Shown one piece after another: positions 1 to 64,000 of a DNA stretch of 64,000 nucleotides (positions are counted from its first letter, which is position 1; each line of letters begins with the position of its first letter). The notes under the pieces are model-generated. The model was not told where the DNA came from, ran no database searches, and saw only the letters and a program-made list of their open reading frames with translations. This stretch comes from Proteus penneri. Its GTDB lineage: Bacteria > Pseudomonadota > Gammaproteobacteria > Enterobacterales > Enterobacteriaceae. The position numbers and the translations under genes are program-made. The stretch lies in contig NZ_PHFJ01000006.1 of NCBI RefSeq assembly GCF_003144535.1, forward strand, positions 62,001 to 126,000, given 5' to 3'.

Positions 1-2
1 TT

Positions 3-902
3 ACAGATAGCGATGAAATTACAGCTAAATTCTGGTCAGTCATTTCAAAAAGACCTGAAATGCATAAACTGTTTTTCATTAGCCCTTATGGAGTTGATAT
101 TGAAAAATTAGTATTTGATGTTTCTGATTGGAAAAATAGAACTATCACAATCCCTGATGTGGCAGAACAAAATGCGATAATAGACCACTTTCAAAAACTC
201 GACAGCCTAATCAACCAGCACCAACAAAAGCATGACAAACTCAGCAATATTAAAAAAGCCATGTTAGAAAAAATGTTTCCTAAACAAGGCGAAACCGTAC
301 CTGAGATTCGCTTTAAAGGATTTAGTGGAGAGTGGGAAGAAATTCAACTAGAGCAGATCGCTGGGGTAAGAAGAGGACTTACCTACAAACCAAGTGATAT
401 TTCTGAAGATGGGATTGTTGTATTAAGGTCTTCAAACATTAATGTAGATAAATTTGAACTAAGAAAAGATGACGTTAAAGTTAACCAAGAAGCTGTAAAA
501 ATTGGCTTAATAAAAAACGGTGATATCTTAATAACTTCTGCAAATGGTTCTAGTAACTTAGTGGGAAAACACACCGTAGTCAAAGGATTAATAGTAAATG
601 CAGTACATGGCGGCTTTATGCTTGTGGCCACAACAAAAATCCCTTACTTCTTAAACGCCTCAATGTCTACTTATTGGTATCAGCGATTCCTTTCAATTAA
701 TGTATCTGGTGGTAATGGGGCTATAGGAAATATTAAGGGTAGGGCTTTAGAAGAAGTACGTTTGTATATCCCAAAACAAGAAGAACAAACCGCCATCGGC
801 AATTATTTCCAAAAGCTCGACGAACTAATTAACCAGCACCAACAACAGATCACTAAACTTAACCATATCAAGCAAGCTTGCTTAAGCAAAATGTTTATCT
901 AG
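3..902 (+). CDS. hsdS: Type I restriction-modification specificity subunit HsdS (5' end outside window)
   Basis: DNA-sequence-recognition subunit of a type I restriction-modification complex, which directs the HsdM methylase and HsdR translocase to a bipartite target. The frame is open to the window edge, so the N-terminal target-recognition domain is mostly missing. The visible part holds the central conserved repeat (a FQKLD..INQHQQ coiled-coil segment near 190-235 nt), the second target-recognition domain (from about PEIRFKGFSGEWEE), and the distal copy of the same repeat near 810-850 nt. This is the two-repeat layout of HsdS. It lies 14 bases upstream of the hsdR start. hsdM presumably lies to the left. 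The recognition sequence cannot be read from sequence alone. Confidence 0.93.
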   Translation, partial: TDSDEITAKFWSVISKRPEMHKLFFISPYGVDIEKLVFDVSDWKNRTITIPDVAEQNAIIDHFQKLDSLINQHQQKHDKLSNIKKAMLEKMFPKQGETVPEIRFKGFSGEWEEIQLEQIAGVRRGLTYKPSDISEDGIVVLRSSNINVDKFELRKDDVKVNQEAVKIGLIKNGDILITSANGSSNLVGKHTVVKGLIVNAVHGGFMLVATTKIPYFLNASMSTYWYQRFLSINVSGGNGAIGNIKGRALEEVRLYIPKQEEQTAIGNYFQKLDELINQHQQQITKLNHIKQACLSKMFI

Positions 903-916
903 CAGGGAGTGCCATT

Positions 917-3900
917 ATGACAACGTTTAAAACTGAAGCAGAATTCGAACAGGCTTTTATTAACGTTCTCACCCAAAAAGGGTGGGAGCCTGAAATACTG
1001 AAAAACAAAACCGAAGCGGATTTACTGCAAAACTGGGCAAATATTTTATTTGAGAATAATCGCCAGCGTGATCGCCTAAACGATGTGCCATTAACCGATG
1101 GCGAAATGCAACAGATTATTGAGCAAATCAAAGCGCTAAAAACGCCAATCAAATTAAACGGTTTAATTAATGGCAAAACTATCGCCATTAAGCGCGATAA
1201 CCCTGACGATACCTTGCATCTTGGTAAAGAAATCAGCTTAAAAATTTACGATCGCCAAGAAATTGCCGCCGGCCAAAGTCGTTACCAAATTGCACAGCAA
1301 CCCGAATTTGAACGTGGTAGCCCTTTGCGTAACGATAGGCGTGGTGATGTATTATTACTTATCAACGGCATGCCTGTGATCCATGTTGAGCTAAAACGCA
1401 GTGGTATTCCTGTTAGCCAAGCCGTCAACCAAATCGAAAAATACAGTGCAGAAGGGATATTTAGCGGACTGTTTTCACTGATCCAAGTATTTGTGGCAAT
1501 GGAGCCAAACGAAACCAAATACTTTGCTAACCCAGGAATGGACGGTAAATTTAACCCCAACTATCAATTTAACTGGGCCGATTTTAATAACGAGCCGATG
1601 AATCATTGGAAAGATATTGCATCAACCTTGCTTTCCATTCCCATGGCACACCAGTTAATTGGCTTTTATACCGTTGCAGATGATACTGACGGCATTCTTA
1701 AAGTGATGCGTAGTTATCAATATTACGCTGCCAATGCGATATCGGATAAAGTCGCTAAAACGCATTGGCACCAACTGGGTAGTGCAACAAATAATCCTGA
1801 CCGCCTTGGCGGATATGTGTGGCATACCACCGGTTCAGGTAAAACCATGACCAGCTTTAAATCAGCACAGTTGATTGCACAATCCAAAGATGCCGATAAA
1901 GTTATTTTTTTAATGGACAGAATTGAATTAGGAACTCAGTCGCTTGCCGAATATCGTAATTTTGCAGGAGATGGCGAAGACGTACAAGCCACTGAAAATA
2001 CCTATGTTCTTATTACTAAATTAAAAAGCAATAATCCAGCCGATACCTTAATTGTGAGTTCCATTCAGAAAATGAGCAATATTTTTGAGGAAGTTGATGA
2101 TGAAGGAACGGCGACGAACTCTGTGGATATTGAAACAATACGTGCCAAGCGCTTAGTGTTTATTATTGATGAAGCACACCGCTCTACTTTCGGCGATATG
2201 CTGGTTATTATTAAACGAACCTTTCCACGCGCCCTCTTTTTTGGCTTTACAGGTACGCCGATCCAAGAAGAAAACGAAAAAAATGGGAATACGACTAGCA
2301 CCGTTTTTGGCAATGAATTACATCGTTATAGCATTGCTGATGGAATACGCGATGGCAACGTACTGGGTTTTGACCCTTACAAAGTCCCTACATTTAAAGA
2401 CAGTGACATAAGAAAGGCTGTTGCATTAGAGCAAGCTAAGGCTAACTCCGTGCAAGAGGTCATGGGTGATCCGGCCAAAAAGAAAAAATTTAATTATTTT
2501 ATGAATGATGTTCCTATGGCTGGCTACAAAGATGCCAAAGGTAAATATCATAAAGGAATTGAAGATTATATTCCTAAAAGCCAATATTTAACGGATGCCC
2601 ACCAAGAAAAAGTGGTAAGTGACATATTAGATAAGTGGGATGTCCTTAGCCAAGGTAATAAATTTCATGCCATTTTAGCCACTAATAGTATCGCCGAAGC
2701 CATTGATTATTACCGTCGTTTAAAAAAAGCCAATCCTGAACTAAAAGTATCCGCCCTATTTGATCCCCATATTGATAATGACGGCAGCGGTAACCGTGGC
2801 CCCACTTTTAAAGGCGATGGCTTAGAAGAAATTATGGCTGATTATAATGATCGTTATGGTCAAGATTTTGATTTTGCTCGCCACGCTGCTTTTAAGAAAG
2901 ATCTAGCTGCTCGTCTTGCTCATAAAAAACCTTATGAGCGCATTCATACAGAGCCAACAAAACAATTAGATTTACTGATTGTTGTAGATCAAATGCTCAC
3001 AGGTTTTGATTCTAAATGGCTAAATACGTTATATTTAGATAAAGTCATTAAATATCAAAATATTATTCAAGCATTCTCACGTACTAATCGCTTATTTGGC
3101 CCTGATAAACCCCACGGTATTATTCGTTATTACCGCTATCCACATACGATGGAACAGCACATTAACGATGCTGTAAAACTCTATTCGGGTGACAGACCGA
3201 TTGGCCTATTTGTTGATAGATTAGAAAGCAATCTTGAGGCCATGAATACGTTAATGGTGGATATTTCAGAGTTGTTTGTTAACGCAGGTGTTAATGATTT
3301 TGAAAAATTACCTGATGATATCGAAGCTTGTGCCAAATTCGCTAAATTATTCAATACCTTTAACCAACATTTAGAGGCGGCTAAAGTACAAGGTTTACAT
3401 TGGGATCAATTAGTCTATTCATTTACTGAAAACGATGAAGAACATGAAGTCACACTGTCCATTGATGAACAAACCTATTTAAGCCTCGTCCTTCGTTACA
3501 AAGAGTTAGTCAGTAAAGCGGATAGTAGTGGTTCTGATGGTGGGGATGTTCCTTTTGATATCAGCGGTTATTTAACTGAAATAGATACTGGAAAAATTGA
3601 TGCTGACTACATGAACAGTCGCTTTGATAAATATTTAAAAGAACTTAATAATCCTCAAGACGTTGCAAGTATTGAAACCACATTAAACGAGCTGCATAAG
3701 TCATTTGCATCACTGACACAAAGCGAGCAGAAATACGCTAAGCTTTTCTTACATGACTTACAGCGCGGCGATGCGCAATTAATTGAAGGCCATACTTTTA
3801 GAGACTATATCAATACCTATAAAGATAACGCCGAGAATGCACAGATAGGTGCCGTTGTTAATGCACTTGGTTTAAATAAAGCATCACTGATGGCGTTAAT

Positions 3901-4141
3901 GGCGGATAGTGTTAATGAGAAAAACCTTAACAATTTTGGTCGCTTCGATGCATTAAAAGCAACTGTAAATAAAGCGAAAGCGAAAGCTTACTTTGAAAAA
4001 CAAGATGGTGTCACTTTACCGCCATTTAAATTAAATATTCGTATTGATCAGTTTTTAAAGCAGTTTATTTTTGCAAAAACAGATGATCTCTTAAGTGATG
4101 TTGTTGACACAACAGACAGCGAATGCGGTTTTCCATCATAA
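917..4141 (+). CDS. hsdR: Type I restriction enzyme endonuclease/translocase subunit HsdR
   Basis: Restriction and ATP-dependent DNA-translocation subunit of the type I complex. The 1074-residue protein has an N-terminal nuclease domain, then Walker A GSGKT at residues 306-310, a DEAH box at 418-421, a TGTPI helicase motif and a helical C-terminal region that would contact the methylase core. An in-frame ATG at 878 would overlap hsdS. ATG 917 was preferred because it has a GGGAG ribosome site just upstream and begins with the family-typical MTTF..EAEFEQAFI. It follows hsdS closely, so the two are probably co-transcribed. No frameshift or internal stop is seen. Confidence 0.95.
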   Translation: MTTFKTEAEFEQAFINVLTQKGWEPEILKNKTEADLLQNWANILFENNRQRDRLNDVPLTDGEMQQIIEQIKALKTPIKLNGLINGKTIAIKRDNPDDTLHLGKEISLKIYDRQEIAAGQSRYQIAQQPEFERGSPLRNDRRGDVLLLINGMPVIHVELKRSGIPVSQAVNQIEKYSAEGIFSGLFSLIQVFVAMEPNETKYFANPGMDGKFNPNYQFNWADFNNEPMNHWKDIASTLLSIPMAHQLIGFYTVADDTDGILKVMRSYQYYAANAISDKVAKTHWHQLGSATNNPDRLGGYVWHTTGSGKTMTSFKSAQLIAQSKDADKVIFLMDRIELGTQSLAEYRNFAGDGEDVQATENTYVLITKLKSNNPADTLIVSSIQKMSNIFEEVDDEGTATNSVDIETIRAKRLVFIIDEAHRSTFGDMLVIIKRTFPRALFFGFTGTPIQEENEKNGNTTSTVFGNELHRYSIADGIRDGNVLGFDPYKVPTFKDSDIRKAVALEQAKANSVQEVMGDPAKKKKFNYFMNDVPMAGYKDAKGKYHKGIEDYIPKSQYLTDAHQEKVVSDILDKWDVLSQGNKFHAILATNSIAEAIDYYRRLKKANPELKVSALFDPHIDNDGSGNRGPTFKGDGLEEIMADYNDRYGQDFDFARHAAFKKDLAARLAHKKPYERIHTEPTKQLDLLIVVDQMLTGFDSKWLNTLYLDKVIKYQNIIQAFSRTNRLFGPDKPHGIIRYYRYPHTMEQHINDAVKLYSGDRPIGLFVDRLESNLEAMNTLMVDISELFVNAGVNDFEKLPDDIEACAKFAKLFNTFNQHLEAAKVQGLHWDQLVYSFTENDEEHEVTLSIDEQTYLSLVLRYKELVSKADSSGSDGGDVPFDISGYLTEIDTGKIDADYMNSRFDKYLKELNNPQDVASIETTLNELHKSFASLTQSEQKYAKLFLHDLQRGDAQLIEGHTFRDYINTYKDNAENAQIGAVVNALGLNKASLMALMADSVNEKNLNNFGRFDALKATVNKAKAKAYFEKQDGVTLPPFKLNIRIDQFLKQFIFAKTDDLLSDVVDTTDSECGFPS

Positions 4142-4298
4142 TAGACATTTAGATTAAAAAACCTCTGTCCAATAAACTGGGGTCAGTTCAAAACAGTCTG
4201 ACACCTTCATTTCATGGCGACAATCCTACCGGTAGTTCGACACACTGCCGGCAGGGTTGCCTGTTTGAGATCACACTTTTCACTTCAGCCTTTTCACT
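4142..4298. other. Gap between hsdR and the topAI leader, with a possible IS end
   Basis: No gene is seen. Positions 4162-4190, read on the minus strand, begin TGAACTGACCCC and run on to TTGGACAGAGG. This resembles the terminal repeat of IS150-group IS3-family elements, so it may be an IS scar. Positions about 4222-4260 contain an imperfect inverted repeat (CAATCCTACCGG against CCGGCAGGGTTG) of unknown role. Confidence 0.4.
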
Positions 4299-4304
4299 TA
4301 TAAT
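4299..4304 (+). promoter_or_regulatory. Candidate -10 element for topAI-yjhP
   Basis: A perfect TATAAT lies about 195 bases before topAI, which would give a long leader like that of the E. coli operon. No good -35 hexamer is found 16-18 bases upstream, so the call rests on the -10 alone. Confidence 0.4.
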
Positions 4305-4360
4305 AAACAGGTGTTATCATTCACTCTGTAAATACCTTTTCAACTCAACCCGAGGCTTTG

Positions 4361-4384
4361 ATGCTGGAGAATGTCATCATCTGA
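4361..4384 (+). CDS. Seven-codon upstream ORF in the topAI leader (toiL-like)
   Basis: ATG at 4361 is preceded by CGAGG at a good ribosome-site distance. The ORF encodes MLENVII and stops with TGA at 4382-4384. That stop codon is the first three bases of the left arm of an 11-bp hairpin (4382-4392/4415-4425). In E. coli the topAI leader has a regulatory uORF, toiL, at which antibiotic-stalled ribosomes alter leader RNA structure. This layout fits the same mechanism. A second short ORF (4426-4479) follows and overlaps an ATG at 4476. Function is inference; the ORF and hairpin are seen directly. Confidence 0.5.
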   Translation: MLENVII

Positions 4385-4425
4385 TAATCAGTTCCTTCGA
4401 CCTTTACAGGCCGGACTGATTATCA
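4382..4425 (+). promoter_or_regulatory. Leader hairpin between the uORF and topAI
   Basis: TGATAATCAGT (4382-4392) pairs perfectly with ACTGATTATCA (4415-4425) across a 22-base loop. The left arm overlaps the uORF stop codon, so a terminating or stalled ribosome would block pairing. No U-tract follows, so it is not an intrinsic terminator. Confidence 0.55.
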
Positions 4426-4482
4426 ATGCGCCGAAATCGAATGCGGACACCGCTGTGTGTTTGCACATTTTGCACATGATGA

Positions 4483-4758
<276 letters not shown>

Positions 4759-4768
4759 GGAGAGGATC

Positions 4769-5515
4769 ATGGATATCCCACGCATTTTTACTATCAGTGA
4801 AAGCGAGCACCGCATTCATAACCCTTTTACGCCTGAAAAGTACGCCACACTGGGACGCGTGTTACGCATGAAGCCGGATGCCCGCATCCTTGACCTCGGC
4901 AGCGGCTCGGGAGAGATGTTGTGTACTTGGGCACGCGACTACAACATTACCGGTATTGGTATCGACATGAGCCCGCTTTTCACTACTCAGGCAAAGCTAC
5001 GCGCAGAAGAACTTGGCGTCAGTGAACGCGTCCATTTTATTCATAACGACGCGGCGGGTTTCGTGGCGGATGAAAAATGCGACGTTGCGGCCTGCGTAGG
5101 TGCAACATGGATTGCAGGCGGCGTCGCCGGGACGATCGAACTCCTGGCTAAAAGCCTCAAACCGGGTGGGATCATGCTTATTGGAGAACCCTACTGGCGT
5201 CAGCTACCAGCAACGGAAGAAATAGCTCAGGCCTGTGGTGTTAGCTCGACGACTGATTTCCTGACATTGCCAAAGCTTGTCAGCGCGTTCGACGACCTCG
5301 GCTATGACGTGGTGGAAATGGTACTGGCAGATCAAGAAGGCTGGGATCGGTATGAGGCTGCGAAATGGCTGACGATGCGCCGCTGGCTCGAGGCTAATCC
5401 TGATGACGACTTCGCTGAGGAAGTCAGGGCCGAGCTAACACTCTCGCCGAAACGCCACGTAACGTACGCGCGGGAATACTTTGGCTGGGGCGTGTTTGCG
5501 CTCATCGCTAGGTAA
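4769..5515 (+). CDS. yjhP: SAM-dependent methyltransferase YjhP
   Basis: A 248-residue class I methyltransferase resembling E. coli YjhP along its whole length. The SAM-binding motif I is ILDLGSGSGEM (about residues 36-46), followed by an acidic GIDMS strand. The methyl acceptor is unknown. It has an AAGGAG ribosome site and lies 10 bases after topAI, so the two probably form one operon with yjhQ deleted or never present. Codon and base use match topAI and differ from the AT-rich flanks. Confidence 0.9.
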   Translation: MDIPRIFTISESEHRIHNPFTPEKYATLGRVLRMKPDARILDLGSGSGEMLCTWARDYNITGIGIDMSPLFTTQAKLRAEELGVSERVHFIHNDAAGFVADEKCDVAACVGATWIAGGVAGTIELLAKSLKPGGIMLIGEPYWRQLPATEEIAQACGVSSTTDFLTLPKLVSAFDDLGYDVVEMVLADQEGWDRYEAAKWLTMRRWLEANPDDDFAEEVRAELTLSPKRHVTYAREYFGWGVFALIAR

Positions 5516-5680
5516 TAACAGGTTCCCGGTGTTTCTGGCTGGAAATATCGGGAGCTTCGCCTTTGCTTTGATCTTATCCATCACCTGTACAAAAATTATC
5601 GAAGTGACGTATATACTCAGTTATATACTCACACGGAGGTTGATGTGGGTTGAGTTAGATTGACATGCATTGACTGAAAA

Positions 5681-5776
5681 TACGGGGAAAAGCCTTGTAG
5701 AACTGGGATTTTAGATACAAAAAAAACGTCTATTGACATCCCTTGATGTTCTTATGGTGCGAAGGCCGGACTCGCA
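5681..5776. repeat. Distal att copy: degenerate duplicate of the tRNA-Leu 3' end and its flank
   Basis: This stretch aligns with 15839-15931 over about 95 bases with scattered differences. It includes a shortened copy of the tRNA 3' end (ATGGTGCGAAGGCCGGACTC at 5754-5773). In the intact gene one more C follows GGTGC and the copy continues into the T-arm. It marks the far boundary of the island inserted at the tRNA, or the end of an older tandem island. Confidence 0.8.
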
Positions 5777-5830
5777 CATAATACTTAACCTCATGATCTA
5801 AATTAAAATATAAAAGTATAAATTTATTTA

Positions 5831-5851
5831 TACCAACACATGTACCAACAG
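5831..5851. repeat. Integrase arm-type repeat, left end
   Basis: Two TACCAACA motifs separated by five bases. All but one of 21 bases match the pair at 15769-15789. Such tandem short repeats near both ends of an island are typical of integrase arm sites. Confidence 0.6.
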
Positions 5852-5989
5852 GTGAAATTCTTACTTTTTCTGATAGTTATCTAATACACGTAATTGTGAT
5901 TCTAGTAAGCTGACCAACATCACTAACTTTAACATGGTATTATTGCATTGTACCCTGTAAGAGACCTTATTTAAGTAAAGTATTTTACT

Positions 5990-6718
5990 TTACTCTTTCT
6001 CGGAATCATTAAACCACTTAGGCATAGGGTTTTCATCTATAGATAACTTTATAAAAGAATCATCGCCATTTTGATTTTTTATACATCTTATTTCTTCAAA
6101 TCCCCATTTTCCATTTCTATCGGAATAATAGACAGTATACTTATCAGCATGAAAACCAAAATATCTTTCTTTAGGATTACTTATTTTCCTCTGTCCACAA
6201 TATGCTGAGGTTTTCCACTCAAAATTTGTAGCAAAATCAAGTGATAGTACCATGACATTACTTAACCATATTGGCACTAGAGCTAGCGCAATTGAAATAA
6301 TGCAAAGAAAAAGTACACTTGCTATTATTTGTACTTTATTAAATTTACTTGATAAATATAAAAAGAAAAAATATGTTAAAGGCTGAAGGAAAAAGAATGA
6401 AAAAATAGTAAAAAATGTAACTTTAAGGCTAAAATCAACCATCGGTGAATTAGCCATATCCATATCGCTCATGCCCAAAAAAAGACTGGCAGCAAATGAG
6501 CTAGAAATAAAATAAATAATAGAAGTAATAAATCCAAATGAAATCATAGCCTTATTAATAATTCCATATCCACTAGCCTCAAGATCATAAAATAATAATG
6601 CAGAATTAATTAACACTGCTATTACGAATCCTAATAAACACCATCGAGCAAACTCCAATTCTTTGATATTCATTAAAAAAATCATAACCAAAAAAATAAA
6701 ACATGAAATTAACGTCAT
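5990..6718 (-). CDS. Unrecognised multi-pass membrane protein
   Basis: A 242-residue protein that I do not recognise. Roughly five hydrophobic segments fill residues 1-165, and a soluble C-terminal part of about 75 residues with two cysteines and many aromatic residues follows. ATG 6718 is preceded by CAGGGATA, an acceptable ribosome site. It sits alone on the minus strand between the island end and the ops element of the polysaccharide operon, and diverges from that operon. It is as AT-rich as the polysaccharide genes. A role in surface-glycan handling, defence or immunity would be a guess. Confidence 0.6.
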   Translation of the reverse strand: MTLISCFIFLVMIFLMNIKELEFARWCLLGFVIAVLINSALLFYDLEASGYGIINKAMISFGFITSIIYFISSSFAASLFLGMSDMDMANSPMVDFSLKVTFFTIFSFFFLQPLTYFFFLYLSSKFNKVQIIASVLFLCIISIALALVPIWLSNVMVLSLDFATNFEWKTSAYCGQRKISNPKERYFGFHADKYTVYYSDRNGKWGFEEIRCIKNQNGDDSFIKLSIDENPMPKWFNDSEKE

Positions 6719-7096
6719 TATCCCTGATGACTTTTTTTGTGTTTTTTACTTATCTACATAAATAAAATCTCTTAATATGGTCTTAACAGAATCCCGTAGA
6801 AAAAAGCTAATAATTATCATTGACATTTATCATTTGTTTTTAAAAAACGCTATATTATTCAACGTTTTTTTGATATATTGCCTAAAATTATTTTGAGTAA
6901 ATATAAGTATCATCAGTGAACTGGTAGCTGCAAGCCTGAGGCGGTAGCGTGCCAAAAAACAATAACAAGTCTATTTTTAACGTTCTAACTTTGTAATCAA
7001 GATATGCTAGGTCCTACCAAAATAAAAATGTTTGTCTCTAGTAGTCTAGGTTTCATTGGTTTTCCCATAACTTTTTTTAAAACATATTGATATATA
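6719..7096. other. Divergent upstream region of the polysaccharide operon
   Basis: This very AT-rich stretch contains no gene. The JUMPStart element (6914-6952) is the only clear signal. A TTGACA (6820) and a TATATT (6851) are present, but they are 25 bases apart, too far for one sigma-70 promoter. Confidence 0.5.
6914..6952 (+). promoter_or_regulatory. JUMPStart element with ops site (RfaH recruitment)
   Basis: CAGTGAACTGGTAGCTGC followed by CAAGCCTGAG and GGCGGTAGCGTGC matches the JUMPStart layout, which ends in the ops consensus GGCGGTAGCGTG (6940-6951). In enterobacteria ops pauses RNA polymerase and recruits the antiterminator RfaH to long surface-polysaccharide operons. It lies 145 bases before the first operon gene, in the expected untranslated leader. 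Confidence 0.92.
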
Positions 7097-8359
7097 ATGA
7101 ATTATAAAATCTTCATCAAATTTTTATCGTATTTATGGCTAGGAGGAATAGCATCTGCATTTTTTGCATTCATTACTCAAGTGATATTAGCAAGATACAT
7201 GAATATTCCTGAGTTTGGCATGTTTAATTCAGGAGTAATTCTTATGGTAATTATTTCGACTATCTATGGATTTGGAACTGATGCTGCACTCTTAAAAGTA
7301 TTTGGGAAATCATATAAGTATGGGCTTTCATATACAAGACCTTTAATTGTATATCTAATCTTTTCAGCCATAGCACTTACCTGTATTTCTTTTGTCTATA
7401 TTTATATTTTGTTTCCTAACGATTACTCTCTTAATGCATACAAACTAATACCAACATTCATAGCAATATCTTTACTGAATGTAAAGTTTTCCATATTACA
7501 GATAGAAAAAAGGTTTGAATATTTATCTTTTTGTCAAATATTATTAAATGGAAGTAGGTTATTATTTGTAATTATTTATTTTTTATTGGAAAAAGACTTA
7601 ACTAGTGGGATTTATAATATATTTTTTTATTCTTCTATTCTTCTAATAGTCTTTTGCATCCCTGATTTAATGCGTTTAATCAATAAGAGTAAAAAAATCC
7701 CACAAAAAAATCTAATCTCTTTTATTTTAATGATCTTGCCATTTGGTATTATTACTAGCACTTTTGCAATATACTCTCAATCAATAATAATAATCACCAA
7801 TAGTTTACTAAGTAAAGAGGTTGCAGGTTATTTATCTGTAGCTTTAAACATTATGTTAGCTATATATATATTGCCTGTTGTTGTATATCAAAAAATATTA
7901 TTACCCATGTTTCATAGGCAGGCCTTTCATGATGAAAATAAATTATTACATAATTATCAAGAGGGTTGTAAATATATGTTGTTAATTGGAATTATTATAT
8001 TTACATTCATTTTTTTCTTCTCCGAAAAGCTTATTATTTTAATATTTGGCATTGAGTACAAAGAAGCTGCATATATTGTTAAATATATTTCATTTTGTAT
8101 TCCTCTAAGATTTCTAAGTTCAAATGCTGGAGCTATTTTATCTACAAAAAATCTAGTATATAAAAAAATGTTCAGTACTGTACTATTAAGCGTTATAGCT
8201 GTAATAACATCTTACTACTTATTAAAAACCTTTAATTTAAAAGGAATAATTTTATCTATTTTATTAAATGAAGTTCTTATGTTTATATTGTATTTTTATA
8301 TGTTATGGAAATACTCATTTGGTAATAACACCTTTAAAAATTGGCTTTCAATAAAATGA
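7097..8359 (+). CDS. Wzx-like polysaccharide flippase (oligosaccharide repeat-unit transporter)
   Basis: A 420-residue, strongly hydrophobic protein with about 12 membrane segments. The N-terminal pattern (FLSYLWLGGIASAFFAFITQ, then ILARYMNIPEFGMFNSG) is typical of the MOP/PST flippases that move lipid-linked repeat units across the inner membrane. It is the first gene after the ops element. Its stop overlaps the next start as ATGA. By eye the GC content is far below that of the core genes, as is usual for transferred O-antigen or capsule clusters. The substrate is unknown. Confidence 0.85.
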   Translation: MNYKIFIKFLSYLWLGGIASAFFAFITQVILARYMNIPEFGMFNSGVILMVIISTIYGFGTDAALLKVFGKSYKYGLSYTRPLIVYLIFSAIALTCISFVYIYILFPNDYSLNAYKLIPTFIAISLLNVKFSILQIEKRFEYLSFCQILLNGSRLLFVIIYFLLEKDLTSGIYNIFFYSSILLIVFCIPDLMRLINKSKKIPQKNLISFILMILPFGIITSTFAIYSQSIIIITNSLLSKEVAGYLSVALNIMLAIYILPVVVYQKILLPMFHRQAFHDENKLLHNYQEGCKYMLLIGIIIFTFIFFFSEKLIILIFGIEYKEAAYIVKYISFCIPLRFLSSNAGAILSTKNLVYKKMFSTVLLSVIAVITSYYLLKTFNLKGIILSILLNEVLMFILYFYMLWKYSFGNNTFKNWLSIK

Positions 8360-9312
8360 TTAATTTAATAAAACGATATGGTAGAGTTCTCATGGGATTA
8401 AGAGGTTTCATGTATGATTTCAATCGGTTTTTAAGATTTAATGCATGGAATTTTAAATGCTCAAATGCAAAAATGAGACAATATCACCTAGCGAAACTAA
8501 CTCATACACTAGAGAAAAGTATGAGTTTTAAGGATAAGAGGGCTGGAGCTGGGTATACAAATGCAAAAAAAATACAGGAGATATTGATAGAAGTCGATAA
8601 CAACAACTACGAAAAAAATTTTAATGATTTTCTAGCTCTCCAAACCTTGAAAAAATTTTGTCTAGAATCAAAGGATGCTGATAAAAAATTTAGTAATATT
8701 TACCAAGAATTACCTAACTGGGATGACGCGTTTACTGATTATGGTATTTACTCTTTAAGCAAAGAAGAGATTAGCCGTGGTCAACTAGAGAATCCTGAAG
8801 ATTTTTTTAACTCTCGATATACACTACGAGATTTTAGTAGCATTATTATTTCATCTGAAATAATTGATAGAGCTTTAAATTTAGCTCAAAAAACTCCTTC
8901 ATCTTGCAATATGCAACCATGGCATGTTTATATTTTGAACAATAGGGAAAATATTGATATCGCTCTGAGCTACCAAACTGGAAATAAAGGATTTACAAAT
9001 AATATTCATAATTTAATGATTATTACATCAGATCAATTGTCTTTTATATCATCATCTGAAAGATATCAACACTGGATTGATGGTGGATTATATGCAATGT
9101 CATTAATTTATGCATTTCACTCACTTGGAATTGCTACTTGTAGTTTAAATTGGAGTGAAAACCCCCAAAAAGATATCGCTATTAGAAAAGTATTAAATAT
9201 TAACGAACATCATTCTATTATTATGATGATTGCATTTGGGTATCCTTGCGAAAATAACTTAGTTTGTGTATCGCCACGGAAAAATATTAAAAACATAAAA
9301 ACTGAGATTTAG
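8356..9312 (+). CDS. Nitroreductase-family protein in polysaccharide operon
   Basis: A 318-residue protein with an N-terminal extension of about 150 residues, followed by a nitroreductase-type flavin fold. Visible signatures are SRYTLRDF at residues 153-160, TPSSCNMQPWHVYI shortly after, and a C-terminal GGLYAMSLIYAFHSLGIATC..GYP segment. ATG 8356 overlaps the flippase stop; an upstream TTG at 8341 is less likely. Relatives are often found beside pyruvyl-transferase-family genes in glycan clusters, as here, but their reaction is not established. FMN-dependent redox chemistry on a sugar or its substituent is inference. Confidence 0.75.
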   Translation: MINLIKRYGRVLMGLRGFMYDFNRFLRFNAWNFKCSNAKMRQYHLAKLTHTLEKSMSFKDKRAGAGYTNAKKIQEILIEVDNNNYEKNFNDFLALQTLKKFCLESKDADKKFSNIYQELPNWDDAFTDYGIYSLSKEEISRGQLENPEDFFNSRYTLRDFSSIIISSEIIDRALNLAQKTPSSCNMQPWHVYILNNRENIDIALSYQTGNKGFTNNIHNLMIITSDQLSFISSSERYQHWIDGGLYAMSLIYAFHSLGIATCSLNWSENPQKDIAIRKVLNINEHHSIIMMIAFGYPCENNLVCVSPRKNIKNIKTEI

Positions 9313-9318
9313 TATAAT

Positions 9319-10422
9319 ATGAGAATTGGAATTGTCACAATACATAAAGCCAATAACTATGGTGCAGTCTTACAAGCAACAGCAACAGGAATTTATTTAA
9401 AAAAATATGGTAGTGTGTTTTATATAAACAATAATGATAGTAAATATTTGCAAGAACAATTAAATTTAATACGGTTTTCTTTTTCTATTAAAGGAATATT
9501 AAGAACATTAAAAGATATTTTGAGGGTTAAGAATCGATATTATTCGCTTAATAAATTCAAAAAACATTTTGAAAAATATTATAATGAATTGGATGTTAAA
9601 AATAATATAAGTGAAATAAAGAAGCTAAATGTTATTGTGTGTGGTAGCGATCAAATTTGGAACCCTCAATGTACTAATGGAAATGATGATATTAATGGAT
9701 ATTATTTTTTAGATTTTGCTGGTGAAGAAACTATTCTGTTTTCTTATGCTAGCAGTGCAGGGTCATACCAATATGATGATAGCCAACTAGCTAAAATAAA
9801 AAGCTACTTGAATAAATTCTCCAAGATAGGTGTACGAGAGATAGATTTATCTAACACACTAAATAAAAAAATAAATGTTAATAGCCAAGTAGTTTTGGAT
9901 CCAACATTATTAATCAGTAAAGAAGATTGGGATAATTTGCCTAGAGAAAAAATAAAAAATTTACCTCAAAAGTATATTTTTGTATACATAATAAATCATA
10001 ATGTAAATACTGACTCTATAATCAAAGAAATCAGCTCTAAATATAATCTTAAGATAGTATCCTTAACCCAAGAAATTTCTCCTAATCATAATGCTGATAT
10101 ATATATTAAAGATGTTGGCCCTTTAAGCCTTATTGAACTTATTCAAAAATCGAATTATGTTGTAACTGATTCATTTCATGGTTGTTGTATATCCATAACA
10201 TACGAAAAGCAATTTTTAGTAATTCATCCAGGAAAGGGGAAAATAAACAGGATATCTAGCTTGTTTGATGCACTTAATATAACTGAAAATAATATTTTAA
10301 ATGAAAAGACGGATATAGAAAATATTAACGATATTGATTATGATATTCTAAATAAAAATCTTATATCATTACGTAGTTCCAGTGTTTCTTTAATCGATGA
10401 AGCAATAGATAGTAAGATATAA
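9319..10422 (+). CDS. Polysaccharide pyruvyl transferase family protein
   Basis: A 367-residue protein of the family that adds ketal-linked pyruvate from phosphoenolpyruvate to sugars of exopolysaccharides. The N-terminus MRIGIVTIHKANNYGAVLQA, CGSDQIWNP at residues 108-116 and TDSFHG at 283-288 are the family hallmarks. It starts six bases after the nitroreductase-like gene and is clearly in the same operon. Some family members have other roles, so pyruvylation of the glycan is likely but not proven. Confidence 0.85.
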   Translation: MRIGIVTIHKANNYGAVLQATATGIYLKKYGSVFYINNNDSKYLQEQLNLIRFSFSIKGILRTLKDILRVKNRYYSLNKFKKHFEKYYNELDVKNNISEIKKLNVIVCGSDQIWNPQCTNGNDDINGYYFLDFAGEETILFSYASSAGSYQYDDSQLAKIKSYLNKFSKIGVREIDLSNTLNKKINVNSQVVLDPTLLISKEDWDNLPREKIKNLPQKYIFVYIINHNVNTDSIIKEISSKYNLKIVSLTQEISPNHNADIYIKDVGPLSLIELIQKSNYVVTDSFHGCCISITYEKQFLVIHPGKGKINRISSLFDALNITENNILNEKTDIENINDIDYDILNKNLISLRSSSVSLIDEAIDSKI

Positions 10423-10439
10423 AAAGGTTATTTTCTTCT

Positions 10440-11249
10440 GTGATAAAAATAATGAGTGATATTACCGTAATTATACCATACTATAATTCAACTGATACAA
10501 TAGAGCGAGCGTTAGACTCGGTTTATTGTCAAACTGTCTCTGCGGCTGCTATTATTATTGTAGATGATAATAGCAGGCATTCTTCATTAGAGTACCTATA
10601 TCAATTAATTAAACGCAAATACGACTTAACTATGATACCCATTGATGTCATTGTACAAGAAAAAAATAATGGACCTGCAAAAGCAAGAAATATAGGTTGG
10701 AATCTTGCAAAAACTAGTTTTATTGCTTTTTTAGATTCTGATGATTCGTGGCATCATAAGAAATTAGAAATCCAATTAAAATATTTTTTAGATGATCCCT
10801 CATTGATAATGTGTGGTCATAAAATGAAAGTTATTACTGCGGATAGTTGTCATCATCTAAATATTGAAGATTTCAATTATAAAACAATTAGCAAAAATTT
10901 GATTTTATCTAAAAATTATTTTCAAACACCTAGTGTAATTATCCGAAATAATATCCAAAATCGATTTCCTGAATATCAGAGATTTAGCGAAGATTACTAC
11001 TTATGGATAGATATTATTTTAGATAATCATAAATCAATATATTTATCTGAACCTTTAGCATTCTGCCATAAACCTTTTTATGGTTCTTCAGGTTTAAGTG
11101 CTAATTTATTGAGTATGGAAAAAAGTGAGCTTAAAAATTATTTAATGTTTTACAAAAAAAATAAAATCAATTTATCCGATCTTGTTTTTTTTAGCACATT
11201 ATCAATATGTAAATTTTTAGTACGATTAATAAAAACAAGGTTGAAGTAA
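10440..11249 (+). CDS. Family 2 glycosyltransferase
   Basis: A GT-A fold inverting glycosyltransferase of about 269 residues. It has the N-terminal ITVIIPYYNSTDTIERALDSV strand, a DSDD metal/nucleotide-sugar motif at residues 99-102 and a downstream SEDYYLW acceptor-side motif. The start is uncertain: GTG 10440 or ATG 10452 (MSDITVII). AAAAGG at 10422-10427 is closer to the GTG. It would add one sugar to the lipid-linked repeat unit at the cytoplasmic face. Donor and linkage cannot be told. Confidence 0.88.
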   Translation: MIKIMSDITVIIPYYNSTDTIERALDSVYCQTVSAAAIIIVDDNSRHSSLEYLYQLIKRKYDLTMIPIDVIVQEKNNGPAKARNIGWNLAKTSFIAFLDSDDSWHHKKLEIQLKYFLDDPSLIMCGHKMKVITADSCHHLNIEDFNYKTISKNLILSKNYFQTPSVIIRNNIQNRFPEYQRFSEDYYLWIDIILDNHKSIYLSEPLAFCHKPFYGSSGLSANLLSMEKSELKNYLMFYKKNKINLSDLVFFSTLSICKFLVRLIKTRLK

Positions 11250-12236
11250 ATGCCTAAGCATTCCTTTCACCAAAAATTGATATTTCTCTTGGCAATAATT
11301 ATTGCTACAGTCCCATTTTATTACCTAAAACCATTTCAAGATTCTCTAATTTATTGGGAACAAGCCAAATTAATTTGGAGTGATGGTATTATTACAACCA
11401 TAGAGGAAATTTATAAACAAACTAACAAAGTAGAACCTTTAATACTGATTACTTTTTATCTTGAGGGATTATTGGGATTAACTGATTCAGGTCTGTTTAT
11501 ATTTTCAAATATTCTAATTTGTAATATATTGATTATAATAAGCGCAATTAAAATTTTAAAATTAAACAATTTGACTTTTAAGGTACATTTTGTTTTATTA
11601 ATTTTAATTAGTTATCTAATTATATCTAATACTCTATATATTTGGAGGAGTATATATGCTATTTGCTTTCTGGTTCTATGTATTACAAACGATAAGTTAA
11701 AGTATAAAATATTTTTTTTTGTACTCTCAGTTTTATCCCATAAATCTATTATTTTGTTCTGTTTTATTTATTTTGTTCTATGTAAAATTCCTAATAAAAG
11801 CAAAAAAAATATACTAGCTTATTCTGGTGTAATAGGTTTATCCTTATACTTTATAATAAATGAATTTATGTTTTTATCATATTTCATTTCTGGTGATGTT
11901 TCTGTTTTTTTCAGCTCAGGACAAGATACATTAATCCGAATATTTATTAATATATACTGCGTGTTAATATTGTTGTTGATTGTTTCAAAAAATAACACTC
12001 ATTATAATCTCGTAAATTTTAGTATATTTTTGCTTGTTATTTCACTATTTTTAAATTTTAACTGGCAAATAATGTGTAGAATTTCAGCTCCAGCATTAAT
12101 ACTAACTCCAATTCTAGCATTGAGTACTATGCCTGGTAAGCAAAAAAAAATTATAATTTATTCAGCCTTATTTGTAAGCCTAATACCGGCATTTCGTATA
12201 TTTTATTTAATTATATTTGACACGTATCCAAACTAA
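11250..12236 (+). CDS. EpsG/Wzy-like polysaccharide polymerase
   Basis: A 328-residue multi-pass membrane protein. It opens with a membrane segment, then a periplasmic stretch with FQDSLIYWEQAKLIW, and later YIWRSIYAICFLVL and SVLSHKSIILF. The arginine and histidine placement (WRS.., HKS) resembles EpsG-family polymerases. The start codon directly abuts the preceding stop (TAAATG). With the flippase it would complete a Wzx/Wzy pathway. Polymerase sequences are very divergent, so the call leans partly on context. Confidence 0.75.
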   Translation: MPKHSFHQKLIFLLAIIIATVPFYYLKPFQDSLIYWEQAKLIWSDGIITTIEEIYKQTNKVEPLILITFYLEGLLGLTDSGLFIFSNILICNILIIISAIKILKLNNLTFKVHFVLLILISYLIISNTLYIWRSIYAICFLVLCITNDKLKYKIFFFVLSVLSHKSIILFCFIYFVLCKIPNKSKKNILAYSGVIGLSLYFIINEFMFLSYFISGDVSVFFSSGQDTLIRIFINIYCVLILLLIVSKNNTHYNLVNFSIFLLVISLFLNFNWQIMCRISAPALILTPILALSTMPGKQKKIIIYSALFVSLIPAFRIFYLIIFDTYPN

Positions 12237-12239
12237 ACT

Positions 12240-13379
12240 ATGAAAAAAATTGCTCATGTTCAATTACTACCTCTTTTAAGTGGTGCTCAAAGAGTTAGCT
12301 TAGATGAATTACAAAGACTCCCTAATGATAAATTTGATAAGTATCTAATCTGTTGTCAAACAGGACCTTTAACTATAGAGGCGGAAAAACTAGGAATCAA
12401 ATGTATAATAATTGATTCTTTAACCAGAGAGATATCACCAATTAAAGATCTAAAATCCTTAATTCATTTAATAAAAATCATTAAAAATTATCGATTTGAT
12501 ATTATTCACACCCATTCATCTAAAACGGGGGTAATAGGGCGTTTAGCTGGATTTATATCAAAAACCCCACTGATTATCCATACGGTTCACGGGTATTCTT
12601 TTCCCGCAGCTAAAAATAAAATTCAATATATAATCTATTATATTATGGAAAGAATCGGTTCGATGTGTGGTAATAAATTAATTTGTCTTCATGAAACAGA
12701 TAAAGAGATTGCAATCCAAAAATTAAAAGTAAAGTCTAATGATATTTATATAATTCCGAATGGTGTTGATGTGAAAAAATATACTCCACCATCAATTGAA
12801 AATAAGCAGCTATATCGTCAATCACTAAACTTATCAAAAGATGATATTGTTATAGGTATGACCGGACGTCTTTGGCTACAAAAAAACCCCATATTTCTTT
12901 TGGAAAATATGCTACCTTTGCTTATAGAGAATAAAAATATTAAAATTTTATTTGTCGGTGACGGTGAGTTAAAAAAAGAATTGGAAAAGTTCATAAATAT
13001 TTATGATTTAAATAAACAAGTATATCTATTGGGTTGGAGAAATGATATAGACCGTATTCTTCAATCTATTGACATATTTACGCTTCCATCTAAGTGGGAA
13101 GGTATGCCTTTAGCTATTTTAGAAGCACAGAGTTCAGGGTTGCCGTGTATTGTTTCAAATATCACAGGAAATAATAATTTAGTATCTAACAATATTGATG
13201 GATTTATATTTAATTTAGAACCTAATAGTGAAGAGTTTAGAGATAAAATAAAAAAATTAATCTATAATAAAGAATTAAGAATAAAGTTAGGTATAAAATC
13301 AAGAGAAAAGGTTATACTGCATCATTCTATTGAACAGAGAATACAAAAGATTGAAATGATTTATGATGAGCTGGCTTAA
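12240..13379 (+). CDS. Family 4 glycosyltransferase
   Basis: A GT-B retaining glycosyltransferase of 379 residues, the last gene of the polysaccharide operon. It has an N-terminal acceptor domain (HVQLLPLLSGAQRVSLDEL), IIHTHSSKTGVIGRLAG near residues 83-98, IIPNGVDVKKY before the second domain and the E-x7-E motif at E287/E295 (WEGMPLAILEAQSSG). It begins three bases after the polymerase stop. Specificity is unknown. The gene ends 48 bases before the IS boundary, so any further operon genes may have been removed by the insertion. Confidence 0.9.
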   Translation: MKKIAHVQLLPLLSGAQRVSLDELQRLPNDKFDKYLICCQTGPLTIEAEKLGIKCIIIDSLTREISPIKDLKSLIHLIKIIKNYRFDIIHTHSSKTGVIGRLAGFISKTPLIIHTVHGYSFPAAKNKIQYIIYYIMERIGSMCGNKLICLHETDKEIAIQKLKVKSNDIYIIPNGVDVKKYTPPSIENKQLYRQSLNLSKDDIVIGMTGRLWLQKNPIFLLENMLPLLIENKNIKILFVGDGELKKELEKFINIYDLNKQVYLLGWRNDIDRILQSIDIFTLPSKWEGMPLAILEAQSSGLPCIVSNITGNNNLVSNNIDGFIFNLEPNSEEFRDKIKKLIYNKELRIKLGIKSREKVILHHSIEQRIQKIEMIYDELA

Positions 13380-13440
13380 AAACTTTTGCTTCATTTCTAT
13401 TGTGTAATAAATTGATAAATATGATATTGTCCACTTCTCA

Positions 13441-14286
13441 TTAATTGAGACACGTTAAATTAGAGTTTTCTAACTGTTTTCTGTATGCATCCGGCGGGAG
13501 ATGATTTAAACTTTCATGAGTGCGGTTCTGATTATGATCTTGTTGCCAAAACCACACCATTTCTCGCACCTGACTTAATGATTCAAATAAATAGGCATTT
13601 AAAAATTCACGGCGAAATGAGCCATTAAATCGTTCAATAAAGCTATTTTGCTGTGGCTTGCCGGGTTGAATATGGCAAAGCTCAACGTGGTGAGTTTCAC
13701 AGTAATTCAATAAATCAATCGAGATTAGCTCAGGCCCATTATCCAGGCGTATCTGTTTTGGCGACCCCCTTTCTGTTCTTAAGCGTTCGAGTACCCTAAT
13801 GACGCGCTCGGCGGGCAATGATGTATCAACTTCAATTGCCAAACATTCACGCGTTCCTTCATCAATAATATTGAGTGTTCTGAAACGCTTACCACAATAT
13901 AAACTGTCGTGCATGAACTCTAATGCCCATTGAATATTCGGGACATTTTCAATTTTTAATGGTCTTTTTTCGCGCTTCGGAAGCATTTTTTTAACCCGTC
14001 GCTTCAAGTTCAGCCCTAGTCGACAGTAAACGCGATAAACTCGTTTATGATTAAACGGATAGCCTTGAAATCTCAGCCGGAAATAGCATTTCCAGAAACC
14101 TGTTTGAGGTGATTTAGTTAACACAGTTTGGATAGCATCAATAACGATTTTATCCTTCTCGCGCCAATTTTGAGTCTTCCGATAAAACGTAGATCGAGGC
14201 AATGACGAGAGCAGACAAGCCTTAATGACTGATAACCCTGCCTCGTTTAAAGCCTGAGCACAGGACTTTTTCTCAGTCATCACCAA
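13441..14286 (-). CDS. IS3-family transposase OrfB (DDE integrase domain)
   Basis: A 281-residue catalytic subunit, made mainly as an OrfAB fusion by -1 frameshifting. It has an HTH-like N-terminal region and then the retroviral-integrase fold with the acidic triad D in FMHDSL, D in RLDNGPE and E in SFIERFNG. The frame is open from TTG 14286, and the frameshift product enters it through GLVMTEKK. It is intact, so the element may still be active. Confidence 0.92.
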   Translation of the reverse strand: MVMTEKKSCAQALNEAGLSVIKACLLSSLPRSTFYRKTQNWREKDKIVIDAIQTVLTKSPQTGFWKCYFRLRFQGYPFNHKRVYRVYCRLGLNLKRRVKKMLPKREKRPLKIENVPNIQWALEFMHDSLYCGKRFRTLNIIDEGTRECLAIEVDTSLPAERVIRVLERLRTERGSPKQIRLDNGPELISIDLLNYCETHHVELCHIQPGKPQQNSFIERFNGSFRREFLNAYLFESLSQVREMVWFWQQDHNQNRTHESLNHLPPDAYRKQLENSNLTCLN

Positions 14287-14549
14287 CCCTTTTTTGCAAA
14301 AAGCTCCTTCATGGCATGATTTTCAAGGCTGACTTCTGCAAATAGCTTTTTCAGTTTCGCATTTTCATCTTCAAGCTCTTTTAATCGTTTAACATCATTG
14401 GGTTCCATCCCACCATACTTTGATTTCCAATTATAATAAGTGGCATTACTGATCCCATTTTGGCGACAAATATCTTCCACTTTCATCCCAGAATCAGCGA
14501 GTTTCAAAATATTAACGATTTGAGTTTCAGTAAAACGGGCTTTTTTCAT
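14280..14549 (-). CDS. IS3-family transposase OrfA (helix-turn-helix, leucine zipper)
   Basis: An 89-residue DNA-binding protein, MKKARFTETQIVNILKLAD, followed by a helix-turn-helix (VEDICRQNGISNATYYNWKSKYGG) and a heptad region ending in KELFAKKGW. The family uses it to bind the terminal repeats. It overlaps orfB, and the shift site A AAA AAG (14289-14295) lies eight codons or fewer before its stop. Confidence 0.92.
   Translation of the reverse strand: MKKARFTETQIVNILKLADSGMKVEDICRQNGISNATYYNWKSKYGGMEPNDVKRLKELEDENAKLKKLFAEVSLENHAMKELFAKKGW
14289..14295 (-). promoter_or_regulatory. Programmed -1 frameshift heptamer of the IS
   Basis: On the minus strand the reading phase is GCA AAA AAG, giving the slippery A-AAA-AAG. 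A -1 slip leads straight into the orfB frame. This is the standard route to the OrfAB transposase in IS3 elements. Confidence 0.85.
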
Positions 14550-14616
14550 GATGACCTCTACAAATTAAAGGGCAGAAAATCTAATTATAGCTGTCTTATT
14601 TTAGGGGAAGTGGACA

Positions 14617-15723
14617 GTGGCTCATCTGCCGTTTTATTGCATCCTTCGACCATAGCCCTGACTCAATCAACGAACTACATGCCATCGTTCTAAACCCATG
14701 ACCACAGACTTCCGTCTTTGTATCATAACCCATCACTCGTAATGCGTTGTTAACCGTGTTCTCACTCATTGGTTTTCTAGGATTATGATCGCCGATAAAG
14801 ATCAGCTCGTGGTTACCGCTGAATTGATAAATCTGTTTTAAGATCTCAATCGCTTGTCGGCTTAAAGGCACTAAGTGAGTAGTACGCATTTTTGATCCGC
14901 GATGAGAGTGCTTAACCCCTTCTATCGCTTCGCGTTCAGCAGGGATCGTCCACATGGCATTTTCAAAATCAATTTCATCCCAACGGGCGAAGCGTAGTTC
15001 ACTGGAACGAATGAAGACTAACAAGGTGAGTTTGACTGCAAGTTTAGTTAAAGGCCTTCCCTTATAATCACCGATGCGTTGTAAGAACTCAGGTAGACGT
15101 TTAAGCTCTAAGGCTGCTCTATGGACTCGTTTACCAGTAGCAACTGCGCCAGCCATATCTTGGGCTGGGTTATAGTCGATTAAACCACTTTGTACTGCAT
15201 AGCGCATGATGGCTGTTACACGCTGTTGTAAACGTGCCACAACCTAAAGACGTCCAGACATCTCTACGGCTTTAATCGGTTCGAGGAGATCGCGTGTTTT
15301 CAATTCGGCAATATTGCGTTTACCAATAGCAACAAAGATATTGTCCTCTAGACTTTTAAGGACTCGATGGCTATGCCCTTCAGACCACTTCTTATTGGTT
15401 TCATGCCAATCACGAGCAACCTTCTCAAAGGTGTTAAATTCCTTTTGCTGCTCTTCTTCCACTTCTTTGCGTTTTTCGCTAGGATCAAAACCATTAGCAA
15501 TTAACTTTCTGGCTGCATCTCTTTTCTCTCTGGCTTCTGCGAGTGAGATTTCAGGATAGATACCCAGAGCTAACATTTTTTGCTTACCGCCAAAGCGATA
15601 CTGTAAACGCCAATATTTTGAGCCGTTGGTATGTACCATCAAGTCCATACCATCACCATCAGTCAATTTATACGATTTATCCAAAGGCTTGGCAGCCCTG
15701 ACTTTAGCATCAGTAAGAGCCAT
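14617..15723 (-). pseudogene. P4-type tyrosine integrase, broken by an internal stop and by the IS
   Basis: The N-terminal part (MALTDAKVRAAKPLDKSYKL..) and the catalytic domain (IRSSELRFARW with the first Arg, VCGHGFRTMACSSL with the His and second Arg) are in one frame. They are interrupted by TAG at 15244-15246, where relatives known to me read Glu after SGRL, so a GAG to TAG change is likely. The frame ends at RQMSH exactly where the IS begins (14616/14617). This removes the last 40 or so residues, including the nucleophilic tyrosine. The gene reads away from tRNA-Leu, as usual for an island integrase. It should be inactive. Confidence 0.92.
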
Positions 15724-15768
15724 GATTTATCTCCTTCTGTTGGTACAAACTATTATCGAATCGAGAGA

Positions 15769-15789
15769 TACCAACACATATACCAACAG
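15769..15789. repeat. Integrase arm-type repeat, right end
   Basis: Two TACCAACA motifs separated by five bases, matching 5831-5851. A third copy in opposite orientation (TGTTGGTA) lies at 15739-15746 just before the integrase start. Confidence 0.6.
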
Positions 15790-15838
15790 TAGGCACTTGA
15801 TGTGGGTTGACCTTAGTATACTTGGGAAGACTGAAAAG

Positions 15839-15931
15839 TGGGGAAAAGCCTTGTAAAACTGGGATTTCAGGTACAAAAAAAGACGTCCGTTGACGTCCAT
15901 TGATGTTCTTATGGTGCCGAAGGCCGGACTC
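15839..15931. repeat. Proximal att region: tRNA-Leu 3' end and its flank
   Basis: This is the intact partner of the repeat at 5681-5776. It covers the last bases of the tRNA gene plus about 75 bases towards the integrase. Confidence 0.8.
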
Positions 15932-15996
15932 GAACCGGCACACCCGAAGGCGGTTGATTTTGAATCAACTGCGTCTACCAATTTCGCCACTCCGGC
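15912..15996 (-). tRNA. leuX: tRNA-Leu (anticodon CAA)
   Basis: The minus strand gives an 85-base class II tRNA. The acceptor GCCGGAG pairs with CTTCGGC (one G-U), followed by A and an encoded CCA. The anticodon stem GTTGA/TCAAC encloses TTCAAAA, so the anticodon is CAA. There is a long variable arm, and the T-arm carries GGTTCGAGTCC. It corresponds to E. coli leuX, a well-known integration hot spot; here its 3' end faces the island. Confidence 0.95.
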
Positions 15997-17120
15997 ACTG
16001 AAGTGTGTCTGGAAAACCCGCCCATTATACTTGCGTGAAGAACACTCGCAACAATTATTGTTTGTTTTCAGTTTGATTGGCGAAAAAAAGTGCATTTAAG
16101 GTTTGTTACTATCATAAAACACAACTTATAGTTTACATCAGAGTATCTATCGTTAATGCTTTAATCATGTTGTATTGATAGATCACTTGTTTTGTGTCTG
16201 AATTTATTCGTTATCTTATTTTTACTTTTTTCTTATCTTTTTTTCTTATCTTTTTTCTTTTAAAGATTACATCATCATAATATAAATTTATTAAAACTAA
16301 CTTATTCAATCGATATATTTTAAAATATATAGCGATAAATAAAAAAAGGATCAAAACTTGGGTTAGTGTTTTGATCCGACAGTACTGCTAATAGAGGGCT
16401 TAGTTTTATTTTAATGACTATAAGTTATTTTTATAGCGTCACTGCCCTTTTCTTCCCTGGTGTGAGGAAGAAAGTAGTTATGTTTTATTAATATAATGTA
16501 CTTATTTACTGCTATTTTACTGCTATAACGAAGGTACTATTCTTTAATATAATGGTGTTGAAAGATTACTATTAATATATAACTTACTTATTATTGAAGA
16601 GGCTCATTTTATATATGCCTTCTTATTGCTTCACTCTATTATCGCTGTGTTATCTTTGCTCTGTAACGCTTATATTCTCAGTCTCTCAACTTGATGAAGC
16701 TATAATAAGTTTAATTGTACAATCCCACAATCAGTAAATTATTACAAAATATGACACACTCTTATATTACTTTTATAAACACCCAAAAAACAAATCAAAC
16801 CAAGATATAATAAAGAATAATAAACTATAAAATATCGACAACCAAGATTATAATACCATTCATTAACATTTTCTTGATATACACTTCCTAACTTAATAAT
16901 AAAGGAAAGCTAATGAGATGATTAAAAACAAGGGTAAATTGAGGAAAAATGTAACTTAACGGTAATACTTACCTCATTTTTAGAGGATAAATATAAGGAA
17001 AATGTCTTTTTATGATGCAATTTTTCTTCACTATCTTTTTCTTAGAGACAATTTGACACATTTAATGCCAACTTTTTGATAACTGGCTCTTGCACTGATA
17101 GACATTCTTATTTCTGATAA
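15997..17120. other. Long AT-rich gap between tRNA-Leu and a small-protein gene
   Basis: More than 1.1 kb without a convincing gene. It contains poly-pyrimidine runs near 16225-16260 and a strong minus-strand terminator-like hairpin (16349-16378). No ORF with a ribosome site and codon structure was found. It could hide a small RNA on the minus strand. Confidence 0.5.
16342..16378 (-). terminator. Strong intrinsic terminator on the minus strand with no known gene upstream
   Basis: On the minus strand GGATCAAAAC, a ten-base loop, GTTTTGATCC and then seven T residues form a perfect 10-bp stem with a U-tract. The plus strand lacks the T-run. No protein gene reads into it from the right, which suggests an unannotated minus-strand transcript of up to a few hundred bases. 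Confidence 0.7.
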
Positions 17121-17126
17121 TATAAT
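17099..17126 (+). promoter_or_regulatory. Sigma-70 promoter for the 27-residue protein gene
   Basis: TAGACA (17099-17104) and TATAAT (17121-17126) are 16 bases apart, one mismatch in total to consensus. They lie about 37 bases before the small ORF. Confidence 0.65.
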
Positions 17127-17162
17127 CAAAATTTGGTTTAAATCTGATTAGAAGGCGGTGTT

Positions 17163-17246
17163 ATGGGCATTGTTGGCTGGATTATTACAGGCATATTTGT
17201 TGGTATTATCTTAGGTGCCGTATTAAAAATGATAAAGAAAAAATAG
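17163..17246 (+). CDS. Small single-pass membrane protein, 27 residues
   Basis: ATG 17163 follows GAAGGCGG at a good distance and has its own promoter. The product is one glycine-rich hydrophobic helix (MGIVGWIITGIFVGIILGAV) followed by a short basic tail ending in KKK. The start resembles the beginning of YeaQ/YmgE-type membrane proteins, but it is far shorter. The positive tail predicts a cytoplasmic C-terminus. Function unknown; stress-linked small membrane proteins and type I toxins look similar. Confidence 0.6.
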   Translation: MGIVGWIITGIFVGIILGAVLKMIKKK

Positions 17247-17334
17247 CGCGATAAGAAAGGCACCAATTTAAAACATAAATCATTTTATGTTTATCGCATT
17301 CCTTTCACTTCACTGACTTCTGTTGAAAGTAAAA

Positions 17335-18564
17335 ATGAAAAAACATTTTCTAAAATATCTTATGATCCCCGTCGCTTTACTGACATTGAATGCGTGTAGC
17401 CAACGTTCGTCATTACCACCAGCGACACAACCTTCTATGTTAAATCAACAGAACAGTGTGCCTGAATTAACACAATGGCCTACGGCATTAAGCCCTAATG
17501 TAAGCAATGCAAGAACACTGTTTGATAAATATGCCTCACAAATTTATCAAAAAAGTCATCCTCAAGGCATGGTTATTGTCATGATCAATAACTCTCAAAC
17601 CTTGAATCGTTCTTTTGGGACAACAACACCTGAAAGCCGTAATGCACCATCCATGAACTCACTGATCCGCATCGCGTCTATCACAAAACTGATGACGAGT
17701 GAAGTGATGTTAAAGTTACAAGATGATGGAAAATTATTAGTCACCGATCCACTGCAAAAATATAGCTACTATGGTGTAGACATCCCATTAGTTAGCGCTC
17801 AATCCCCTATCCGTCTTTATCATTTAGCAAGCCATACCAGTGGTTTTCCACGAGAACAACCTGGCGGAAAATGGGGAAGACCTGTTTTTATTTGGCCAAC
17901 TCATGGCGACCGTTGGAACTGGTTAAAAAAAGCAACATTAACATCGCCTGCGGGTAATCAAGCTGCATATTCAAATTTAGCGTATGACTTATTAGCAGAT
18001 GCCTTAGTGAAAGCATCAGGTAAAAGTTATCCTCAACTTTTACAACAATATGTCACTCAACCTGCCGGTATGACTAACACAACATTGACGCCAACCCCTG
18101 CACAGTGCCAAAGATTATTAATAGGATATAAACCAAGCCCATGTTCTGACACTATTGCTGCAGCCGGAAGTGGTGGTGTGTACTCGACGCCTGCCGACAT
18201 GCAACGTTGGATGCAAGGCTTTTTGACTTCTCATAATGCCATGCGAAAAGCAACGGCAAGCAAAGAGCAATCTGTCTATTTCCCTCGTAATCGACTCTCT
18301 TCAATAGAAGGAATGGATGTTGCGGGTCGTGCTGATGGTGTAGGTTTAGGTTGGGTTTATATGGCTCCCGCCAATGGAATTCCGGCGATTTACCAAAAAA
18401 CCGGCGGCGGTGGCGGGTTTAATACTTATATGGCAACCATTCCTGAATTAAATATCGGTGTATTTGTGGTGATCACCCGTAAACCTAATGGCACTAAATT
18501 TAGTGAAGTGACTCAGGGGACTAATGCGCTTGTTCGAGCACTAGCAAAAGATTTTTATCAGTGA
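17335..18564 (+). CDS. ampH: AmpH, D-alanyl-D-alanine carboxypeptidase/endopeptidase
   Basis: Class C beta-lactamase-like penicillin-binding protein that trims peptidoglycan stem peptides and cross-links in the periplasm. Active-site motifs are SITK at residues 115-118, YSN from Y212, and KTG from K355 followed by a glycine run. The remaining sequence follows E. coli AmpH closely (REQPGG.W.RPVF.WPT, GLGWVYMAP). The N-terminus is a lipoprotein signal (LLTLNAC), unlike the cleavable signal of E. coli AmpH. ATG 17335 was chosen over TTG 17323. It converges with lptG across a shared terminator. Confidence 0.92.
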   Translation: MKKHFLKYLMIPVALLTLNACSQRSSLPPATQPSMLNQQNSVPELTQWPTALSPNVSNARTLFDKYASQIYQKSHPQGMVIVMINNSQTLNRSFGTTTPESRNAPSMNSLIRIASITKLMTSEVMLKLQDDGKLLVTDPLQKYSYYGVDIPLVSAQSPIRLYHLASHTSGFPREQPGGKWGRPVFIWPTHGDRWNWLKKATLTSPAGNQAAYSNLAYDLLADALVKASGKSYPQLLQQYVTQPAGMTNTTLTPTPAQCQRLLIGYKPSPCSDTIAAAGSGGVYSTPADMQRWMQGFLTSHNAMRKATASKEQSVYFPRNRLSSIEGMDVAGRADGVGLGWVYMAPANGIPAIYQKTGGGGGFNTYMATIPELNIGVFVVITRKPNGTKFSEVTQGTNALVRALAKDFYQ

Positions 18565-18584
18565 TCGCAAACACGATAGCGATA

Positions 18585-18614
18585 AAAAAAGCGCCTTACC
18601 TAAGGCGCTTTTTG
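18585..18614. terminator. Bidirectional terminator between ampH and lptG
   Basis: AAAAAGCGCCTTA, CC, TAAGGCGCTTTTT: a perfect stem flanked by A and T runs, usable from both sides. Confidence 0.9.
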
Positions 18615-18639
18615 TTTTTCTGGCTGAAGTGGATATTAC

Positions 18640-19719
18640 CTAGCGATTACGCCTCATCAATAACCATAGACTCAATGTTAGGAATAATATTGCTGGTACT
18701 AATGCTGCAATCACGGCAGGTATACCATAAACCAAACTTAATCGTCCTGAAACTTCATTGACGATATAAAACAGGAAGCCAAAAGAGATACCCGTTAGAA
18801 CTCTTAATCCCATTGGTACAGTGCGTAATGGGCCAAAGATAAATGACAATGCCATCAGCATCATTACCGCAACAGAAACTGGCGCAAAGATTTTTTTCCA
18901 GAAATTCAGCTCATAGTTTGCTGATTCTTGCCCACTCTGTTTTAGATATTTAACATATTGATAGAGTCCACTAATCGATAATGCATCTGGATCTAAGGCC
19001 ACAACGCTCAGTTTTTCTGGCGTTAATCGGGTTGGCCATTCAAGTGATACCTGTTTTTTACCGGTGATTTTTTGTGGATTGGTTAAGTCTGATTGTTCGA
19101 CTTGTTTTAGCATCCACGTTTTTTTATCGACATCATAGGTTGCACTTGATGCATAACGCACCGTTTCTAGTTTTCTATCATTATTAAAATCATAGAGCGT
19201 GATGCCTTGCATCTCATTTTGGCTCTTTATTCGGTTGATATGAATAAATTGGTTGCCATCTTTAGCCCACATACCACGGTTAGTAGAAACTAAAGAGTTA
19301 CCCATGATTTTTTCAGCACGATAGTTACGTGCATATTGTTCACCTTGTGGTGCTCCCCATTCGCCAATCAGGACTGTCAACAGTACTAATGGAATAGCGG
19401 TTTTCATCACAGAACCTGCGATTTGCAAACGTGTAAAACCAGATGCCTGCATCACCACCAGCTCACTACGTGTTGCCAATGCGCCTAACCCTAATAATGC
19501 ACCGAGTAACGCAGCCATGGGGAAGAAGATCTGCACATCTTTAAGGATATTTAAGATCGCATAAATACCCGCATCAAGTGTGGTGAAATCCCCTTGCCCT
19601 ACTTTACGGAGTTGATCGACAAATTTGATAATGCCAGATAGAGAAACCAGCAAAAATAGTGTCATCAAAATCGACTGTAAAATAGTACGCCCGATATATC
19701 TATCTAATACACCAAACAT
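18640..19719 (-). CDS. lptG: LPS export ABC permease LptG
   Basis: Inner-membrane permease of the LptB2FG complex, which extracts lipopolysaccharide from the inner membrane and feeds the LptC-LptA-LptD bridge. 359 residues: three N-terminal membrane helices (FGVLDRYIGRTILQSILMTLFLL..), a periplasmic jelly-roll domain in the middle and three C-terminal helices. The start overlaps the lptF stop by one base, as in other enterobacteria, so the two are translationally coupled. The ATPase LptB is encoded elsewhere. Confidence 0.96.
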   Translation of the reverse strand: MFGVLDRYIGRTILQSILMTLFLLVSLSGIIKFVDQLRKVGQGDFTTLDAGIYAILNILKDVQIFFPMAALLGALLGLGALATRSELVVMQASGFTRLQIAGSVMKTAIPLVLLTVLIGEWGAPQGEQYARNYRAEKIMGNSLVSTNRGMWAKDGNQFIHINRIKSQNEMQGITLYDFNNDRKLETVRYASSATYDVDKKTWMLKQVEQSDLTNPQKITGKKQVSLEWPTRLTPEKLSVVALDPDALSISGLYQYVKYLKQSGQESANYELNFWKKIFAPVSVAVMMLMALSFIFGPLRTVPMGLRVLTGISFGFLFYIVNEVSGRLSLVYGIPAVIAALVPAILFLTLSLWLLMRRNR

Positions 19720-20816
19720 CAGGCAACTCCTTTCTTAAAGCGAGCTCGGAATTTACGCATAGGCAAGGTATCCCAAACATTCAATAAGATTGCCAAGGCA
19801 AGATAAACGCCATTAACACTCCACATCGCAATGAGAGGGTCAACTTTTCCTTTTTCGCCATTAGAATGTAGCGAACTTTGTAATAAGAAAAAGACCAGAT
19901 AAAGCAACATTGCGGGTAACATACTTAATACGCGACCTTGGCGTGGGTTAACTTCACTTAAAGGCACGACCATCACCGCCATAATGACAACAGAGAAAAT
20001 CAAAGTTAAGCGCCAATGGAATTCAGCAATAGATTCTGTTTCATTAGAATGCCAAAGCTCAGACATTGTCTTTTGTTCTACGCGATTGCGATTAGTCGTA
20101 GATTCTCGATGGCCAATTACCGCTTGGTAGTCATTAAAATCGGTAATACGAAAATCACGTAGTACTGCCGTACCTTCATAGCGAGTCCCCTCACTCAATA
20201 CGACTATCTGATTCCCGTTAGGTAATTCTTTGGTATAGCCTTTATCTGCCACTACAACAGAAGGACGCTGATCTTGCGTTGGACGCAATTGTGCAAGGAA
20301 CACATCTTGGAATTGGTTTCCTTTTACACTACCAAGATAGAGTACCATATTGCGGTCACTGGACATTTTAAATTGCCCTTCCATCAACGCGGCTAAACTT
20401 GGGTTTGCTTTAGCATCCTCAAGGACTTGCTCTTGATGCACCGAAGACCAAGGAATAAGCCAAATGACATTTCCTGCAGCTAATGCGCTGGTCAGTAATG
20501 AGAGCAACAGTGCCGCTTGCACTAATGCTTTCTTACCTATTCCGCACGCATTCATGACGGTTATCTCACTTTCAACATAAAGTTTGCTGTAAGTCATCAG
20601 AAGCCCAAGAAAAAGGCTTAATGGAAGAATAAGCTGTGCCATCTCAGGAATTCCCAGCCACAGCAGAGAAACCACGAGGTTTGTAGGAATGTTACCTTCA
20701 ACAGCAGCCCCTAAAATTTCAACCAGTTTCTGGCTAAAAAAGATAAGCATCAAAATAAATAAGATGGCTATCTGGCTTTTAAGGGTTTCCCGAGCTAAAT
20801 ATCGAATTATAATCAC
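19719..20816 (-). CDS. lptF: LPS export ABC permease LptF
   Basis: Partner permease of LptG, 365 residues, with the same architecture: three helices, jelly-roll, three helices. The start is GTG 20816 (MIIIRYLARETLKSQIAILFIL), matching the conserved N-terminus of the family. It diverges from pepA across 286 bases, an arrangement conserved in enterobacteria. The lptFG genes are essential for outer-membrane assembly. Confidence 0.96.
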   Translation of the reverse strand: MIIIRYLARETLKSQIAILFILMLIFFSQKLVEILGAAVEGNIPTNLVVSLLWLGIPEMAQLILPLSLFLGLLMTYSKLYVESEITVMNACGIGKKALVQAALLLSLLTSALAAGNVIWLIPWSSVHQEQVLEDAKANPSLAALMEGQFKMSSDRNMVLYLGSVKGNQFQDVFLAQLRPTQDQRPSVVVADKGYTKELPNGNQIVVLSEGTRYEGTAVLRDFRITDFNDYQAVIGHRESTTNRNRVEQKTMSELWHSNETESIAEFHWRLTLIFSVVIMAVMVVPLSEVNPRQGRVLSMLPAMLLYLVFFLLQSSLHSNGEKGKVDPLIAMWSVNGVYLALAILLNVWDTLPMRKFRARFKKGVA

Positions 20817-21102
20817 GCTAGTTATGCCTGTGAAAACTTGTCTTTTTGCAGGAAAATCGCTAACTTCGTTGTATATCTATCATTTGTGCATCTCAGTTAG
20901 ACATTCTTGCAGCCCAAATGATATCAAAACATGCTATAAACAGGTTCCCAATAAGAACAAGCTTATAAGTTAGCTAAATTAGTTGTGTTCAATTAATGCA
21001 TTTAGCTTAACATAAAAAGTAAACTTTCTATGGGGTAGATTAATGCGGATCACTATTCTAAACGATACTTTCCGTTTTTGTCTTTAATATTCAGGAGAAC
21101 GC

Positions 21103-22611
21103 ATGGAGTTTAATGTAAAAAGCGGCAGCCCAGAGAAACAACGCAGCGCTTGTATTATCGTGGGGGTGTTTGAGCCTCGTCGTTTATCTCCGATCGCGGA
21201 GCAACTTGATAAAATCAGTGATGGCTATATCAGCGCCTTATTACGCCGAGGTGAGCTGGAAGGCAAAGTTGGACAATCACTGCTGTTACATCATGTACCT
21301 AATGTTCTCTCTGAGCGCGTTTTACTGATTGGTTGTGGTAAAGAGCGTGAATTGGATGAACGTCAGTATAAACAGATCATTCAAAAAACCATTAACACGC
21401 TCAATGAGACTGGCTCCATGGAAGCCGTATGCTTTCTGACTGAGTTACATGTTAAAGGTCGTAATAATTACTGGAAAGTACGTCAAGCGGTTGAGACTGC
21501 AAAAGACTGCCTCTATACCTTTGATCAACTAAAGAGCAATAAGACAGAATTACGTCGCCCATTACGTAAGATGGTCTTTAATGTTCCTACTCGCCGTGAA
21601 CTACCTAGTGGTGAGCGAGCCATTGCTCATGGCTTAGCTATCGCATCAGGCATTAAAGCATGTAAAGATTTAGCAAACATGCCACCAAATATCTGTAATG
21701 CTGCTTATTTAGCTTCTCAAGCGCGTCAATTAGCAGACTCCTCTTCAAATGTTTCTACGCGTGTTATTGGCGAAGAGCAAATGAAAGAGCTCAATATGAA
21801 TGCTTACCTTGCAGTAGGACAAGGCTCTCAAAATGAATCTTTAATGTCGATTATCGAATATAAAGGCAATAAAGATCCTGAAGCTCGCCCAATTGTGTTA
21901 GTCGGTAAAGGGCTGACATTTGACTCGGGTGGTATTTCTATCAAACCTGCTGATGGCATGGATGAGATGAAATATGACATGTGTGGTGCTGCAACGGTTT
22001 ATGGTGTGATGCGTGTTGTTGCTGAACTCCAGTTACCGATTAACGTCATTGGTGTACTTGCGGGCTGTGAAAATATGCCGGGTGGAAAAGCCTATCGTCC
22101 TGGTGATATCTTAACAACAATGTCCGGCCAAACCGTTGAAGTATTAAACACCGATGCTGAAGGTCGCTTAGTATTATGTGATACGTTAACTTATGTTGAG
22201 CGCTTTGAGCCTGAGTTAGTTGTTGATATCGCAACATTAACAGGTGCATGTATGGTGGCTTTAGGGCATCACTATAGCGGATTAATGTCTAACCATAATC
22301 CATTAGCACATGAGTTAATGAATGCATCAGAGCAAGCGGGTGACCGCGCTTGGCGTCTACCATTAGGCGATGAGTTCTATGAACAAATCGAATCTAATTT
22401 TGCTGACTTAGCAAATACAGGTGGCCGTTTAGGTGGCGCAATTACTGCCGGTTGTTTCTTAGCGCGTTTTGCGACGAAATATAACTGGGCTCACTTGGAT
22501 ATTGCGGGTACAGCATGGCGTTCTGGTAAAGCCAAAGGCGCAACAGGTCGTCCTGTTTCTTTACTGTCTCAGTTCTTACTTAATCGCGCGGGTTTGAATA
22601 GCGACGAGTAA
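21103..22611 (+). CDS. pepA: Cytosol leucyl aminopeptidase PepA
   Basis: Hexameric M17 zinc/manganese aminopeptidase. In E. coli it also acts as a DNA-binding protein in Xer recombination and in carAB control. 502 residues, full length. The metal- and substrate-binding segments [15 protein letters not shown] and [10 protein letters not shown] are intact, as is the C-terminal [11 protein letters not shown] 21103 follows TTCAGGAGAACGC, a strong ribosome site. It is the first gene of pepA-holC-valS. Confidence 0.97.
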
Positions 22612-22716
22612 TACCGCATAATTATCAGGGTTAAGGTATTACCCTATTATTAGGGTAAATAGAGCAGACTCCAAGAAGGGTATTGCAACGCAATACCCTT
22701 CTGTTATCGGGATATC

Positions 22717-23166
22717 ATGAAAAACGCCACGTTTTATTTAATGGAACACCCATCAATACACGATGATTTACAGGCTCATGAGTGGCTTGCCTGTCAACTT
22801 ACCGCTGAACATTGGCGATTAGGCAAACGTATTTTGTTGGTTTGTGAGTCTCAGGCTCAAGCTGAATTGCTTGATGAGGCATTATGGGCAAGAGAACCTC
22901 ATCAGTTTGTTCCTCATAATCTTGCAGGTGAAGGGCCTCGTTATGGCGCTCCTGTTGAATTATGTTGGCCTGGAAAACGTGGTAATGCACCTCGTGATCT
23001 CTTGATTAATTTGCAATCTCAATTCGTAGACTTTGCCACAGCTTTCCATGAAGTGATAGACTTTGTACCTATCGATGAACAATTAAAACAGTTGGCGCGT
23101 GAACGATATAAAATTTATCGTAGCGTCGGCTTTACTTTGACAATGGCTACGCCGCCAACCTATTGA
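22717..23166 (+). CDS. holC: DNA polymerase III chi subunit HolC
   Basis: Clamp-loader accessory subunit that links the polymerase III holoenzyme to SSB through psi. 149 residues, [13 protein letters not shown].., with the conserved [24 protein letters not shown] region and a C-terminus ending ..[14 protein letters not shown]. It is placed between pepA and valS as in E. coli, 13 bases before valS. Confidence 0.95.
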
Positions 23167-23179
23167 ATACGTAAAGAAT

Positions 23180-26068
23180 ATGGAAAATAAATCCGCACCG
23201 AAAGAGCCATCGCTCGACACAACTTATAACCCCGCAGAGATTGAACAACCTCTGTATCAGCATTGGGAAAAAAACGGCTATTTCAAAGCCAATGGCGATA
23301 CAACAAAAGAAAGCTTCTGTATCGTGATCCCACCGCCAAACGTCACAGGTAGCCTACATATGGGTCATGCTTTCCAGCAGACCATTATGGATACCATGAT
23401 CCGTTATCAGCGCATGCAAGGTAAAAACACCTTATGGCAGTCAGGGACTGACCATGCGGGTATCGCGACTCAAATGGTCGTTGAGCGTAAAATTGCCGCT
23501 GAAGAAGGTAAAACTCGTCATGACTATGGTCGTGATGCGTTTATCGACAAAATTTGGGAATGGAAAGCCGAATCAGGCGGTAACATCTCTAACCAAATGC
23601 GTCGTTTAGGTAACTCGGTTGATTGGGAACGTGAACGTTTCACCATGGACGAGGGTTTATCTAAAGCGGTTAAAGAAGCTTTTGTGCGTTTACACAAAGA
23701 AGATCTTATCTACCGTGGTAAACGCCTTGTTAACTGGGACCCCAAATTACACACTGCGATTTCTGATCTTGAAGTCGAAAACCGTGAAGTTAAAGGATCT
23801 ATGTGGCATCTGCGTTATCCTTTAGCGGATGGGGCAAAAACAGCAGAAGGTAAAGATTACCTGATTGTTGCAACAACACGTCCTGAAACCATGTTAGGTG
23901 ATACTGGTGTTGCGGTTAACCCAGAAGATCCTCGCTATAAAGATTTAATTGGTAAAGAAATTATTCTACCAATCGTTAACCGTCGTATTCCTATTTTAGC
24001 GGACGAACACGCGGATATGGAAAAAGGTACCGGTTGCGTAAAAATCACCCCTGCTCACGACTTTAATGACTATGAAGTTGGACGTCGTCATCAATTACCA
24101 ATGATTAATATCATGGATTTTGACGGCAATATCCGTGTGAGTGCAGAAGTATTAGATACTAATGGTGTTGAGTCTGATATTTACAGCACTGAAATTCCAG
24201 CAGCCTACCAAGGTATGGAACGCTTTGCTGCCCGCAAAGCAATTGTCGCTGAATTTGAACGTCTAGGTTTACTAGAAGAGATCAAGCCTCACGATTTAAC
24301 CGTACCTTACGGCGACCGTGGTGGCGTGGTTATCGAGCCTTTATTAACAGACCAATGGTATGTTCGCACAGCACCTTTAGCGAAACCCGCAGTTGAAGCC
24401 GTTAAAAATGGCGATATCCAATTTGTACCAAAACAGTACGAAAATATGTACTTCTCATGGATGAATGATATCCAAGATTGGTGTATTTCTCGTCAACTGT
24501 GGTGGGGTCACCGTATCCCTGCTTGGTACGACAATGAAGGTAATGTCTATGTCGGTCGTGACGAAGAAGAAGTTCGTCGTGAAAACAATATCGCCGCTGA
24601 TGTGGCATTACGCCAAGATGATGACGTATTGGATACATGGTTCTCATCTGCACTATGGACATTTTCAACATTAGGCTGGCCTGAAAATACTGAAGCACTG
24701 AAAACATTCCATCCAACGAATGTCTTAGTCAGTGGATTCGATATTATATTCTTCTGGATCGCTCGCATGATCATGATGACCATGCACTTTATCAAAGACG
24801 AAGACGGTAAACCGCAAGTTCCATTTAATACGGTTTATATGACAGGTCTTATTCGTGATGAAGAAGGCCAGAAGATGTCAAAATCCAAAGGTAACGTACT
24901 AGATCCTCTGGATATGATCGATGGTATTTCATTAGAGAACCTGTTAGAAAAACGTACTGGTAATATGATGCAGCCACAAATGGCTGAAAAAATTGCTAAA
25001 CGTACTCGCAAAGAGTTCCCTGAAGGGATTGAAGCACACGGTACAGATGCACTGCGCTTTACCTTAGCCGCATTAGCGTCAACAGGTCGCGATATTAACT
25101 GGGATATGAAACGTCTATCTGGTTACCGTAACTTCTGTAACAAACTGTGGAATGCAAGCCGCTTTGTTCTGATGAATACTGAAGAGCAAGATTGTGGTTA
25201 CCAAGGTGGCGAAATGACATTCTCACTCGCAGACCGTTGGATCTTAGCTGAATTTAACAATACCGTTAAAGCCTATCGTGAAGCATTAGACAACTATCGT
25301 TTCGATATCGCTGCAGGTATTTTATATGAGTTCACTTGGAACCAATTCTGTGACTGGTATCTGGAGCTATCAAAACCTGCAGTACACAAAGGTAATGATG
25401 CACAAAAACGCGCAGCTCGTCATACTCTGATTGAAGTGTTAGAAGGCTTACTGCGTCTTGCTCATCCAATCATTCCATTTATCACAGAAACCATCTGGCA
25501 ACGAGTGAAGGAAGTGAAAGGCATTGAAGGTGAAACCATCATGCTACAAGCTTTCCCTGAATTCGATGCTTCGCTGGTGGATGAACAAGCACTTAACGAT
25601 CTTGAGTGGATCAAAGAAGTGATTGTTGCCGTTCGTAATATCCGTGCTGAAATGAATATTGCACCAGGTAAACCACTTGACGTTATCTTACGTGGCGCTG
25701 ATGACAATGCTAAACGCCGTGTTAGTGACAATATTGGTTTCTTAAAAGCTATGGGTCGTTTAGCTGATATTCGTCCATTAGCAGAAGGTGAAGAAGCACC
25801 ATTATCAGTGACTAAACTGGTTAGCGGTGCAGAATTGCTGATCCCAATGGCTGGCTTTATCGATAAAGATGCAGAGCTTGCACGTTTAGATAAAGAGATT
25901 GAAAAAGTAGAGAAAGATATCACAACTTTAGACAGCAAATTATCTAACGATGGCTTTGTTAGCCGTGCGCCAGAAGCAGTTGTTGCTAAAGAGCGTGAAC
26001 GCTTAGCGACATGTCTAAGCGCAAAAGAAAAGCTCATTGCACAGAAAGTCTCTATCGCCTCTTTATAA
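23180..26068 (+). CDS. valS: Valyl-tRNA synthetase
   Basis: Class I aminoacyl-tRNA synthetase that charges tRNA-Val. 962 residues, with the HIGH-type HMGH at 60-63, KMSKS at 565-569, an editing domain between them ([15 protein letters not shown]) and a C-terminal coiled coil ([20 protein letters not shown]). It follows holC closely and ends at a strong terminator. Confidence 0.98.
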
Positions 26069-26103
26069 GCACTATCGCTTTAAAGTCACAGAGATTGATA
26101 ATG

Positions 26104-26129
26104 AAAACCCGCGTTTATCGCGGGTTTTT
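26104..26129 (+). terminator. Terminator after valS
   Basis: AAAACCCGCG, TTTAT, CGCGGGTTTTT: a compact GC-rich stem followed by T residues. The rest of the gap up to 26430 is AT-rich with no gene seen. Confidence 0.9.
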
Positions 26130-26430
26130 ACTTAGTTTCTTTCAGTCAAAAAATAAAACCATTTTTCACTTTATTTCTTATTATTCTCGGTTCTATTCTC
26201 GTTAATATGTCTTTCTATTACTTATTTTCTCTTAAATTTAATCACCCACTAAAATATAACGCTAGCAATAAAGAGGGTAAGTAAGCAAAGAAAAAAGGTT
26301 TACGGTTTACAAACACGCTTAATCAATTAAGATAGTTTTTGTAGCCATCCGCGCTACTTTCAATGAAGAAGTTCCTTTCCGGTGCTCTCTCAATAAATAA
26401 TCAAAAAATATTCTACTAATAAGTGAAACG

Positions 26431-26952
26431 ATGAGTGCAACTATGACTGCAATCCAAACTATAACCCCAAATATTGTTATCCGAGCTATTGAAGAAAAAG
26501 ACAACGCAGGTATTGCACGCGTTATTCGTGAAGTCTCTGCGGAGCATGGTTTAACTGCTGATAAAGGCTTTGCGGTTGCCGATCCGATTTTAGATACTCT
26601 CTATGAAGTTTATCATCAACCGCGCAGTGCTTACTGGGTGGTAGAAATGGATGGAGAAGTTGTTGGCGGTGGCGGTGTCGCACCACTTGCTGGTGGTGAT
26701 GGCAATACTTGTGAATTACAAAAAATGTATCTTTCATCCAAGCTGCGCGGCAAAGGTATTGCGAAAAAAATCGTTCTGCAATCTCTTGAATTTGGTAAAG
26801 AGCAAGGCTTTAGCCGCTGCTATTTAGAAACCACAGATATCTTAAAAGCGGCTGTTGGTTTATACGAAAAACTAGGATTCGAATTTATTGATGAAGCATT
26901 AGGTAACACTGGACATAGTGATTGTGAGATCCGTATGGTGAAGCCACTTTAA
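26431..26952 (+). CDS. GNAT-family N-acetyltransferase
   Basis: A 173-residue acetyltransferase with a single GNAT domain. [21 protein letters not shown] (about residues 93-113) is the acetyl-CoA pyrophosphate-binding motif A, and [15 protein letters not shown] is motif B. The N-terminus [22 protein letters not shown] is typical. It is a single-gene unit between the valS terminator and a weaker terminator. It lies near where E. coli carries yjgM, but I could not confirm orthology. The acceptor is unknown. Confidence 0.85.
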
Positions 26953-27372
26953 GCGTTCTTGCTGTTCCCTACGCCATACCATAAATAAAATAAGCTCTAC
27001 TTTACCCGTATTTCTTATGCGGGTTTTTATTAGCCCTAATAGCATCTATTAGCACAAATTCTATTCATCAAAATGGTATAAACACAGTATATTTCTATGT
27101 TTGTTTTCATAATTAGTTTCTTAATTAAATATCATTAAAAAATTATTAATGAATTTTTTATCTTAAATATTATTAAAACTCACAAGTTTAAATTATTTTC
27201 CATTTTACTCTAGATAATTAGATCCCCCCTCTTAAATAAAATATTATTTATCTTGTTTTATATTTTAAAAAAAAGATTTTTTTATATTGCTATTTATAGC
27301 TAATTTAATATCTTTATACAGATAAAGTCATGTATTGGCTTTTATCACTCTAAAATTTAAAAGGAATTTTTG
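26953..27372. other. AT-rich gap after the GNAT gene
   Basis: It holds a short terminator (ACCCG..CGGGT plus T-run, 27004-27029) for the GNAT gene. AT-rich sequence then forms the upstream region of the small lipoprotein gene. No other gene is seen. Confidence 0.6.
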
Positions 27373-27540
27373 ATGAAAAACTTTGTTAAAATTGCACTTA
27401 TTGCTTCTGTCATTACTGTAATGACTGGTTGTACTGGTAGCGTATACAATAAAGAAAAAGACTGTAACTATGACTACTTACTGCACCCAGCCGTTTCTGT
27501 TTCTAAAATTATTGGTGGTTGTGGCGACACAAATAAATAA
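27373..27540 (+). CDS. Small lipoprotein, YhfL family
   Basis: A 55-residue precursor with a classical lipoprotein signal (MKNFVKIALIASVITVMTGC, Cys20 acylated). A short mature part with three further cysteines includes CNYDYLLHPAVSVSKIIGGC, which closely resembles E. coli YhfL. AAAAGGAATTTTTG precedes the ATG as ribosome site. It is a single gene closed by a perfect terminator. The role is unknown. Confidence 0.85.
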   Translation: MKNFVKIALIASVITVMTGCTGSVYNKEKDCNYDYLLHPAVSVSKIIGGCGDTNK

Positions 27541-27564
27541 AGTTTAAGAAACAATCGTATTAAT

Positions 27565-27613
27565 AAACTACATTCTGGCTTATTGTTGCTAAGAAAGAAT
27601 GTAGTTTTTTCTA
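27565..27613 (+). terminator. Terminator after the YhfL-like gene
   Basis: AAACTACATTCT (27565-27576) and AGAATGTAGTTT (27596-27607) form a perfect 12-bp stem, followed by further T residues. Confidence 0.85.
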
Positions 27614-27893
27614 TTTAATAGAAAAAACAATAATTAAATTTATTCAATTAAAATATCCTTACTCAATTATTCAAATATAACCTATTTATTGTTTCTATTT
27701 TCTTTATTACAGATCTTTTATTTTTATCCACTCAAGTTATTCATTTTTTTTGAACACCATCAACAAAATCCCCCTATTTTGTTCATATCGCGAACACTTT
27801 ATGATCAGCTTCATTAAGAAATCGCAATAATCTGTATTACCTCCTTCTGTGTCTTGGTTATTGCGGTTTCTTTCCTAAACTTGGAGAACAATC
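27614..27893. other. Upstream region of the pirin gene
   Basis: AT-rich with no gene. GTTC-N7-GAAC at about 27780-27794 is a short dyad that could bind a regulator. CTTGGAGAAC just before ATG 27894 is the ribosome site. Confidence 0.4.
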
Positions 27894-28763
27894 ATGACTA
27901 TCAGACAGATTAATCATATTTATTCGGCGCCAAATTCACACTGGGTAGGCAATGGCTTTCCAGTCAGCACCTTATTTTCCTATCAGGAAAATGGTGAGAA
28001 ACATAGCCCGTTTCTGCTGATGGATTATGCTGAACCAACACTGTTTAAACCTGTTACCAATGCCCGTGGTGTAGGCGCGCATCCTCATCGTGGGTTTGAA
28101 ACTGTGACAATCGCTTATCAAGGTGAGGTTTCTCATCATGACTCTAAAGGCCATGCAGGAACTATTACCGCAGGTGATGTGCAATGGATGACCGCTGCTT
28201 CTGGTATTTTGCATAAAGAATATCACTCTGAAAAAATGACCAAAGAGGGTGGCGTATTAGAAATGGTGCAACTTTGGGTAAACCTGCCGACAGCATACAA
28301 AATGACAGAGCCTCGTTATCAGGCGCTGAAAGCAGAGGATATCCCTCATGTTGAATTACCTAATAGCCAAGGCTATGTCAGAGTGATTGCGGGTGATTAT
28401 GCCAATACACAAGGTGTGGCAATGACCTACTCACCGCTAAATGTGTGGGATCTGCGTTTAAATCGCGCGGGTGTTTCACATCACAGTATTCCTGAAGGCC
28501 ATAATGCAATGCTGTTTGTGGTGAGAGGTGCTGTACATATCAATGACAGTGAAATTGCACGTCAACACGATATGGTGATGTTAGATAATCATGGCGATAC
28601 ACTGACATTAGAATCAATGGGTGACACCATTGTTTTAATTCTAACTGGTGAGCCCATTAATGAGCCTATTGCAGGACAAGGGCCTTTTGTAATGAACACG
28701 CCAGAAGAGTTACAACAGGCTTTTGATGATTATGACAATGGCAAATTTGGTGTGATGGATTAA
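27894..28763 (+). CDS. Pirin-family protein (bicupin)
   Basis: A 289-residue protein of two cupin domains. The N-terminal one has the metal-binding HPHRGFETVTI motif, with further His/Glu ligands in the GILHKEYH region. Family members include the quercetin 2,3-dioxygenase YhhW of E. coli, redox sensors and proteins of unknown substrate. It is a single gene, converging with rraB across a long hairpin. Metal and substrate cannot be assigned from sequence. Confidence 0.9.
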   Translation: MTIRQINHIYSAPNSHWVGNGFPVSTLFSYQENGEKHSPFLLMDYAEPTLFKPVTNARGVGAHPHRGFETVTIAYQGEVSHHDSKGHAGTITAGDVQWMTAASGILHKEYHSEKMTKEGGVLEMVQLWVNLPTAYKMTEPRYQALKAEDIPHVELPNSQGYVRVIAGDYANTQGVAMTYSPLNVWDLRLNRAGVSHHSIPEGHNAMLFVVRGAVHINDSEIARQHDMVMLDNHGDTLTLESMGDTIVLILTGEPINEPIAGQGPFVMNTPEELQQAFDDYDNGKFGVMD

Positions 28764-28782
28764 TAGCTCTCCCCTTAAAACC

Positions 28783-28830
28783 AATAGTACCAGTCACAAA
28801 GTAACGATTTTGTGGCTGGTACTATTATTT
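28783..28830. terminator. Terminator hairpin between pirin gene and rraB
   Basis: AATAGTACCAGTCACAAA (28783-28800) pairs with 28808-28825 over 18 positions with one G-U, and T-rich sequence follows. It probably serves the pirin gene and perhaps rraB on the other strand. Confidence 0.8.
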
Positions 28831-28873
28831 TGCACTGATAAATCAGGTACAAAGGGACAACATTTAGCAAAAA

Positions 28874-29308
28874 TTAATGTAAGCGTGATGACTTATCAGA
28901 CTCTTCTTCTTCGCCGTCTTCGTCGTCACTGTCTTCATCATCATACTCTGCGTCAGGATCTTCAAAATAAGTCCCCCAACCATCGTAATAGACACCCATT
29001 TTTTCAGCTAAATTCATTAATTGCTCAACTTGAGCATCAATAAGTTCAGCATTCAAACCACTTTCACTCACAGCATCAAAGCAAAATAAGATCTCACCTG
29101 ATTCGACTTCGATTTCCTCAGGCTCTGTCACTTCGTAACCTAATTTAAAAACTTCAACAGCTGCTTTTTCTAGTGTTTCAAAATTTTCACAAGAAATATG
29201 GTGCTCAATGGCATACAGTGCATCAGGATCACTGCCATCTTCCAGTAATTCTTCAATAATAAGACGTGTTTCTTCACGTTGTTCTGCTAACTCTTTGCTG
29301 TCCGCCAT
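28874..29308 (-). CDS. rraB: Ribonuclease E inhibitor RraB
   Basis: Small acidic regulator that binds the C-terminal half of RNase E and changes degradosome activity. The true start is the ATG at 29308 ([32 protein letters not shown]), matching E. coli RraB; an upstream in-frame ATG at 29323 is less likely. A highly acidic C-terminal tail ([14 protein letters not shown]) is present. It diverges from argF. Confidence 0.94.
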
Positions 29309-29439
29309 AATCATGCTCCGCAATAGTCTGAAAAGGTATCTTGTTCATTCTCCCACAGGCAGGATCAACACTCCATACTTAATATGATGCCCTTATCGCA
29401 TACTGTTTAAATTAAAAGTTTTCCTTTAGGGGTTGATGG

Positions 29440-29474
29440 TGAATATTTATTGATATAAATTGAATATAAATTCA
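29440..29474 (+). promoter_or_regulatory. Two tandem ARG boxes (ArgR operator) before argF
   Basis: TGAATATTTATTGA (29440-29453) and TGAATATAAATTCA (29461-29474) are 21 bases apart centre to centre, two helical turns. This is the standard ArgR hexamer operator. The second is a perfect palindrome. Arginine-dependent repression of argF follows from known enterobacterial regulation. Confidence 0.92.
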
Positions 29475-29492
29475 ACGACAGGATATCACTCT

Positions 29493-30497
29493 ATGAACCC
29501 TTTTTATCAAAAATCATTCTTACGTTTACTTGATTTTTCACCTGCAGAAATTCAGCAATTGCTGGCATTGTCAGCACAATTGAAAAAAGCCAAAAAATCA
29601 GGCAAAGAAACTCAATATCTTACTGGAAAAAATATCGCACTGATTTTTGAAAAAGACTCAACACGTACCCGTTGTGCATTTGAAGTTGCTGCATTTGATC
29701 AAGGTGCAAGAGTGACTTATTTAGGGGGTGGAAGCCAAATTGGGCATAAAGAATCGATAAAAGATACCGCTCGAGTATTAGGGCGTATGTATGATGGTAT
29801 TCAGTACAGGGGTTACGGACAAAAAACGGTAGATGCACTTGCACACTATGCAAGTGTACCTGTTTGGAATGGTTTAACCAATGAATTTCACCCAACACAG
29901 TTATTAGCAGATTTATTAACTATCACTGAACACCAAACTAAACCATTATCAGAAACAGTCTTTGCTTACCTTGGTGACGCTCGTAATAATATGGGAAATA
30001 CCATGCTAGAAGCGGCAGCATTAACTGGTATGGATTTACGTTTAGTTGCACCTAAAGCATGTTGGCCTGAAGCAAGTTTAGTGGCTCAATGCCAAGACAT
30101 TGCCAAGAAAAATGGTGGAAAAATCACACTCACTGAAAATGTGGCTGAAGGTGTCGAAAATGCTGATTTTCTTTACACCGATGTATGGGTCTCTATGGGT
30201 GAACCAAAAGAAGTTTGGAAAGAGCGTATTGCGTTACTGAAGCCTTATCAGGTTAATATGGATGTAATTAAATTAACAGGCAATCCAGACGTTAAATTCC
30301 TTCACTGTTTACCCGCTTTTCATGATGAAGAAACCACAATGGGTAAAACATTAGCTAAAGAGTTTAATTTATATGGTGGTTTTGAAGTCACTGATGAGGT
30401 TTTTGAATCAAAACACAGTATTGTGTTTGATGAAGCAGAAAATCACCTTCACACCATAAAAGCCGTGATGGTAGCGACCCTTGCCAATCCGTTCTAA
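29493..30497 (+). CDS. argF: Ornithine carbamoyltransferase
   Basis: Converts ornithine and carbamoyl phosphate to citrulline in arginine synthesis. 334 residues from ATG 29493 ([15 protein letters not shown]). The longer frame from 29460 would lie inside the ARG box. The carbamoyl-phosphate motif STRTR, the HPTQ motif and the ornithine/catalytic HCLPAF motif are all present. It ends at a strong hairpin terminator and is followed by pyrBI, as in E. coli argI-pyrBI. Confidence 0.96.
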
Positions 30498-30512
30498 AAT
30501 ACATAATCATGC

Positions 30513-30553
30513 AAAACACCTATTTTTTATTGATGAAAAAATAGGTGTTTTCT
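30513..30553 (+). terminator. Terminator after argF
   Basis: AAAACACCTATTTTTT pairs with AAAAAATAGGTGTTTT across a short loop (perfect stem), followed by TCTTCG. Confidence 0.85.
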
Positions 30554-30612
30554 TCGTTTTACCTCAAGCTTATTGATTTTTAAATTAAAAAAATTTTTTT
30601 TGTAAAAAGCAA

Positions 30613-30628
30613 AAGCAAACGCTTGCGC
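30613..30628 (+). promoter_or_regulatory. PurR-like operator overlapping the pyrLBI -35 region
   Basis: AAGCAAACGCTTGCGC matches the PurR consensus ACGCAAACGKTTNCGT at most positions and has dyad symmetry (GCAA..CG..TTGC). It covers the candidate -35 TTGCGC, so binding would block initiation. PurR is known to repress some pyrimidine genes in E. coli; its action here is inference. Confidence 0.5.
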
Positions 30629-30650
30629 ACAACACTAAGATGCGTATAAT
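30623..30650 (+). promoter_or_regulatory. Promoter of pyrL-pyrBI
   Basis: TTGCGC (30623-30628), 16 bases, then TATAAT (30645-30650). It lies just before the pyrL ribosome site and is the only good promoter ahead of the attenuator. Confidence 0.7.
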
Positions 30651-30675
30651 GCGCCACAATTTGTCAGGAGGAAAG

Positions 30676-30846
30676 ATGAAACAGCGCCTATTCCAATTCG
30701 TAACAAAAACAAGCACCTTAACTGGTCGCAAGCGCATTCTCTTTTTTCCAATAATTCAATTTTTTAAAACCCCTCTTATTGAGGGGTTTTTTTTGGCCTA
30801 TAAAAAACCACTCATCGCACAATTCATCGCTAAAGGAGAACTCTAA
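30676..30846 (+). CDS. pyrL: pyrBI leader peptide PyrL
   Basis: A 56-residue leader peptide with a strong AGGAGGAAAG ribosome site. Translation coupled to UTP-sensitive transcription pausing in the T-rich run (CTTTTTTCC near 30741) decides whether the attenuator forms, the known pyrBI mechanism. The reading frame runs through the attenuator hairpin and its TAA (30844-30846) shares its last base with the pyrB ATG, so leader and pyrB may be translationally coupled. The peptide sequence is not like E. coli PyrL and is probably unimportant. Confidence 0.75.
30766..30794 (+). terminator. pyrBI attenuator
   Basis: AAAACCCCTC, TTATT, GAGGGGTTTT and four more T residues form a classical intrinsic terminator inside the pyrL frame, 52 bases before pyrB. 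UTP-rich T-tracts precede it. Confidence 0.92.
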
Positions 30847-31781
30847 TGACTAATCCGCTCTACCAAAAGCATATTATCTCCATCAATGATCTGGACAGGG
30901 AAGATTTGGAGTCTGTTCTTCACGTTGCTAACAAACTAAAACAGCAACCTAATAACGAATTGTTGAAAGACAAAGTGATTGCGAGCTGCTTTTTTGAAGC
31001 ATCAACACGCACTCGCTTATCATTTGAGACAGCTATCCAGCGCCTCGGCGCATCAGTTGTTGGTTTTTCAGATGGAAGCAACACGTCACTGGGTAAAAAA
31101 GGTGAAACATTGGCAGATACCATCTCAGTTCTTCGTACTTATGCTGACGCCATTGTGATTCGCCATCCTCAAGAAGGCGCAGCGCGATTAGCTTCTGAGT
31201 TTGCTGGCGATATTCCGGTACTCAATGCAGGTGATGGCGCAAACCAACATCCAACACAGACTTTGCTGGATTTGTTTACCATTCAAGAAACACAAGGCCG
31301 TTTAGATAATCTCAATATCGCGATGGTCGGTGACTTAAAATATGGTCGAACTGTGCATTCTCTGGCACAAGCATTAGCGAAATTTAAAGGTAATCATCTC
31401 TATTTTATCGCCCCTAAAGTACTTGCGATGCCAGAGCATATTCTTCATTTACTGGAAGAAAATGGCGTTGAATATAGCCAGCATGAAACCTTAGATGAAG
31501 TGATGCCAGAGCTGGATATTCTCTACATGACACGCGTACAGAAAGAGCGTTTAGATCCCTCTGAATACGCGAATGTAAAAGCACAATTTGTTTTAACTAG
31601 CGCAGATTTAGTGAATGTTAAAGACAACCTCAAGATCCTACATCCACTGCCACGTATTGATGAAATTACGACAGATGTCGATAAAACACCTTACGCTTAT
31701 TATTTCCAACAAGCAGGCAACGGTATCTACGCACGTCAGGCATTACTTGCCTTAGTTCTAAATAAAAACTTAGTTCTTTAA
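30846..31781 (+). CDS. pyrB: Aspartate carbamoyltransferase catalytic chain
   Basis: Catalyses the committed step of pyrimidine synthesis, carbamoyl phosphate plus aspartate to carbamoylaspartate. 311 residues, [25 protein letters not shown], with the carbamoyl-phosphate STRTRLSFE motif, HPTQT and HPLPR. It has an AAAGGAG ribosome site, overlaps pyrL by one base and is followed 13 bases later by pyrI. It forms the c6r6 holoenzyme with PyrI. Confidence 0.97.
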
Positions 31782-31794
31782 TAAGGAGCACACC

Positions 31795-32253
31795 ATGACA
31801 CATGATCACAAACTAAAAGTTGAAGCTATCAAACGTGGGACTGTTATTGATCATATTCCAGCGCAGGTGGGCTTTAAAATTCTTTCGCTGTTTCGCTTAA
31901 CAGAAACGGACGAAAGAATAACAGTAGGTTTTAATTTACCTTCAGAAAATTTAGGTAAGAAAGACTTAATTAAAATCGAAAATGTCTTTTTAACCTCTGA
32001 GCAAGCAAACCGTTTAGCCATGTATGCACCTCAAGCAACGGTCAATATTATCGATGATTATCAAGTCGTTAATAAGATGGCATTAAGCTTGCCAGAATTA
32101 CTTGAAGATGTGGTGCCTTGTCCTAATAGCAACTGTATTAGCCATAACGAGCCAGTACAAAGTAGTTTCCGAGTCAAAAAACTGGCCTCAGATGTTGTAT
32201 TAACCTGCAAGTACTGTGAAAAAGAATTCGAACGCCACGCGGTTATTCGTTAA
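31795..32253 (+). CDS. pyrI: Aspartate carbamoyltransferase regulatory chain
   Basis: Binds the CTP/ATP effectors and the catalytic trimers. 152 residues: an N-terminal allosteric domain ([23 protein letters not shown]) and a C-terminal zinc domain with the four cysteines in CPNSNC and CKYC. TAAGGAG ribosome site. It shares the pyrLBI transcript, which ends at the next hairpin. Confidence 0.97.
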
Positions 32254-32260
32254 TTCTTTT

Positions 32261-32293
32261 AACTATCTGCTCGCAAGGGCAGATAGTTTTTTA
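32261..32293 (+). terminator. Terminator after pyrBI
   Basis: AACTATCTGC pairs with GCAGATAGTT across an eight-base loop, followed by TTTTAT. The remaining 280 bases before ridA are AT-rich, with a TATAAT at 32520-32525 as candidate -10 for ridA. No gene is seen there. Confidence 0.88.
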
Positions 32294-32579
32294 TAAAAAA
32301 AAGAATAATTATCTCTTAAAAGCCTCAAGACTATTTTTAGTAAAAATGGAAATAGTCTATTTCCTCTTTTTTATAAAAAATATTACTATAGCTTTAGTAT
32401 TTTTATGGGCTAAAACTAGCGCTAAACCGTAATTCAGCTCTATGTTCATTTTCTTTTTATACTTACAGACTTTATGATAAAGCCTGATATCTGTCATATT
32501 GCTAACTTACAGCACTGGCTATAATAGCGCCGTGCTAATCAAGCGTTAGTCTTAATCTTATAAAAAACAGGAGTTCTAC

Positions 32580-32966
32580 ATGTCTTACGAAATTAATACC
32601 GATAAAGCCCCTGCAGCAATTGGCCCTTATGTACAAGGCGTTGATTTAGGTAATTTAGTGATCACTTCAGGTCAATTACCTGTTGATCCTGCGACCGGTG
32701 AGTTTGTTTCTGATAATGCAGCAGAACAAGCTCGTCAATCTTTAGAAAACGTAAAAGCAATCATCGAAAAAGCAGGTTTAACTGTTGCTAATATCATCAA
32801 AACAACTGTTTTCGTAAAAGATTTAAATGATTTTGGTACAATCAACGCTGCTTATGAAGCATTCTTCAAAGAGCATAACGCTGCATTCCCTGCTCGCTCT
32901 TGTGTTGAAGTTGCACGTTTACCAAAAGATGCAAAAGTAGAAATCGAAGTTATCGCTATCCGTTAA
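32580..32966 (+). CDS. ridA: 2-iminobutanoate/2-iminopropanoate deaminase RidA
   Basis: Trimeric enamine/imine deaminase that removes reactive 2-aminoacrylate formed by PLP enzymes. 128 residues. The family signature ARSCVEVARLPKDAKVEIEVIA near the C-terminus contains the catalytic Arg, and GQLPVDPATGEFV is conserved. It follows pyrI as in E. coli but has its own promoter region and terminator. Confidence 0.96.
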   Translation: MSYEINTDKAPAAIGPYVQGVDLGNLVITSGQLPVDPATGEFVSDNAAEQARQSLENVKAIIEKAGLTVANIIKTTVFVKDLNDFGTINAAYEAFFKEHNAAFPARSCVEVARLPKDAKVEIEVIAIR

Positions 32967-32989
32967 TTTCGTCTCAATAGCAAGCCATA

Positions 32990-33028
32990 AAAAAGCAAAG
33001 GTCTCTTTATGAGCACTTTGCTTTTTTT
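32990..33028 (+). terminator. Terminator after ridA
   Basis: AAAAAGCAAAG and CTTTGCTTTTTTT flank a 15-base loop; the A- and T-rich arms could work from both strands. Confidence 0.8.
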
Positions 33029-33126
33029 ATGTTCTCACTTTTTGATGAATAATTTATCACTTCTGTTTTTGGCGCATATTTACAATTCTGCCAATCCCTC
33101 TTGATGCCTGATGTAGCAAAAATACC

Positions 33127-33140
33127 TTGATGTAGATCAG
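33127..33140 (+). promoter_or_regulatory. FNR site upstream of nrdDG
   Basis: TTGAT-GTAG-ATCAG matches the FNR consensus TTGAT-N4-ATCAA at nine of ten defined bases. E. coli nrdDG is activated by FNR under anaerobiosis. The site lies upstream of the NrdR boxes at a suitable activator distance. Confidence 0.8.
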
Positions 33141-33167
33141 TTTTAATGAAGATTATTTTCCTGCCAA

Positions 33168-33215
33168 TAACTATATATTGTGCTTTAATACATACAGACC
33201 TACAACATATAGTAA
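33168..33215 (+). promoter_or_regulatory. Tandem NrdR boxes of nrdDG
   Basis: Box 1 (33168-33183) contains CTATATATTGTG and box 2 (33200-33215) contains CAACATATAGT. Both fit the NrdR consensus core CWATATATWG, with one difference in box 2. The starts are 32 bases apart, three helical turns, the usual arrangement for the ATP/dATP-sensing repressor NrdR. Confidence 0.8.
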
Positions 33216-33226
33216 TTATACACATC

Positions 33227-33291
33227 TTATCCACAATGAGCCTGAATGCTGTGCCATCACCTGCTTTTATGGGATTTGAGCCTGTGGATAA
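33227..33291. promoter_or_regulatory. Two inverted consensus DnaA boxes in the nrdD leader
   Basis: TTATCCACA at 33227-33235 and TGTGGATAA at 33283-33291 are both perfect 9-mers of the DnaA box, facing each other. The second is about 20 bases before the nrdD start. DnaA boxes are known at E. coli nrdAB; here they are at the anaerobic enzyme. Confidence 0.6.
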
Positions 33292-33310
33292 ATAGTTAAG
33301 GAGTAAGATT

Positions 33311-35449
33311 GTGAAAACCATAGTGATAAAACGAGACGGATGTAAAGTCTCTTTTGACCAAACCCGCATCAGCGATGCTATCAAAAGAGCCGCCGTAGCT
33401 TGTGAGATCACTGATGATGATTATTGCGTATCTGTCGCTCAATCTGTTTCACAATCTCTCGCAGGACGTTCGAATGTCGATATCCGTGAGATCCAAGACG
33501 CCGTAGAAAATCAGCTGATGGCTGGCAAGCATAAAGATGTTGCCAGAGCCTATATTGAATACCGTCATGACCGAGATGTTGCCCGTGAGCAACGAGGAAG
33601 ATTAACTCAGGAAATCCGAGGTCTTATCGAACAAAGTGATGTCTCTATTCTTCATGAAAATGCGAATAAAGACAGTAAGGTTATCCCTACCCAACGTGAT
33701 TTACTTGCGGGTATTGTGGCTAAACATTACGCAAAATTACATATCCTGCCAAGAGATGTGGTACTCGCTCATGAGCGCGGTGAAATTCATTATCATGATC
33801 TCGATTATTCACCGTTTTTCCCTATGTTTAACTGTATGCTAATTGACCTTAACGGCATGTTAAACAATGGTTTTAAAATGGGAAATGCAGAAATAGAACC
33901 CCCTAAATCTATTTCAACAGCAACAGCAGTAACTGCACAAATTATCGCACAAGTAGCAAGCCATATTTATGGTGGTACAACGATAAATCGTATCGATGAA
34001 GTATTAGCGCCGTTTGTAAAATCAAGTTATGACAAACACTATAAAGTCGCGCAAGAATGGCAAATTGCTGATAAAGAAGCCTATGCCAATGCGCGCACTG
34101 AAAAAGAGTGTTACGACGCATTCCAATCTTTAGAGTATGAAGTTAATACACTACATACCGCTAATGGACAAACACCATTTGTCACTTTTGGTTTTGGCCT
34201 TGGTACGTCAAAAGAAGCACGTTTAATTCAACGTTCTATTCTTGAAAATCGTATGGCGGGTTTAGGCAAAAACCGTAAAACGGCGGTTTTCCCTAAACTC
34301 GTTTTTGCCATTAAAGATGGATTAAACCATAAATTTGGTGATCCTAATTACGATATCAAACAACTTGCTCTTGAATGTGCAAGTAAACGCATGTATCCCG
34401 ATATCTTAAATTACGATCAAGTGGTTAAAGTAACGGGTTCATTTAAAACGCCGATGGGATGCCGTAGCTTCTTAGGTGTTTACGAAGAAAATGGTGAGAT
34501 GATCCATGAAGGTCGTAATAACCTAGGCGTTATCAGCCTGAACTTACCGCGTATCGCTATTGAAGCTCAAGGTGATGAAGCCACGTTTTGGTCACTACTT
34601 GACTCTCGCCTCGAATTAGCGAAAAAAGCACTGATGACACGTATTGCTCGTTTAGAAAACGTCAAAGCCCGTGTTGCCCCAATCCTTTATATGGAAGGTG
34701 CTTGTGGTGTTCGCTTAAAAGCAGATGATAATGTAGCTGAAATCTTTAAACATGGCAGAGCATCAATCTCATTAGGTTATATCGGTGTCCATGAAACCAT
34801 TAATGCACTGTTTGGTACTCAAACTCACGTTTTTGATGACGAGATCTTAAGAGAAAAAGCGGTGGCGATTATCAATCGTCTACGCGAAGCCACAGATCAG
34901 TGGAAAGCTGAGACAGGTTATGGCTTTAGCCTTTACAGCACACCAAGTGAAAACTTATGTGATCGCTTCTGTCGTTTAGATGCAGCTGAGTTTGGCATTA
35001 TTCCTGGTGTTACAGATAAAGGTTATTACACCAATAGCTTCCACTTAGATGTTGAAAAGAAAGTAAATCCATACGACAAACTAGATTTTGAAGCACCTTA
35101 TCCACCATTAGCCAATGGCGGTTTCATTTGCTATGGCGAATATCCCAACTTACAACATAACCTTAAAGCATTAGAAGATGTGTGGGATTACAGCTATACC
35201 CGAGTTCCTTATTACGGGACAAACACTCCGATTGATGAATGTTATGACTGTGGTTATACCGGCGAATTCTCTTGCACTAGCAAAGGGTTTACTTGCCCAC
35301 GTTGTGGTAATCACAATCCAGCGAGAGTGTCTGTTATTCGCCGTGTATGTGGATATTTAGGTAGCCCAGATTCACGTCCATTTAATGCGGGTAAGCAAGA
35401 AGAAGTTAAACGTCGTGTGAAACATCTGGCAAATGGTCAGTTAGGTTAA
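33311..35449 (+). CDS. nrdD: Anaerobic ribonucleoside-triphosphate reductase NrdD
   Basis: Class III glycyl-radical reductase that makes dNTPs without oxygen. 712 residues from GTG 33311 with an AAGGAG site. An N-terminal ATP-cone (VIKRDGCKVSFDQTRISDAIKRAA) provides allosteric control. The C-terminal zinc site is CYDCGYTGEF..CPRCG, and the radical glycine is G681 in RVCGYLG, the same number as in E. coli. nrdG follows four bases later. Confidence 0.97.
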   Translation: MKTIVIKRDGCKVSFDQTRISDAIKRAAVACEITDDDYCVSVAQSVSQSLAGRSNVDIREIQDAVENQLMAGKHKDVARAYIEYRHDRDVAREQRGRLTQEIRGLIEQSDVSILHENANKDSKVIPTQRDLLAGIVAKHYAKLHILPRDVVLAHERGEIHYHDLDYSPFFPMFNCMLIDLNGMLNNGFKMGNAEIEPPKSISTATAVTAQIIAQVASHIYGGTTINRIDEVLAPFVKSSYDKHYKVAQEWQIADKEAYANARTEKECYDAFQSLEYEVNTLHTANGQTPFVTFGFGLGTSKEARLIQRSILENRMAGLGKNRKTAVFPKLVFAIKDGLNHKFGDPNYDIKQLALECASKRMYPDILNYDQVVKVTGSFKTPMGCRSFLGVYEENGEMIHEGRNNLGVISLNLPRIAIEAQGDEATFWSLLDSRLELAKKALMTRIARLENVKARVAPILYMEGACGVRLKADDNVAEIFKHGRASISLGYIGVHETINALFGTQTHVFDDEILREKAVAIINRLREATDQWKAETGYGFSLYSTPSENLCDRFCRLDAAEFGIIPGVTDKGYYTNSFHLDVEKKVNPYDKLDFEAPYPPLANGGFICYGEYPNLQHNLKALEDVWDYSYTRVPYYGTNTPIDECYDCGYTGEFSCTSKGFTCPRCGNHNPARVSVIRRVCGYLGSPDSRPFNAGKQEEVKRRVKHLANGQLG

Positions 35450-35453
35450 GAGT

Positions 35454-35918
35454 GTGAATTACCATCAATATTACCCTGTTGATGTTGTCAATGGTCCAGG
35501 TACTCGTTGCACCCTGTTTGTTTCAGGGTGCATACACCAATGCCGAGGCTGTTATAACAAATCAACGTGGTCATTAACGTCAGGCAAGCCATTTACACAA
35601 GAGATGGAAGATCAGATTATTGCCGATCTTCAAGACAGTCGAATCAAACGACAAGGATTATCACTTTCAGGTGGCGATCCCCTACACCCTCAAAATCTTT
35701 CTGCTATATTAAAATTGGTAAAACGTGTTAAAACGCAATGCCCTGAAAAAGATATTTGGGTTTGGACTGGCTATTTGCTAGCAGACTTAACCCCAGAGCA
35801 GCAAGAAGTCGTTAACTATATTAACGTACTGATTGATGGAAAATTCATACAAGAACTTTATGATCCCGCATTACTGTGGCGTGGTAGTAGTAATCAGGTG
35901 ATCCATAAGTTGAAATAA
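35454..35918 (+). CDS. nrdG: Anaerobic ribonucleotide reductase activating enzyme NrdG
   Basis: Radical-SAM activase that installs the glycyl radical on NrdD. 154 residues from GTG 35454 (MNYHQYYPVDVVNGPGTRCTLFVSGC). The 4Fe-4S cluster motif is CIHQCRGC (CX3CX2C), with LSLSGGDPL for SAM binding. It is co-transcribed with nrdD. Confidence 0.96.
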   Translation: MNYHQYYPVDVVNGPGTRCTLFVSGCIHQCRGCYNKSTWSLTSGKPFTQEMEDQIIADLQDSRIKRQGLSLSGGDPLHPQNLSAILKLVKRVKTQCPEKDIWVWTGYLLADLTPEQQEVVNYINVLIDGKFIQELYDPALLWRGSSNQVIHKLK

Positions 35919-35944
35919 TACACATTGAATTAACTGGAGGATGT

Positions 35945-36154
35945 ATGCCTTTAAGTGATAATAAATATGTAAGCTTTTCTGAAGATCATGAACTGAACTA
36001 CCATTTAAAAAAATGGGGTAAGAAGCAGTCTAAAGCGAATCGAGAACAACTCGTGAAGCTAGGCACTGAATTGAAAAAGAAACTCGGTGTTAAACATCTT
36101 CAACACACTGAAATAGATGCAGAGATAGAAAAAAATCTTTCATCATTTGAATAA
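35945..36154 (+). CDS. Small uncharacterised protein (69 residues)
   Basis: A lysine-rich, probably helical soluble protein with AACTGGAGGATGT as ribosome site. I do not recognise it with confidence. The pattern LNYHLKKWGKKQSKANREQLVKLG loosely recalls DUF3606-type proteins. It is the last gene before the foreign 36-41 kb segment and 26 bases after nrdG, so it may share the nrdDG transcript. Confidence 0.55.
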   Translation: MPLSDNKYVSFSEDHELNYHLKKWGKKQSKANREQLVKLGTELKKKLGVKHLQHTEIDAEIEKNLSSFE

Positions 36155-36187
36155 CACCTAAAAGCCCATTTTTTGAAGTGGATCCTT

Positions 36188-36258
36188 GAAATTGGACACT
36201 TTTATTAAGTAACTTGTAAGGCCTGATTTCGATATTCAACTGGGATCAGGCCTTTTAA
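36188..36258 (-). pseudogene. Remnant 3' tail of an IS3-family transposase
   Basis: On the minus strand the only surviving coding piece reads KGLIPVEYRNQALQVT and a stop, the typical C-terminus of IS3-family OrfB. A TGTCCAATTTCAAGG stretch like a terminal repeat follows. It marks an old IS at the left edge of the biosynthetic-type cluster. The GGCCTGAT..ATCAGGCC arms can also pair as a hairpin. The remaining stretch to 36590 is extremely AT-rich with no gene seen. Confidence 0.6.
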
Positions 36259-36590
36259 TATAATTAATAATTATTTAAATATTCTCATTTTTCATTTCAA
36301 CTATAAATTTAATTAAATATATTTAAAATAAAAATCATTAAAAATATCAAAATAAAAAATAAAATAATTATTATTAAATCAATATATTTAAATATAATTA
36401 AAATACAAAGAAATTAAAATAACCGCATCTATTAATAAAAGATTCAATTTAGTAAAAAAAATATTGATCAGGATTTTTTTATGTAATATGTTTTTAACAA
36501 CCCATATTTTAATTAAAGATTTAAAATTATGATTGCATTATTTATCTTTTCTATAATTCCAGATAGAAATTAAATTAGAGATCAATAAAT

Positions 36591-37376
36591 ATGAAATACA
36601 TACATCATTATCTAAAGCGATTAAATATAGATCTTCCATTAGTTGCAAATTATAAATTTCTATCTAAATTTCATCATGCACATTTTTATTCTATTCCGTT
36701 TGAAAATATTGAAATGAAAAAAAGCACTTTTAAACTTCTTTCTTATCAAAATATTGCAAATAGAATAATATTTAATAAAAGAGGTGGCATTTGTTTTGAT
36801 TTTTCTATTTTAATTAAATCATTCTTTGAGCACATTGGCTACTCGTATAGTGTTAGGTTAGCAAGGCTTTTAACTCCATTAATAACACCTACAACACATC
36901 TACTCTTTATTGTAACAATTGATGAAACCAAATGGATATTTGATATTGGATATGGTGCAAAAGGACCTCGCTCACCACTGATGTTGATAGATGGTTATGT
37001 ACATGAGCATTCTTTTCTTTCTTCAAAAGTTAATTGGCATTCTGAATTTGGGTGGATTGTTTCAATAAAGGAAAATAGTCAACATGATGCAATTTGGGAA
37101 AATATATATGCCTTTCACGATATAGAGGCACTAGAACCCGATATAAGTATGGCTCATTTTTACACAATTAATTCCTCAGAAAGTCTTCTTAATACCAATA
37201 TAGTTGCTAGTTTACCAAAAGAAAATGGAAGAATAAGTATCCGAAATAATGTTTTTACTGAAGTTAGAGGATATCTATCTTCATCTTTTCAAATTGCGAA
37301 TAAACGAGAACTATCGGATTTGTTATTAGAAAATTTTGGCATTGAAATTCCCTTTCAACAAATACGAGAGGAATAA
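36591..37376 (+). CDS. Arylamine N-acetyltransferase (NAT)-family acyltransferase
   Basis: 261 residues with the complete NAT catalytic triad: Cys68 in RGGICFD, His103 in TTHLLF and Asp118 in FDIGYG. Canonical enzymes use the same spacing (for example 69/107/122). NAT-fold enzymes acetylate arylamines and in some antibiotic pathways form amide bonds. It is the first of six tightly packed co-directional genes that include an N-oxygenase and an ATP-grasp ligase, so acyl transfer in a biosynthetic pathway, or self-protection by acetylation, is likelier than general drug metabolism. RGGxCxD replaces the usual RGGxCxE. Much more AT-rich than nrdDG. Confidence 0.85.
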   Translation: MKYIHHYLKRLNIDLPLVANYKFLSKFHHAHFYSIPFENIEMKKSTFKLLSYQNIANRIIFNKRGGICFDFSILIKSFFEHIGYSYSVRLARLLTPLITPTTHLLFIVTIDETKWIFDIGYGAKGPRSPLMLIDGYVHEHSFLSSKVNWHSEFGWIVSIKENSQHDAIWENIYAFHDIEALEPDISMAHFYTINSSESLLNTNIVASLPKENGRISIRNNVFTEVRGYLSSSFQIANKRELSDLLLENFGIEIPFQQIREE

Positions 37377-37381
37377 ATTAA

Positions 37382-37945
37382 ATGAGAGCGACTTATCTCA
37401 TCGTTCCTGGATATACAAATTCTGGTGCAGATCATTGGCAATCCTATATGGAAAAAAAATATACCAATGTCACTCGTGTACAACAAAATGATTGGAATAA
37501 TCCCTCCCGTTCTGAGTGGATTGAAAAACTTAACGAAATTATTAATAAAACCGATGGAGATATTATACTTCTTGGTCATAGTTGTGGTGCAGTCACTATT
37601 GCGCAGTGGGCATCTTCTAACAGATGTAACAAAATAAAAGCCATTATCCTTGTAGCACCAGCCGATGTAGATGCTAAATCAGCAATCTCTCCAATTCATC
37701 AGCAACGACCACTACCATCAACACCATTAGGTGTACGATCATTACTGATATATAGCGATAATGATAAATACCTCAGTAAAACTCGTGCACGTGCACTCGC
37801 TGAATTGTGGGGAAGTAAAACATATTGCGTTCAAGGGGCTGGACATATTCATAGCGCATCTGGATATGGCGAATGGATAGAAGGTGAAAAATTATTTGAA
37901 GAATTCACGAGGATCCCATTATTACATACAAGAAAAAAGGTATAA
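37382..37945 (+). CDS. RBBP9/YdeN-family serine hydrolase
   Basis: A 187-residue small alpha/beta hydrolase. The nucleophile elbow is GHSCG with Ser67, an acid follows in YSDNDKY (Asp126 or Asp128), and the base is His155 in AGHIHSASG. Signature features of the family are YLIVPGYTNSGADHWQ and ..GYGEW. It lies five bases after the NAT-like gene with GAGG as ribosome site. In the cluster it could release or trim an intermediate, or detoxify the product; no direct evidence. Confidence 0.82.
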   Translation: MRATYLIVPGYTNSGADHWQSYMEKKYTNVTRVQQNDWNNPSRSEWIEKLNEIINKTDGDIILLGHSCGAVTIAQWASSNRCNKIKAIILVAPADVDAKSAISPIHQQRPLPSTPLGVRSLLIYSDNDKYLSKTRARALAELWGSKTYCVQGAGHIHSASGYGEWIEGEKLFEEFTRIPLLHTRKKV

Positions 37946-37947
37946 CA

Positions 37948-39129
37948 ATGTTTAGAAAGATTAAACATTTCAATCCTATTGTGCTTCACTTTCTTATCGC
38001 AACATTTTTGATGGGATTAAGTAATGGGATATTCGATGCTATATATAATTTTTATCTTGAAACTCGTGGTGTAGACAAGACTACGACAGGTTACATATAT
38101 GCAATAGCAATGGTAATGATGGCTTGTGCCGTAATTCCTCTGATCTATTTGAGTAGACGAATGTCTCAAAAAAAGTTACTCCTTCTTTTTTCATTTGTTT
38201 ATGCAATCCCATTTATTTTACTTCCAATACTGACATCCGTATGGAGTAGTGCTATCGCATTAGGATTTATCCTTTCTGGCATGATAGCTCTCTTATCTTT
38301 GGGAAATTCTTTGATTGGTTCCAACATTAAGGTTGAATATAGAACAACATTATTCAGTTATTTCTTTGTTTCTTACTTATGGGCAGCAATGATAGGTTCA
38401 GTAGTAACCAGTTTAGTAACCTATTATTCTCCCGCAACAGCCTTAACCAATTACCAAGGGCTTCTCATTGCATCTTTTATAGTTTCTCTTTTAATGATTT
38501 ATTTTCGTGCGAAATCTATCCAAGGTATCTCAGAACCTGAACGAGATATTAGAAAATTTACTTGGGATAACAATATGGAGTGGAAGAATTTCGTCGCTCT
38601 ATTCATTGCATCACTACTTCTAGGAGCCTCTATTACTCTCATTTTTCGATTTATAAATATTGTGATTAGCCTAGCTTACTCCATAAATGTCAGTGAAATG
38701 GCCTTAATAATGGGAGGAGATAAAATTGTTAGCATCATTGGTGCATTATGTGCCCCACTTTTAGTTAAAAACTTCCCCCTAAAGCCAACTATTATTATTG
38801 TGGGTATACTAACTGCGTTATGCCTCTATCTAGCCTCATATAATATACCGTTAATCATTTTCACCTCACTCTATTTTATTAGGCTATTTCTCAACTATTG
38901 CCTAATGCCATTATTGGATACTCTTGCAATTACAGGTTTTGCCAAGAAGAGAATGCTTTTATCTACAAGTATACGACAGCTTGCCTTTTATCTGGGTAGT
39001 GCGCTATCTGCTGTCTTTTATGGAAAACTATTAGATGAGGCCCAATGGGAATATACATTAATAATTTCTTCTATTTTCGCACTTATAGGTGCCATTTTTA
39101 TGAGTTTTATTCGCAGGGAAAATAAGTAG
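37948..39129 (+). CDS. Major facilitator superfamily transporter
   Basis: A 393-residue protein with about 12 hydrophobic segments in two halves split by a charged loop near residues 190-215 (GISEPERDIRKFTWDNNMEWKN). It lies two bases after the hydrolase stop, so it is translationally coupled. Its position in a biosynthetic-type operon suggests export of the product. No specific subfamily can be assigned from the sequence read by eye. Confidence 0.82.
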   Translation: MFRKIKHFNPIVLHFLIATFLMGLSNGIFDAIYNFYLETRGVDKTTTGYIYAIAMVMMACAVIPLIYLSRRMSQKKLLLLFSFVYAIPFILLPILTSVWSSAIALGFILSGMIALLSLGNSLIGSNIKVEYRTTLFSYFFVSYLWAAMIGSVVTSLVTYYSPATALTNYQGLLIASFIVSLLMIYFRAKSIQGISEPERDIRKFTWDNNMEWKNFVALFIASLLLGASITLIFRFINIVISLAYSINVSEMALIMGGDKIVSIIGALCAPLLVKNFPLKPTIIIVGILTALCLYLASYNIPLIIFTSLYFIRLFLNYCLMPLLDTLAITGFAKKRMLLSTSIRQLAFYLGSALSAVFYGKLLDEAQWEYTLIISSIFALIGAIFMSFIRRENK

Positions 39130-39156
39130 GAAATTAATATTTAAAAGGAATTAATT

Positions 39157-40062
39157 ATGACAAAGGATATTGTAATACCAGATAGTGAAAATGTTGCATT
39201 TATGCTGAAAAAACTTTCTGCACTCTGGAAAAACCGAGCAGCGGTAAACAACAAACACACTGATTATTCTGAATTAGCTTTTGAACCATCAAAGAGTGAT
39301 TTTAGCGAATCGTTATTGCCATTTCGAAACCATGATGCATGGAGAGAAGCATCTCAAGATATTAAAAGCCGTTGCTTACCTTATGCATGGGGTATTTATA
39401 ACCTAAAAACAATCTATATAGAATGCGATGTCGTGACGCCTGCCTGTGAAGATATTATAAAACGTCCTCCAATAAATTCGATAAATAGAGTGGAATTACA
39501 GGATGTAATGTCCGAAGCCCTTCTGGATGAAGCATTACATACTAGAATGTCAATAATAGCCTGTAACTATATATACGACCGTCGAAGATTAGAGCCTCTA
39601 CATTATACAGATTTTAATTTAATTAAATGTCGCCAGATGATGCTTGCTGATTGTAATGCAGAATGGCAAAGAAGGCTTACTTGTTTTGCAGTAGCATGTG
39701 CGAGCGAAACCCTCATAACTGATTATCTGAAAGTCATGGCTGAAGATAATAGTATTCAAAGACTTTGCCATGAAGTCACAAAAGTTCATGCTCAAGATGA
39801 ATGGAGCCATTCAAGCGTATTCAGCTATGTTGCTTATGATATTGTGCGAGATTTAACCTTTAGTGAACGCAAGCACATGAAAAATATTATGTTAAGAACT
39901 GCTGATTTATTTGCCAATAATGAACTGGGAGCTTGGAAAGAAGCTTTCAGACTTTCTCGCATGCCCTATGCGAGAGAAATCATTGAAGAAACAGATAATT
40001 GTAATGAGATAAATATTTATCTTGAATCTGTGGAAGCTATTATTTCTAGAATTGGCTTATAG
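39157..40062 (+). CDS. AurF/CmlI-type non-heme diiron N-oxygenase
   Basis: A 301-residue protein matching the AurF ligand pattern: Glu89, Glu125 and His128 (DEALH), Glu184 (ASETL), then His211, Glu215 and His218 (HAQDEWSH). The spacings agree with AurF (101/136/139/196/223/227/230) to within a residue. Family members oxidise amines to hydroxylamine, nitroso, nitro or azoxy groups. AAAAGGAATTAATT is the ribosome site. A ferredoxin gene follows within 20 bases and could supply electrons. The natural substrate is unknown. Confidence 0.85.
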   Translation: MTKDIVIPDSENVAFMLKKLSALWKNRAAVNNKHTDYSELAFEPSKSDFSESLLPFRNHDAWREASQDIKSRCLPYAWGIYNLKTIYIECDVVTPACEDIIKRPPINSINRVELQDVMSEALLDEALHTRMSIIACNYIYDRRRLEPLHYTDFNLIKCRQMMLADCNAEWQRRLTCFAVACASETLITDYLKVMAEDNSIQRLCHEVTKVHAQDEWSHSSVFSYVAYDIVRDLTFSERKHMKNIMLRTADLFANNELGAWKEAFRLSRMPYAREIIEETDNCNEINIYLESVEAIISRIGL

Positions 40063-40081
40063 CGCCAATAATGAGCTAAAA

Positions 40082-40354
40082 ATGGAATCTATCTGCATTA
40101 TTCAAGTCCAGGATCTTAATTGTGAATTATTAGTCGATAACAATAAAAGTGTTCTTGATAATCTGTTACATCACAACATTCCTATTAGACACAAATGCCA
40201 TTTGGGAATATGTGGTAGTTGTAAATATAAATTAAAAAATGGAAAAGTCAGAAATAATCCCGATTTTTGTTTATCAGAAAAGGAAATAGCTGAAAATATC
40301 TACCTTGCTTGTTGTTCCTTTCCTGATGAAGATTTCGAGATTGAAATTATATAA
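40082..40354 (+). CDS. Plant-type [2Fe-2S] ferredoxin
   Basis: A 90-residue protein with Cys39-x4-Cys44-x2-Cys47-x29-Cys77 (CHLGICGSC .. LACC), the chloroplast-type 2Fe-2S pattern. The longer frame from 40022 overlaps the oxygenase and adds an unconserved 20 residues; ATG 40082 gives the normal ferredoxin N-terminus. Its position straight after the diiron oxygenase points to a dedicated electron donor. No reductase is encoded in the cluster. Confidence 0.88.
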   Translation: MESICIIQVQDLNCELLVDNNKSVLDNLLHHNIPIRHKCHLGICGSCKYKLKNGKVRNNPDFCLSEKEIAENIYLACCSFPDEDFEIEII

Positions 40355-40363
40355 GGAGGTTAA

Positions 40364-41614
40364 ATGAACGATAAATATGTATTGATCGTAGATCCATTTT
40401 CCAGTGGCGCTATTTTTGCAAATAGAGTTAAAGAACTTTATGGATATAACGTTATTGCTCTGATTACAAATAATAATCTTCCTCCTACGATTGTGTCTAC
40501 GTTCAAGGAAGAGGATTATTCTGCTGTGTTTAATTATGCTTCACATGAAGAAGCTGCACAGCAAATAGAATTAGCACTGGGGCGTGCACCTGATTTCATC
40601 ATATGTGGTTCAGAGCCTGGAGTTCTTATTTTTGATCTACTTTGTCATAGATGGAATCTACTCCCTAATCTATTAAAACTCAGCCAAGCTAGGCGTGATA
40701 AATATCTGATGCAGAAACAATTGATGCTTGATGGGATTCGTTACATTCCTCACTATCGCTCGGGTCAATTATCCAAAATATTAACATGGTGTGAAGAAAA
40801 CCCCTTCAAGGAATATGTAATAAAACCCGTTTGTTCCTTTGGAACCGAAGGTGTATTTTTCTGTAAAAATACGGCTGAAATAAAAAATACATTTAACTTG
40901 TTAATAAATACATTTGATTACTCTGGAAATAAAAACAAAGAATTACTTATTGAACAAAAAATCAATGGTATAGAATATGTAGTAGATGCAGTGAGTAGCA
41001 ATGGTGTACATTTCATTGTAAATATATTTAAGTATCTAAAACAAAAAGTAAATGGCATTCCAATTTATCATCAGATGGTTACGGAGCCTGTTAATCTATT
41101 TCCAGAACTGGTTGACTATACAAAATCTGTACTTACTTCACTCGGTATCAAAAATGGTACTTCACATAATGAGATAATTATGTCTTCAAATGGCCCAGTA
41201 CTGATTGAATCTGGAGCAAGAATGCATGGAGGTCTTGGACCAAGCCTTGTTGAACGATGTAATTCACACTCTCTAATAGATATGAGTCTACTAGTCCGTA
41301 TAGCCCCCCACCAATTCACAGACGCAATTTGCACTTCACCTGTTTTACAACGTTATGCAGTCGAGTATTTTCTCTGCGCCCCCAATCAAGGGCATATAAA
41401 AGAAATAAATATTGAGAAACAGTGTAGTACCTTAAAAAGCTATGGTTTTACCATCTGTAAATACAAACCTAATGATTATTTACAAAAAACGACTGATTTA
41501 GTGACATCTTATGGAAGAATTGTTTTGTTTAATGAAGAATATTTGGCTTTGTCAACCGATGTACAAGTTGTAGCTGATTTAGAAAAAAAAGGAGCATTAA
41601 TTAGTATTATATAA
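40364..41614 (+). CDS. ATP-grasp carboxylate-amine ligase
   Basis: A 416-residue ATP-grasp enzyme. Visible parts are an N-terminal pre-ATP-grasp domain (YVLIVDPFSSGAIFANRVKE), the ATP-binding Lys154 in VIKPVCSFGTEGV, SHNEII at 267-272 and the metal/ATP motif IESGARMHGG with Glu282 and Arg286. The domain order resembles the amino-acid ligases that make dipeptides and amides in small antibiotic clusters. It has a strong ATAAGGAGG ribosome site ten bases after the ferredoxin. It is the last gene of the cluster. The substrates are unknown. Confidence 0.87.
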   Translation: MNDKYVLIVDPFSSGAIFANRVKELYGYNVIALITNNNLPPTIVSTFKEEDYSAVFNYASHEEAAQQIELALGRAPDFIICGSEPGVLIFDLLCHRWNLLPNLLKLSQARRDKYLMQKQLMLDGIRYIPHYRSGQLSKILTWCEENPFKEYVIKPVCSFGTEGVFFCKNTAEIKNTFNLLINTFDYSGNKNKELLIEQKINGIEYVVDAVSSNGVHFIVNIFKYLKQKVNGIPIYHQMVTEPVNLFPELVDYTKSVLTSLGIKNGTSHNEIIMSSNGPVLIESGARMHGGLGPSLVERCNSHSLIDMSLLVRIAPHQFTDAICTSPVLQRYAVEYFLCAPNQGHIKEINIEKQCSTLKSYGFTICKYKPNDYLQKTTDLVTSYGRIVLFNEEYLALSTDVQVVADLEKKGALISII

Positions 41615-41791
41615 CTCACTAAATCTTACGATATTGGTCTTTATATATTTTATCCAGTAGTAGGTTATCCAAATACTTACTTAATCACTCCTGTTATCAA
41701 ATGCGAATCATTTTCAAAAAAGATGGTAAAAGTGATTAGTTTTGTTTTATTATTAACGCCATTCACTATTCTTTTTATGATGATATTTGAT

Positions 41792-42154
41792 ATGAAATTG
41801 GCCCTCTTCTCTGTATTTTCAATGATCTTACTTTCGGGTTGTAGCACTACTTGGGAACCTCAAGGTGCATCAGATTACACGTTACAAGAAGCAAAACTCA
41901 TTTGCGATTTCGATGCCAATACTCGCTACCCTATCCGCAAAGAAGTGCTACAACGGACTGTCTATCGTGATGTACAAAAGACATGTCGTAAGGATGATAA
42001 AGACCATTGTGGTGATAAAAAAACCTACACTGAACGTGTACCCATGACAGAAAGCTATGTTGAAGACATTAATCAAGAAGACAGAAAAACCTTCTACACT
42101 TCTTGTATGTCTTTAAAAGGATGGGAACAAAAAAATCATTATTTTTGGGAATAG
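41792..42154 (+). CDS. Predicted lipoprotein of unknown function
   Basis: A 120-residue precursor starting at ATG 41792 with a lipoprotein signal (MKLALFSVFSMILLSGCSTT). An in-frame start at 41723 would add an unlikely second hydrophobic segment. The mature part has several cysteines and a charged KTCRKDDKDHCGDKKTYTERVP stretch that may be disulphide-linked. It marks the return to core-like DNA after the accessory cluster. I do not recognise the family. Confidence 0.65.
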   Translation: MKLALFSVFSMILLSGCSTTWEPQGASDYTLQEAKLICDFDANTRYPIRKEVLQRTVYRDVQKTCRKDDKDHCGDKKTYTERVPMTESYVEDINQEDRKTFYTSCMSLKGWEQKNHYFWE

Positions 42155-42177
42155 TAGAAAGTTAAGAAAAAATAAGT

Positions 42178-42618
42178 TTAGTCACGCTGCCAATAGAGCT
42201 TAGTTCCAAAGCCTAACTGATTATTGACCATCTTAATTTCTTGTAATTGCAATTCCCATAAAGGCACATGGATGGCGGCTAATGCAACAGGAAAACGTAA
42301 ACAATAATGTTTTCTTGCATTGATGTCGTCCTTACCAGCCAATAAAGCAACCGAACCTGTAAATTGAATACCTTGCAGATCGGATACTGCAATTTCTTGG
42401 GTGCTAATACTTCCTGCAACTAATAAATTTTCCTGCATCATTTGAGCATGCCGTGTTTTCTTTTCAGAAAGAAAAACAAGTCTCATCTGATTTTCATCAA
42501 ACCAATAAAAACAATTAGCACACCAAACATCACTCAATGAACGTGTTGTGCATAAGGTAAATACATGCTTATCACGTATATATTGTTTAATTATTTTGAT
42601 CGAATCTGAAGAAGACAT
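42178..42618 (-). CDS. yhbP: YhbP family protein (UPF0306)
   Basis: A 146-residue protein starting at MSSSDSIKIIKQYIRDKHVFTLCT; ATG 42639 upstream is less likely. The sequence resembles E. coli YhbP, a flavin-binding split-barrel-type protein without a proven reaction (ANCFYWFDENQMRLVFLSEKKTRH, IQFTGSV). It converges with the lipoprotein gene. E. coli also groups yhbP, yhbQ, yhbS, yhbT and yhbUV together, as here. Confidence 0.88.
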   Translation of the reverse strand: MSSSDSIKIIKQYIRDKHVFTLCTTRSLSDVWCANCFYWFDENQMRLVFLSEKKTRHAQMMQENLLVAGSISTQEIAVSDLQGIQFTGSVALLAGKDDINARKHYCLRFPVALAAIHVPLWELQLQEIKMVNNQLGFGTKLYWQRD

Positions 42619-42732
42619 AATATACCTGTATAGACACACAAAGAGACGCTGTTTAGTTGATAATTATATCACCAAAACTAGCGTCTTTCCGAATGTCTCT
42701 TATTGCAGGTTATTTATCTGGAATAGTTAATA

Positions 42733-42984
42733 TTAACGATAAATTTCAGCATCTACAGTGAGGTAATTATCACCTGTTGCGCCTACAACTTTAAAGCTTT
42801 TTGCGCCTTCATCTTTTGCGATTTGGGCAATCTTAGCAGTTAAACCATCTAAAGTATCACTACCTGTGATTGTGATATACTCACCATTCATCGAAGAACT
42901 TTTTGATACACTATCAGATGCGATTGAACCAAATGAAATAGCGCTTAAAGCTAATGTAGCAGCGATTAATGTAGATTTTTTCAT
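42733..42984 (-). CDS. DUF1471 (YdgH/BhsA/McbA) periplasmic stress protein
   Basis: An 83-residue precursor. It has a signal peptide MKKSTLIAATLALSAISFGSIA and a single DUF1471 domain with GEYITITGSDTLDGLTAKIAQIAKDEGAKSFKVVGA. ATG 42984 was chosen; the longer frame from 43059 precedes the signal peptide. Family members influence biofilm formation and stress resistance. It is a single gene between yhbP and yhbQ. Confidence 0.85.
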   Translation of the reverse strand: MKKSTLIAATLALSAISFGSIASDSVSKSSSMNGEYITITGSDTLDGLTAKIAQIAKDEGAKSFKVVGATGDNYLTVDAEIYR

Positions 42985-43268
42985 AATAAACTCCAAATAT
43001 ATTCTAATTTTGCTAAGTATCGCGGAGTGTCTCTCTGTGATGTGGATCATATTATGCACTTTCGTTTAACTTTAAAATTAGCAATAATTGCTGTTCATTT
43101 TCAAAAAAATTGAATGTTATTTTTTAAATGATAGAACCTATTGTCACAAATATTTCACAACATACTGATATATCTAATAGATTTTATTTTGATAAAACGA
43201 TAAATTACTCACTTAAAAAATTAAGAAGTATTATTTATCAAAAGAAAAAATAGCACGAAAAGGAAAAA

Positions 43269-43562
43269 ATGATGACGGAGACAATATGGTCACTCTATAT
43301 CGTTAGAAATCGTCTCGGTTCTCTTTATACAGGGATCACAACAAATGTTGAGAGGCGTTTTCAACAACATCAGAATGGAACTGGCGCTAAAGCACTGAAA
43401 GGTAAAGGCCCTTTATTACTAGAGTTTTATTGTCAGGTAGGAGATAGACAACGAGCTTCTCAACTTGAATACCAATTAAAGCAGCTGAAAAAAACGCAAA
43501 AAGAAAAGCTGATCATTGACCAGCCTTCAGACATTGCACTGTATTTAATACAAGATAAATAA
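43269..43562 (+). CDS. yhbQ: GIY-YIG nuclease-fold protein YhbQ
   Basis: A 97-residue protein with a compact GIY-YIG domain ([29 protein letters not shown]). E. coli YhbQ has the same length and fold and is reported to act as a DNA structure- or damage-specific nuclease. ATG 43269 with AAAAGGAAAAA upstream; ATG 43272 is equally possible. It converges with yhbS. Confidence 0.92.
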
Positions 43563-43564
43563 AT

Positions 43565-44071
43565 TTAGCTAAATTGGTCAAACAATGGTGAATAGTTGAC
43601 TAAACCATGGATATCATCAACATTGCCATTTTCTAACGCATAAAGCTGAAAAGCATCTTCTGTATCAGGCCATTTGCAATGTAAGCCTTGTGACTTAGCT
43701 GGGATAAATCCTGATTTTTGATAGTACTCAGGCTCACCCAACACCACAACTGCACCGTAACCAAATTCATTTAGACTATCTAGCCCTTCATTAATCAGTT
43801 GACGTCCAATACCTTGGTTTTGGAAATCAGGCGCAACAGCAAGTGGTGCAAGCCCTACCCACTGACAATCTTTTCCATCAATATCAACAGGTGTAAAACC
43901 GATATAGCCAATCAATTGGTCCTCATCGCTAATTGCCACCATGCCTAATGTTAATAACCCTTCTTCACGTAAGTGTCCGACTAAATCAGCTTCAGCACTT
44001 GTCGGAAACGCTTGGCGTAAAAGGTTATCAATTGCAGGAATATCAACGGGAATTTCAACACGTATTAGCAT
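43565..44071 (-). CDS. yhbS: GNAT acetyltransferase YhbS
   Basis: A 168-residue acetyltransferase with WVGLAPLAVAPDFQNQGIGRQLI as acetyl-CoA motif A and YGAVVVLGEPEYYQKSGFIPA as motif B, matching YhbS of E. coli. Its start overlaps the ubiT stop by seven bases, so it is translated with ubiT. The acceptor is not assigned here. Confidence 0.88.
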   Translation of the reverse strand: MLIRVEIPVDIPAIDNLLRQAFPTSAEADLVGHLREEGLLTLGMVAISDEDQLIGYIGFTPVDIDGKDCQWVGLAPLAVAPDFQNQGIGRQLINEGLDSLNEFGYGAVVVLGEPEYYQKSGFIPAKSQGLHCKWPDTEDAFQLYALENGNVDDIHGLVNYSPLFDQFS

Positions 44072-44598
44072 GAAGTTGAGCTCAGTTCATGGCTGTGTAG
44101 CGTGTCTTCTTTTTCTTCTTGAAGCCCACTTTTTACAAACTCAGCCAGTTGTAATAAACCAAAACGCAACACAGATGGCATTGAGTCTAATTCAATTGCA
44201 TCCATCAGGTTCTTAACATATAACCCGAGTTCTGTATCACCCTCAATTTGTAGACGACGTTGGAAAAATAAGGTGTCAGGATCTTCTTTGCGGGCAGCTA
44301 TTAAAATAAGATCATTAGCATTTCCACTAAAGCTGACATCTTCTTTCTCTAAGCGACTGACCACTAATTTATCATCACGAACACTGATAAACCACTGTAA
44401 ATGTAAGTCTCTTATCTCAACTTTTAGCCATTTATCTTCTAAAAAGTGTAAATCACCTTCAGCTAACGATTCACGAAATTGCCAACTTAAGAACTGTTCT
44501 AAAATGTCACGTTGCAAAGCAAATGGCGTAACTTGTAAAGGGTAACGTAAAAAACGAGGTCCCTCTTTAACCAAATGGGTACGAATTTTGTTAAACAC
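44065..44598 (-). CDS. ubiT: UbiT, SCP2-domain protein of O2-independent ubiquinone synthesis
   Basis: 177 residues (YhbT) with an SCP2 lipid-binding domain (ISVRDDKLVVSRLEKEDVSFSGNANDLILIA). UbiT is the accessory lipid-carrying factor of the anaerobic ubiquinone pathway, working with UbiU-UbiV. It diverges from ubiUV over about 215 bases, so both operons may be controlled from the same region. Confidence 0.9.
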   Translation of the reverse strand: MFNKIRTHLVKEGPRFLRYPLQVTPFALQRDILEQFLSWQFRESLAEGDLHFLEDKWLKVEIRDLHLQWFISVRDDKLVVSRLEKEDVSFSGNANDLILIAARKEDPDTLFFQRRLQIEGDTELGLYVKNLMDAIELDSMPSVLRFGLLQLAEFVKSGLQEEKEDTLHSHELSSTSC

Positions 44599-44706
44599 GT
44601 TCGGACTCCTATAAATAAAATTACGGGCTATTGTGCCAGATATAGACAGATATTCTGCGATCCTATATCAATATTCGGTTAATCCGTTGTTCACATTTTG
44701 AGTTCT

Positions 44707-44720
44707 TTGATTTTACTTAA
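44707..44720 (+). promoter_or_regulatory. Possible FNR half-conserved site between ubiT and ubiU
   Basis: TTGAT-TTTA-CTTAA: the left half-site is perfect and the right half matches three of five bases. An oxygen-responsive site is expected for these genes, but the match is weak. Confidence 0.3.
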
Positions 44721-44814
44721 GCAAAAAACAGAGTTCTCTGCCCTAAATCAAAACCTTTTTTTATCTTGCTCATTACAATTTCTGATCATTCTTAATTTCT
44801 AAAGGGAAGTGAAG

Positions 44815-45810
44815 ATGGAATTGCTGTGCCCAGCGGGTAATTTACCTGCCTTAAAAGCGGCCATAGATAATGGTGCGGATGCCGTTTATATCGGCTTAAA
44901 AGATGATACTAACGCAAGACATTTTGCTGGTTTAAATTTCACAGAAAAGAAGTTACAAGAAGCGGTTAATTATGTTCATCGCCACCAGCGAAAATTGCAT
45001 ATTGCAATAAATACCTTTGCTCATCCTGATGGATTTGACCGCTGGCAAAAAGCCGTTGATATGGCAGCATCTTTAGGTGCGGATGCTTTTATCTTGGCGG
45101 ATATCGCCATGTTAGAGTACGCTGCAGAGCGTTATCCTCATATTGAACGCCATGTTTCTGTACAAGCCTCAGCAACTAATACACAAGCTATTGAATTTTA
45201 TCAACGTAACTTCGATGTGGCGCGTATTGTTCTTCCTCGTGTTCTATCTCTTCATCAAGTGAAACAATTAGCACAAACGAGTCCAGTACCTTTAGAAGTT
45301 TTTGCCTTTGGTAGCTTATGTATTATGGCTGAAGGTCGATGCTATCTTTCTTCTTATTTAACAGGTGAATCTCCTAATACCGTTGGTGCTTGCTCTCCTG
45401 CTCGTTTTGTACGTTGGCAACAGACTCCACAAGGCATGGAATCTCGTCTTAATGATGTGCTTATCGACCGCTATTCACCCAATGAAAATGCAGGTTACCC
45501 GACATTATGCAAAGGACGCTATTTTGTTGATGATCACTGTTATCACGCATTAGAAGAGCCAACGAGTCTCAATACACTGTCTCTCTTACCTGAACTCATG
45601 GCGATGAATATAGCATCCGTCAAAATTGAAGGTCGCCAGCGTAGCCCTGCTTATGTCACTGAAGTCGCAAGAGTTTGGCGCGCTGCAATTGATCAATGCA
45701 AGAAAGATCCTCAAGGTTTTAGTACTCACCCGCATTGGATGAATGCATTAGGAAAAATATCAGAAGGAACGCAAACAACCTTAGGTGCTTATCACCGTAA
45801 ATGGCAATAA
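44815..45810 (+). CDS. ubiU: UbiU, O2-independent ubiquinone hydroxylation protein
   Basis: Peptidase-U32-family Fe-S protein (YhbU), 331 residues from ATG 44815 (MELLCPAGNLPALKAA). The four cluster cysteines are at 169, 176, 193 and 232, the same positions known for E. coli UbiU. With UbiV it hydroxylates the ubiquinone ring using prephenate instead of oxygen. ubiV follows 13 bases later. Confidence 0.95.
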   Translation: MELLCPAGNLPALKAAIDNGADAVYIGLKDDTNARHFAGLNFTEKKLQEAVNYVHRHQRKLHIAINTFAHPDGFDRWQKAVDMAASLGADAFILADIAMLEYAAERYPHIERHVSVQASATNTQAIEFYQRNFDVARIVLPRVLSLHQVKQLAQTSPVPLEVFAFGSLCIMAEGRCYLSSYLTGESPNTVGACSPARFVRWQQTPQGMESRLNDVLIDRYSPNENAGYPTLCKGRYFVDDHCYHALEEPTSLNTLSLLPELMAMNIASVKIEGRQRSPAYVTEVARVWRAAIDQCKKDPQGFSTHPHWMNALGKISEGTQTTLGAYHRKWQ

Positions 45811-45823
45811 TAAGGATATAAAA

Positions 45824-46702
45824 ATGAAATATGCATTAGGTTCTGTACTTTATTATTGGCAAAAAGAGACGCTTGAAACCTTCTATGAAAAAGCAAAACA
45901 GTGTGATGCAGATATTATCTATTTAGGTGAAACAGTTTGCAGTAAGCGCAGGGAAATCAAGCCTCAAGATTGGATAAATCTCGCCAAAGAAGTCGCTAAA
46001 AGTGGTAAACAAGTGGTTCTTTCTACCTTAGCGTTATTACAAGCACCTTCTGAATTAAAAGAAATTGCTAAGTTAGTTGATAACGGTGAATTTTTAGTTG
46101 AAGCGCATGATTTTGGTGTGATCAACATGCTTTATGAGCGTAATCTTCCTTTTGTCGCAGGCCATGGGTTAAATTGCTACAACGCTTATGCACTACGTTT
46201 ATTGTATAAGCAAGGCATGATACGTTGGTGTATGCCTGTTGAGCTTTCTCGTGAGTGGTTAAATAATCTGTTAATTCAATGCGAAGAATTAGCGATTAGA
46301 GATAAATTTGAAGTTGAAGTATTGGCTTACGGGCATCTTCCTTTAGCCTATTCTGCGCGTTGTTTTACTGCCCGTTCTGAAAATCGCTCTAAAGATGATT
46401 GTGAAACTTGTTGCCAAAAATACCCTCAAGGCCGTGAAGTATTATCGCAAGAGAACCAACAAGTCTTTGTTTTAAATGGTATTCAAACGCAAAGTGGCTA
46501 CTGTTACAATTTAGGAAATGATTTAGCGTCAATGGCAGGTCTAGTGGATATTATCCGCTTATCTCCTGAATCTGACACGATTTTTGATACCTTGCAGCAA
46601 TTTCGACGAAATGAACAAGGTCAACAACCACTGACAACAATTCATCATCATGACTGTAATGGCTATTGGCGTAAGTTGGCAGGATTGGAATTAGTAGAGT
46701 AA
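45824..46702 (+). CDS. ubiV: UbiV, O2-independent ubiquinone hydroxylation protein
   Basis: 292 residues (YhbV) from ATG 45824 with AAGGA upstream. The cluster cysteines Cys39, Cys180, Cys193 and Cys197 are present; Cys196 is an extra neighbour. It forms the heterodimer with UbiU needed for anaerobic ubiquinone and is co-transcribed with it. Confidence 0.95.
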   Translation: MKYALGSVLYYWQKETLETFYEKAKQCDADIIYLGETVCSKRREIKPQDWINLAKEVAKSGKQVVLSTLALLQAPSELKEIAKLVDNGEFLVEAHDFGVINMLYERNLPFVAGHGLNCYNAYALRLLYKQGMIRWCMPVELSREWLNNLLIQCEELAIRDKFEVEVLAYGHLPLAYSARCFTARSENRSKDDCETCCQKYPQGREVLSQENQQVFVLNGIQTQSGYCYNLGNDLASMAGLVDIIRLSPESDTIFDTLQQFRRNEQGQQPLTTIHHHDCNGYWRKLAGLELVE

Positions 46703-46721
46703 AAATATAATATGTTGGAAT

Positions 46722-46746
46722 AAAAAGCCCATAAGGGCTTTTTATT
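46722..46746. terminator. Bidirectional terminator between ubiV and the ABC-2 operon
   Basis: AAAAAGCCC, ATAA, GGGCTTTTT: short perfect stem with A/T runs on both sides, between convergent genes. Confidence 0.85.
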
Positions 46747-47908
46747 TTGACTCACCGCGATGATGTAACCAATGCTTAAATTGGTGCGTAATATGTCTTA
46801 ATTCACCATTACGTAACATTCCCACCAGTACACCTAATACGGTGTAAATCACACCTAAAACCAGCATCATCACGATATCACCTAATATACTTTGGAATGA
46901 CAATCCCATCTGGTTAATTCCAGCCATGGCGTTTACTGCCCATGTAGAAGGTAATGCAGATGAAATGGCAAATACCCAGTTAGGCATCGCTTGTAATGGC
47001 CAAATCGTACCGGAAATATAGAACACAGGGGTTGTAACAAATGCCAGTGTTAGATAAATCATCTCAACACTACGTAAGCATTCTGTAATTAATTTACCTA
47101 ATCCTAAGACTGCCAATAAGAATGGAAATGTCAGCATCCAGATTTGATAAAGTGGAGCCTCTTGGCGATAACCTAATACCCAAGGCCATAATGCAAAGAA
47201 TACCGCGGATAAAAATAACCAAATCGGAATAAGTGCCGATAGCGCTCCTAAATAGACCGCTAATGGTGGCTTTCCTTTTGGCGTACTTCTCACTGCAATA
47301 CTGACACGCACGCAGGCAATTAAAAGGGAATGTTGCAATAACATCACTAATAATCCTGGAAAAATAATCGCAGCAAAACTTACCCCAGGGTTATACATCG
47401 CAATAGTTTCACCCTGAATAGGCTTTAATAGGATTTTTGATTGCTTAACACTAAAGCCTGCATTTTGTAAAATGCGCCCATTGTAAGAATCTAATAACTG
47501 TTGATAAGCCAACATTAATTCCTGCTGAATTTGCCCGCTAGCAAGACGGTTTGTGGCATCACCAAAGACAGGAACAGTGACATCTTTACCATTGAGTAAT
47601 TTCTTCTCAAAATCAGTTGGTACAATAATGATGGCAAAAAGCTCTCGCATAATCATATCGTGGCGTGCTTCATCTAAATTATCATAGTTCTTGATGCTTA
47701 ATTTAGGTGTCGAGTTTAATGCGCGAATAAGTGAATAACTGGCAGGACTGTGATCTTGATTGATAACAGCGACAGGTAGATCCCATAAAACAGGTTTGGC
47801 ATAAACCAAACTCATCACACACAGAGAAACAATTAACAACATCCACATAGGTTTTTCTAGCATACCTAATAGAACGCGCTTAAAGGTTTGGAAGTACATC
47901 TGCATCAT
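46742..47908 (-). CDS. ABC-2 type transporter permease (second)
   Basis: A 388-residue ABC-2 family permease: one N-terminal helix, a large periplasmic domain (DLPVAVINQDHSPASYSLIRALNSTPKLSI) and five C-terminal helices with YISGTIWPLQAMPNW. This is the YhhJ/YbhR-type layout of exporters that work with an HlyD-family adaptor. The start overlaps the upstream permease by four bases. Its hairpin terminator overlaps the end of the gene. Confidence 0.87.
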   Translation of the reverse strand: MMQMYFQTFKRVLLGMLEKPMWMLLIVSLCVMSLVYAKPVLWDLPVAVINQDHSPASYSLIRALNSTPKLSIKNYDNLDEARHDMIMRELFAIIIVPTDFEKKLLNGKDVTVPVFGDATNRLASGQIQQELMLAYQQLLDSYNGRILQNAGFSVKQSKILLKPIQGETIAMYNPGVSFAAIIFPGLLVMLLQHSLLIACVRVSIAVRSTPKGKPPLAVYLGALSALIPIWLFLSAVFFALWPWVLGYRQEAPLYQIWMLTFPFLLAVLGLGKLITECLRSVEMIYLTLAFVTTPVFYISGTIWPLQAMPNWVFAISSALPSTWAVNAMAGINQMGLSFQSILGDIVMMLVLGVIYTVLGVLVGMLRNGELRHITHQFKHWLHHRGESK

Positions 47909-49050
47909 GCAACACCTACCTGTAATTCCAATCGTTTAAAAATACGTTTGCGAACTAAGAAGGCGATAGCAAAAGGATAAATCAGCAAGAGTGAGCAAAC
48001 ATACAAAATACCTTGTAATGATACTTCTCTTAAGAAGATATCAAACATCGCATTTAAGGCGTGAGTTAAAGGTTCTAGATTCGAAATAATTTGTGCAGGT
48101 AATATCATTGAGAGTTCAGGTACAGCCATGCCTGAAAATGCTAATGCAATACTCACCAACATCCCTATCATACTGTATGCCGTGATCGCACTATTGGTAA
48201 ACGCAAAAAGCAGTAACCCCACACTTTGAGCCGCAATAATATAAAAGAATCCGACCAACACCATATATAGCGGATTACCATTCACCTTCGCCCCCGAAAA
48301 ATGCACTAATGCTGCTAATTCAATAATTAATAAGGTTAAGAAAAATAGAGTGTAAGGAGTGAGCTTACCTATAAGTGCAAATGTGAAGGGCTTAATATTC
48401 AAGAGCATATTACCGCGCGACAACGAATAAATCGTACAGGTCACGACAAATAGTTGAAGCATATGGATCGTAGCCGCAAATTGCTGATAATAAATATAAC
48501 TACCACTGGCATTAAACAAACTGTCATAAGAGAAAGTCACTTTTGCCAATGGTGGAACAGGTTTATTCATTTCTTGCGCTAAGACCGTGCGATATTGCGC
48601 ATTAAGTTCTGCAATTAGTCCACTAAAATCCTGTATTGCATAACTCCCAGCAGCATAATATAACCCGTTGTAATACATACGTGTGGTGGGTTGCTTTCCA
48701 GCTAATACGTTGCTTTCAAAATGGCGGGGGATCGTAAGTATCGCGTAATCCTTTGCGCTACCAAGCCGTTCCATTGCAGTACGAGGATTACCATCTAGCG
48801 TATTTAATTGCGCATGAGAGCCTGCATTTAAGTCTCTGATCAGTGTTCGCGATAATGGGCTATTATCATTATTGATCACAGAAACTGGCAAATTCAGCAA
48901 TGTACCTTCAGAAAAGTTAGCGCTAATTAACGTGAACAACATTAATGGAAATAACCAGCTTAGCCAGTGAAAAACCGGGCTACGAACTGCCATATGAGTT
49001 TCTCGTGAAAATGCGCTACTAAAGCCACGCCAAGCTGCTTTTACTCTCAT
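47905..49050 (-). CDS. ABC-2 type transporter permease (first)
   Basis: A 381-residue paralogue of the downstream permease, with the same one-plus-five helix layout and periplasmic domain (NLPVSVINNDNSPLSRTLIRDLNAG). It lies nine bases after the adaptor gene. The two permeases probably form a heterodimer. Confidence 0.87.
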   Translation of the reverse strand: MRVKAAWRGFSSAFSRETHMAVRSPVFHWLSWLFPLMLFTLISANFSEGTLLNLPVSVINNDNSPLSRTLIRDLNAGSHAQLNTLDGNPRTAMERLGSAKDYAILTIPRHFESNVLAGKQPTTRMYYNGLYYAAGSYAIQDFSGLIAELNAQYRTVLAQEMNKPVPPLAKVTFSYDSLFNASGSYIYYQQFAATIHMLQLFVVTCTIYSLSRGNMLLNIKPFTFALIGKLTPYTLFFLTLLIIELAALVHFSGAKVNGNPLYMVLVGFFYIIAAQSVGLLLFAFTNSAITAYSMIGMLVSIALAFSGMAVPELSMILPAQIISNLEPLTHALNAMFDIFLREVSLQGILYVCSLLLIYPFAIAFLVRKRIFKRLELQVGVA

Positions 49051-49059
49051 TATTCGCCC

Positions 49060-50031
49060 TTATTTATCCCAGCGCCATAACGCACTCATTCCAGGACGTA
49101 GTCCCTCAATCGGCGTCACAGGATACAGTCGAATTTCAAACGTTTTTAAATCGAAATCACCCGTTGCTCTTGTCGCTCTTTTGGTTGCATAGTCACCCAT
49201 TGGTGCAATATAACGAATTTCAGCTTCTACCTCTTTATTACCTAATGCAGGAACCGTAATCGTAATACGATCACCTTTGCGAATATTCGCTAAAATATCT
49301 TCACGAAGGTTATAAACAAAATAAGCTTCAGGAAGACGAATAAGGGTAACAAGCGGGCTATTGGCATTAAAAAGTTCACCTATTTCCGCAGGAATAGGAC
49401 CAACTTCTCCGTCCACTGGCGCTTTAACTTGGAGATCGTTTTGTTGGATCTTCAATTCAATAAGTTGTTGTTCTGCCTGTTGTACTGCTGCTGTATATTT
49501 ATGGCGTAATTCAATACGATCGCCATTTTTGGCTTCATCCAATTCTGCTTGCGCTGCTCTTACGCGTTGTGATGCAACATCTCGGCTACGGCGTGCATTA
49601 TCCAATTCTGTCGCTGATACATAGCCTTGGCTAGCCACTGTGCTAATACGCTGATAATCTCTTGTCGCATTTGCTGCTTCTACTTTGGCTTGAGCCAGCA
49701 CCGCTTCTAGGTTGCGAATGCTCTCTTCTCTTGTGCCATGTAATGACAAATCTAATTGAGCTTGAGCTTGTGCTTTAGCGGCCTCAAGTGCAGCAACTTG
49801 CGCATTGAGTTCAGGGCTTTCTAATGTGATCATCAATTGCCCTTTTTTAACATCATCACCTCGCTCTATATGACGTTCAATAACACGACCTTTGGCTTTC
49901 GAGGCAACAATCACTTCTGGAGCATCAACTTCTCCTTGCAATAATAAATATTGATTATGCGCGCGGAAAAGTACGGCTAATGCAATTAGTATTAGCATTA
50001 ATAAAATAAGATAAATGGCTCTTTTTTTCAT
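49060..50031 (-). CDS. HlyD-family periplasmic adaptor (membrane fusion protein)
   Basis: A 323-residue protein with an N-terminal anchor (AIYLILLMLILIALAVLF), a lipoyl-type half (VIERHIERGDDVKKGQLMITLESPELNAQVAALEAAKAQ), an alpha-helical hairpin and the second lipoyl half with a beta-barrel (LQVKAPVDGEVGPIPAEIGELFN). It is typical of the YbhG/YhiI group. It heads an operon with two ABC-2 permeases, but no ATP-binding subunit is encoded in the window. Substrate unknown. Confidence 0.9.
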   Translation of the reverse strand: MKKRAIYLILLMLILIALAVLFRAHNQYLLLQGEVDAPEVIVASKAKGRVIERHIERGDDVKKGQLMITLESPELNAQVAALEAAKAQAQAQLDLSLHGTREESIRNLEAVLAQAKVEAANATRDYQRISTVASQGYVSATELDNARRSRDVASQRVRAAQAELDEAKNGDRIELRHKYTAAVQQAEQQLIELKIQQNDLQVKAPVDGEVGPIPAEIGELFNANSPLVTLIRLPEAYFVYNLREDILANIRKGDRITITVPALGNKEVEAEIRYIAPMGDYATKRATRATGDFDLKTFEIRLYPVTPIEGLRPGMSALWRWDK

Positions 50032-50264
50032 ATAACGATTAGACCTTAATAGTGAAGTAGAACACTCACTGACTGAGTTATATTACACAATAACTCAGAA
50101 TTTCTTTAAGAATTTTGTGCGCCAGATCACTGATGCAAAGGAATATTTTCTTTGATAGTGCGATTAAGTTATTCTTATATCGAACTTTATTGCCTAATTA
50201 ATATCCCGCTTTATCTGAACTTTTTATATTTATCAGATAGAAAAGAGAACGGTACTCAATACTT

Positions 50265-51968
50265 ATGTATGAATTTGATCTTATTTTGCTGTTATTACAG
50301 CAAATGTGCGTTTATTTAATTATTGCTTGGTTTTTAAGCAAAACACCTCTATTTACGCCACTTTTACAGGTCACTATAAAGCTACCACATAAATTGATGT
50401 GCTACGTCATATTCTCTATTTTCTGCATTATGGGTACTTATTTTGGGCTACATATTAATGATTCTATTGCTAATACGCGTGCTATTGGCTCCGTCTTAGG
50501 TGGGTTGCTAGGCGGCCCTTATGTCGGCTTTCTCGTTGGTTTTACGGGAGGCTTACATCGCTATTCGCTCGGTGGTATGACTGCATTTAGCTGTATGGTA
50601 TCGACTATTGCAGAGGGATTAATTGGTGGGCTAGTTCACCGTTATTACGTAAAACACGGGCAGATGCACCGAATATTTAATCCGTGGACGGCAGCGGCAG
50701 TTACCTTCTTTGCTGAAATAATACAGATGAGCATCATCTTATTATTGGCACGCCCGTTTAATGAAGCACTTGCCTTAGTTAAAGATATTGCCGCCCCTAT
50801 GATCGTAGCCAATACTATTGGTGCGGCGATGTTTATTCGAATATTACAAGATAGACGCGCTATATTTGAAAAATATACCAGTGCATTCTCAACACAAGCA
50901 TTAAAAATCGCCGTTTGCACCGAAGGTATTTTGCGTAAAGGATTTAATCAAGACAATAGTACCCGAGTTGCAAAAGTTATTTATCAAGAATTAAGAGTCA
51001 GTGCGGTTGCTATTACAGATAGAGAAAAGCTGCTGGCTTTTATTGGTATTGGCGCTGATCACCATTTACCCGGTACGCCTATTTCATCAGAACAATCGAA
51101 ACAAGCCATTAATAATAATGAAGTTGTTTATGCTGACGGTAATGAAACACCCTATCGTTGCACTCTTTCCCCTCATTGCAAACTAGGATCAACCTTAGTT
51201 ATTCCGCTAAGAGGTGAAAATAATCAAGTCATTGGAACAATAAAACTTTATGAAGCTAAAAATCGCCTGTTTAGTTCAATTAACCGTACTTTAGGAGAAG
51301 GTATTGCTAGTTTATTATCTGCGCAAATTCTGGCGGGGCAATATGAGCGAAATAAGCAATCACTTTTAGAATCAGAGATTAAACTTCTGCATGCACAAGT
51401 AAATCCACATTTTCTTTTTAATGCGTTAAATACACTACAAGCCGTTATTCGCCGTGATAGTGAACAAGCAAAACAATTAGTGCAATTTCTTTCTGCGTTC
51501 TTTCGTAAGAATTTAAAAAGACCTGAAGCCGTGGTGACATTAAGTGACGAAATTGAACATGTGAATGCGTATTTACAAATCGAAAAAGCGCGTTTTCAGG
51601 AACGGTTACAGATTAATATTCAAATTCCTGAAAATTTAGCTAATGCACGCTTACCGGCATTTTCTCTTCAACCCATGGTCGAGAATGCAATTAAACATGG
51701 AACATCACAGTTATTGGGCACAGGAAAGATTACAATTAGAGCATATCAAGAGCACCATTTAATCATTATCGAAATTTGTGATAATGCCGGACTTTACCGT
51801 CATCAATGCCCATCGCATCAATTAGGTTTAGGCATGAGACTAGTGGATAAACGATTAAAATTACGCTATGGCGAGCTTTATGGTGTTTTAGTTGAATGCC
51901 AAGCCGATAAATATACAAAGGTGAAAATCTGCTTACCTCTCGAAAAAAGCATGGATAAAACTACATAA
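50265..51968 (+). CDS. btsS: BtsS (YehU), pyruvate-sensing histidine kinase
   Basis: A LytS-type sensor kinase, 567 residues and strongly similar to E. coli BtsS throughout. Order: a 5TM-LYT membrane sensor ([24 protein letters not shown]..), a GAF domain ([26 protein letters not shown]) and a His-kinase domain with His382 in [13 protein letters not shown], followed by the ATPase part. BtsS senses external pyruvate and, through BtsR, activates the pyruvate transporter gene btsT. Followed two bases later by btsR. Confidence 0.96.
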
Positions 51969-51970
51969 AA

Positions 51971-52687
51971 ATGAATATATTAATCGTTGATGATGAGCCG
52001 TTGGCTCGTGAAAACTTACGTTGTTTACTTGAAGTTGAAAAGGATATTCATATTGTTGGTGAATGCAGTAATGCGATTGAAGCCATAGGAGAAATACATC
52101 GAAAAAAGCCTGATGTTGTTTTTCTAGATATTCAAATGCCTCGTATTACTGGTCTTGAAATGGTCACAATGTTAGATCCTGAACATCGCCCTTATATTGT
52201 CTTTTTAACTGCATTTGAAGAGTATGCAATTCAAGCTTTTGAAGAGCACGCTTTTGATTATTTACTCAAGCCATTGGAACAAGAGCGTTTAACAAAAACA
52301 TTAAATCGTTTACGCCAAGGTAAGAAACAGAATATTGATCTCTTAACACCTCCTGAAGAGCGTTTAAAGTGTATTCCCTGCACAGGTCATAGCCGTATTT
52401 GGTTAATGCCCATTGATGAAGCTGTATTTGCCACATCAAGACTCAGTGGTGTTTATGTTACCAATAATCAAGGCCAAGAAGGCTTTACTGAATTAACACT
52501 ACGTACATTAGAAACACGCACACAATTAGTTCGTTGCCATCGCCAATATTTAGTGAATATGGATTATGTTAATGAAATTATTTTTGGTGACAATGGGCAG
52601 GCTGAATTGATATTACACAATAATAGCCAAATTCCTGTTAGTCGCCGATATTTAAAACCATTAAAAGAAGCGATTGGTTTAAGTTAA
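51971..52687 (+). CDS. btsR: BtsR (YehT), LytTR response regulator
   Basis: 238 residues: a receiver domain with phosphoacceptor Asp53 (VVFLDIQMP) and acidic pair DD7-8, then a C-terminal LytTR DNA-binding domain ([20 protein letters not shown]). The second component of the BtsSR system, coupled to btsS. Confidence 0.96.
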
Positions 52688-52881
52688 TTTTTCATCAATT
52701 TAAGGGACAATAAATAGCATACGGATTGTTAAAAGTAGAAATTCGCTTATGTAATGAGATCCTTGCGGCTGGGTTTAGTAACAAATATAAAAACCATGAT
52801 TAATGCAAAACTCACACCACAGATAGAAACAAAAGTGATTGAGCTAATTAATAAAGCCTAGCAATAAAAATAAATATGCAT

Positions 52882-52920
52882 AAAAAAACCAGCCAACTTT
52901 CGTTGACTGGTTTTTATTTT
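52882..52920. terminator. Terminator between btsR and deaD
   Basis: ACCAGCCAAC, TTTC, GTTGACTGGT with one mismatch, A-run before and T-run after; it serves the convergent genes. The rest of the gap (52688-52881) has no gene seen. Confidence 0.85.
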
Positions 52921-52961
52921 TTATCATCAACTCAATTTAATATTGAGTCGATTGTAGGCTC

Positions 52962-54818
52962 TTATTGGTTATGAGAGCTGCTACGACGACGTGGAGTACC
53001 TTCGTTATTACGACTACGGAAGTTACCGCGTTCGCCACCACGATCGTTATTACCACGACGTTGTGGTTGGTCACCGTTACTAAAACGACGACCACCTTGT
53101 GGCTGACCATCACGACGGCTGTTATTACGACGCTCACGGAAAGGCTGAGATTGAGCATCACCCACTAATTGCATATTCAGTGGTTTGTTCATAATACGCG
53201 TGCGTGTGAAATGGCTTAATAAATCAGTTGGCATACCTTTTGGTAATTCAATGGTTGAGTGAGAACCATACAGTTTGATATTACCAATGTAACGGCTGCT
53301 GATATCACCTTCGTTAGCAATCGCACCAACGATATGACGAACTTCAACACCATCATCACGACCCACTTCGATACGATATAAATCCATTTCGCCAGCATCA
53401 CGACGTTCACGACGAGGAGAACGCTCGCGGTCGTTATCACGGCGACGATCGTCACGATCGTTAAATTCACGACGAGGACGACGAACGGGATCAGGTGGCA
53501 GAATAAGTGCGCGCTCACCTTGAGCCATTTTCAGTAATACCGCAGCCAGTGTTTCCATATCCAGCGCTTCTTCACCTTGTGGAGCTAATTTAGGTAACAG
53601 AGCACGGTACTGGTCAAGGTTGCTAGTTTCTAATTGTTGCGCGATTTGCTGTGCAAATTTTTCCTGACGACGTTGGCTGATGAGTTCTGCATTTGGCAGT
53701 TCTACTTCAGGAATTGTCATCTTCATTGTACGTTCGATATTGCGCAGTAAACGACGCTCACGGTTATCAACAAATAAAATTGCGCGACCAGCACGGCCGG
53801 CACGACCAGTACGACCAATACGGTGAACATAAGATTCTGAATCCATTGGGATATCATAGTTCACAACAAGGCTGATACGGTCAACATCAAGACCACGAGC
53901 TGCAACATCAGTCGCGATTAAAATGTCTAAACGACCATTTTTCAAACGCTCTAACGTTTGCTCACGCAATGATTGGTTCATGTCACCATTTAATGCGGCA
54001 CTGTTATAGCCATTACGTTCTAATGCTTCAGCAACTTCTAATGTTGCGTTTTTAGTACGAACGAAAATAATTGCTGCATCAAAGTCTTCCGCTTCTAAGA
54101 AACGAATTAATGCTTCATTTTTACGCGCACCAAATGTCATCCAGTAACTTTGGCTGATATCTGGACGAGTTGTTACACTGCTTTGAATGCGAACTTCTTT
54201 AGGATCATTCATGAAGCGACGTGTAATACGACGAATAGCTTCTGGCATGGTTGCAGAGAACAGCGCAGTTTGGTGTTCTGCTGGGATCTTACTTAAGATA
54301 TTTTCAACATCTTCAATAAAGCCCATACGCAACATTTCATCAGCTTCATCTAAAACTAAACCTTTCAGTTTAGATAAATCTAATGTGCCACGGTTTAAAT
54401 GGTCTAATAAACGACCTGGTGTACCTACAACCACTTGTGGTCCTTGACGTAACGCACGTAATTGAACGTCGTAACGCTGACCACCATATAAAGCAACAAC
54501 ATTTACTTTTGGTAAATGCTTAGAAAAATCTTCAATTGCTTCAGCAACCTGAACCGCAAGTTCACGAGTAGGCGCTAAAACTAAAATTTGTGGTGCTTTT
54601 AATGATTCATCAAGATTATGTAATAATGGCAGGCTAAATGCGGCAGTTTTACCACTACCGGTCTGTGCCATACCTAAAACATCATTACCGTTTAAAAGGA
54701 AAGGAATACATTGTTGCTGAATTGGAGAAGGCTTCTCGTAGCCTAAGTCATTCAGTGCAGTCAAAATAGGTGCTGATAAACCTAGATCAGCAAAAGTCAT
54801 ATCGGTTTCAGTAGTCAT
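52962..54818 (-). CDS. deaD: DEAD-box RNA helicase DeaD (CsdA)
   Basis: Cold-shock RNA helicase that assists 50S ribosome assembly and mRNA decay. 618 residues from ATG 54818 ([14 protein letters not shown]), which has GAGG at the right distance; ATG 54833 is less likely. Helicase motifs [12 protein letters not shown] and SAT, a DbpA-like RNA-binding domain ([32 protein letters not shown]) and an Arg/Gly-rich tail are present. Lies downstream of nlpI in the pnp-nlpI-deaD order found in enterobacteria. Confidence 0.96.
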
Positions 54819-54989
54819 GTCACTGTGCCTCATTCATTATGGCAGCCAGTTGACATAACATACCGCATGGTTTGTCGGTCTTTATCATCTAAAATGTGAA
54901 CTGGCTCAAATTATATTATTAAACGAACAAACAAGCCCTCATCCTATGCAGATGATGGCTTTCAAACTGATCAGAGAAATGTTCGTCAG

Positions 54990-55877
54990 CTATTGCTGGT
55001 CCGATTCCGCTAGGTCTTCTTGTTGGCCTAACAGTGCTAATTCCAACAATGCGTAGCGGTGCTCAACAAAGTTATGTGCGTTGTTGGCAACCGTCAGCTT
55101 GAATAACGCTTCTGCGCTATCCGTATCCCCCAGACTTAGGTAATACTTACCTAAATAGAAGTTAGTTTCACTAAGATGCTCAGCGAGCGAAGTGTTATCG
55201 GTTGAAGCCTCATTTAGTTTCAACATTAATGTTTTCTCATTAATGTCGCCTAAATAAAACTCAACTATATTCCATCCCCATTGTCCCGTTTTATCCGCCT
55301 GCTGGTATCGCTGTTTTAGCTGTTGTTTAGCCAAATCAGTGTTTATCTCTTTTTCTACAAGATATAACCAAAGCGAACGAATGGGATCATTTGGATCGAC
55401 CTGATAAAACGCCTGCAGATCATCCTGCGCCAATTTCAATCGGCCACCGTAGTACGAAGCGATACCACGATTAAAACGCGCATTATTGTAAGTTGGATCA
55501 AGCTCTAAAACAGAATCAAACGCTTCATAAGCAGCATCGTAATTCGCTGCTTGCGTAAAATAGATACCTAGAAAATTAAAAATTTCTAGCATATCTGGTC
55601 GTATTGATAGCGCCATTGAAAAATCATTACGCGCTAAAGCTCGTAAACCGAGACTATCATACAGCACACCACGCTCATATAAAAGCTGTGCGTATTCATC
55701 TTCGGTTAATGAGCGGCTCGCTAGGATTTGTTCTATACGAGCTAATATCACTTCTTGTTGTAAAGAAGGCTGCAATGGTGTGGCAAAAACCGCATTCTGA
55801 CGCCATTCTGGACTAGTGCTGCATCCGGAAATAAAGATGAAAACAGCAATAGAACAACTGCGCAGAAATGTTTTCAT
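54990..55877 (-). CDS. nlpI: Lipoprotein NlpI
   Basis: Outer-membrane TPR lipoprotein that scaffolds peptidoglycan hydrolases and the Prc protease. 295 residues with a lipoprotein signal (Cys19 in FISGCS), TPR repeats between about 60 and 170, and the C-terminus DLAESDQQ shared with E. coli NlpI. It sits between pnp and deaD. Confidence 0.95.
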
Positions 55878-55948
55878 TTCTCACTCCCAAAGTCAGACCT
55901 TTCAACAAAAAGCGTTCTAGACGTCCTACTTGTCAATCATAATAAGTC

Positions 55949-55984
55949 TCTACCGATACCCATGTCTAGATATCGGTAGTAGAG
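55949..55984 (-). terminator. Hairpin after pnp
   Basis: TACCGATA (55951-55958) and TATCGGTA (55971-55978) can pair just downstream of the pnp stop. There is no long T-run on the minus strand, so it may be a processing or weak termination site. Confidence 0.4.
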
Positions 55985-55989
55985 TATCA

Positions 55990-58119
55990 TTAATTAGCAG
56001 AATCTTCAGAAGAAGTTTCTGTTGCTTCCTGCTGATTAGCTTGAGCTTCTTTCATGCTTAAGCGAATACGGCCTTGACGGTCAATTTCCAGTACTTTTAC
56101 TGGAACTTCTTGACCCATTTCCAAGTAGTCACTCACCTTCTCAACGCGTTTGTCTGCAATTTGAGAAATATGAACCAGACCTTCTTTGCCGCCACCGATA
56201 GCAACGAATGCACCGAAATCTACAATACGAGTTACTTTACCGTTGTAGATACGACCCACTTCAACTTCTGCAGTGATCTCTTCGATACGTGCGATAGCTT
56301 GTTTTGCTTGATCGCCACTTGTTGCAGCAATCTTCACAGTACCATCATCTTCGATTTCGATCGTTGTGCCCGTTTCTTCCGTTAATGCACGGATAACTGA
56401 ACCGCCTTTACCGATAACGTCTTTGATCTTGTCTGGATTAATTTTGATAGTATGAATGCGTGGTGCGAATTCAGAAATATCAGCACGAGGTTTGCTAATT
56501 GCATCTTCCATTACGCCTAAAATATGTAGACGTGCGCTTTTCGCTTGGTTTAATGCGACCTGCATGATTTCGCGAGTGATACCTTCAATTTTGATATCCA
56601 TCTGTAATGCGCTGACACCGTTACGGCTACCCGCAACTTTAAAGTCCATATCACCTAAATGGTCTTCATCACCCAGAATATCGGAAAGAACAACAAAGTT
56701 GTCGCCTTCTTTAACTAGACCCATTGCAATACCTGCAACAGATTCTTTAATTGGTACACCTGCATCCATCAGTGCTAAAGAAGCACCACATACAGATGCC
56801 ATTGAAGAGGAACCATTTGATTCAGTAATTTCAGAAACCACACGAACAGTATATGGGAATTCTTCAATTGTTGGCATTACAGCTAACACACCACGTTTTG
56901 CTAAACGGCCATGGCCGATTTCACGACGTTTTGGTGAACCCATCATGCCTGTTTCACCAACAGAGTATGGAGGGAAGTTATAATGCAGTAAGAATGTATC
57001 AGTGTGCTCACCCATGATGTCATCAATAGTTTGAGCATCACGTGCAGTACCTAATGTTGCCGTTACCAGAGCCTGAGTTTCACCACGAGTAAACAGTGCT
57101 GAACCGTGGGTACGTGGTAATAAACCCGTGCGAATATCTAATGCACGTACCATGTCTTTTTCACGACCATCAATACGTGGTTCGCCAGCTAATACGCGAG
57201 CACGAACGATGTTTTTCTCAAGACCTGAGAAGATTTCGCTAATTTCAGCTTCATCTAAAGTTTCATCTTCAGCGAGTAATGTCGCGATAACTTCATCACG
57301 GATAGCTTCGATTTGCTCATAACGTTCTTGTTTTTCAGTGATACGGTAAGCATCACCAATACGAGCTTGTGCTAATTGTGCAATACGGTCATGTAAAGTT
57401 TGGTTGATAGCTTCTGGCGCCCAATCCCATTTCTCTTTACCCACTTCTGCAACTAATGCATTGATGTTTTCGATCACAACTTGTTGTTGATCATGACCAA
57501 ATACGACTGCACCTAACATTTCTTCTTCTGATAATAAATCAGCTTCTGATTCTACCATCAGTACCGCGCCTGCTGTACCGGCAACCACTAAGTCTAATTT
57601 ACTAACTTTTAGCTCATCAACAGTTGGGTTTAGAACATATTGCCCATCGATAAAACCAACACGAGCACCACCAATAGGACCATTGAATGGAACACCTGAC
57701 AGCGCTAATACCGCAGAAGCACCAATCATTGCAACGATATCTGGGTTAACTTGTGGATTAACTGAAACAACGGTAGCAACGATTTGAATTTCGTTTAAGA
57801 AACCTTCTGGGAATAATGGGCGTAAAGGGCGGTCAATTAAACGTGCAATTAACGTTTCGCCTTCACCAGGACGACCTTCACGACGGAAGAAGCTACCAGG
57901 AATACGACCAGCAGCGTATGAACGCTCTTGGTAGTTAACCGTTAATGGGAAGAAATCTTGTCCAGCTTTAACTTTTTTCTTTGCAACAACAGTAACAAAA
58001 ACAGCAGTGCCGTCCATGTCAACCATAACAGCAGCTGTTGCTTGACGAGCCATCATACCTGTTTCTAATGAAACAGTATGTTGACCGTATTGAAATTTAC
58101 GAACTGTAGGATTCAGCAA
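55990..58119 (-). CDS. pnp: Polynucleotide phosphorylase
   Basis: 3'-5' phosphorolytic exoribonuclease of the degradosome. 709 residues with two RNase PH domains, a KH domain ([23 protein letters not shown]) and an S1 domain ([28 protein letters not shown]). TTG or ATG start at [12 protein letters not shown] as in relatives. It follows rpsO and is preceded by the autoregulatory leader hairpin. Confidence 0.97.
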
Positions 58120-58191
58120 AATAATATCCTTTATCTTATTGTCGCCAGATGTTTAGCGACGATGAATGATCTTTTCTCCGCTACGTCCCCT

Positions 58192-58244
58192 CGCGACTAA
58201 TGAAAATATTAACCACTTAATGATAAACACTTTCATTAGCCGCG
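58192..58244 (-). promoter_or_regulatory. pnp leader hairpin (RNase III/PNPase autoregulation)
   Basis: CTAATGAAA (58197-58205) pairs with TTTCATTAG (58231-58239), extended by CGCG on both sides, about 75 bases before pnp. In E. coli a long hairpin at this place is cut by RNase III, after which PNPase represses its own mRNA. Same position and shape here; cleavage is inference. Confidence 0.6.
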
Positions 58245-58328
58245 CGAATTGTCGTAACTAGAGAGACTAAATAACAATCACCACATTAAAACATAACGAC
58301 TAATATTAAAAATAGCACTTTCTAGTAG

Positions 58329-58352
58329 AAAAGGGGCCAACAGGCCCCTTTC
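58329..58352 (-). terminator. Terminator after rpsO
   Basis: On the minus strand AAAGGGGCC, TGTT, GGCCCCTTTTCT forms a compact GC-rich stem with T residues, 20 bases after rpsO. In E. coli a partial terminator lies at this place. Confidence 0.85.
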
Positions 58353-58369
58353 CACTGAAACTCTCTTGA

Positions 58370-58639
58370 TTAGCGACGCAGACCTAAACGTTCAATCAGT
58401 GCAGAGTAACGAGCAACATCTTTACGTTTCAGGTAGTCCAGCAGATTACGACGGCTGGAAACTTTACGCAACAGACCACGACGGCTGTGGTGATCTTTTT
58501 TGTGCTCTGAAAAGTGACCTTGCAGGTGGTTGATTTCTGCAGTCAGCAGTGCAATCTGAACTTCGCTTGAGCCAGTATCGTTAGCATCACGACCAAATTC
58601 AGCAACGATTTTTGCTTTCGCTTCAGTACTTAGAGACAT
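58370..58639 (-). CDS. rpsO: 30S ribosomal protein S15
   Basis: 89 residues from ATG 58639 ([33 protein letters not shown]), matching the family start; the upstream in-frame start at 58651 is unlikely. The [25 protein letters not shown] core binds 16S rRNA helix 22. Located between truB and pnp as in E. coli. Confidence 0.97.
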
Positions 58640-58762
58640 AATAAACTCCAAATTAAGTAAAATTTTCAGATAGCCAATCTCTAATTCAGCTATCCAACTC
58701 AGCCACCTAAACAGATAGCCGCATTATTCTACGCTCCAAACACTTTTAGCGCAAGATTGCTA

Positions 58763-59716
58763 TTAAGTGTTATCTTGTGCGCTATAGTCTACAACGACTC
58801 TTTTTGGTGCAACTAAGCCATCTTTAATGATAGCAAGGCCAATGAATTTTTTTTCATCACCTTCAGTTACTCTCACCCATTCGCCTTCATTGATATCATG
58901 ATTAACGCGAACAGGCTGTCCTAACTTGAGATAACCCGCAATAATCGTGGTCAGATTCACAGCAGGAAAATGTGCAACAGCGGTATCCATAGGCAATAAC
59001 AGAGCATCAAGTGCCGCGAAAGGATCTTCTTGTGCAGTTTGTGCATTTTCTTTCATCGCGCTTAATTGCTCTAACGTTACCATTCGTTCTTTAGGATAAT
59101 CGGCAACTTCTAGTCGACGTAAGAAAATAACGTGAGCACCACATTGTAATTTCTCACCAAGATCATCAATAATTGTTCGAATATAAGTACCTTTGGAACA
59201 ATGAATTTCCAGCTCTAATTCATCACCTTCCCAGCGAATAAACTGAAGTTCATAAACGGTAATCGGTCTTGCTTCTCGCTCAACTTCTATGCCTTGTCGA
59301 GCATATTCATAAAGCGGTTTACCTTGATGTTTTAAGGCAGAGTACATTGAAGGAACTTGCAATGTTTCACCACGAAAACTATCCAAGGCATCATCTAAAA
59401 CTTGCTGTGTAAATTGCACAGGGCGCTCTTGAATAATCTCGCCATGTGCATCAGAGGTGTCGGTTCGTTGCCCTAAACGGGCAATAACACGATAACGTTT
59501 ATCCGAATCCAATAGAAACTGTGAAAATTTCGTTGCTTCACCTAAACAAATAGGAAGCATACCTGTTGCTAAAGGATCCAATGCCCCCGTATGCCCTGCC
59601 TTACTGGCATTAAACATACGGCGGACTTTTTGAAGTGCATCGTTAGAAGAAATATCTTGGGGTTTATCGAGTAGCAATACGCCGTTAATCTCGCGCCCCT
59701 TACGACGACGCCCCAT
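58763..59716 (-). CDS. truB: tRNA pseudouridine-55 synthase TruB
   Basis: Forms the T-loop pseudouridine of tRNAs. 317 residues; catalytic Asp47 lies in [16 protein letters not shown]-terminal PUA-like region is present (GLVAPKRVV). The ATG overlaps the rbfA stop by one base (TAATG). Confidence 0.97.
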
Positions 59717-60117
59717 TATTTGTCCTCTTTATGACGGCGCTCTTCATCGCTTTTAACGACGTTAGAAACTAAGTTAGACATACGCATACCTTCAACTAAT
59801 GAGTTGTCATAAGCAAATGTCAGTTCAGGCACAATTCGTAAACGCATTGCTTTGCCTAATAAAGAACGAATAAAACCAGCGGCTTCATTAAGTGCGGTTA
59901 AACCCTCTGCAACCATTTCTTCTTCGCTTTTTTCACCACCAGATAAGTTTAAAAAGGTGACGAATACTTTGGCATAAGCCAAATCACGAGAAATTTCAAC
60001 GCCAGACACAGTGGCCATTCCAATGCGTGGATCTTTGACTTCACGTTGTAGAATGATGGCGATTTCTTTTTGCATTTCCTGAGAAACACGCTGACTACGG
60101 CTAAAATCTCTTGCCAT
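59716..60117 (-). CDS. rbfA: 30S ribosome-binding factor RbfA
   Basis: Ribosome maturation factor that binds the 30S subunit and is needed for cold adaptation. 133 residues from ATG 60117 ([23 protein letters not shown]) with GGGAGAGAT upstream; the longer frame from 60135 is unlikely. KH-like fold with [19 protein letters not shown]. Coupled to truB. Confidence 0.95.
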
Positions 60118-60377
60118 TTTATCTCTCCCTGACAATAGGGTATCGCCCTGATTGTCATTATTAATTCAAATCTAAAATTAATGATATCTAAAGAGTATAC
60201 ATGAAGTGGTATTTAACAACCGCTTTCTCTGATTTCTTTCTTTAGAAATAAAATGTTTCTTTGGTGCTATTTTACCCTGTTATTTCACTTTCATAAATTA
60301 CTGAAAGGCTGTCTATTTCGGTTATATTGAAAATTGGAGAGGAAATAAGCGAAGAATACAACAAAGAAAGGAATAAG

Positions 60378-60400
60378 AAGGGAGCCCTTAAGCTCCCTTT
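60378..60400 (-). terminator. Hairpin after infB
   Basis: GGGAGC (60380-60385) pairs with GCTCCC (60392-60397) across CCTTAA, with T-rich sequence on the minus strand. It may be a partial terminator or processing site inside the nusA-infB-rbfA operon. The rest of the 300-base gap to rbfA is AT-rich with no gene. Confidence 0.6.
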
Positions 60401-60419
60401 TAAAACAAGACGTACTAAA

Positions 60420-63176
60420 TTAATCAATAGAACGTTTGATTTCGATAACTTGGAAGACTTCAATCATGTCGCCGACACGGACATCGTTGTAGTTTTTCAC
60501 ACCGATACCACATTCCATGCCATTACGCACTTCGTTGACGTCATCTTTAAAGCGACGTAATGACTCGAGTTCGCCTTCATAGATAACCACGTTATCACGT
60601 AGAACACGAATTGGGTTATTACGTTTGATGTTACCTTCAACCACCATACAGCCCGCAATCGCGCCGAATTTAGGTGATTTAAACACATCACGGACTTCTG
60701 CAAGACCCATGATTTCTTGTTTATATTCAGGTGCCAACATACCGCTCATTGCCAGTTTGATTTCATCAATCAGGCTATAGATGACGGAGTAGTAACGTAA
60801 ATCAACGCTTTCTTGTTCAATGATACGGCGAGCAGATGCATCAGCACGAACGTTGAAACCAAGAATGATTGCGTTAGAAGCGGCCGCTAATGTTGCGTCA
60901 GTTTCGGTGATACCACCTACGCCCGAACCGATGATTTTCAGTTTAACTTCATTAGTAGACAGTTTAACTAATGCATCAGTAATCGCTTCACAAGTACCTT
61001 GAACGTCTGTTTTCAGAACGATGTTCAGTTCAGAAGTTTTACCTTCTTCCATGTTAGCAAACATGTTTTCCAGTTTAGATTTCTGCTGACGAGCCAGTTT
61101 AACATCGCGGAATTTACCTTGACGGTATAATGCAACTTCACGCGCTTTCTTCTCGTCACGAACAACCGTTGCTTCATCACCCGCAGAAGGAACATTAGAC
61201 AGACCTAAAATCTCAACAGGCATTGATGGGCCAGCAGATTGAACGTCTTTACCTAATTCGTTACGCATTGCACGAATACGACCGTATTCGAAACCACACA
61301 GAACGATGTCACCTTTATTCAGTGTACCTTCACGGACAAGAATTGTTGCAACTGGGCCACGACCTTTATCAAGGTAAGATTCGATAACAACACCGCTTGC
61401 CATACCTTCTTTAACTGCTTTCAGTTCGAGAACTTCAGCTTGTAAAAGAATAGCATCCAGCAGTTCGTCAATCCCTAAACCTTGTTTTGCAGATACATGG
61501 ATAAACTGAGTTTCGCCACCCCAATCTTCTGGCAGAATGCCATATTGAGACAGTTCAGTTTTAACGCGATCTGGATCAGCTTCGTGTTTATCAATTTTGT
61601 TCGCTGCAACAACAACAGGTACATTTGCTGCTTTTGCGTGTTGAATTGCTTCGATAGTTTGTGGCATGACACCATCATCTGCCGCAACAACCAGAACAAC
61701 GATATCCGTAACCTGAGCACCACGAGCACGCATTGAAGTAAACGCGGCGTGACCTGGAGTATCTAGGAAGGTGATTTCACCTTTGTCAGTTTTAACGTGA
61801 TAAGCACCGATATGCTGGGTGATACCACCCGCTTCGCCTGATGCTACTTTCGTTGAACGAATGTAGTCCAGTAATGATGTTTTACCATGGTCAACGTGAC
61901 CCATAATAGTCACAACTGGAGCGCGAGATACTGCACTTTCTTCGCCAGTATCACGATCGCTCATAACTTGTTCTTCTAACTCGTTTTCACGACGTAAGAT
62001 AACTTTATGACCCATTTCTTCAGCAACAAGCTGTGCAGTTTCTTGGTCTAAAACCTGATTAATGGTCGCCATCGCACCCATTTTCATCATAGTTTTGATA
62101 ACTTCAGACCCTTTCACTGCCATTTTGTTAGCTAGTTCAGCAACAGAAATAGTCTCACCGATAATAACATCACGGTTTACAACAGCTGCTGGCTTATTGA
62201 AGCTTTGCTGTAATGAACTACCTTTACGTTTACCTTTCTTGTTAGTACGACCAGCAGCACGTGCTTCTTCACGATCTGCTTTTTCAGAATGGCGGTTGTT
62301 CTTCTTAGGACGAGGAGCCTTAGCATTGCGACCACGACCGCGGCCACCTTCAACTTCAGCATCACTTTCATCTTCTGCATCACGAGCATAACGTGATGTT
62401 GTTACATGATAGTCTGAGCCTTCAGTTTCTGGTGCTTTAGGTTCAGCAGTCCATTTTTCAGCATTTTCTTCAGCTAAACGACGTGCTTTTTCTGCTGCTA
62501 TACGTGCTTCTTCTTCCGCTTTACGGCGCTGTGCTTCTTCCGTTTTACGCTTCAGTTCAGCCTGTTCAGCATTGCGACGTGCTTTTTCCTGATCTGCTGC
62601 TTTATCAGCTTTTGGTTTATCGTTTTGTTTCACTTTATCTTTTTCCGCTGCTTCGCGCTTAGCTAATTCCGCTGCTTCACGTTTTGCTTCTTCAGCTTTA
62701 CGTTTCGCTTTTTCTTCGGCGTCTTTCTTTGCCTTTTCAGCTTCACGTTTTGCTTTTTCTTCAGCTTCGCGCTGTGCTTTCTCTTGTGCTTCGCGCTGGG
62801 CTTTTTCTTCGGCTTCGCGATGCGCCTTTTCTTCCGCTTCACGCTGAGCTTGCTCATCCGCTTGCGCTTTTTCAATGGCGTCACGGTTCACATAAGTGCG
62901 TTTTTTGCGGACTTCGATGGCTACTGATTTACTTTTGCCACCTGTACCAGGAACACTTAACGTACTACGCACTTTGCGTTGTAACGTTAACTTTTCTGGT
63001 TGGTTGGTTGATACGTCTTTATCACGATTCAACCAAGCCAGTAAGGTTTCTTTCTCTTTTTGGGAGACGGAATCAGAGACGGTCTTCTTAATACCGGCAT
63101 CAGCAAACTGCTGTACCAAACGTTCAACCGGTGTCTGAATCTCTTCTGCCAGTGATTTTACTGTTTCATCTGTCAT
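60420..63176 (-). CDS. infB: Translation initiation factor IF-2
   Basis: GTPase that places initiator tRNA on the 30S subunit. 918 residues: an N-terminal IF2N domain ([24 protein letters not shown]), a long highly charged Ala/Glu/Lys/Arg helix built of repeated EEKAxREA units (about residues 100-240), a second IF2N domain, and the G domain with GHVDHGKT near residue 425, NKID and the C-terminal tRNA-binding part. Slightly longer than E. coli IF-2 because of the charged repeats. Confidence 0.97.
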
Positions 63177-63198
63177 TCTGTTCCTTCCTGCTCAGTTG

Positions 63199-63999
<801 letters not shown>

Positions 64000-64000
64000 G

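Follow-up and report, generated by a model that had tools for sequence, protein, structure and literature searches.

The closest described systems are the Dirammox genes of Alcaligenes, the trichostatin A cassette of Streptomyces, and the dapdiamide ligase locus. In Dirammox (dnfABC), DnfA and DnfB have been reported to hydroxylate the amide of glutamine, giving glutamate γ-hydroxamate, and the amidotransferase DnfC has been reported to hydrolyze this hydroxamate (Miao 2023, as related in passages of PMC11160463 and PMC11440038). The substrate of DnfA in heterotrophic ammonia oxidation is disputed. TsnB7, a protein of the AurF family, is reported to make glutamate γ-hydroxamate (PMC5719088, PMC13418202); its cassette, TsnB6/7/9, is linked to trichostatin A and benzohydroxamic acid and includes the accessory protein TsnB6 and the AsnB-like hydroxyamidotransferase TsnB9. 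Dapdiamide is assembled in enterobacteria with a carrier-free ligase, DdaF, whose gene adjoins one for an α/β hydrolase. Other ATP-grasp dipeptide antibiotics are bacilysin (BacD) and tabtoxin.

The six-gene operon and its occurrence

The window, i.e., the whole stretch of 64,000 nucleotides of Proteus penneri DNA that was analyzed, contains six genes on the plus strand. The first (36591-37376) encodes a 261-residue protein of the arylamine N-acetyltransferase (NAT) family (PF00797, 124.5 bits), the second (37382-37945) a small serine α/β hydrolase of 187 residues (PF06821, Ser_hydrolase, 184.8 bits), and the third (37948-39129) an MFS exporter of 393 residues (PF07690, MFS_1, 82.5 bits). The fourth (39157-40062) encodes a DnfA-clade diiron N-oxygenase of 301 residues (PF11583, AurF, 152.6 bits against a cut-off of 29.6), the fifth (40082-40354) a [2Fe-2S] ferredoxin domain of 90 residues (PF00111, Fer2, 48.8 bits), and the sixth (40364-41614) a 416-residue protein like ATP-grasp L-amino-acid (dipeptide) ligases (PF13535, ATP-grasp_4, 55.6 bits). 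Each of these Pfam matches was above its curated cut-off, and none of the six proteins matched carrier-protein, NRPS, or PKS families, in agreement with a sequence-only reading of the same DNA. Of the layout given in that reading, the common direction stood, and the spacing of 2-28 bases was corrected to gaps of 5, 2, 27, 19, and 9 bases.

The six reading frames are a real operon and not a chance arrangement, and the same unit was found in identical order in six further loci (L005, L006, L044, L045, L046, and L047). Besides Proteus, the hosts are several plant-associated relatives, namely Pantoea agglomerans, where the operon lies on megaplasmids, Rouxiella silvae, Ewingella americana, Pectobacterium versatile, and P. 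brasiliense, and no flanking genes were common across the genera. In the collections searched, close forms of the NAT and the ligase occurred only alongside the six-gene operon; at E 1e-45, a search of 394 genomes of the order recovered the NAT from two, the Proteus genome itself and that of P. versatile, both times within the operon. No relatives of the oxygenase were found in viral_contigs, and the E. coli genomes gave no DNA match to window positions 38800-41614. Horizontal acquisition of an NRPS-independent unit forms part of the explanation that we tentatively prefer. The open-licence PMC papers searched held no description of the six-gene set, so the earlier statement that no described pathway has exactly these genes held for this literature.

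Oxygenase, electron partner, and ligase

The oxygenase was 65.3% identical to its homologue in Alcaligenes faecalis AU14 (L057) and 53-68% identical to members of the main dnfABC clade, and showed 22.8-29.5% identity to five other members of the AurF family; identity to TsnB7 of S. angustmyceticus was 22.8%. The seven diiron ligands, E89, E125, H128, E184, H211, E215, and H218, were identical in all 42 aligned sequences (the window, L005, and 40 of the 46 related loci, with L049, L070, L071, L074, L075, and L088 omitted), and the complete AurF ligand set noted from the sequence was confirmed at seven of seven positions. The tree comprised 45 rows: the window, the five other family members, and 39 relatives, namely L005 together with 38 of the 46 loci (L049, L067, L068, L070, L071, L074, L075, and L088 were omitted). 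The six operon oxygenases formed one clade (100/100) nested within the dnfABC sequences; as the outer rows stood on very long branches, the tree was used solely to place sequences inside the DnfA clade. By these comparisons, the oxygenase belongs to the DnfA clade. Of the 70 alignment columns close to the iron ligands, 48 had one residue shared by all 6 operon sequences and by at least 90% of 27 dnfABC sequences; in the rest of the protein, this was so for 78 of 231. The 27 do not include the P. syringae-group or marine sequences, which were treated separately. Clade-specific switches numbered one near the ligands and seven elsewhere. The amide oxygenase with the best evidence, TsnB7, shares only 23% identity with the operon enzyme, so similarity is not enough to assign the substrate.

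The order of oxygenase and reductase genes in dnfABC is kept, and in the sister operons the reductases match DnfB across both the FNR part and the [2Fe-2S] domain; the Pantoea protein, for example, contains NAD_binding_6 and Fer2. In the window, unlike in dnfABC, only the [2Fe-2S] part is present. Gene 5 aligned to the final part of the 341-346-residue reductases of the other intact operons, and on this alignment it is the C-terminal remnant of a DnfB-type ferredoxin reductase from which the FNR part was deleted in frame, rather than the dedicated ferredoxin first proposed. With the FNR part lost, activity therefore needs another reductase or is already gone. Because of this loss, and because both other Proteus copies, which lie at the same site in P. 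columbae and genome G198, are broken, the Proteus copy may be non-functional. It could be a decaying relic, of which the rest will follow as in those two genomes; this reading is compatible with any of the chemistries discussed below, agrees with the absence of the inserted segment (36172-41672, no strand assigned) from 17 of 20 Proteus genomes, and is a real possibility, although we would not expect it to be the case. Against it, the deletion spares the complete ferredoxin domain, its cysteines C39, C44, C47, and C77, and a start codon, and the remaining five reading frames are intact. Moreover, a passage of PMC9478400 reports that in vitro DnfA, given NADH and FAD, oxidizes hydroxylamine without DnfB, and the genome holds a candidate replacement reductase, a 336-residue frame with 22% identity (C20:258503-259363).

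The third Dirammox component was missing. A DnfC-like amidotransferase was present in 38 of the 46 related loci (32 of the main clade and six, at 35-38%, of a remote marine clade), and a reductase matched over at least 200 residues in 45 of the 46, whereas the intact six-gene loci had the reductase and no DnfC. A tblastn search for DnfC (E 0.01) gave no match in the 64 kb window, nor in seven loci with the sister operon, of which two belong to a single genome; across the whole genome of the window, the best match covered 99 residues of a 534-residue frame at 35%. Thus, the operon shares with Alcaligenes an oxygenase of the same clade with the same seven ligands, and differs from dnfABC in lacking the DnfC-like glutamine amidotransferase and in its added ATP-grasp ligase, NAT, hydrolase, and MFS genes.

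The sixth protein aligned to a solved L-amino acid ligase (30vh) at E 4.9e-46 over residues 4-415, which places it in that superfamily. It scored just short of the cut-off for the PRK07206 family model NF005543 (292.3 bits against 302) and below that for dapdiamide A synthase DdaF (NF041595, 187.4 against 840), and was 62-67% identical to the copies in other operons and 30.2% identical to an annotated ddaF. The predicted model, from an alignment of five sequences, was of low confidence (mean pLDDT 61.4). The protein thus resembles ATP-grasp amino-acid (dipeptide) ligases, and it is predicted to form peptide bonds. The locus shares with dapdiamide a carrier-free ligase of the same superfamily and an α/β hydrolase gene in an enterobacterial setting; however, genes for diaminopropionate, a fumarate ligase, and AsnB are missing from the Proteus operon, and no AurF-type oxygenase was seen at the ddaF locus.

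The NAT has the Cys-His-Asp triad of its family (C68/H103/D118), and its best solved relative is an N-hydroxyarylamine O-acetyltransferase (1e2t, E 1.4e-19); the equivalog model for that activity (NF011621) gave 84.5 bits against a cut-off of 493. The hydrolase carries a GHSCG nucleophile motif and is related to the solved structure 3bdv (DUF1234, E 2.4e-24). Copies of the exporter in the other intact operons were 66-69% identical.

Proposed product and competing readings

DnfA and DnfB homologues are present, DnfC is absent, and a ligase, NAT, hydrolase, and exporter have been added; therefore, a hydroxamate-bearing dipeptide is predicted. Our best explanation, which we put forward at somewhat below even confidence, is that this dnfAB-derived operon would make a glutamine-mimicking dipeptide of this kind, and the product is probably a small antimetabolite with an N-hydroxy amide. 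By homology, the oxygenase would receive electrons from its [2Fe-2S] partner and N-hydroxylate a carboxamide, that of the glutamine side chain being the most likely, to give L-glutamate γ-hydroxamate. Because a DnfC-like amidotransferase is absent, the hydroxamate would be spared hydrolysis to hydroxylamine, and the ligase could join it to another amino acid, yielding a glutamine mimic comparable to dapdiamide, bacilysin, or tabtoxin. To judge from their families, the NAT might acylate the hydroxamate oxygen or the α-amine, the hydrolase, for maturation or self-protection, might strip that acyl group or another blocking group, and export of the product would fall to the MFS protein. The TsnB6/7/9 cassette likewise uses an AurF-family oxygenase to provide a hydroxamate for a natural product; it differs in the low identity of TsnB7, in TsnB6 and TsnB9, which have no counterpart among the six genes, and in its PKS, which the Proteus operon lacks.

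A DnfAB pair beside a peptide ligase, and without the amidotransferase that releases hydroxylamine, amounts to a natural experiment on the disputed substrate of DnfA. If a hydroxamate peptide is made, DnfAB would be an amide N-hydroxylase, plant-associated enterobacteria would possess a compact, carrier-free route to hydroxamates, and genome mining would gain a short gene set.

The sequence-only reading had proposed amine oxidation of the AurF/CmlI kind, so that a small dipeptide or amide would bear a nitro, N-hydroxy-amine, or azoxy group. The AurF Pfam score and the identical ligand set agree with it, and comparison of the predicted model (pLDDT 88.8) found CmlI and AurF as the nearest folds. 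Nevertheless, by sequence the enzyme clusters with DnfA, its structural alignment gave 25% identity to CmlI and 22% to AurF, the AurF equivalog model (NF045603) gave 84.2 bits against a cut-off of 620, and the operon has no gene for an arylamine precursor. We consider amine oxidation unlikely; what stood of that reading was the AurF family assignment and the carrier-free cluster of N-oxygenase and ligase, and its placement of the enzyme near the aryl-amine oxygenases was given up. In B. glumae and Rhodococcus, the gene pabB adjoins those of the AurF family. It offers no clean contrast for amine oxidation, because the locus of the amide oxygenase TsnB7 has pabB nearby too.

Similarly improbable is a route through hydroxylamine, in which the hydrolase would replace DnfC and free hydroxylamine from the hydroxamate, with the ATP-grasp enzyme then coupling an acid to this hydroxylamine or to an N-hydroxylated amine; alternatively, the operon would be a plain Dirammox variant that produces hydroxylamine. 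The DnfAB ancestry and the hydrolase gene fit this route, and part of PMC9355588 reports that Alcaligenes gains a growth advantage over other bacteria by hydroxylamine; however, the hydrolase (PF06821) is of another family than the DnfC-like amidotransferases (PF00117), and exporter, ligase, and acyltransferase would be superfluous for free hydroxylamine. Finally, it is very unlikely that the NAT O-acylates glutamate γ-hydroxamate into a leaving group, so that the α-nitrogen would attack the hydroxamate nitrogen to form an N-N bond (6-oxo-piperazate) or the acyl group would rearrange (Lossen type); such a carrier-free pathway of Dirammox descent would lead to a dipeptide antimetabolite that is reactive or cyclic.

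Insertion site and composition

The left boundary of the insertion falls inside a hairpin terminator seen at an empty site. The stretch at this edge (36172-36281, no strand assigned) folds into a strong hairpin followed by a short run of T and is single-copy within its own genome; short stretches resembling it occur elsewhere in eight other Proteus genomes. No transposase-like reading frame of at least 80 residues was found within 3.7 kb of L102, the sole copy with its surroundings listed, and the proposal of an IS scar at this edge was not supported.

The GC content of the operon was 0.339, versus 0.411 for the upstream nrdD and 0.378 for the whole window, and the claimed departure from the flanking core genes was thus borne out. 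Against congeners, pairwise dN/dS was 0.14-0.25 for the NAT, hydrolase, exporter, and oxygenase; values against Pantoea and Ewingella were not usable, as synonymous sites were saturated. Rfam gave no RNA matches in 35800-42000. Promoter-like sites were rarer than in shuffled sequences (22 observed, shuffle mean of 31.0), and terminator-like sites were equally frequent (2 and 2.0).

Gene families and the shortened reductase

The window lies within a 3.77 Mb draft genome of the genus Proteus. The operon consists of six genes on the + strand (36591-41614; gaps of 5, 2, 27, 19 and 9 bases), and all exceeded the curated family cut-offs: in order, NAT (PF00797), a small serine hydrolase (PF06821), MFS, AurF (PF11583), Fer2 (PF00111) and ATP-grasp (PF13535). 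Its GC content was 0.339, versus 0.411 for nrdD upstream. These data bear out the sequence-only reading of a co-directional six-gene cluster; nevertheless, the oxygenase, there called AurF-type, should be labeled DnfA-type, after the Dirammox oxygenase, and the supposed dedicated ferredoxin is a truncated form of the partner reductase, DnfB. Passages of PMC9478400 describe DnfB as combining an FNR-like part with a [2Fe-2S] domain. The reductases of sister operons, i.e., intact six-gene copies elsewhere, have 341-346 residues versus 90 in the window, and the short protein matched their C-terminal portion, at 47-57% for those of enterobacteria, with the cysteines retained. The start codon and next codons of gene 5 aligned with the beginning of the full-length genes (M-x-x-I/V-C), and the sequence then jumped to the ferredoxin domain, so the simplest reading is that this gene arose by an in-frame internal deletion. 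Elsewhere in the same genome, the best full-length reductase match was a 336-residue frame at 22%.

Occurrence in other genera

A tblastn search of plasmids with the oxygenase gave 12 records, among which were three Pantoea agglomerans megaplasmids (77%); both of the megaplasmids examined contained the six genes in an order identical to that of the window. A genome scan generated 46 loci; the six-gene operon was also found in Rouxiella silvae, Ewingella americana, Pectobacterium versatile and Pectobacterium brasiliense, and the P. columbae locus was a broken operon. The operon is real and recurrent, and it is undescribed as far as our searches reach. When ORFs of at least 70 residues in flanks of no more than 8 kb (in Rouxiella, just 188 bases on the left) were compared at E 1e-5, none was common to different genera; flanks were shared only between two Pantoea plasmids and between two Pectobacterium genomes. 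Because no flanking ORF is common between genera, the comparison indicates that the six genes are the unit, sitting at differing places. The NAT search (E 1e-45) hit two of 394 genomes of the order, the window's own and P. versatile, and the ligase search (E 1e-40) four of 369 genomes of the class, the window's own and three at 29-32%. On plasmids, the ligase matched Pantoea at 67% and then at no more than 30% among the best 30 of 167 matches. Within these genomes and best plasmid matches, no close form of NAT or ligase was found outside the operon.

Insertion site and broken copies in Proteus

Window positions 35454-42639 were searched as DNA against 20 Proteus genomes, including P. columbae 08MAS2615. 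The flanks were present in all 20, and operon sequence in three: the window's own, G198 and G202 (P. columbae). In the other 17, the two flank matches lay near each other, 23-67 bases apart in 16 and 425 in G210; the left match ended earlier in G206, G208, G210, G211 and G215. At the empty site of G199, the flanks join in a terminator-like hairpin, AAAAGCCCAT...ATGGGCTTTTTT. In the window, the left arm of this hairpin ends at about 36171 and is followed by the segment 36172-41672. The first 110 bases of this segment (36172-36281) form a strong hairpin, are single-copy in the genome, and have similar stretches in eight other Proteus genomes, possibly as a Proteus intergenic terminator-like repeat.

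In G202, the exporter gene is retained but 5'-cut, the oxygenase gene is joined at residue 209 to apparent terminal codons of the ligase gene, and NAT and hydrolase were not found. The NAT and hydrolase genes of G198 are open, and its exporter gene breaks off at a contig end. Another contig begins inside the ligase gene, and the translation of its end reads like the N-terminal part of an IS3-type transposase; no oxygenase was found in this genome. Pairwise dN/dS between the window and its congeners was 0.14 for NAT, 0.17 for hydrolase, 0.15 for the oxygenase part, and 0.25 (G198) and 0.22 (G202) for the exporter. These low values (0.14-0.25) fit constraint on the four genes for most of the divergence. 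The Proteus copy may be declining.

DnfC and the predicted product

Besides the six-gene and P. columbae loci, the scan yielded 41 loci, 38 with an amidotransferase like the Dirammox enzyme DnfC and three without. Six of the 38 belong to marine bacteria, with oxygenases only 35-38% identical to the window's. In these marine gammaproteobacteria (L083-L087, L089), the distant DnfA relative is divergent from a reductase, with the amidotransferase and a selenium-binding-protein-like gene nearby, as labeled from sequence. The amidotransferase frames of L015 and L016 continue into a part that reads as peroxidase-like. The three DnfC-less loci, from the P. syringae group (L077-L079), contain the oxygenase, a membrane protein that we read as TauE-like, and a full reductase; they represent a third setting of DnfA-type oxygenases, preceded in L077 and L078 by an apparent dihydrodipicolinate-synthase-like gene. 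A reductase matched over at least 200 residues in 45 of the 46 loci and was absent only in P. columbae. L003, from another genus of the same family, has an AurF-family gene (about 25-28% identity) adjoining a seemingly methyltransferase-like gene and a small unknown gene. DnfC was absent from the window locus, and the whole genome gave only a weak partial match.

The substrate oxidized by DnfA is disputed. DnfAB preparations reportedly hydroxylate the glutamine amide, the hydroxamate being hydrolysed by DnfC (passages of PMC11160463, citing Miao 2023), and parts of PMC12575085 again name glutamine or hydroxamate as intermediates; no glutamine binding was found in PMC11440038, where an unidentified intermediate was proposed. 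The Streptomyces AurF-family oxygenase TsnB7 is said to produce glutamate gamma-hydroxamate too (passages of PMC5719088 and PMC13418202). The operon ligase is a relative of L-amino acid ligases (solved relative 30vh; model of the dapdiamide A synthase DdaF). With DnfAB and such a ligase present and DnfC absent, the hydroxamate would be retained and then incorporated into a dipeptide. The analogy of dapdiamide, bacilysin and tabtoxin suggests that this compound would mimic glutamine and be delivered in peptide form. We advance this product as a tentative hypothesis, somewhat more apt to fail than to hold, and any roles of the acyltransferase and hydrolase are guesses.

Elsewhere in the window, an AT-rich run (7097-13379; about 26-28% GC) has six + strand genes: a flippase-type polysaccharide-export protein, a nitroreductase-family protein, a polysaccharide pyruvyl transferase, two glycosyltransferases and one gene without a Pfam match. 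It looks like a surface-polysaccharide locus containing a nitroreductase-family member.
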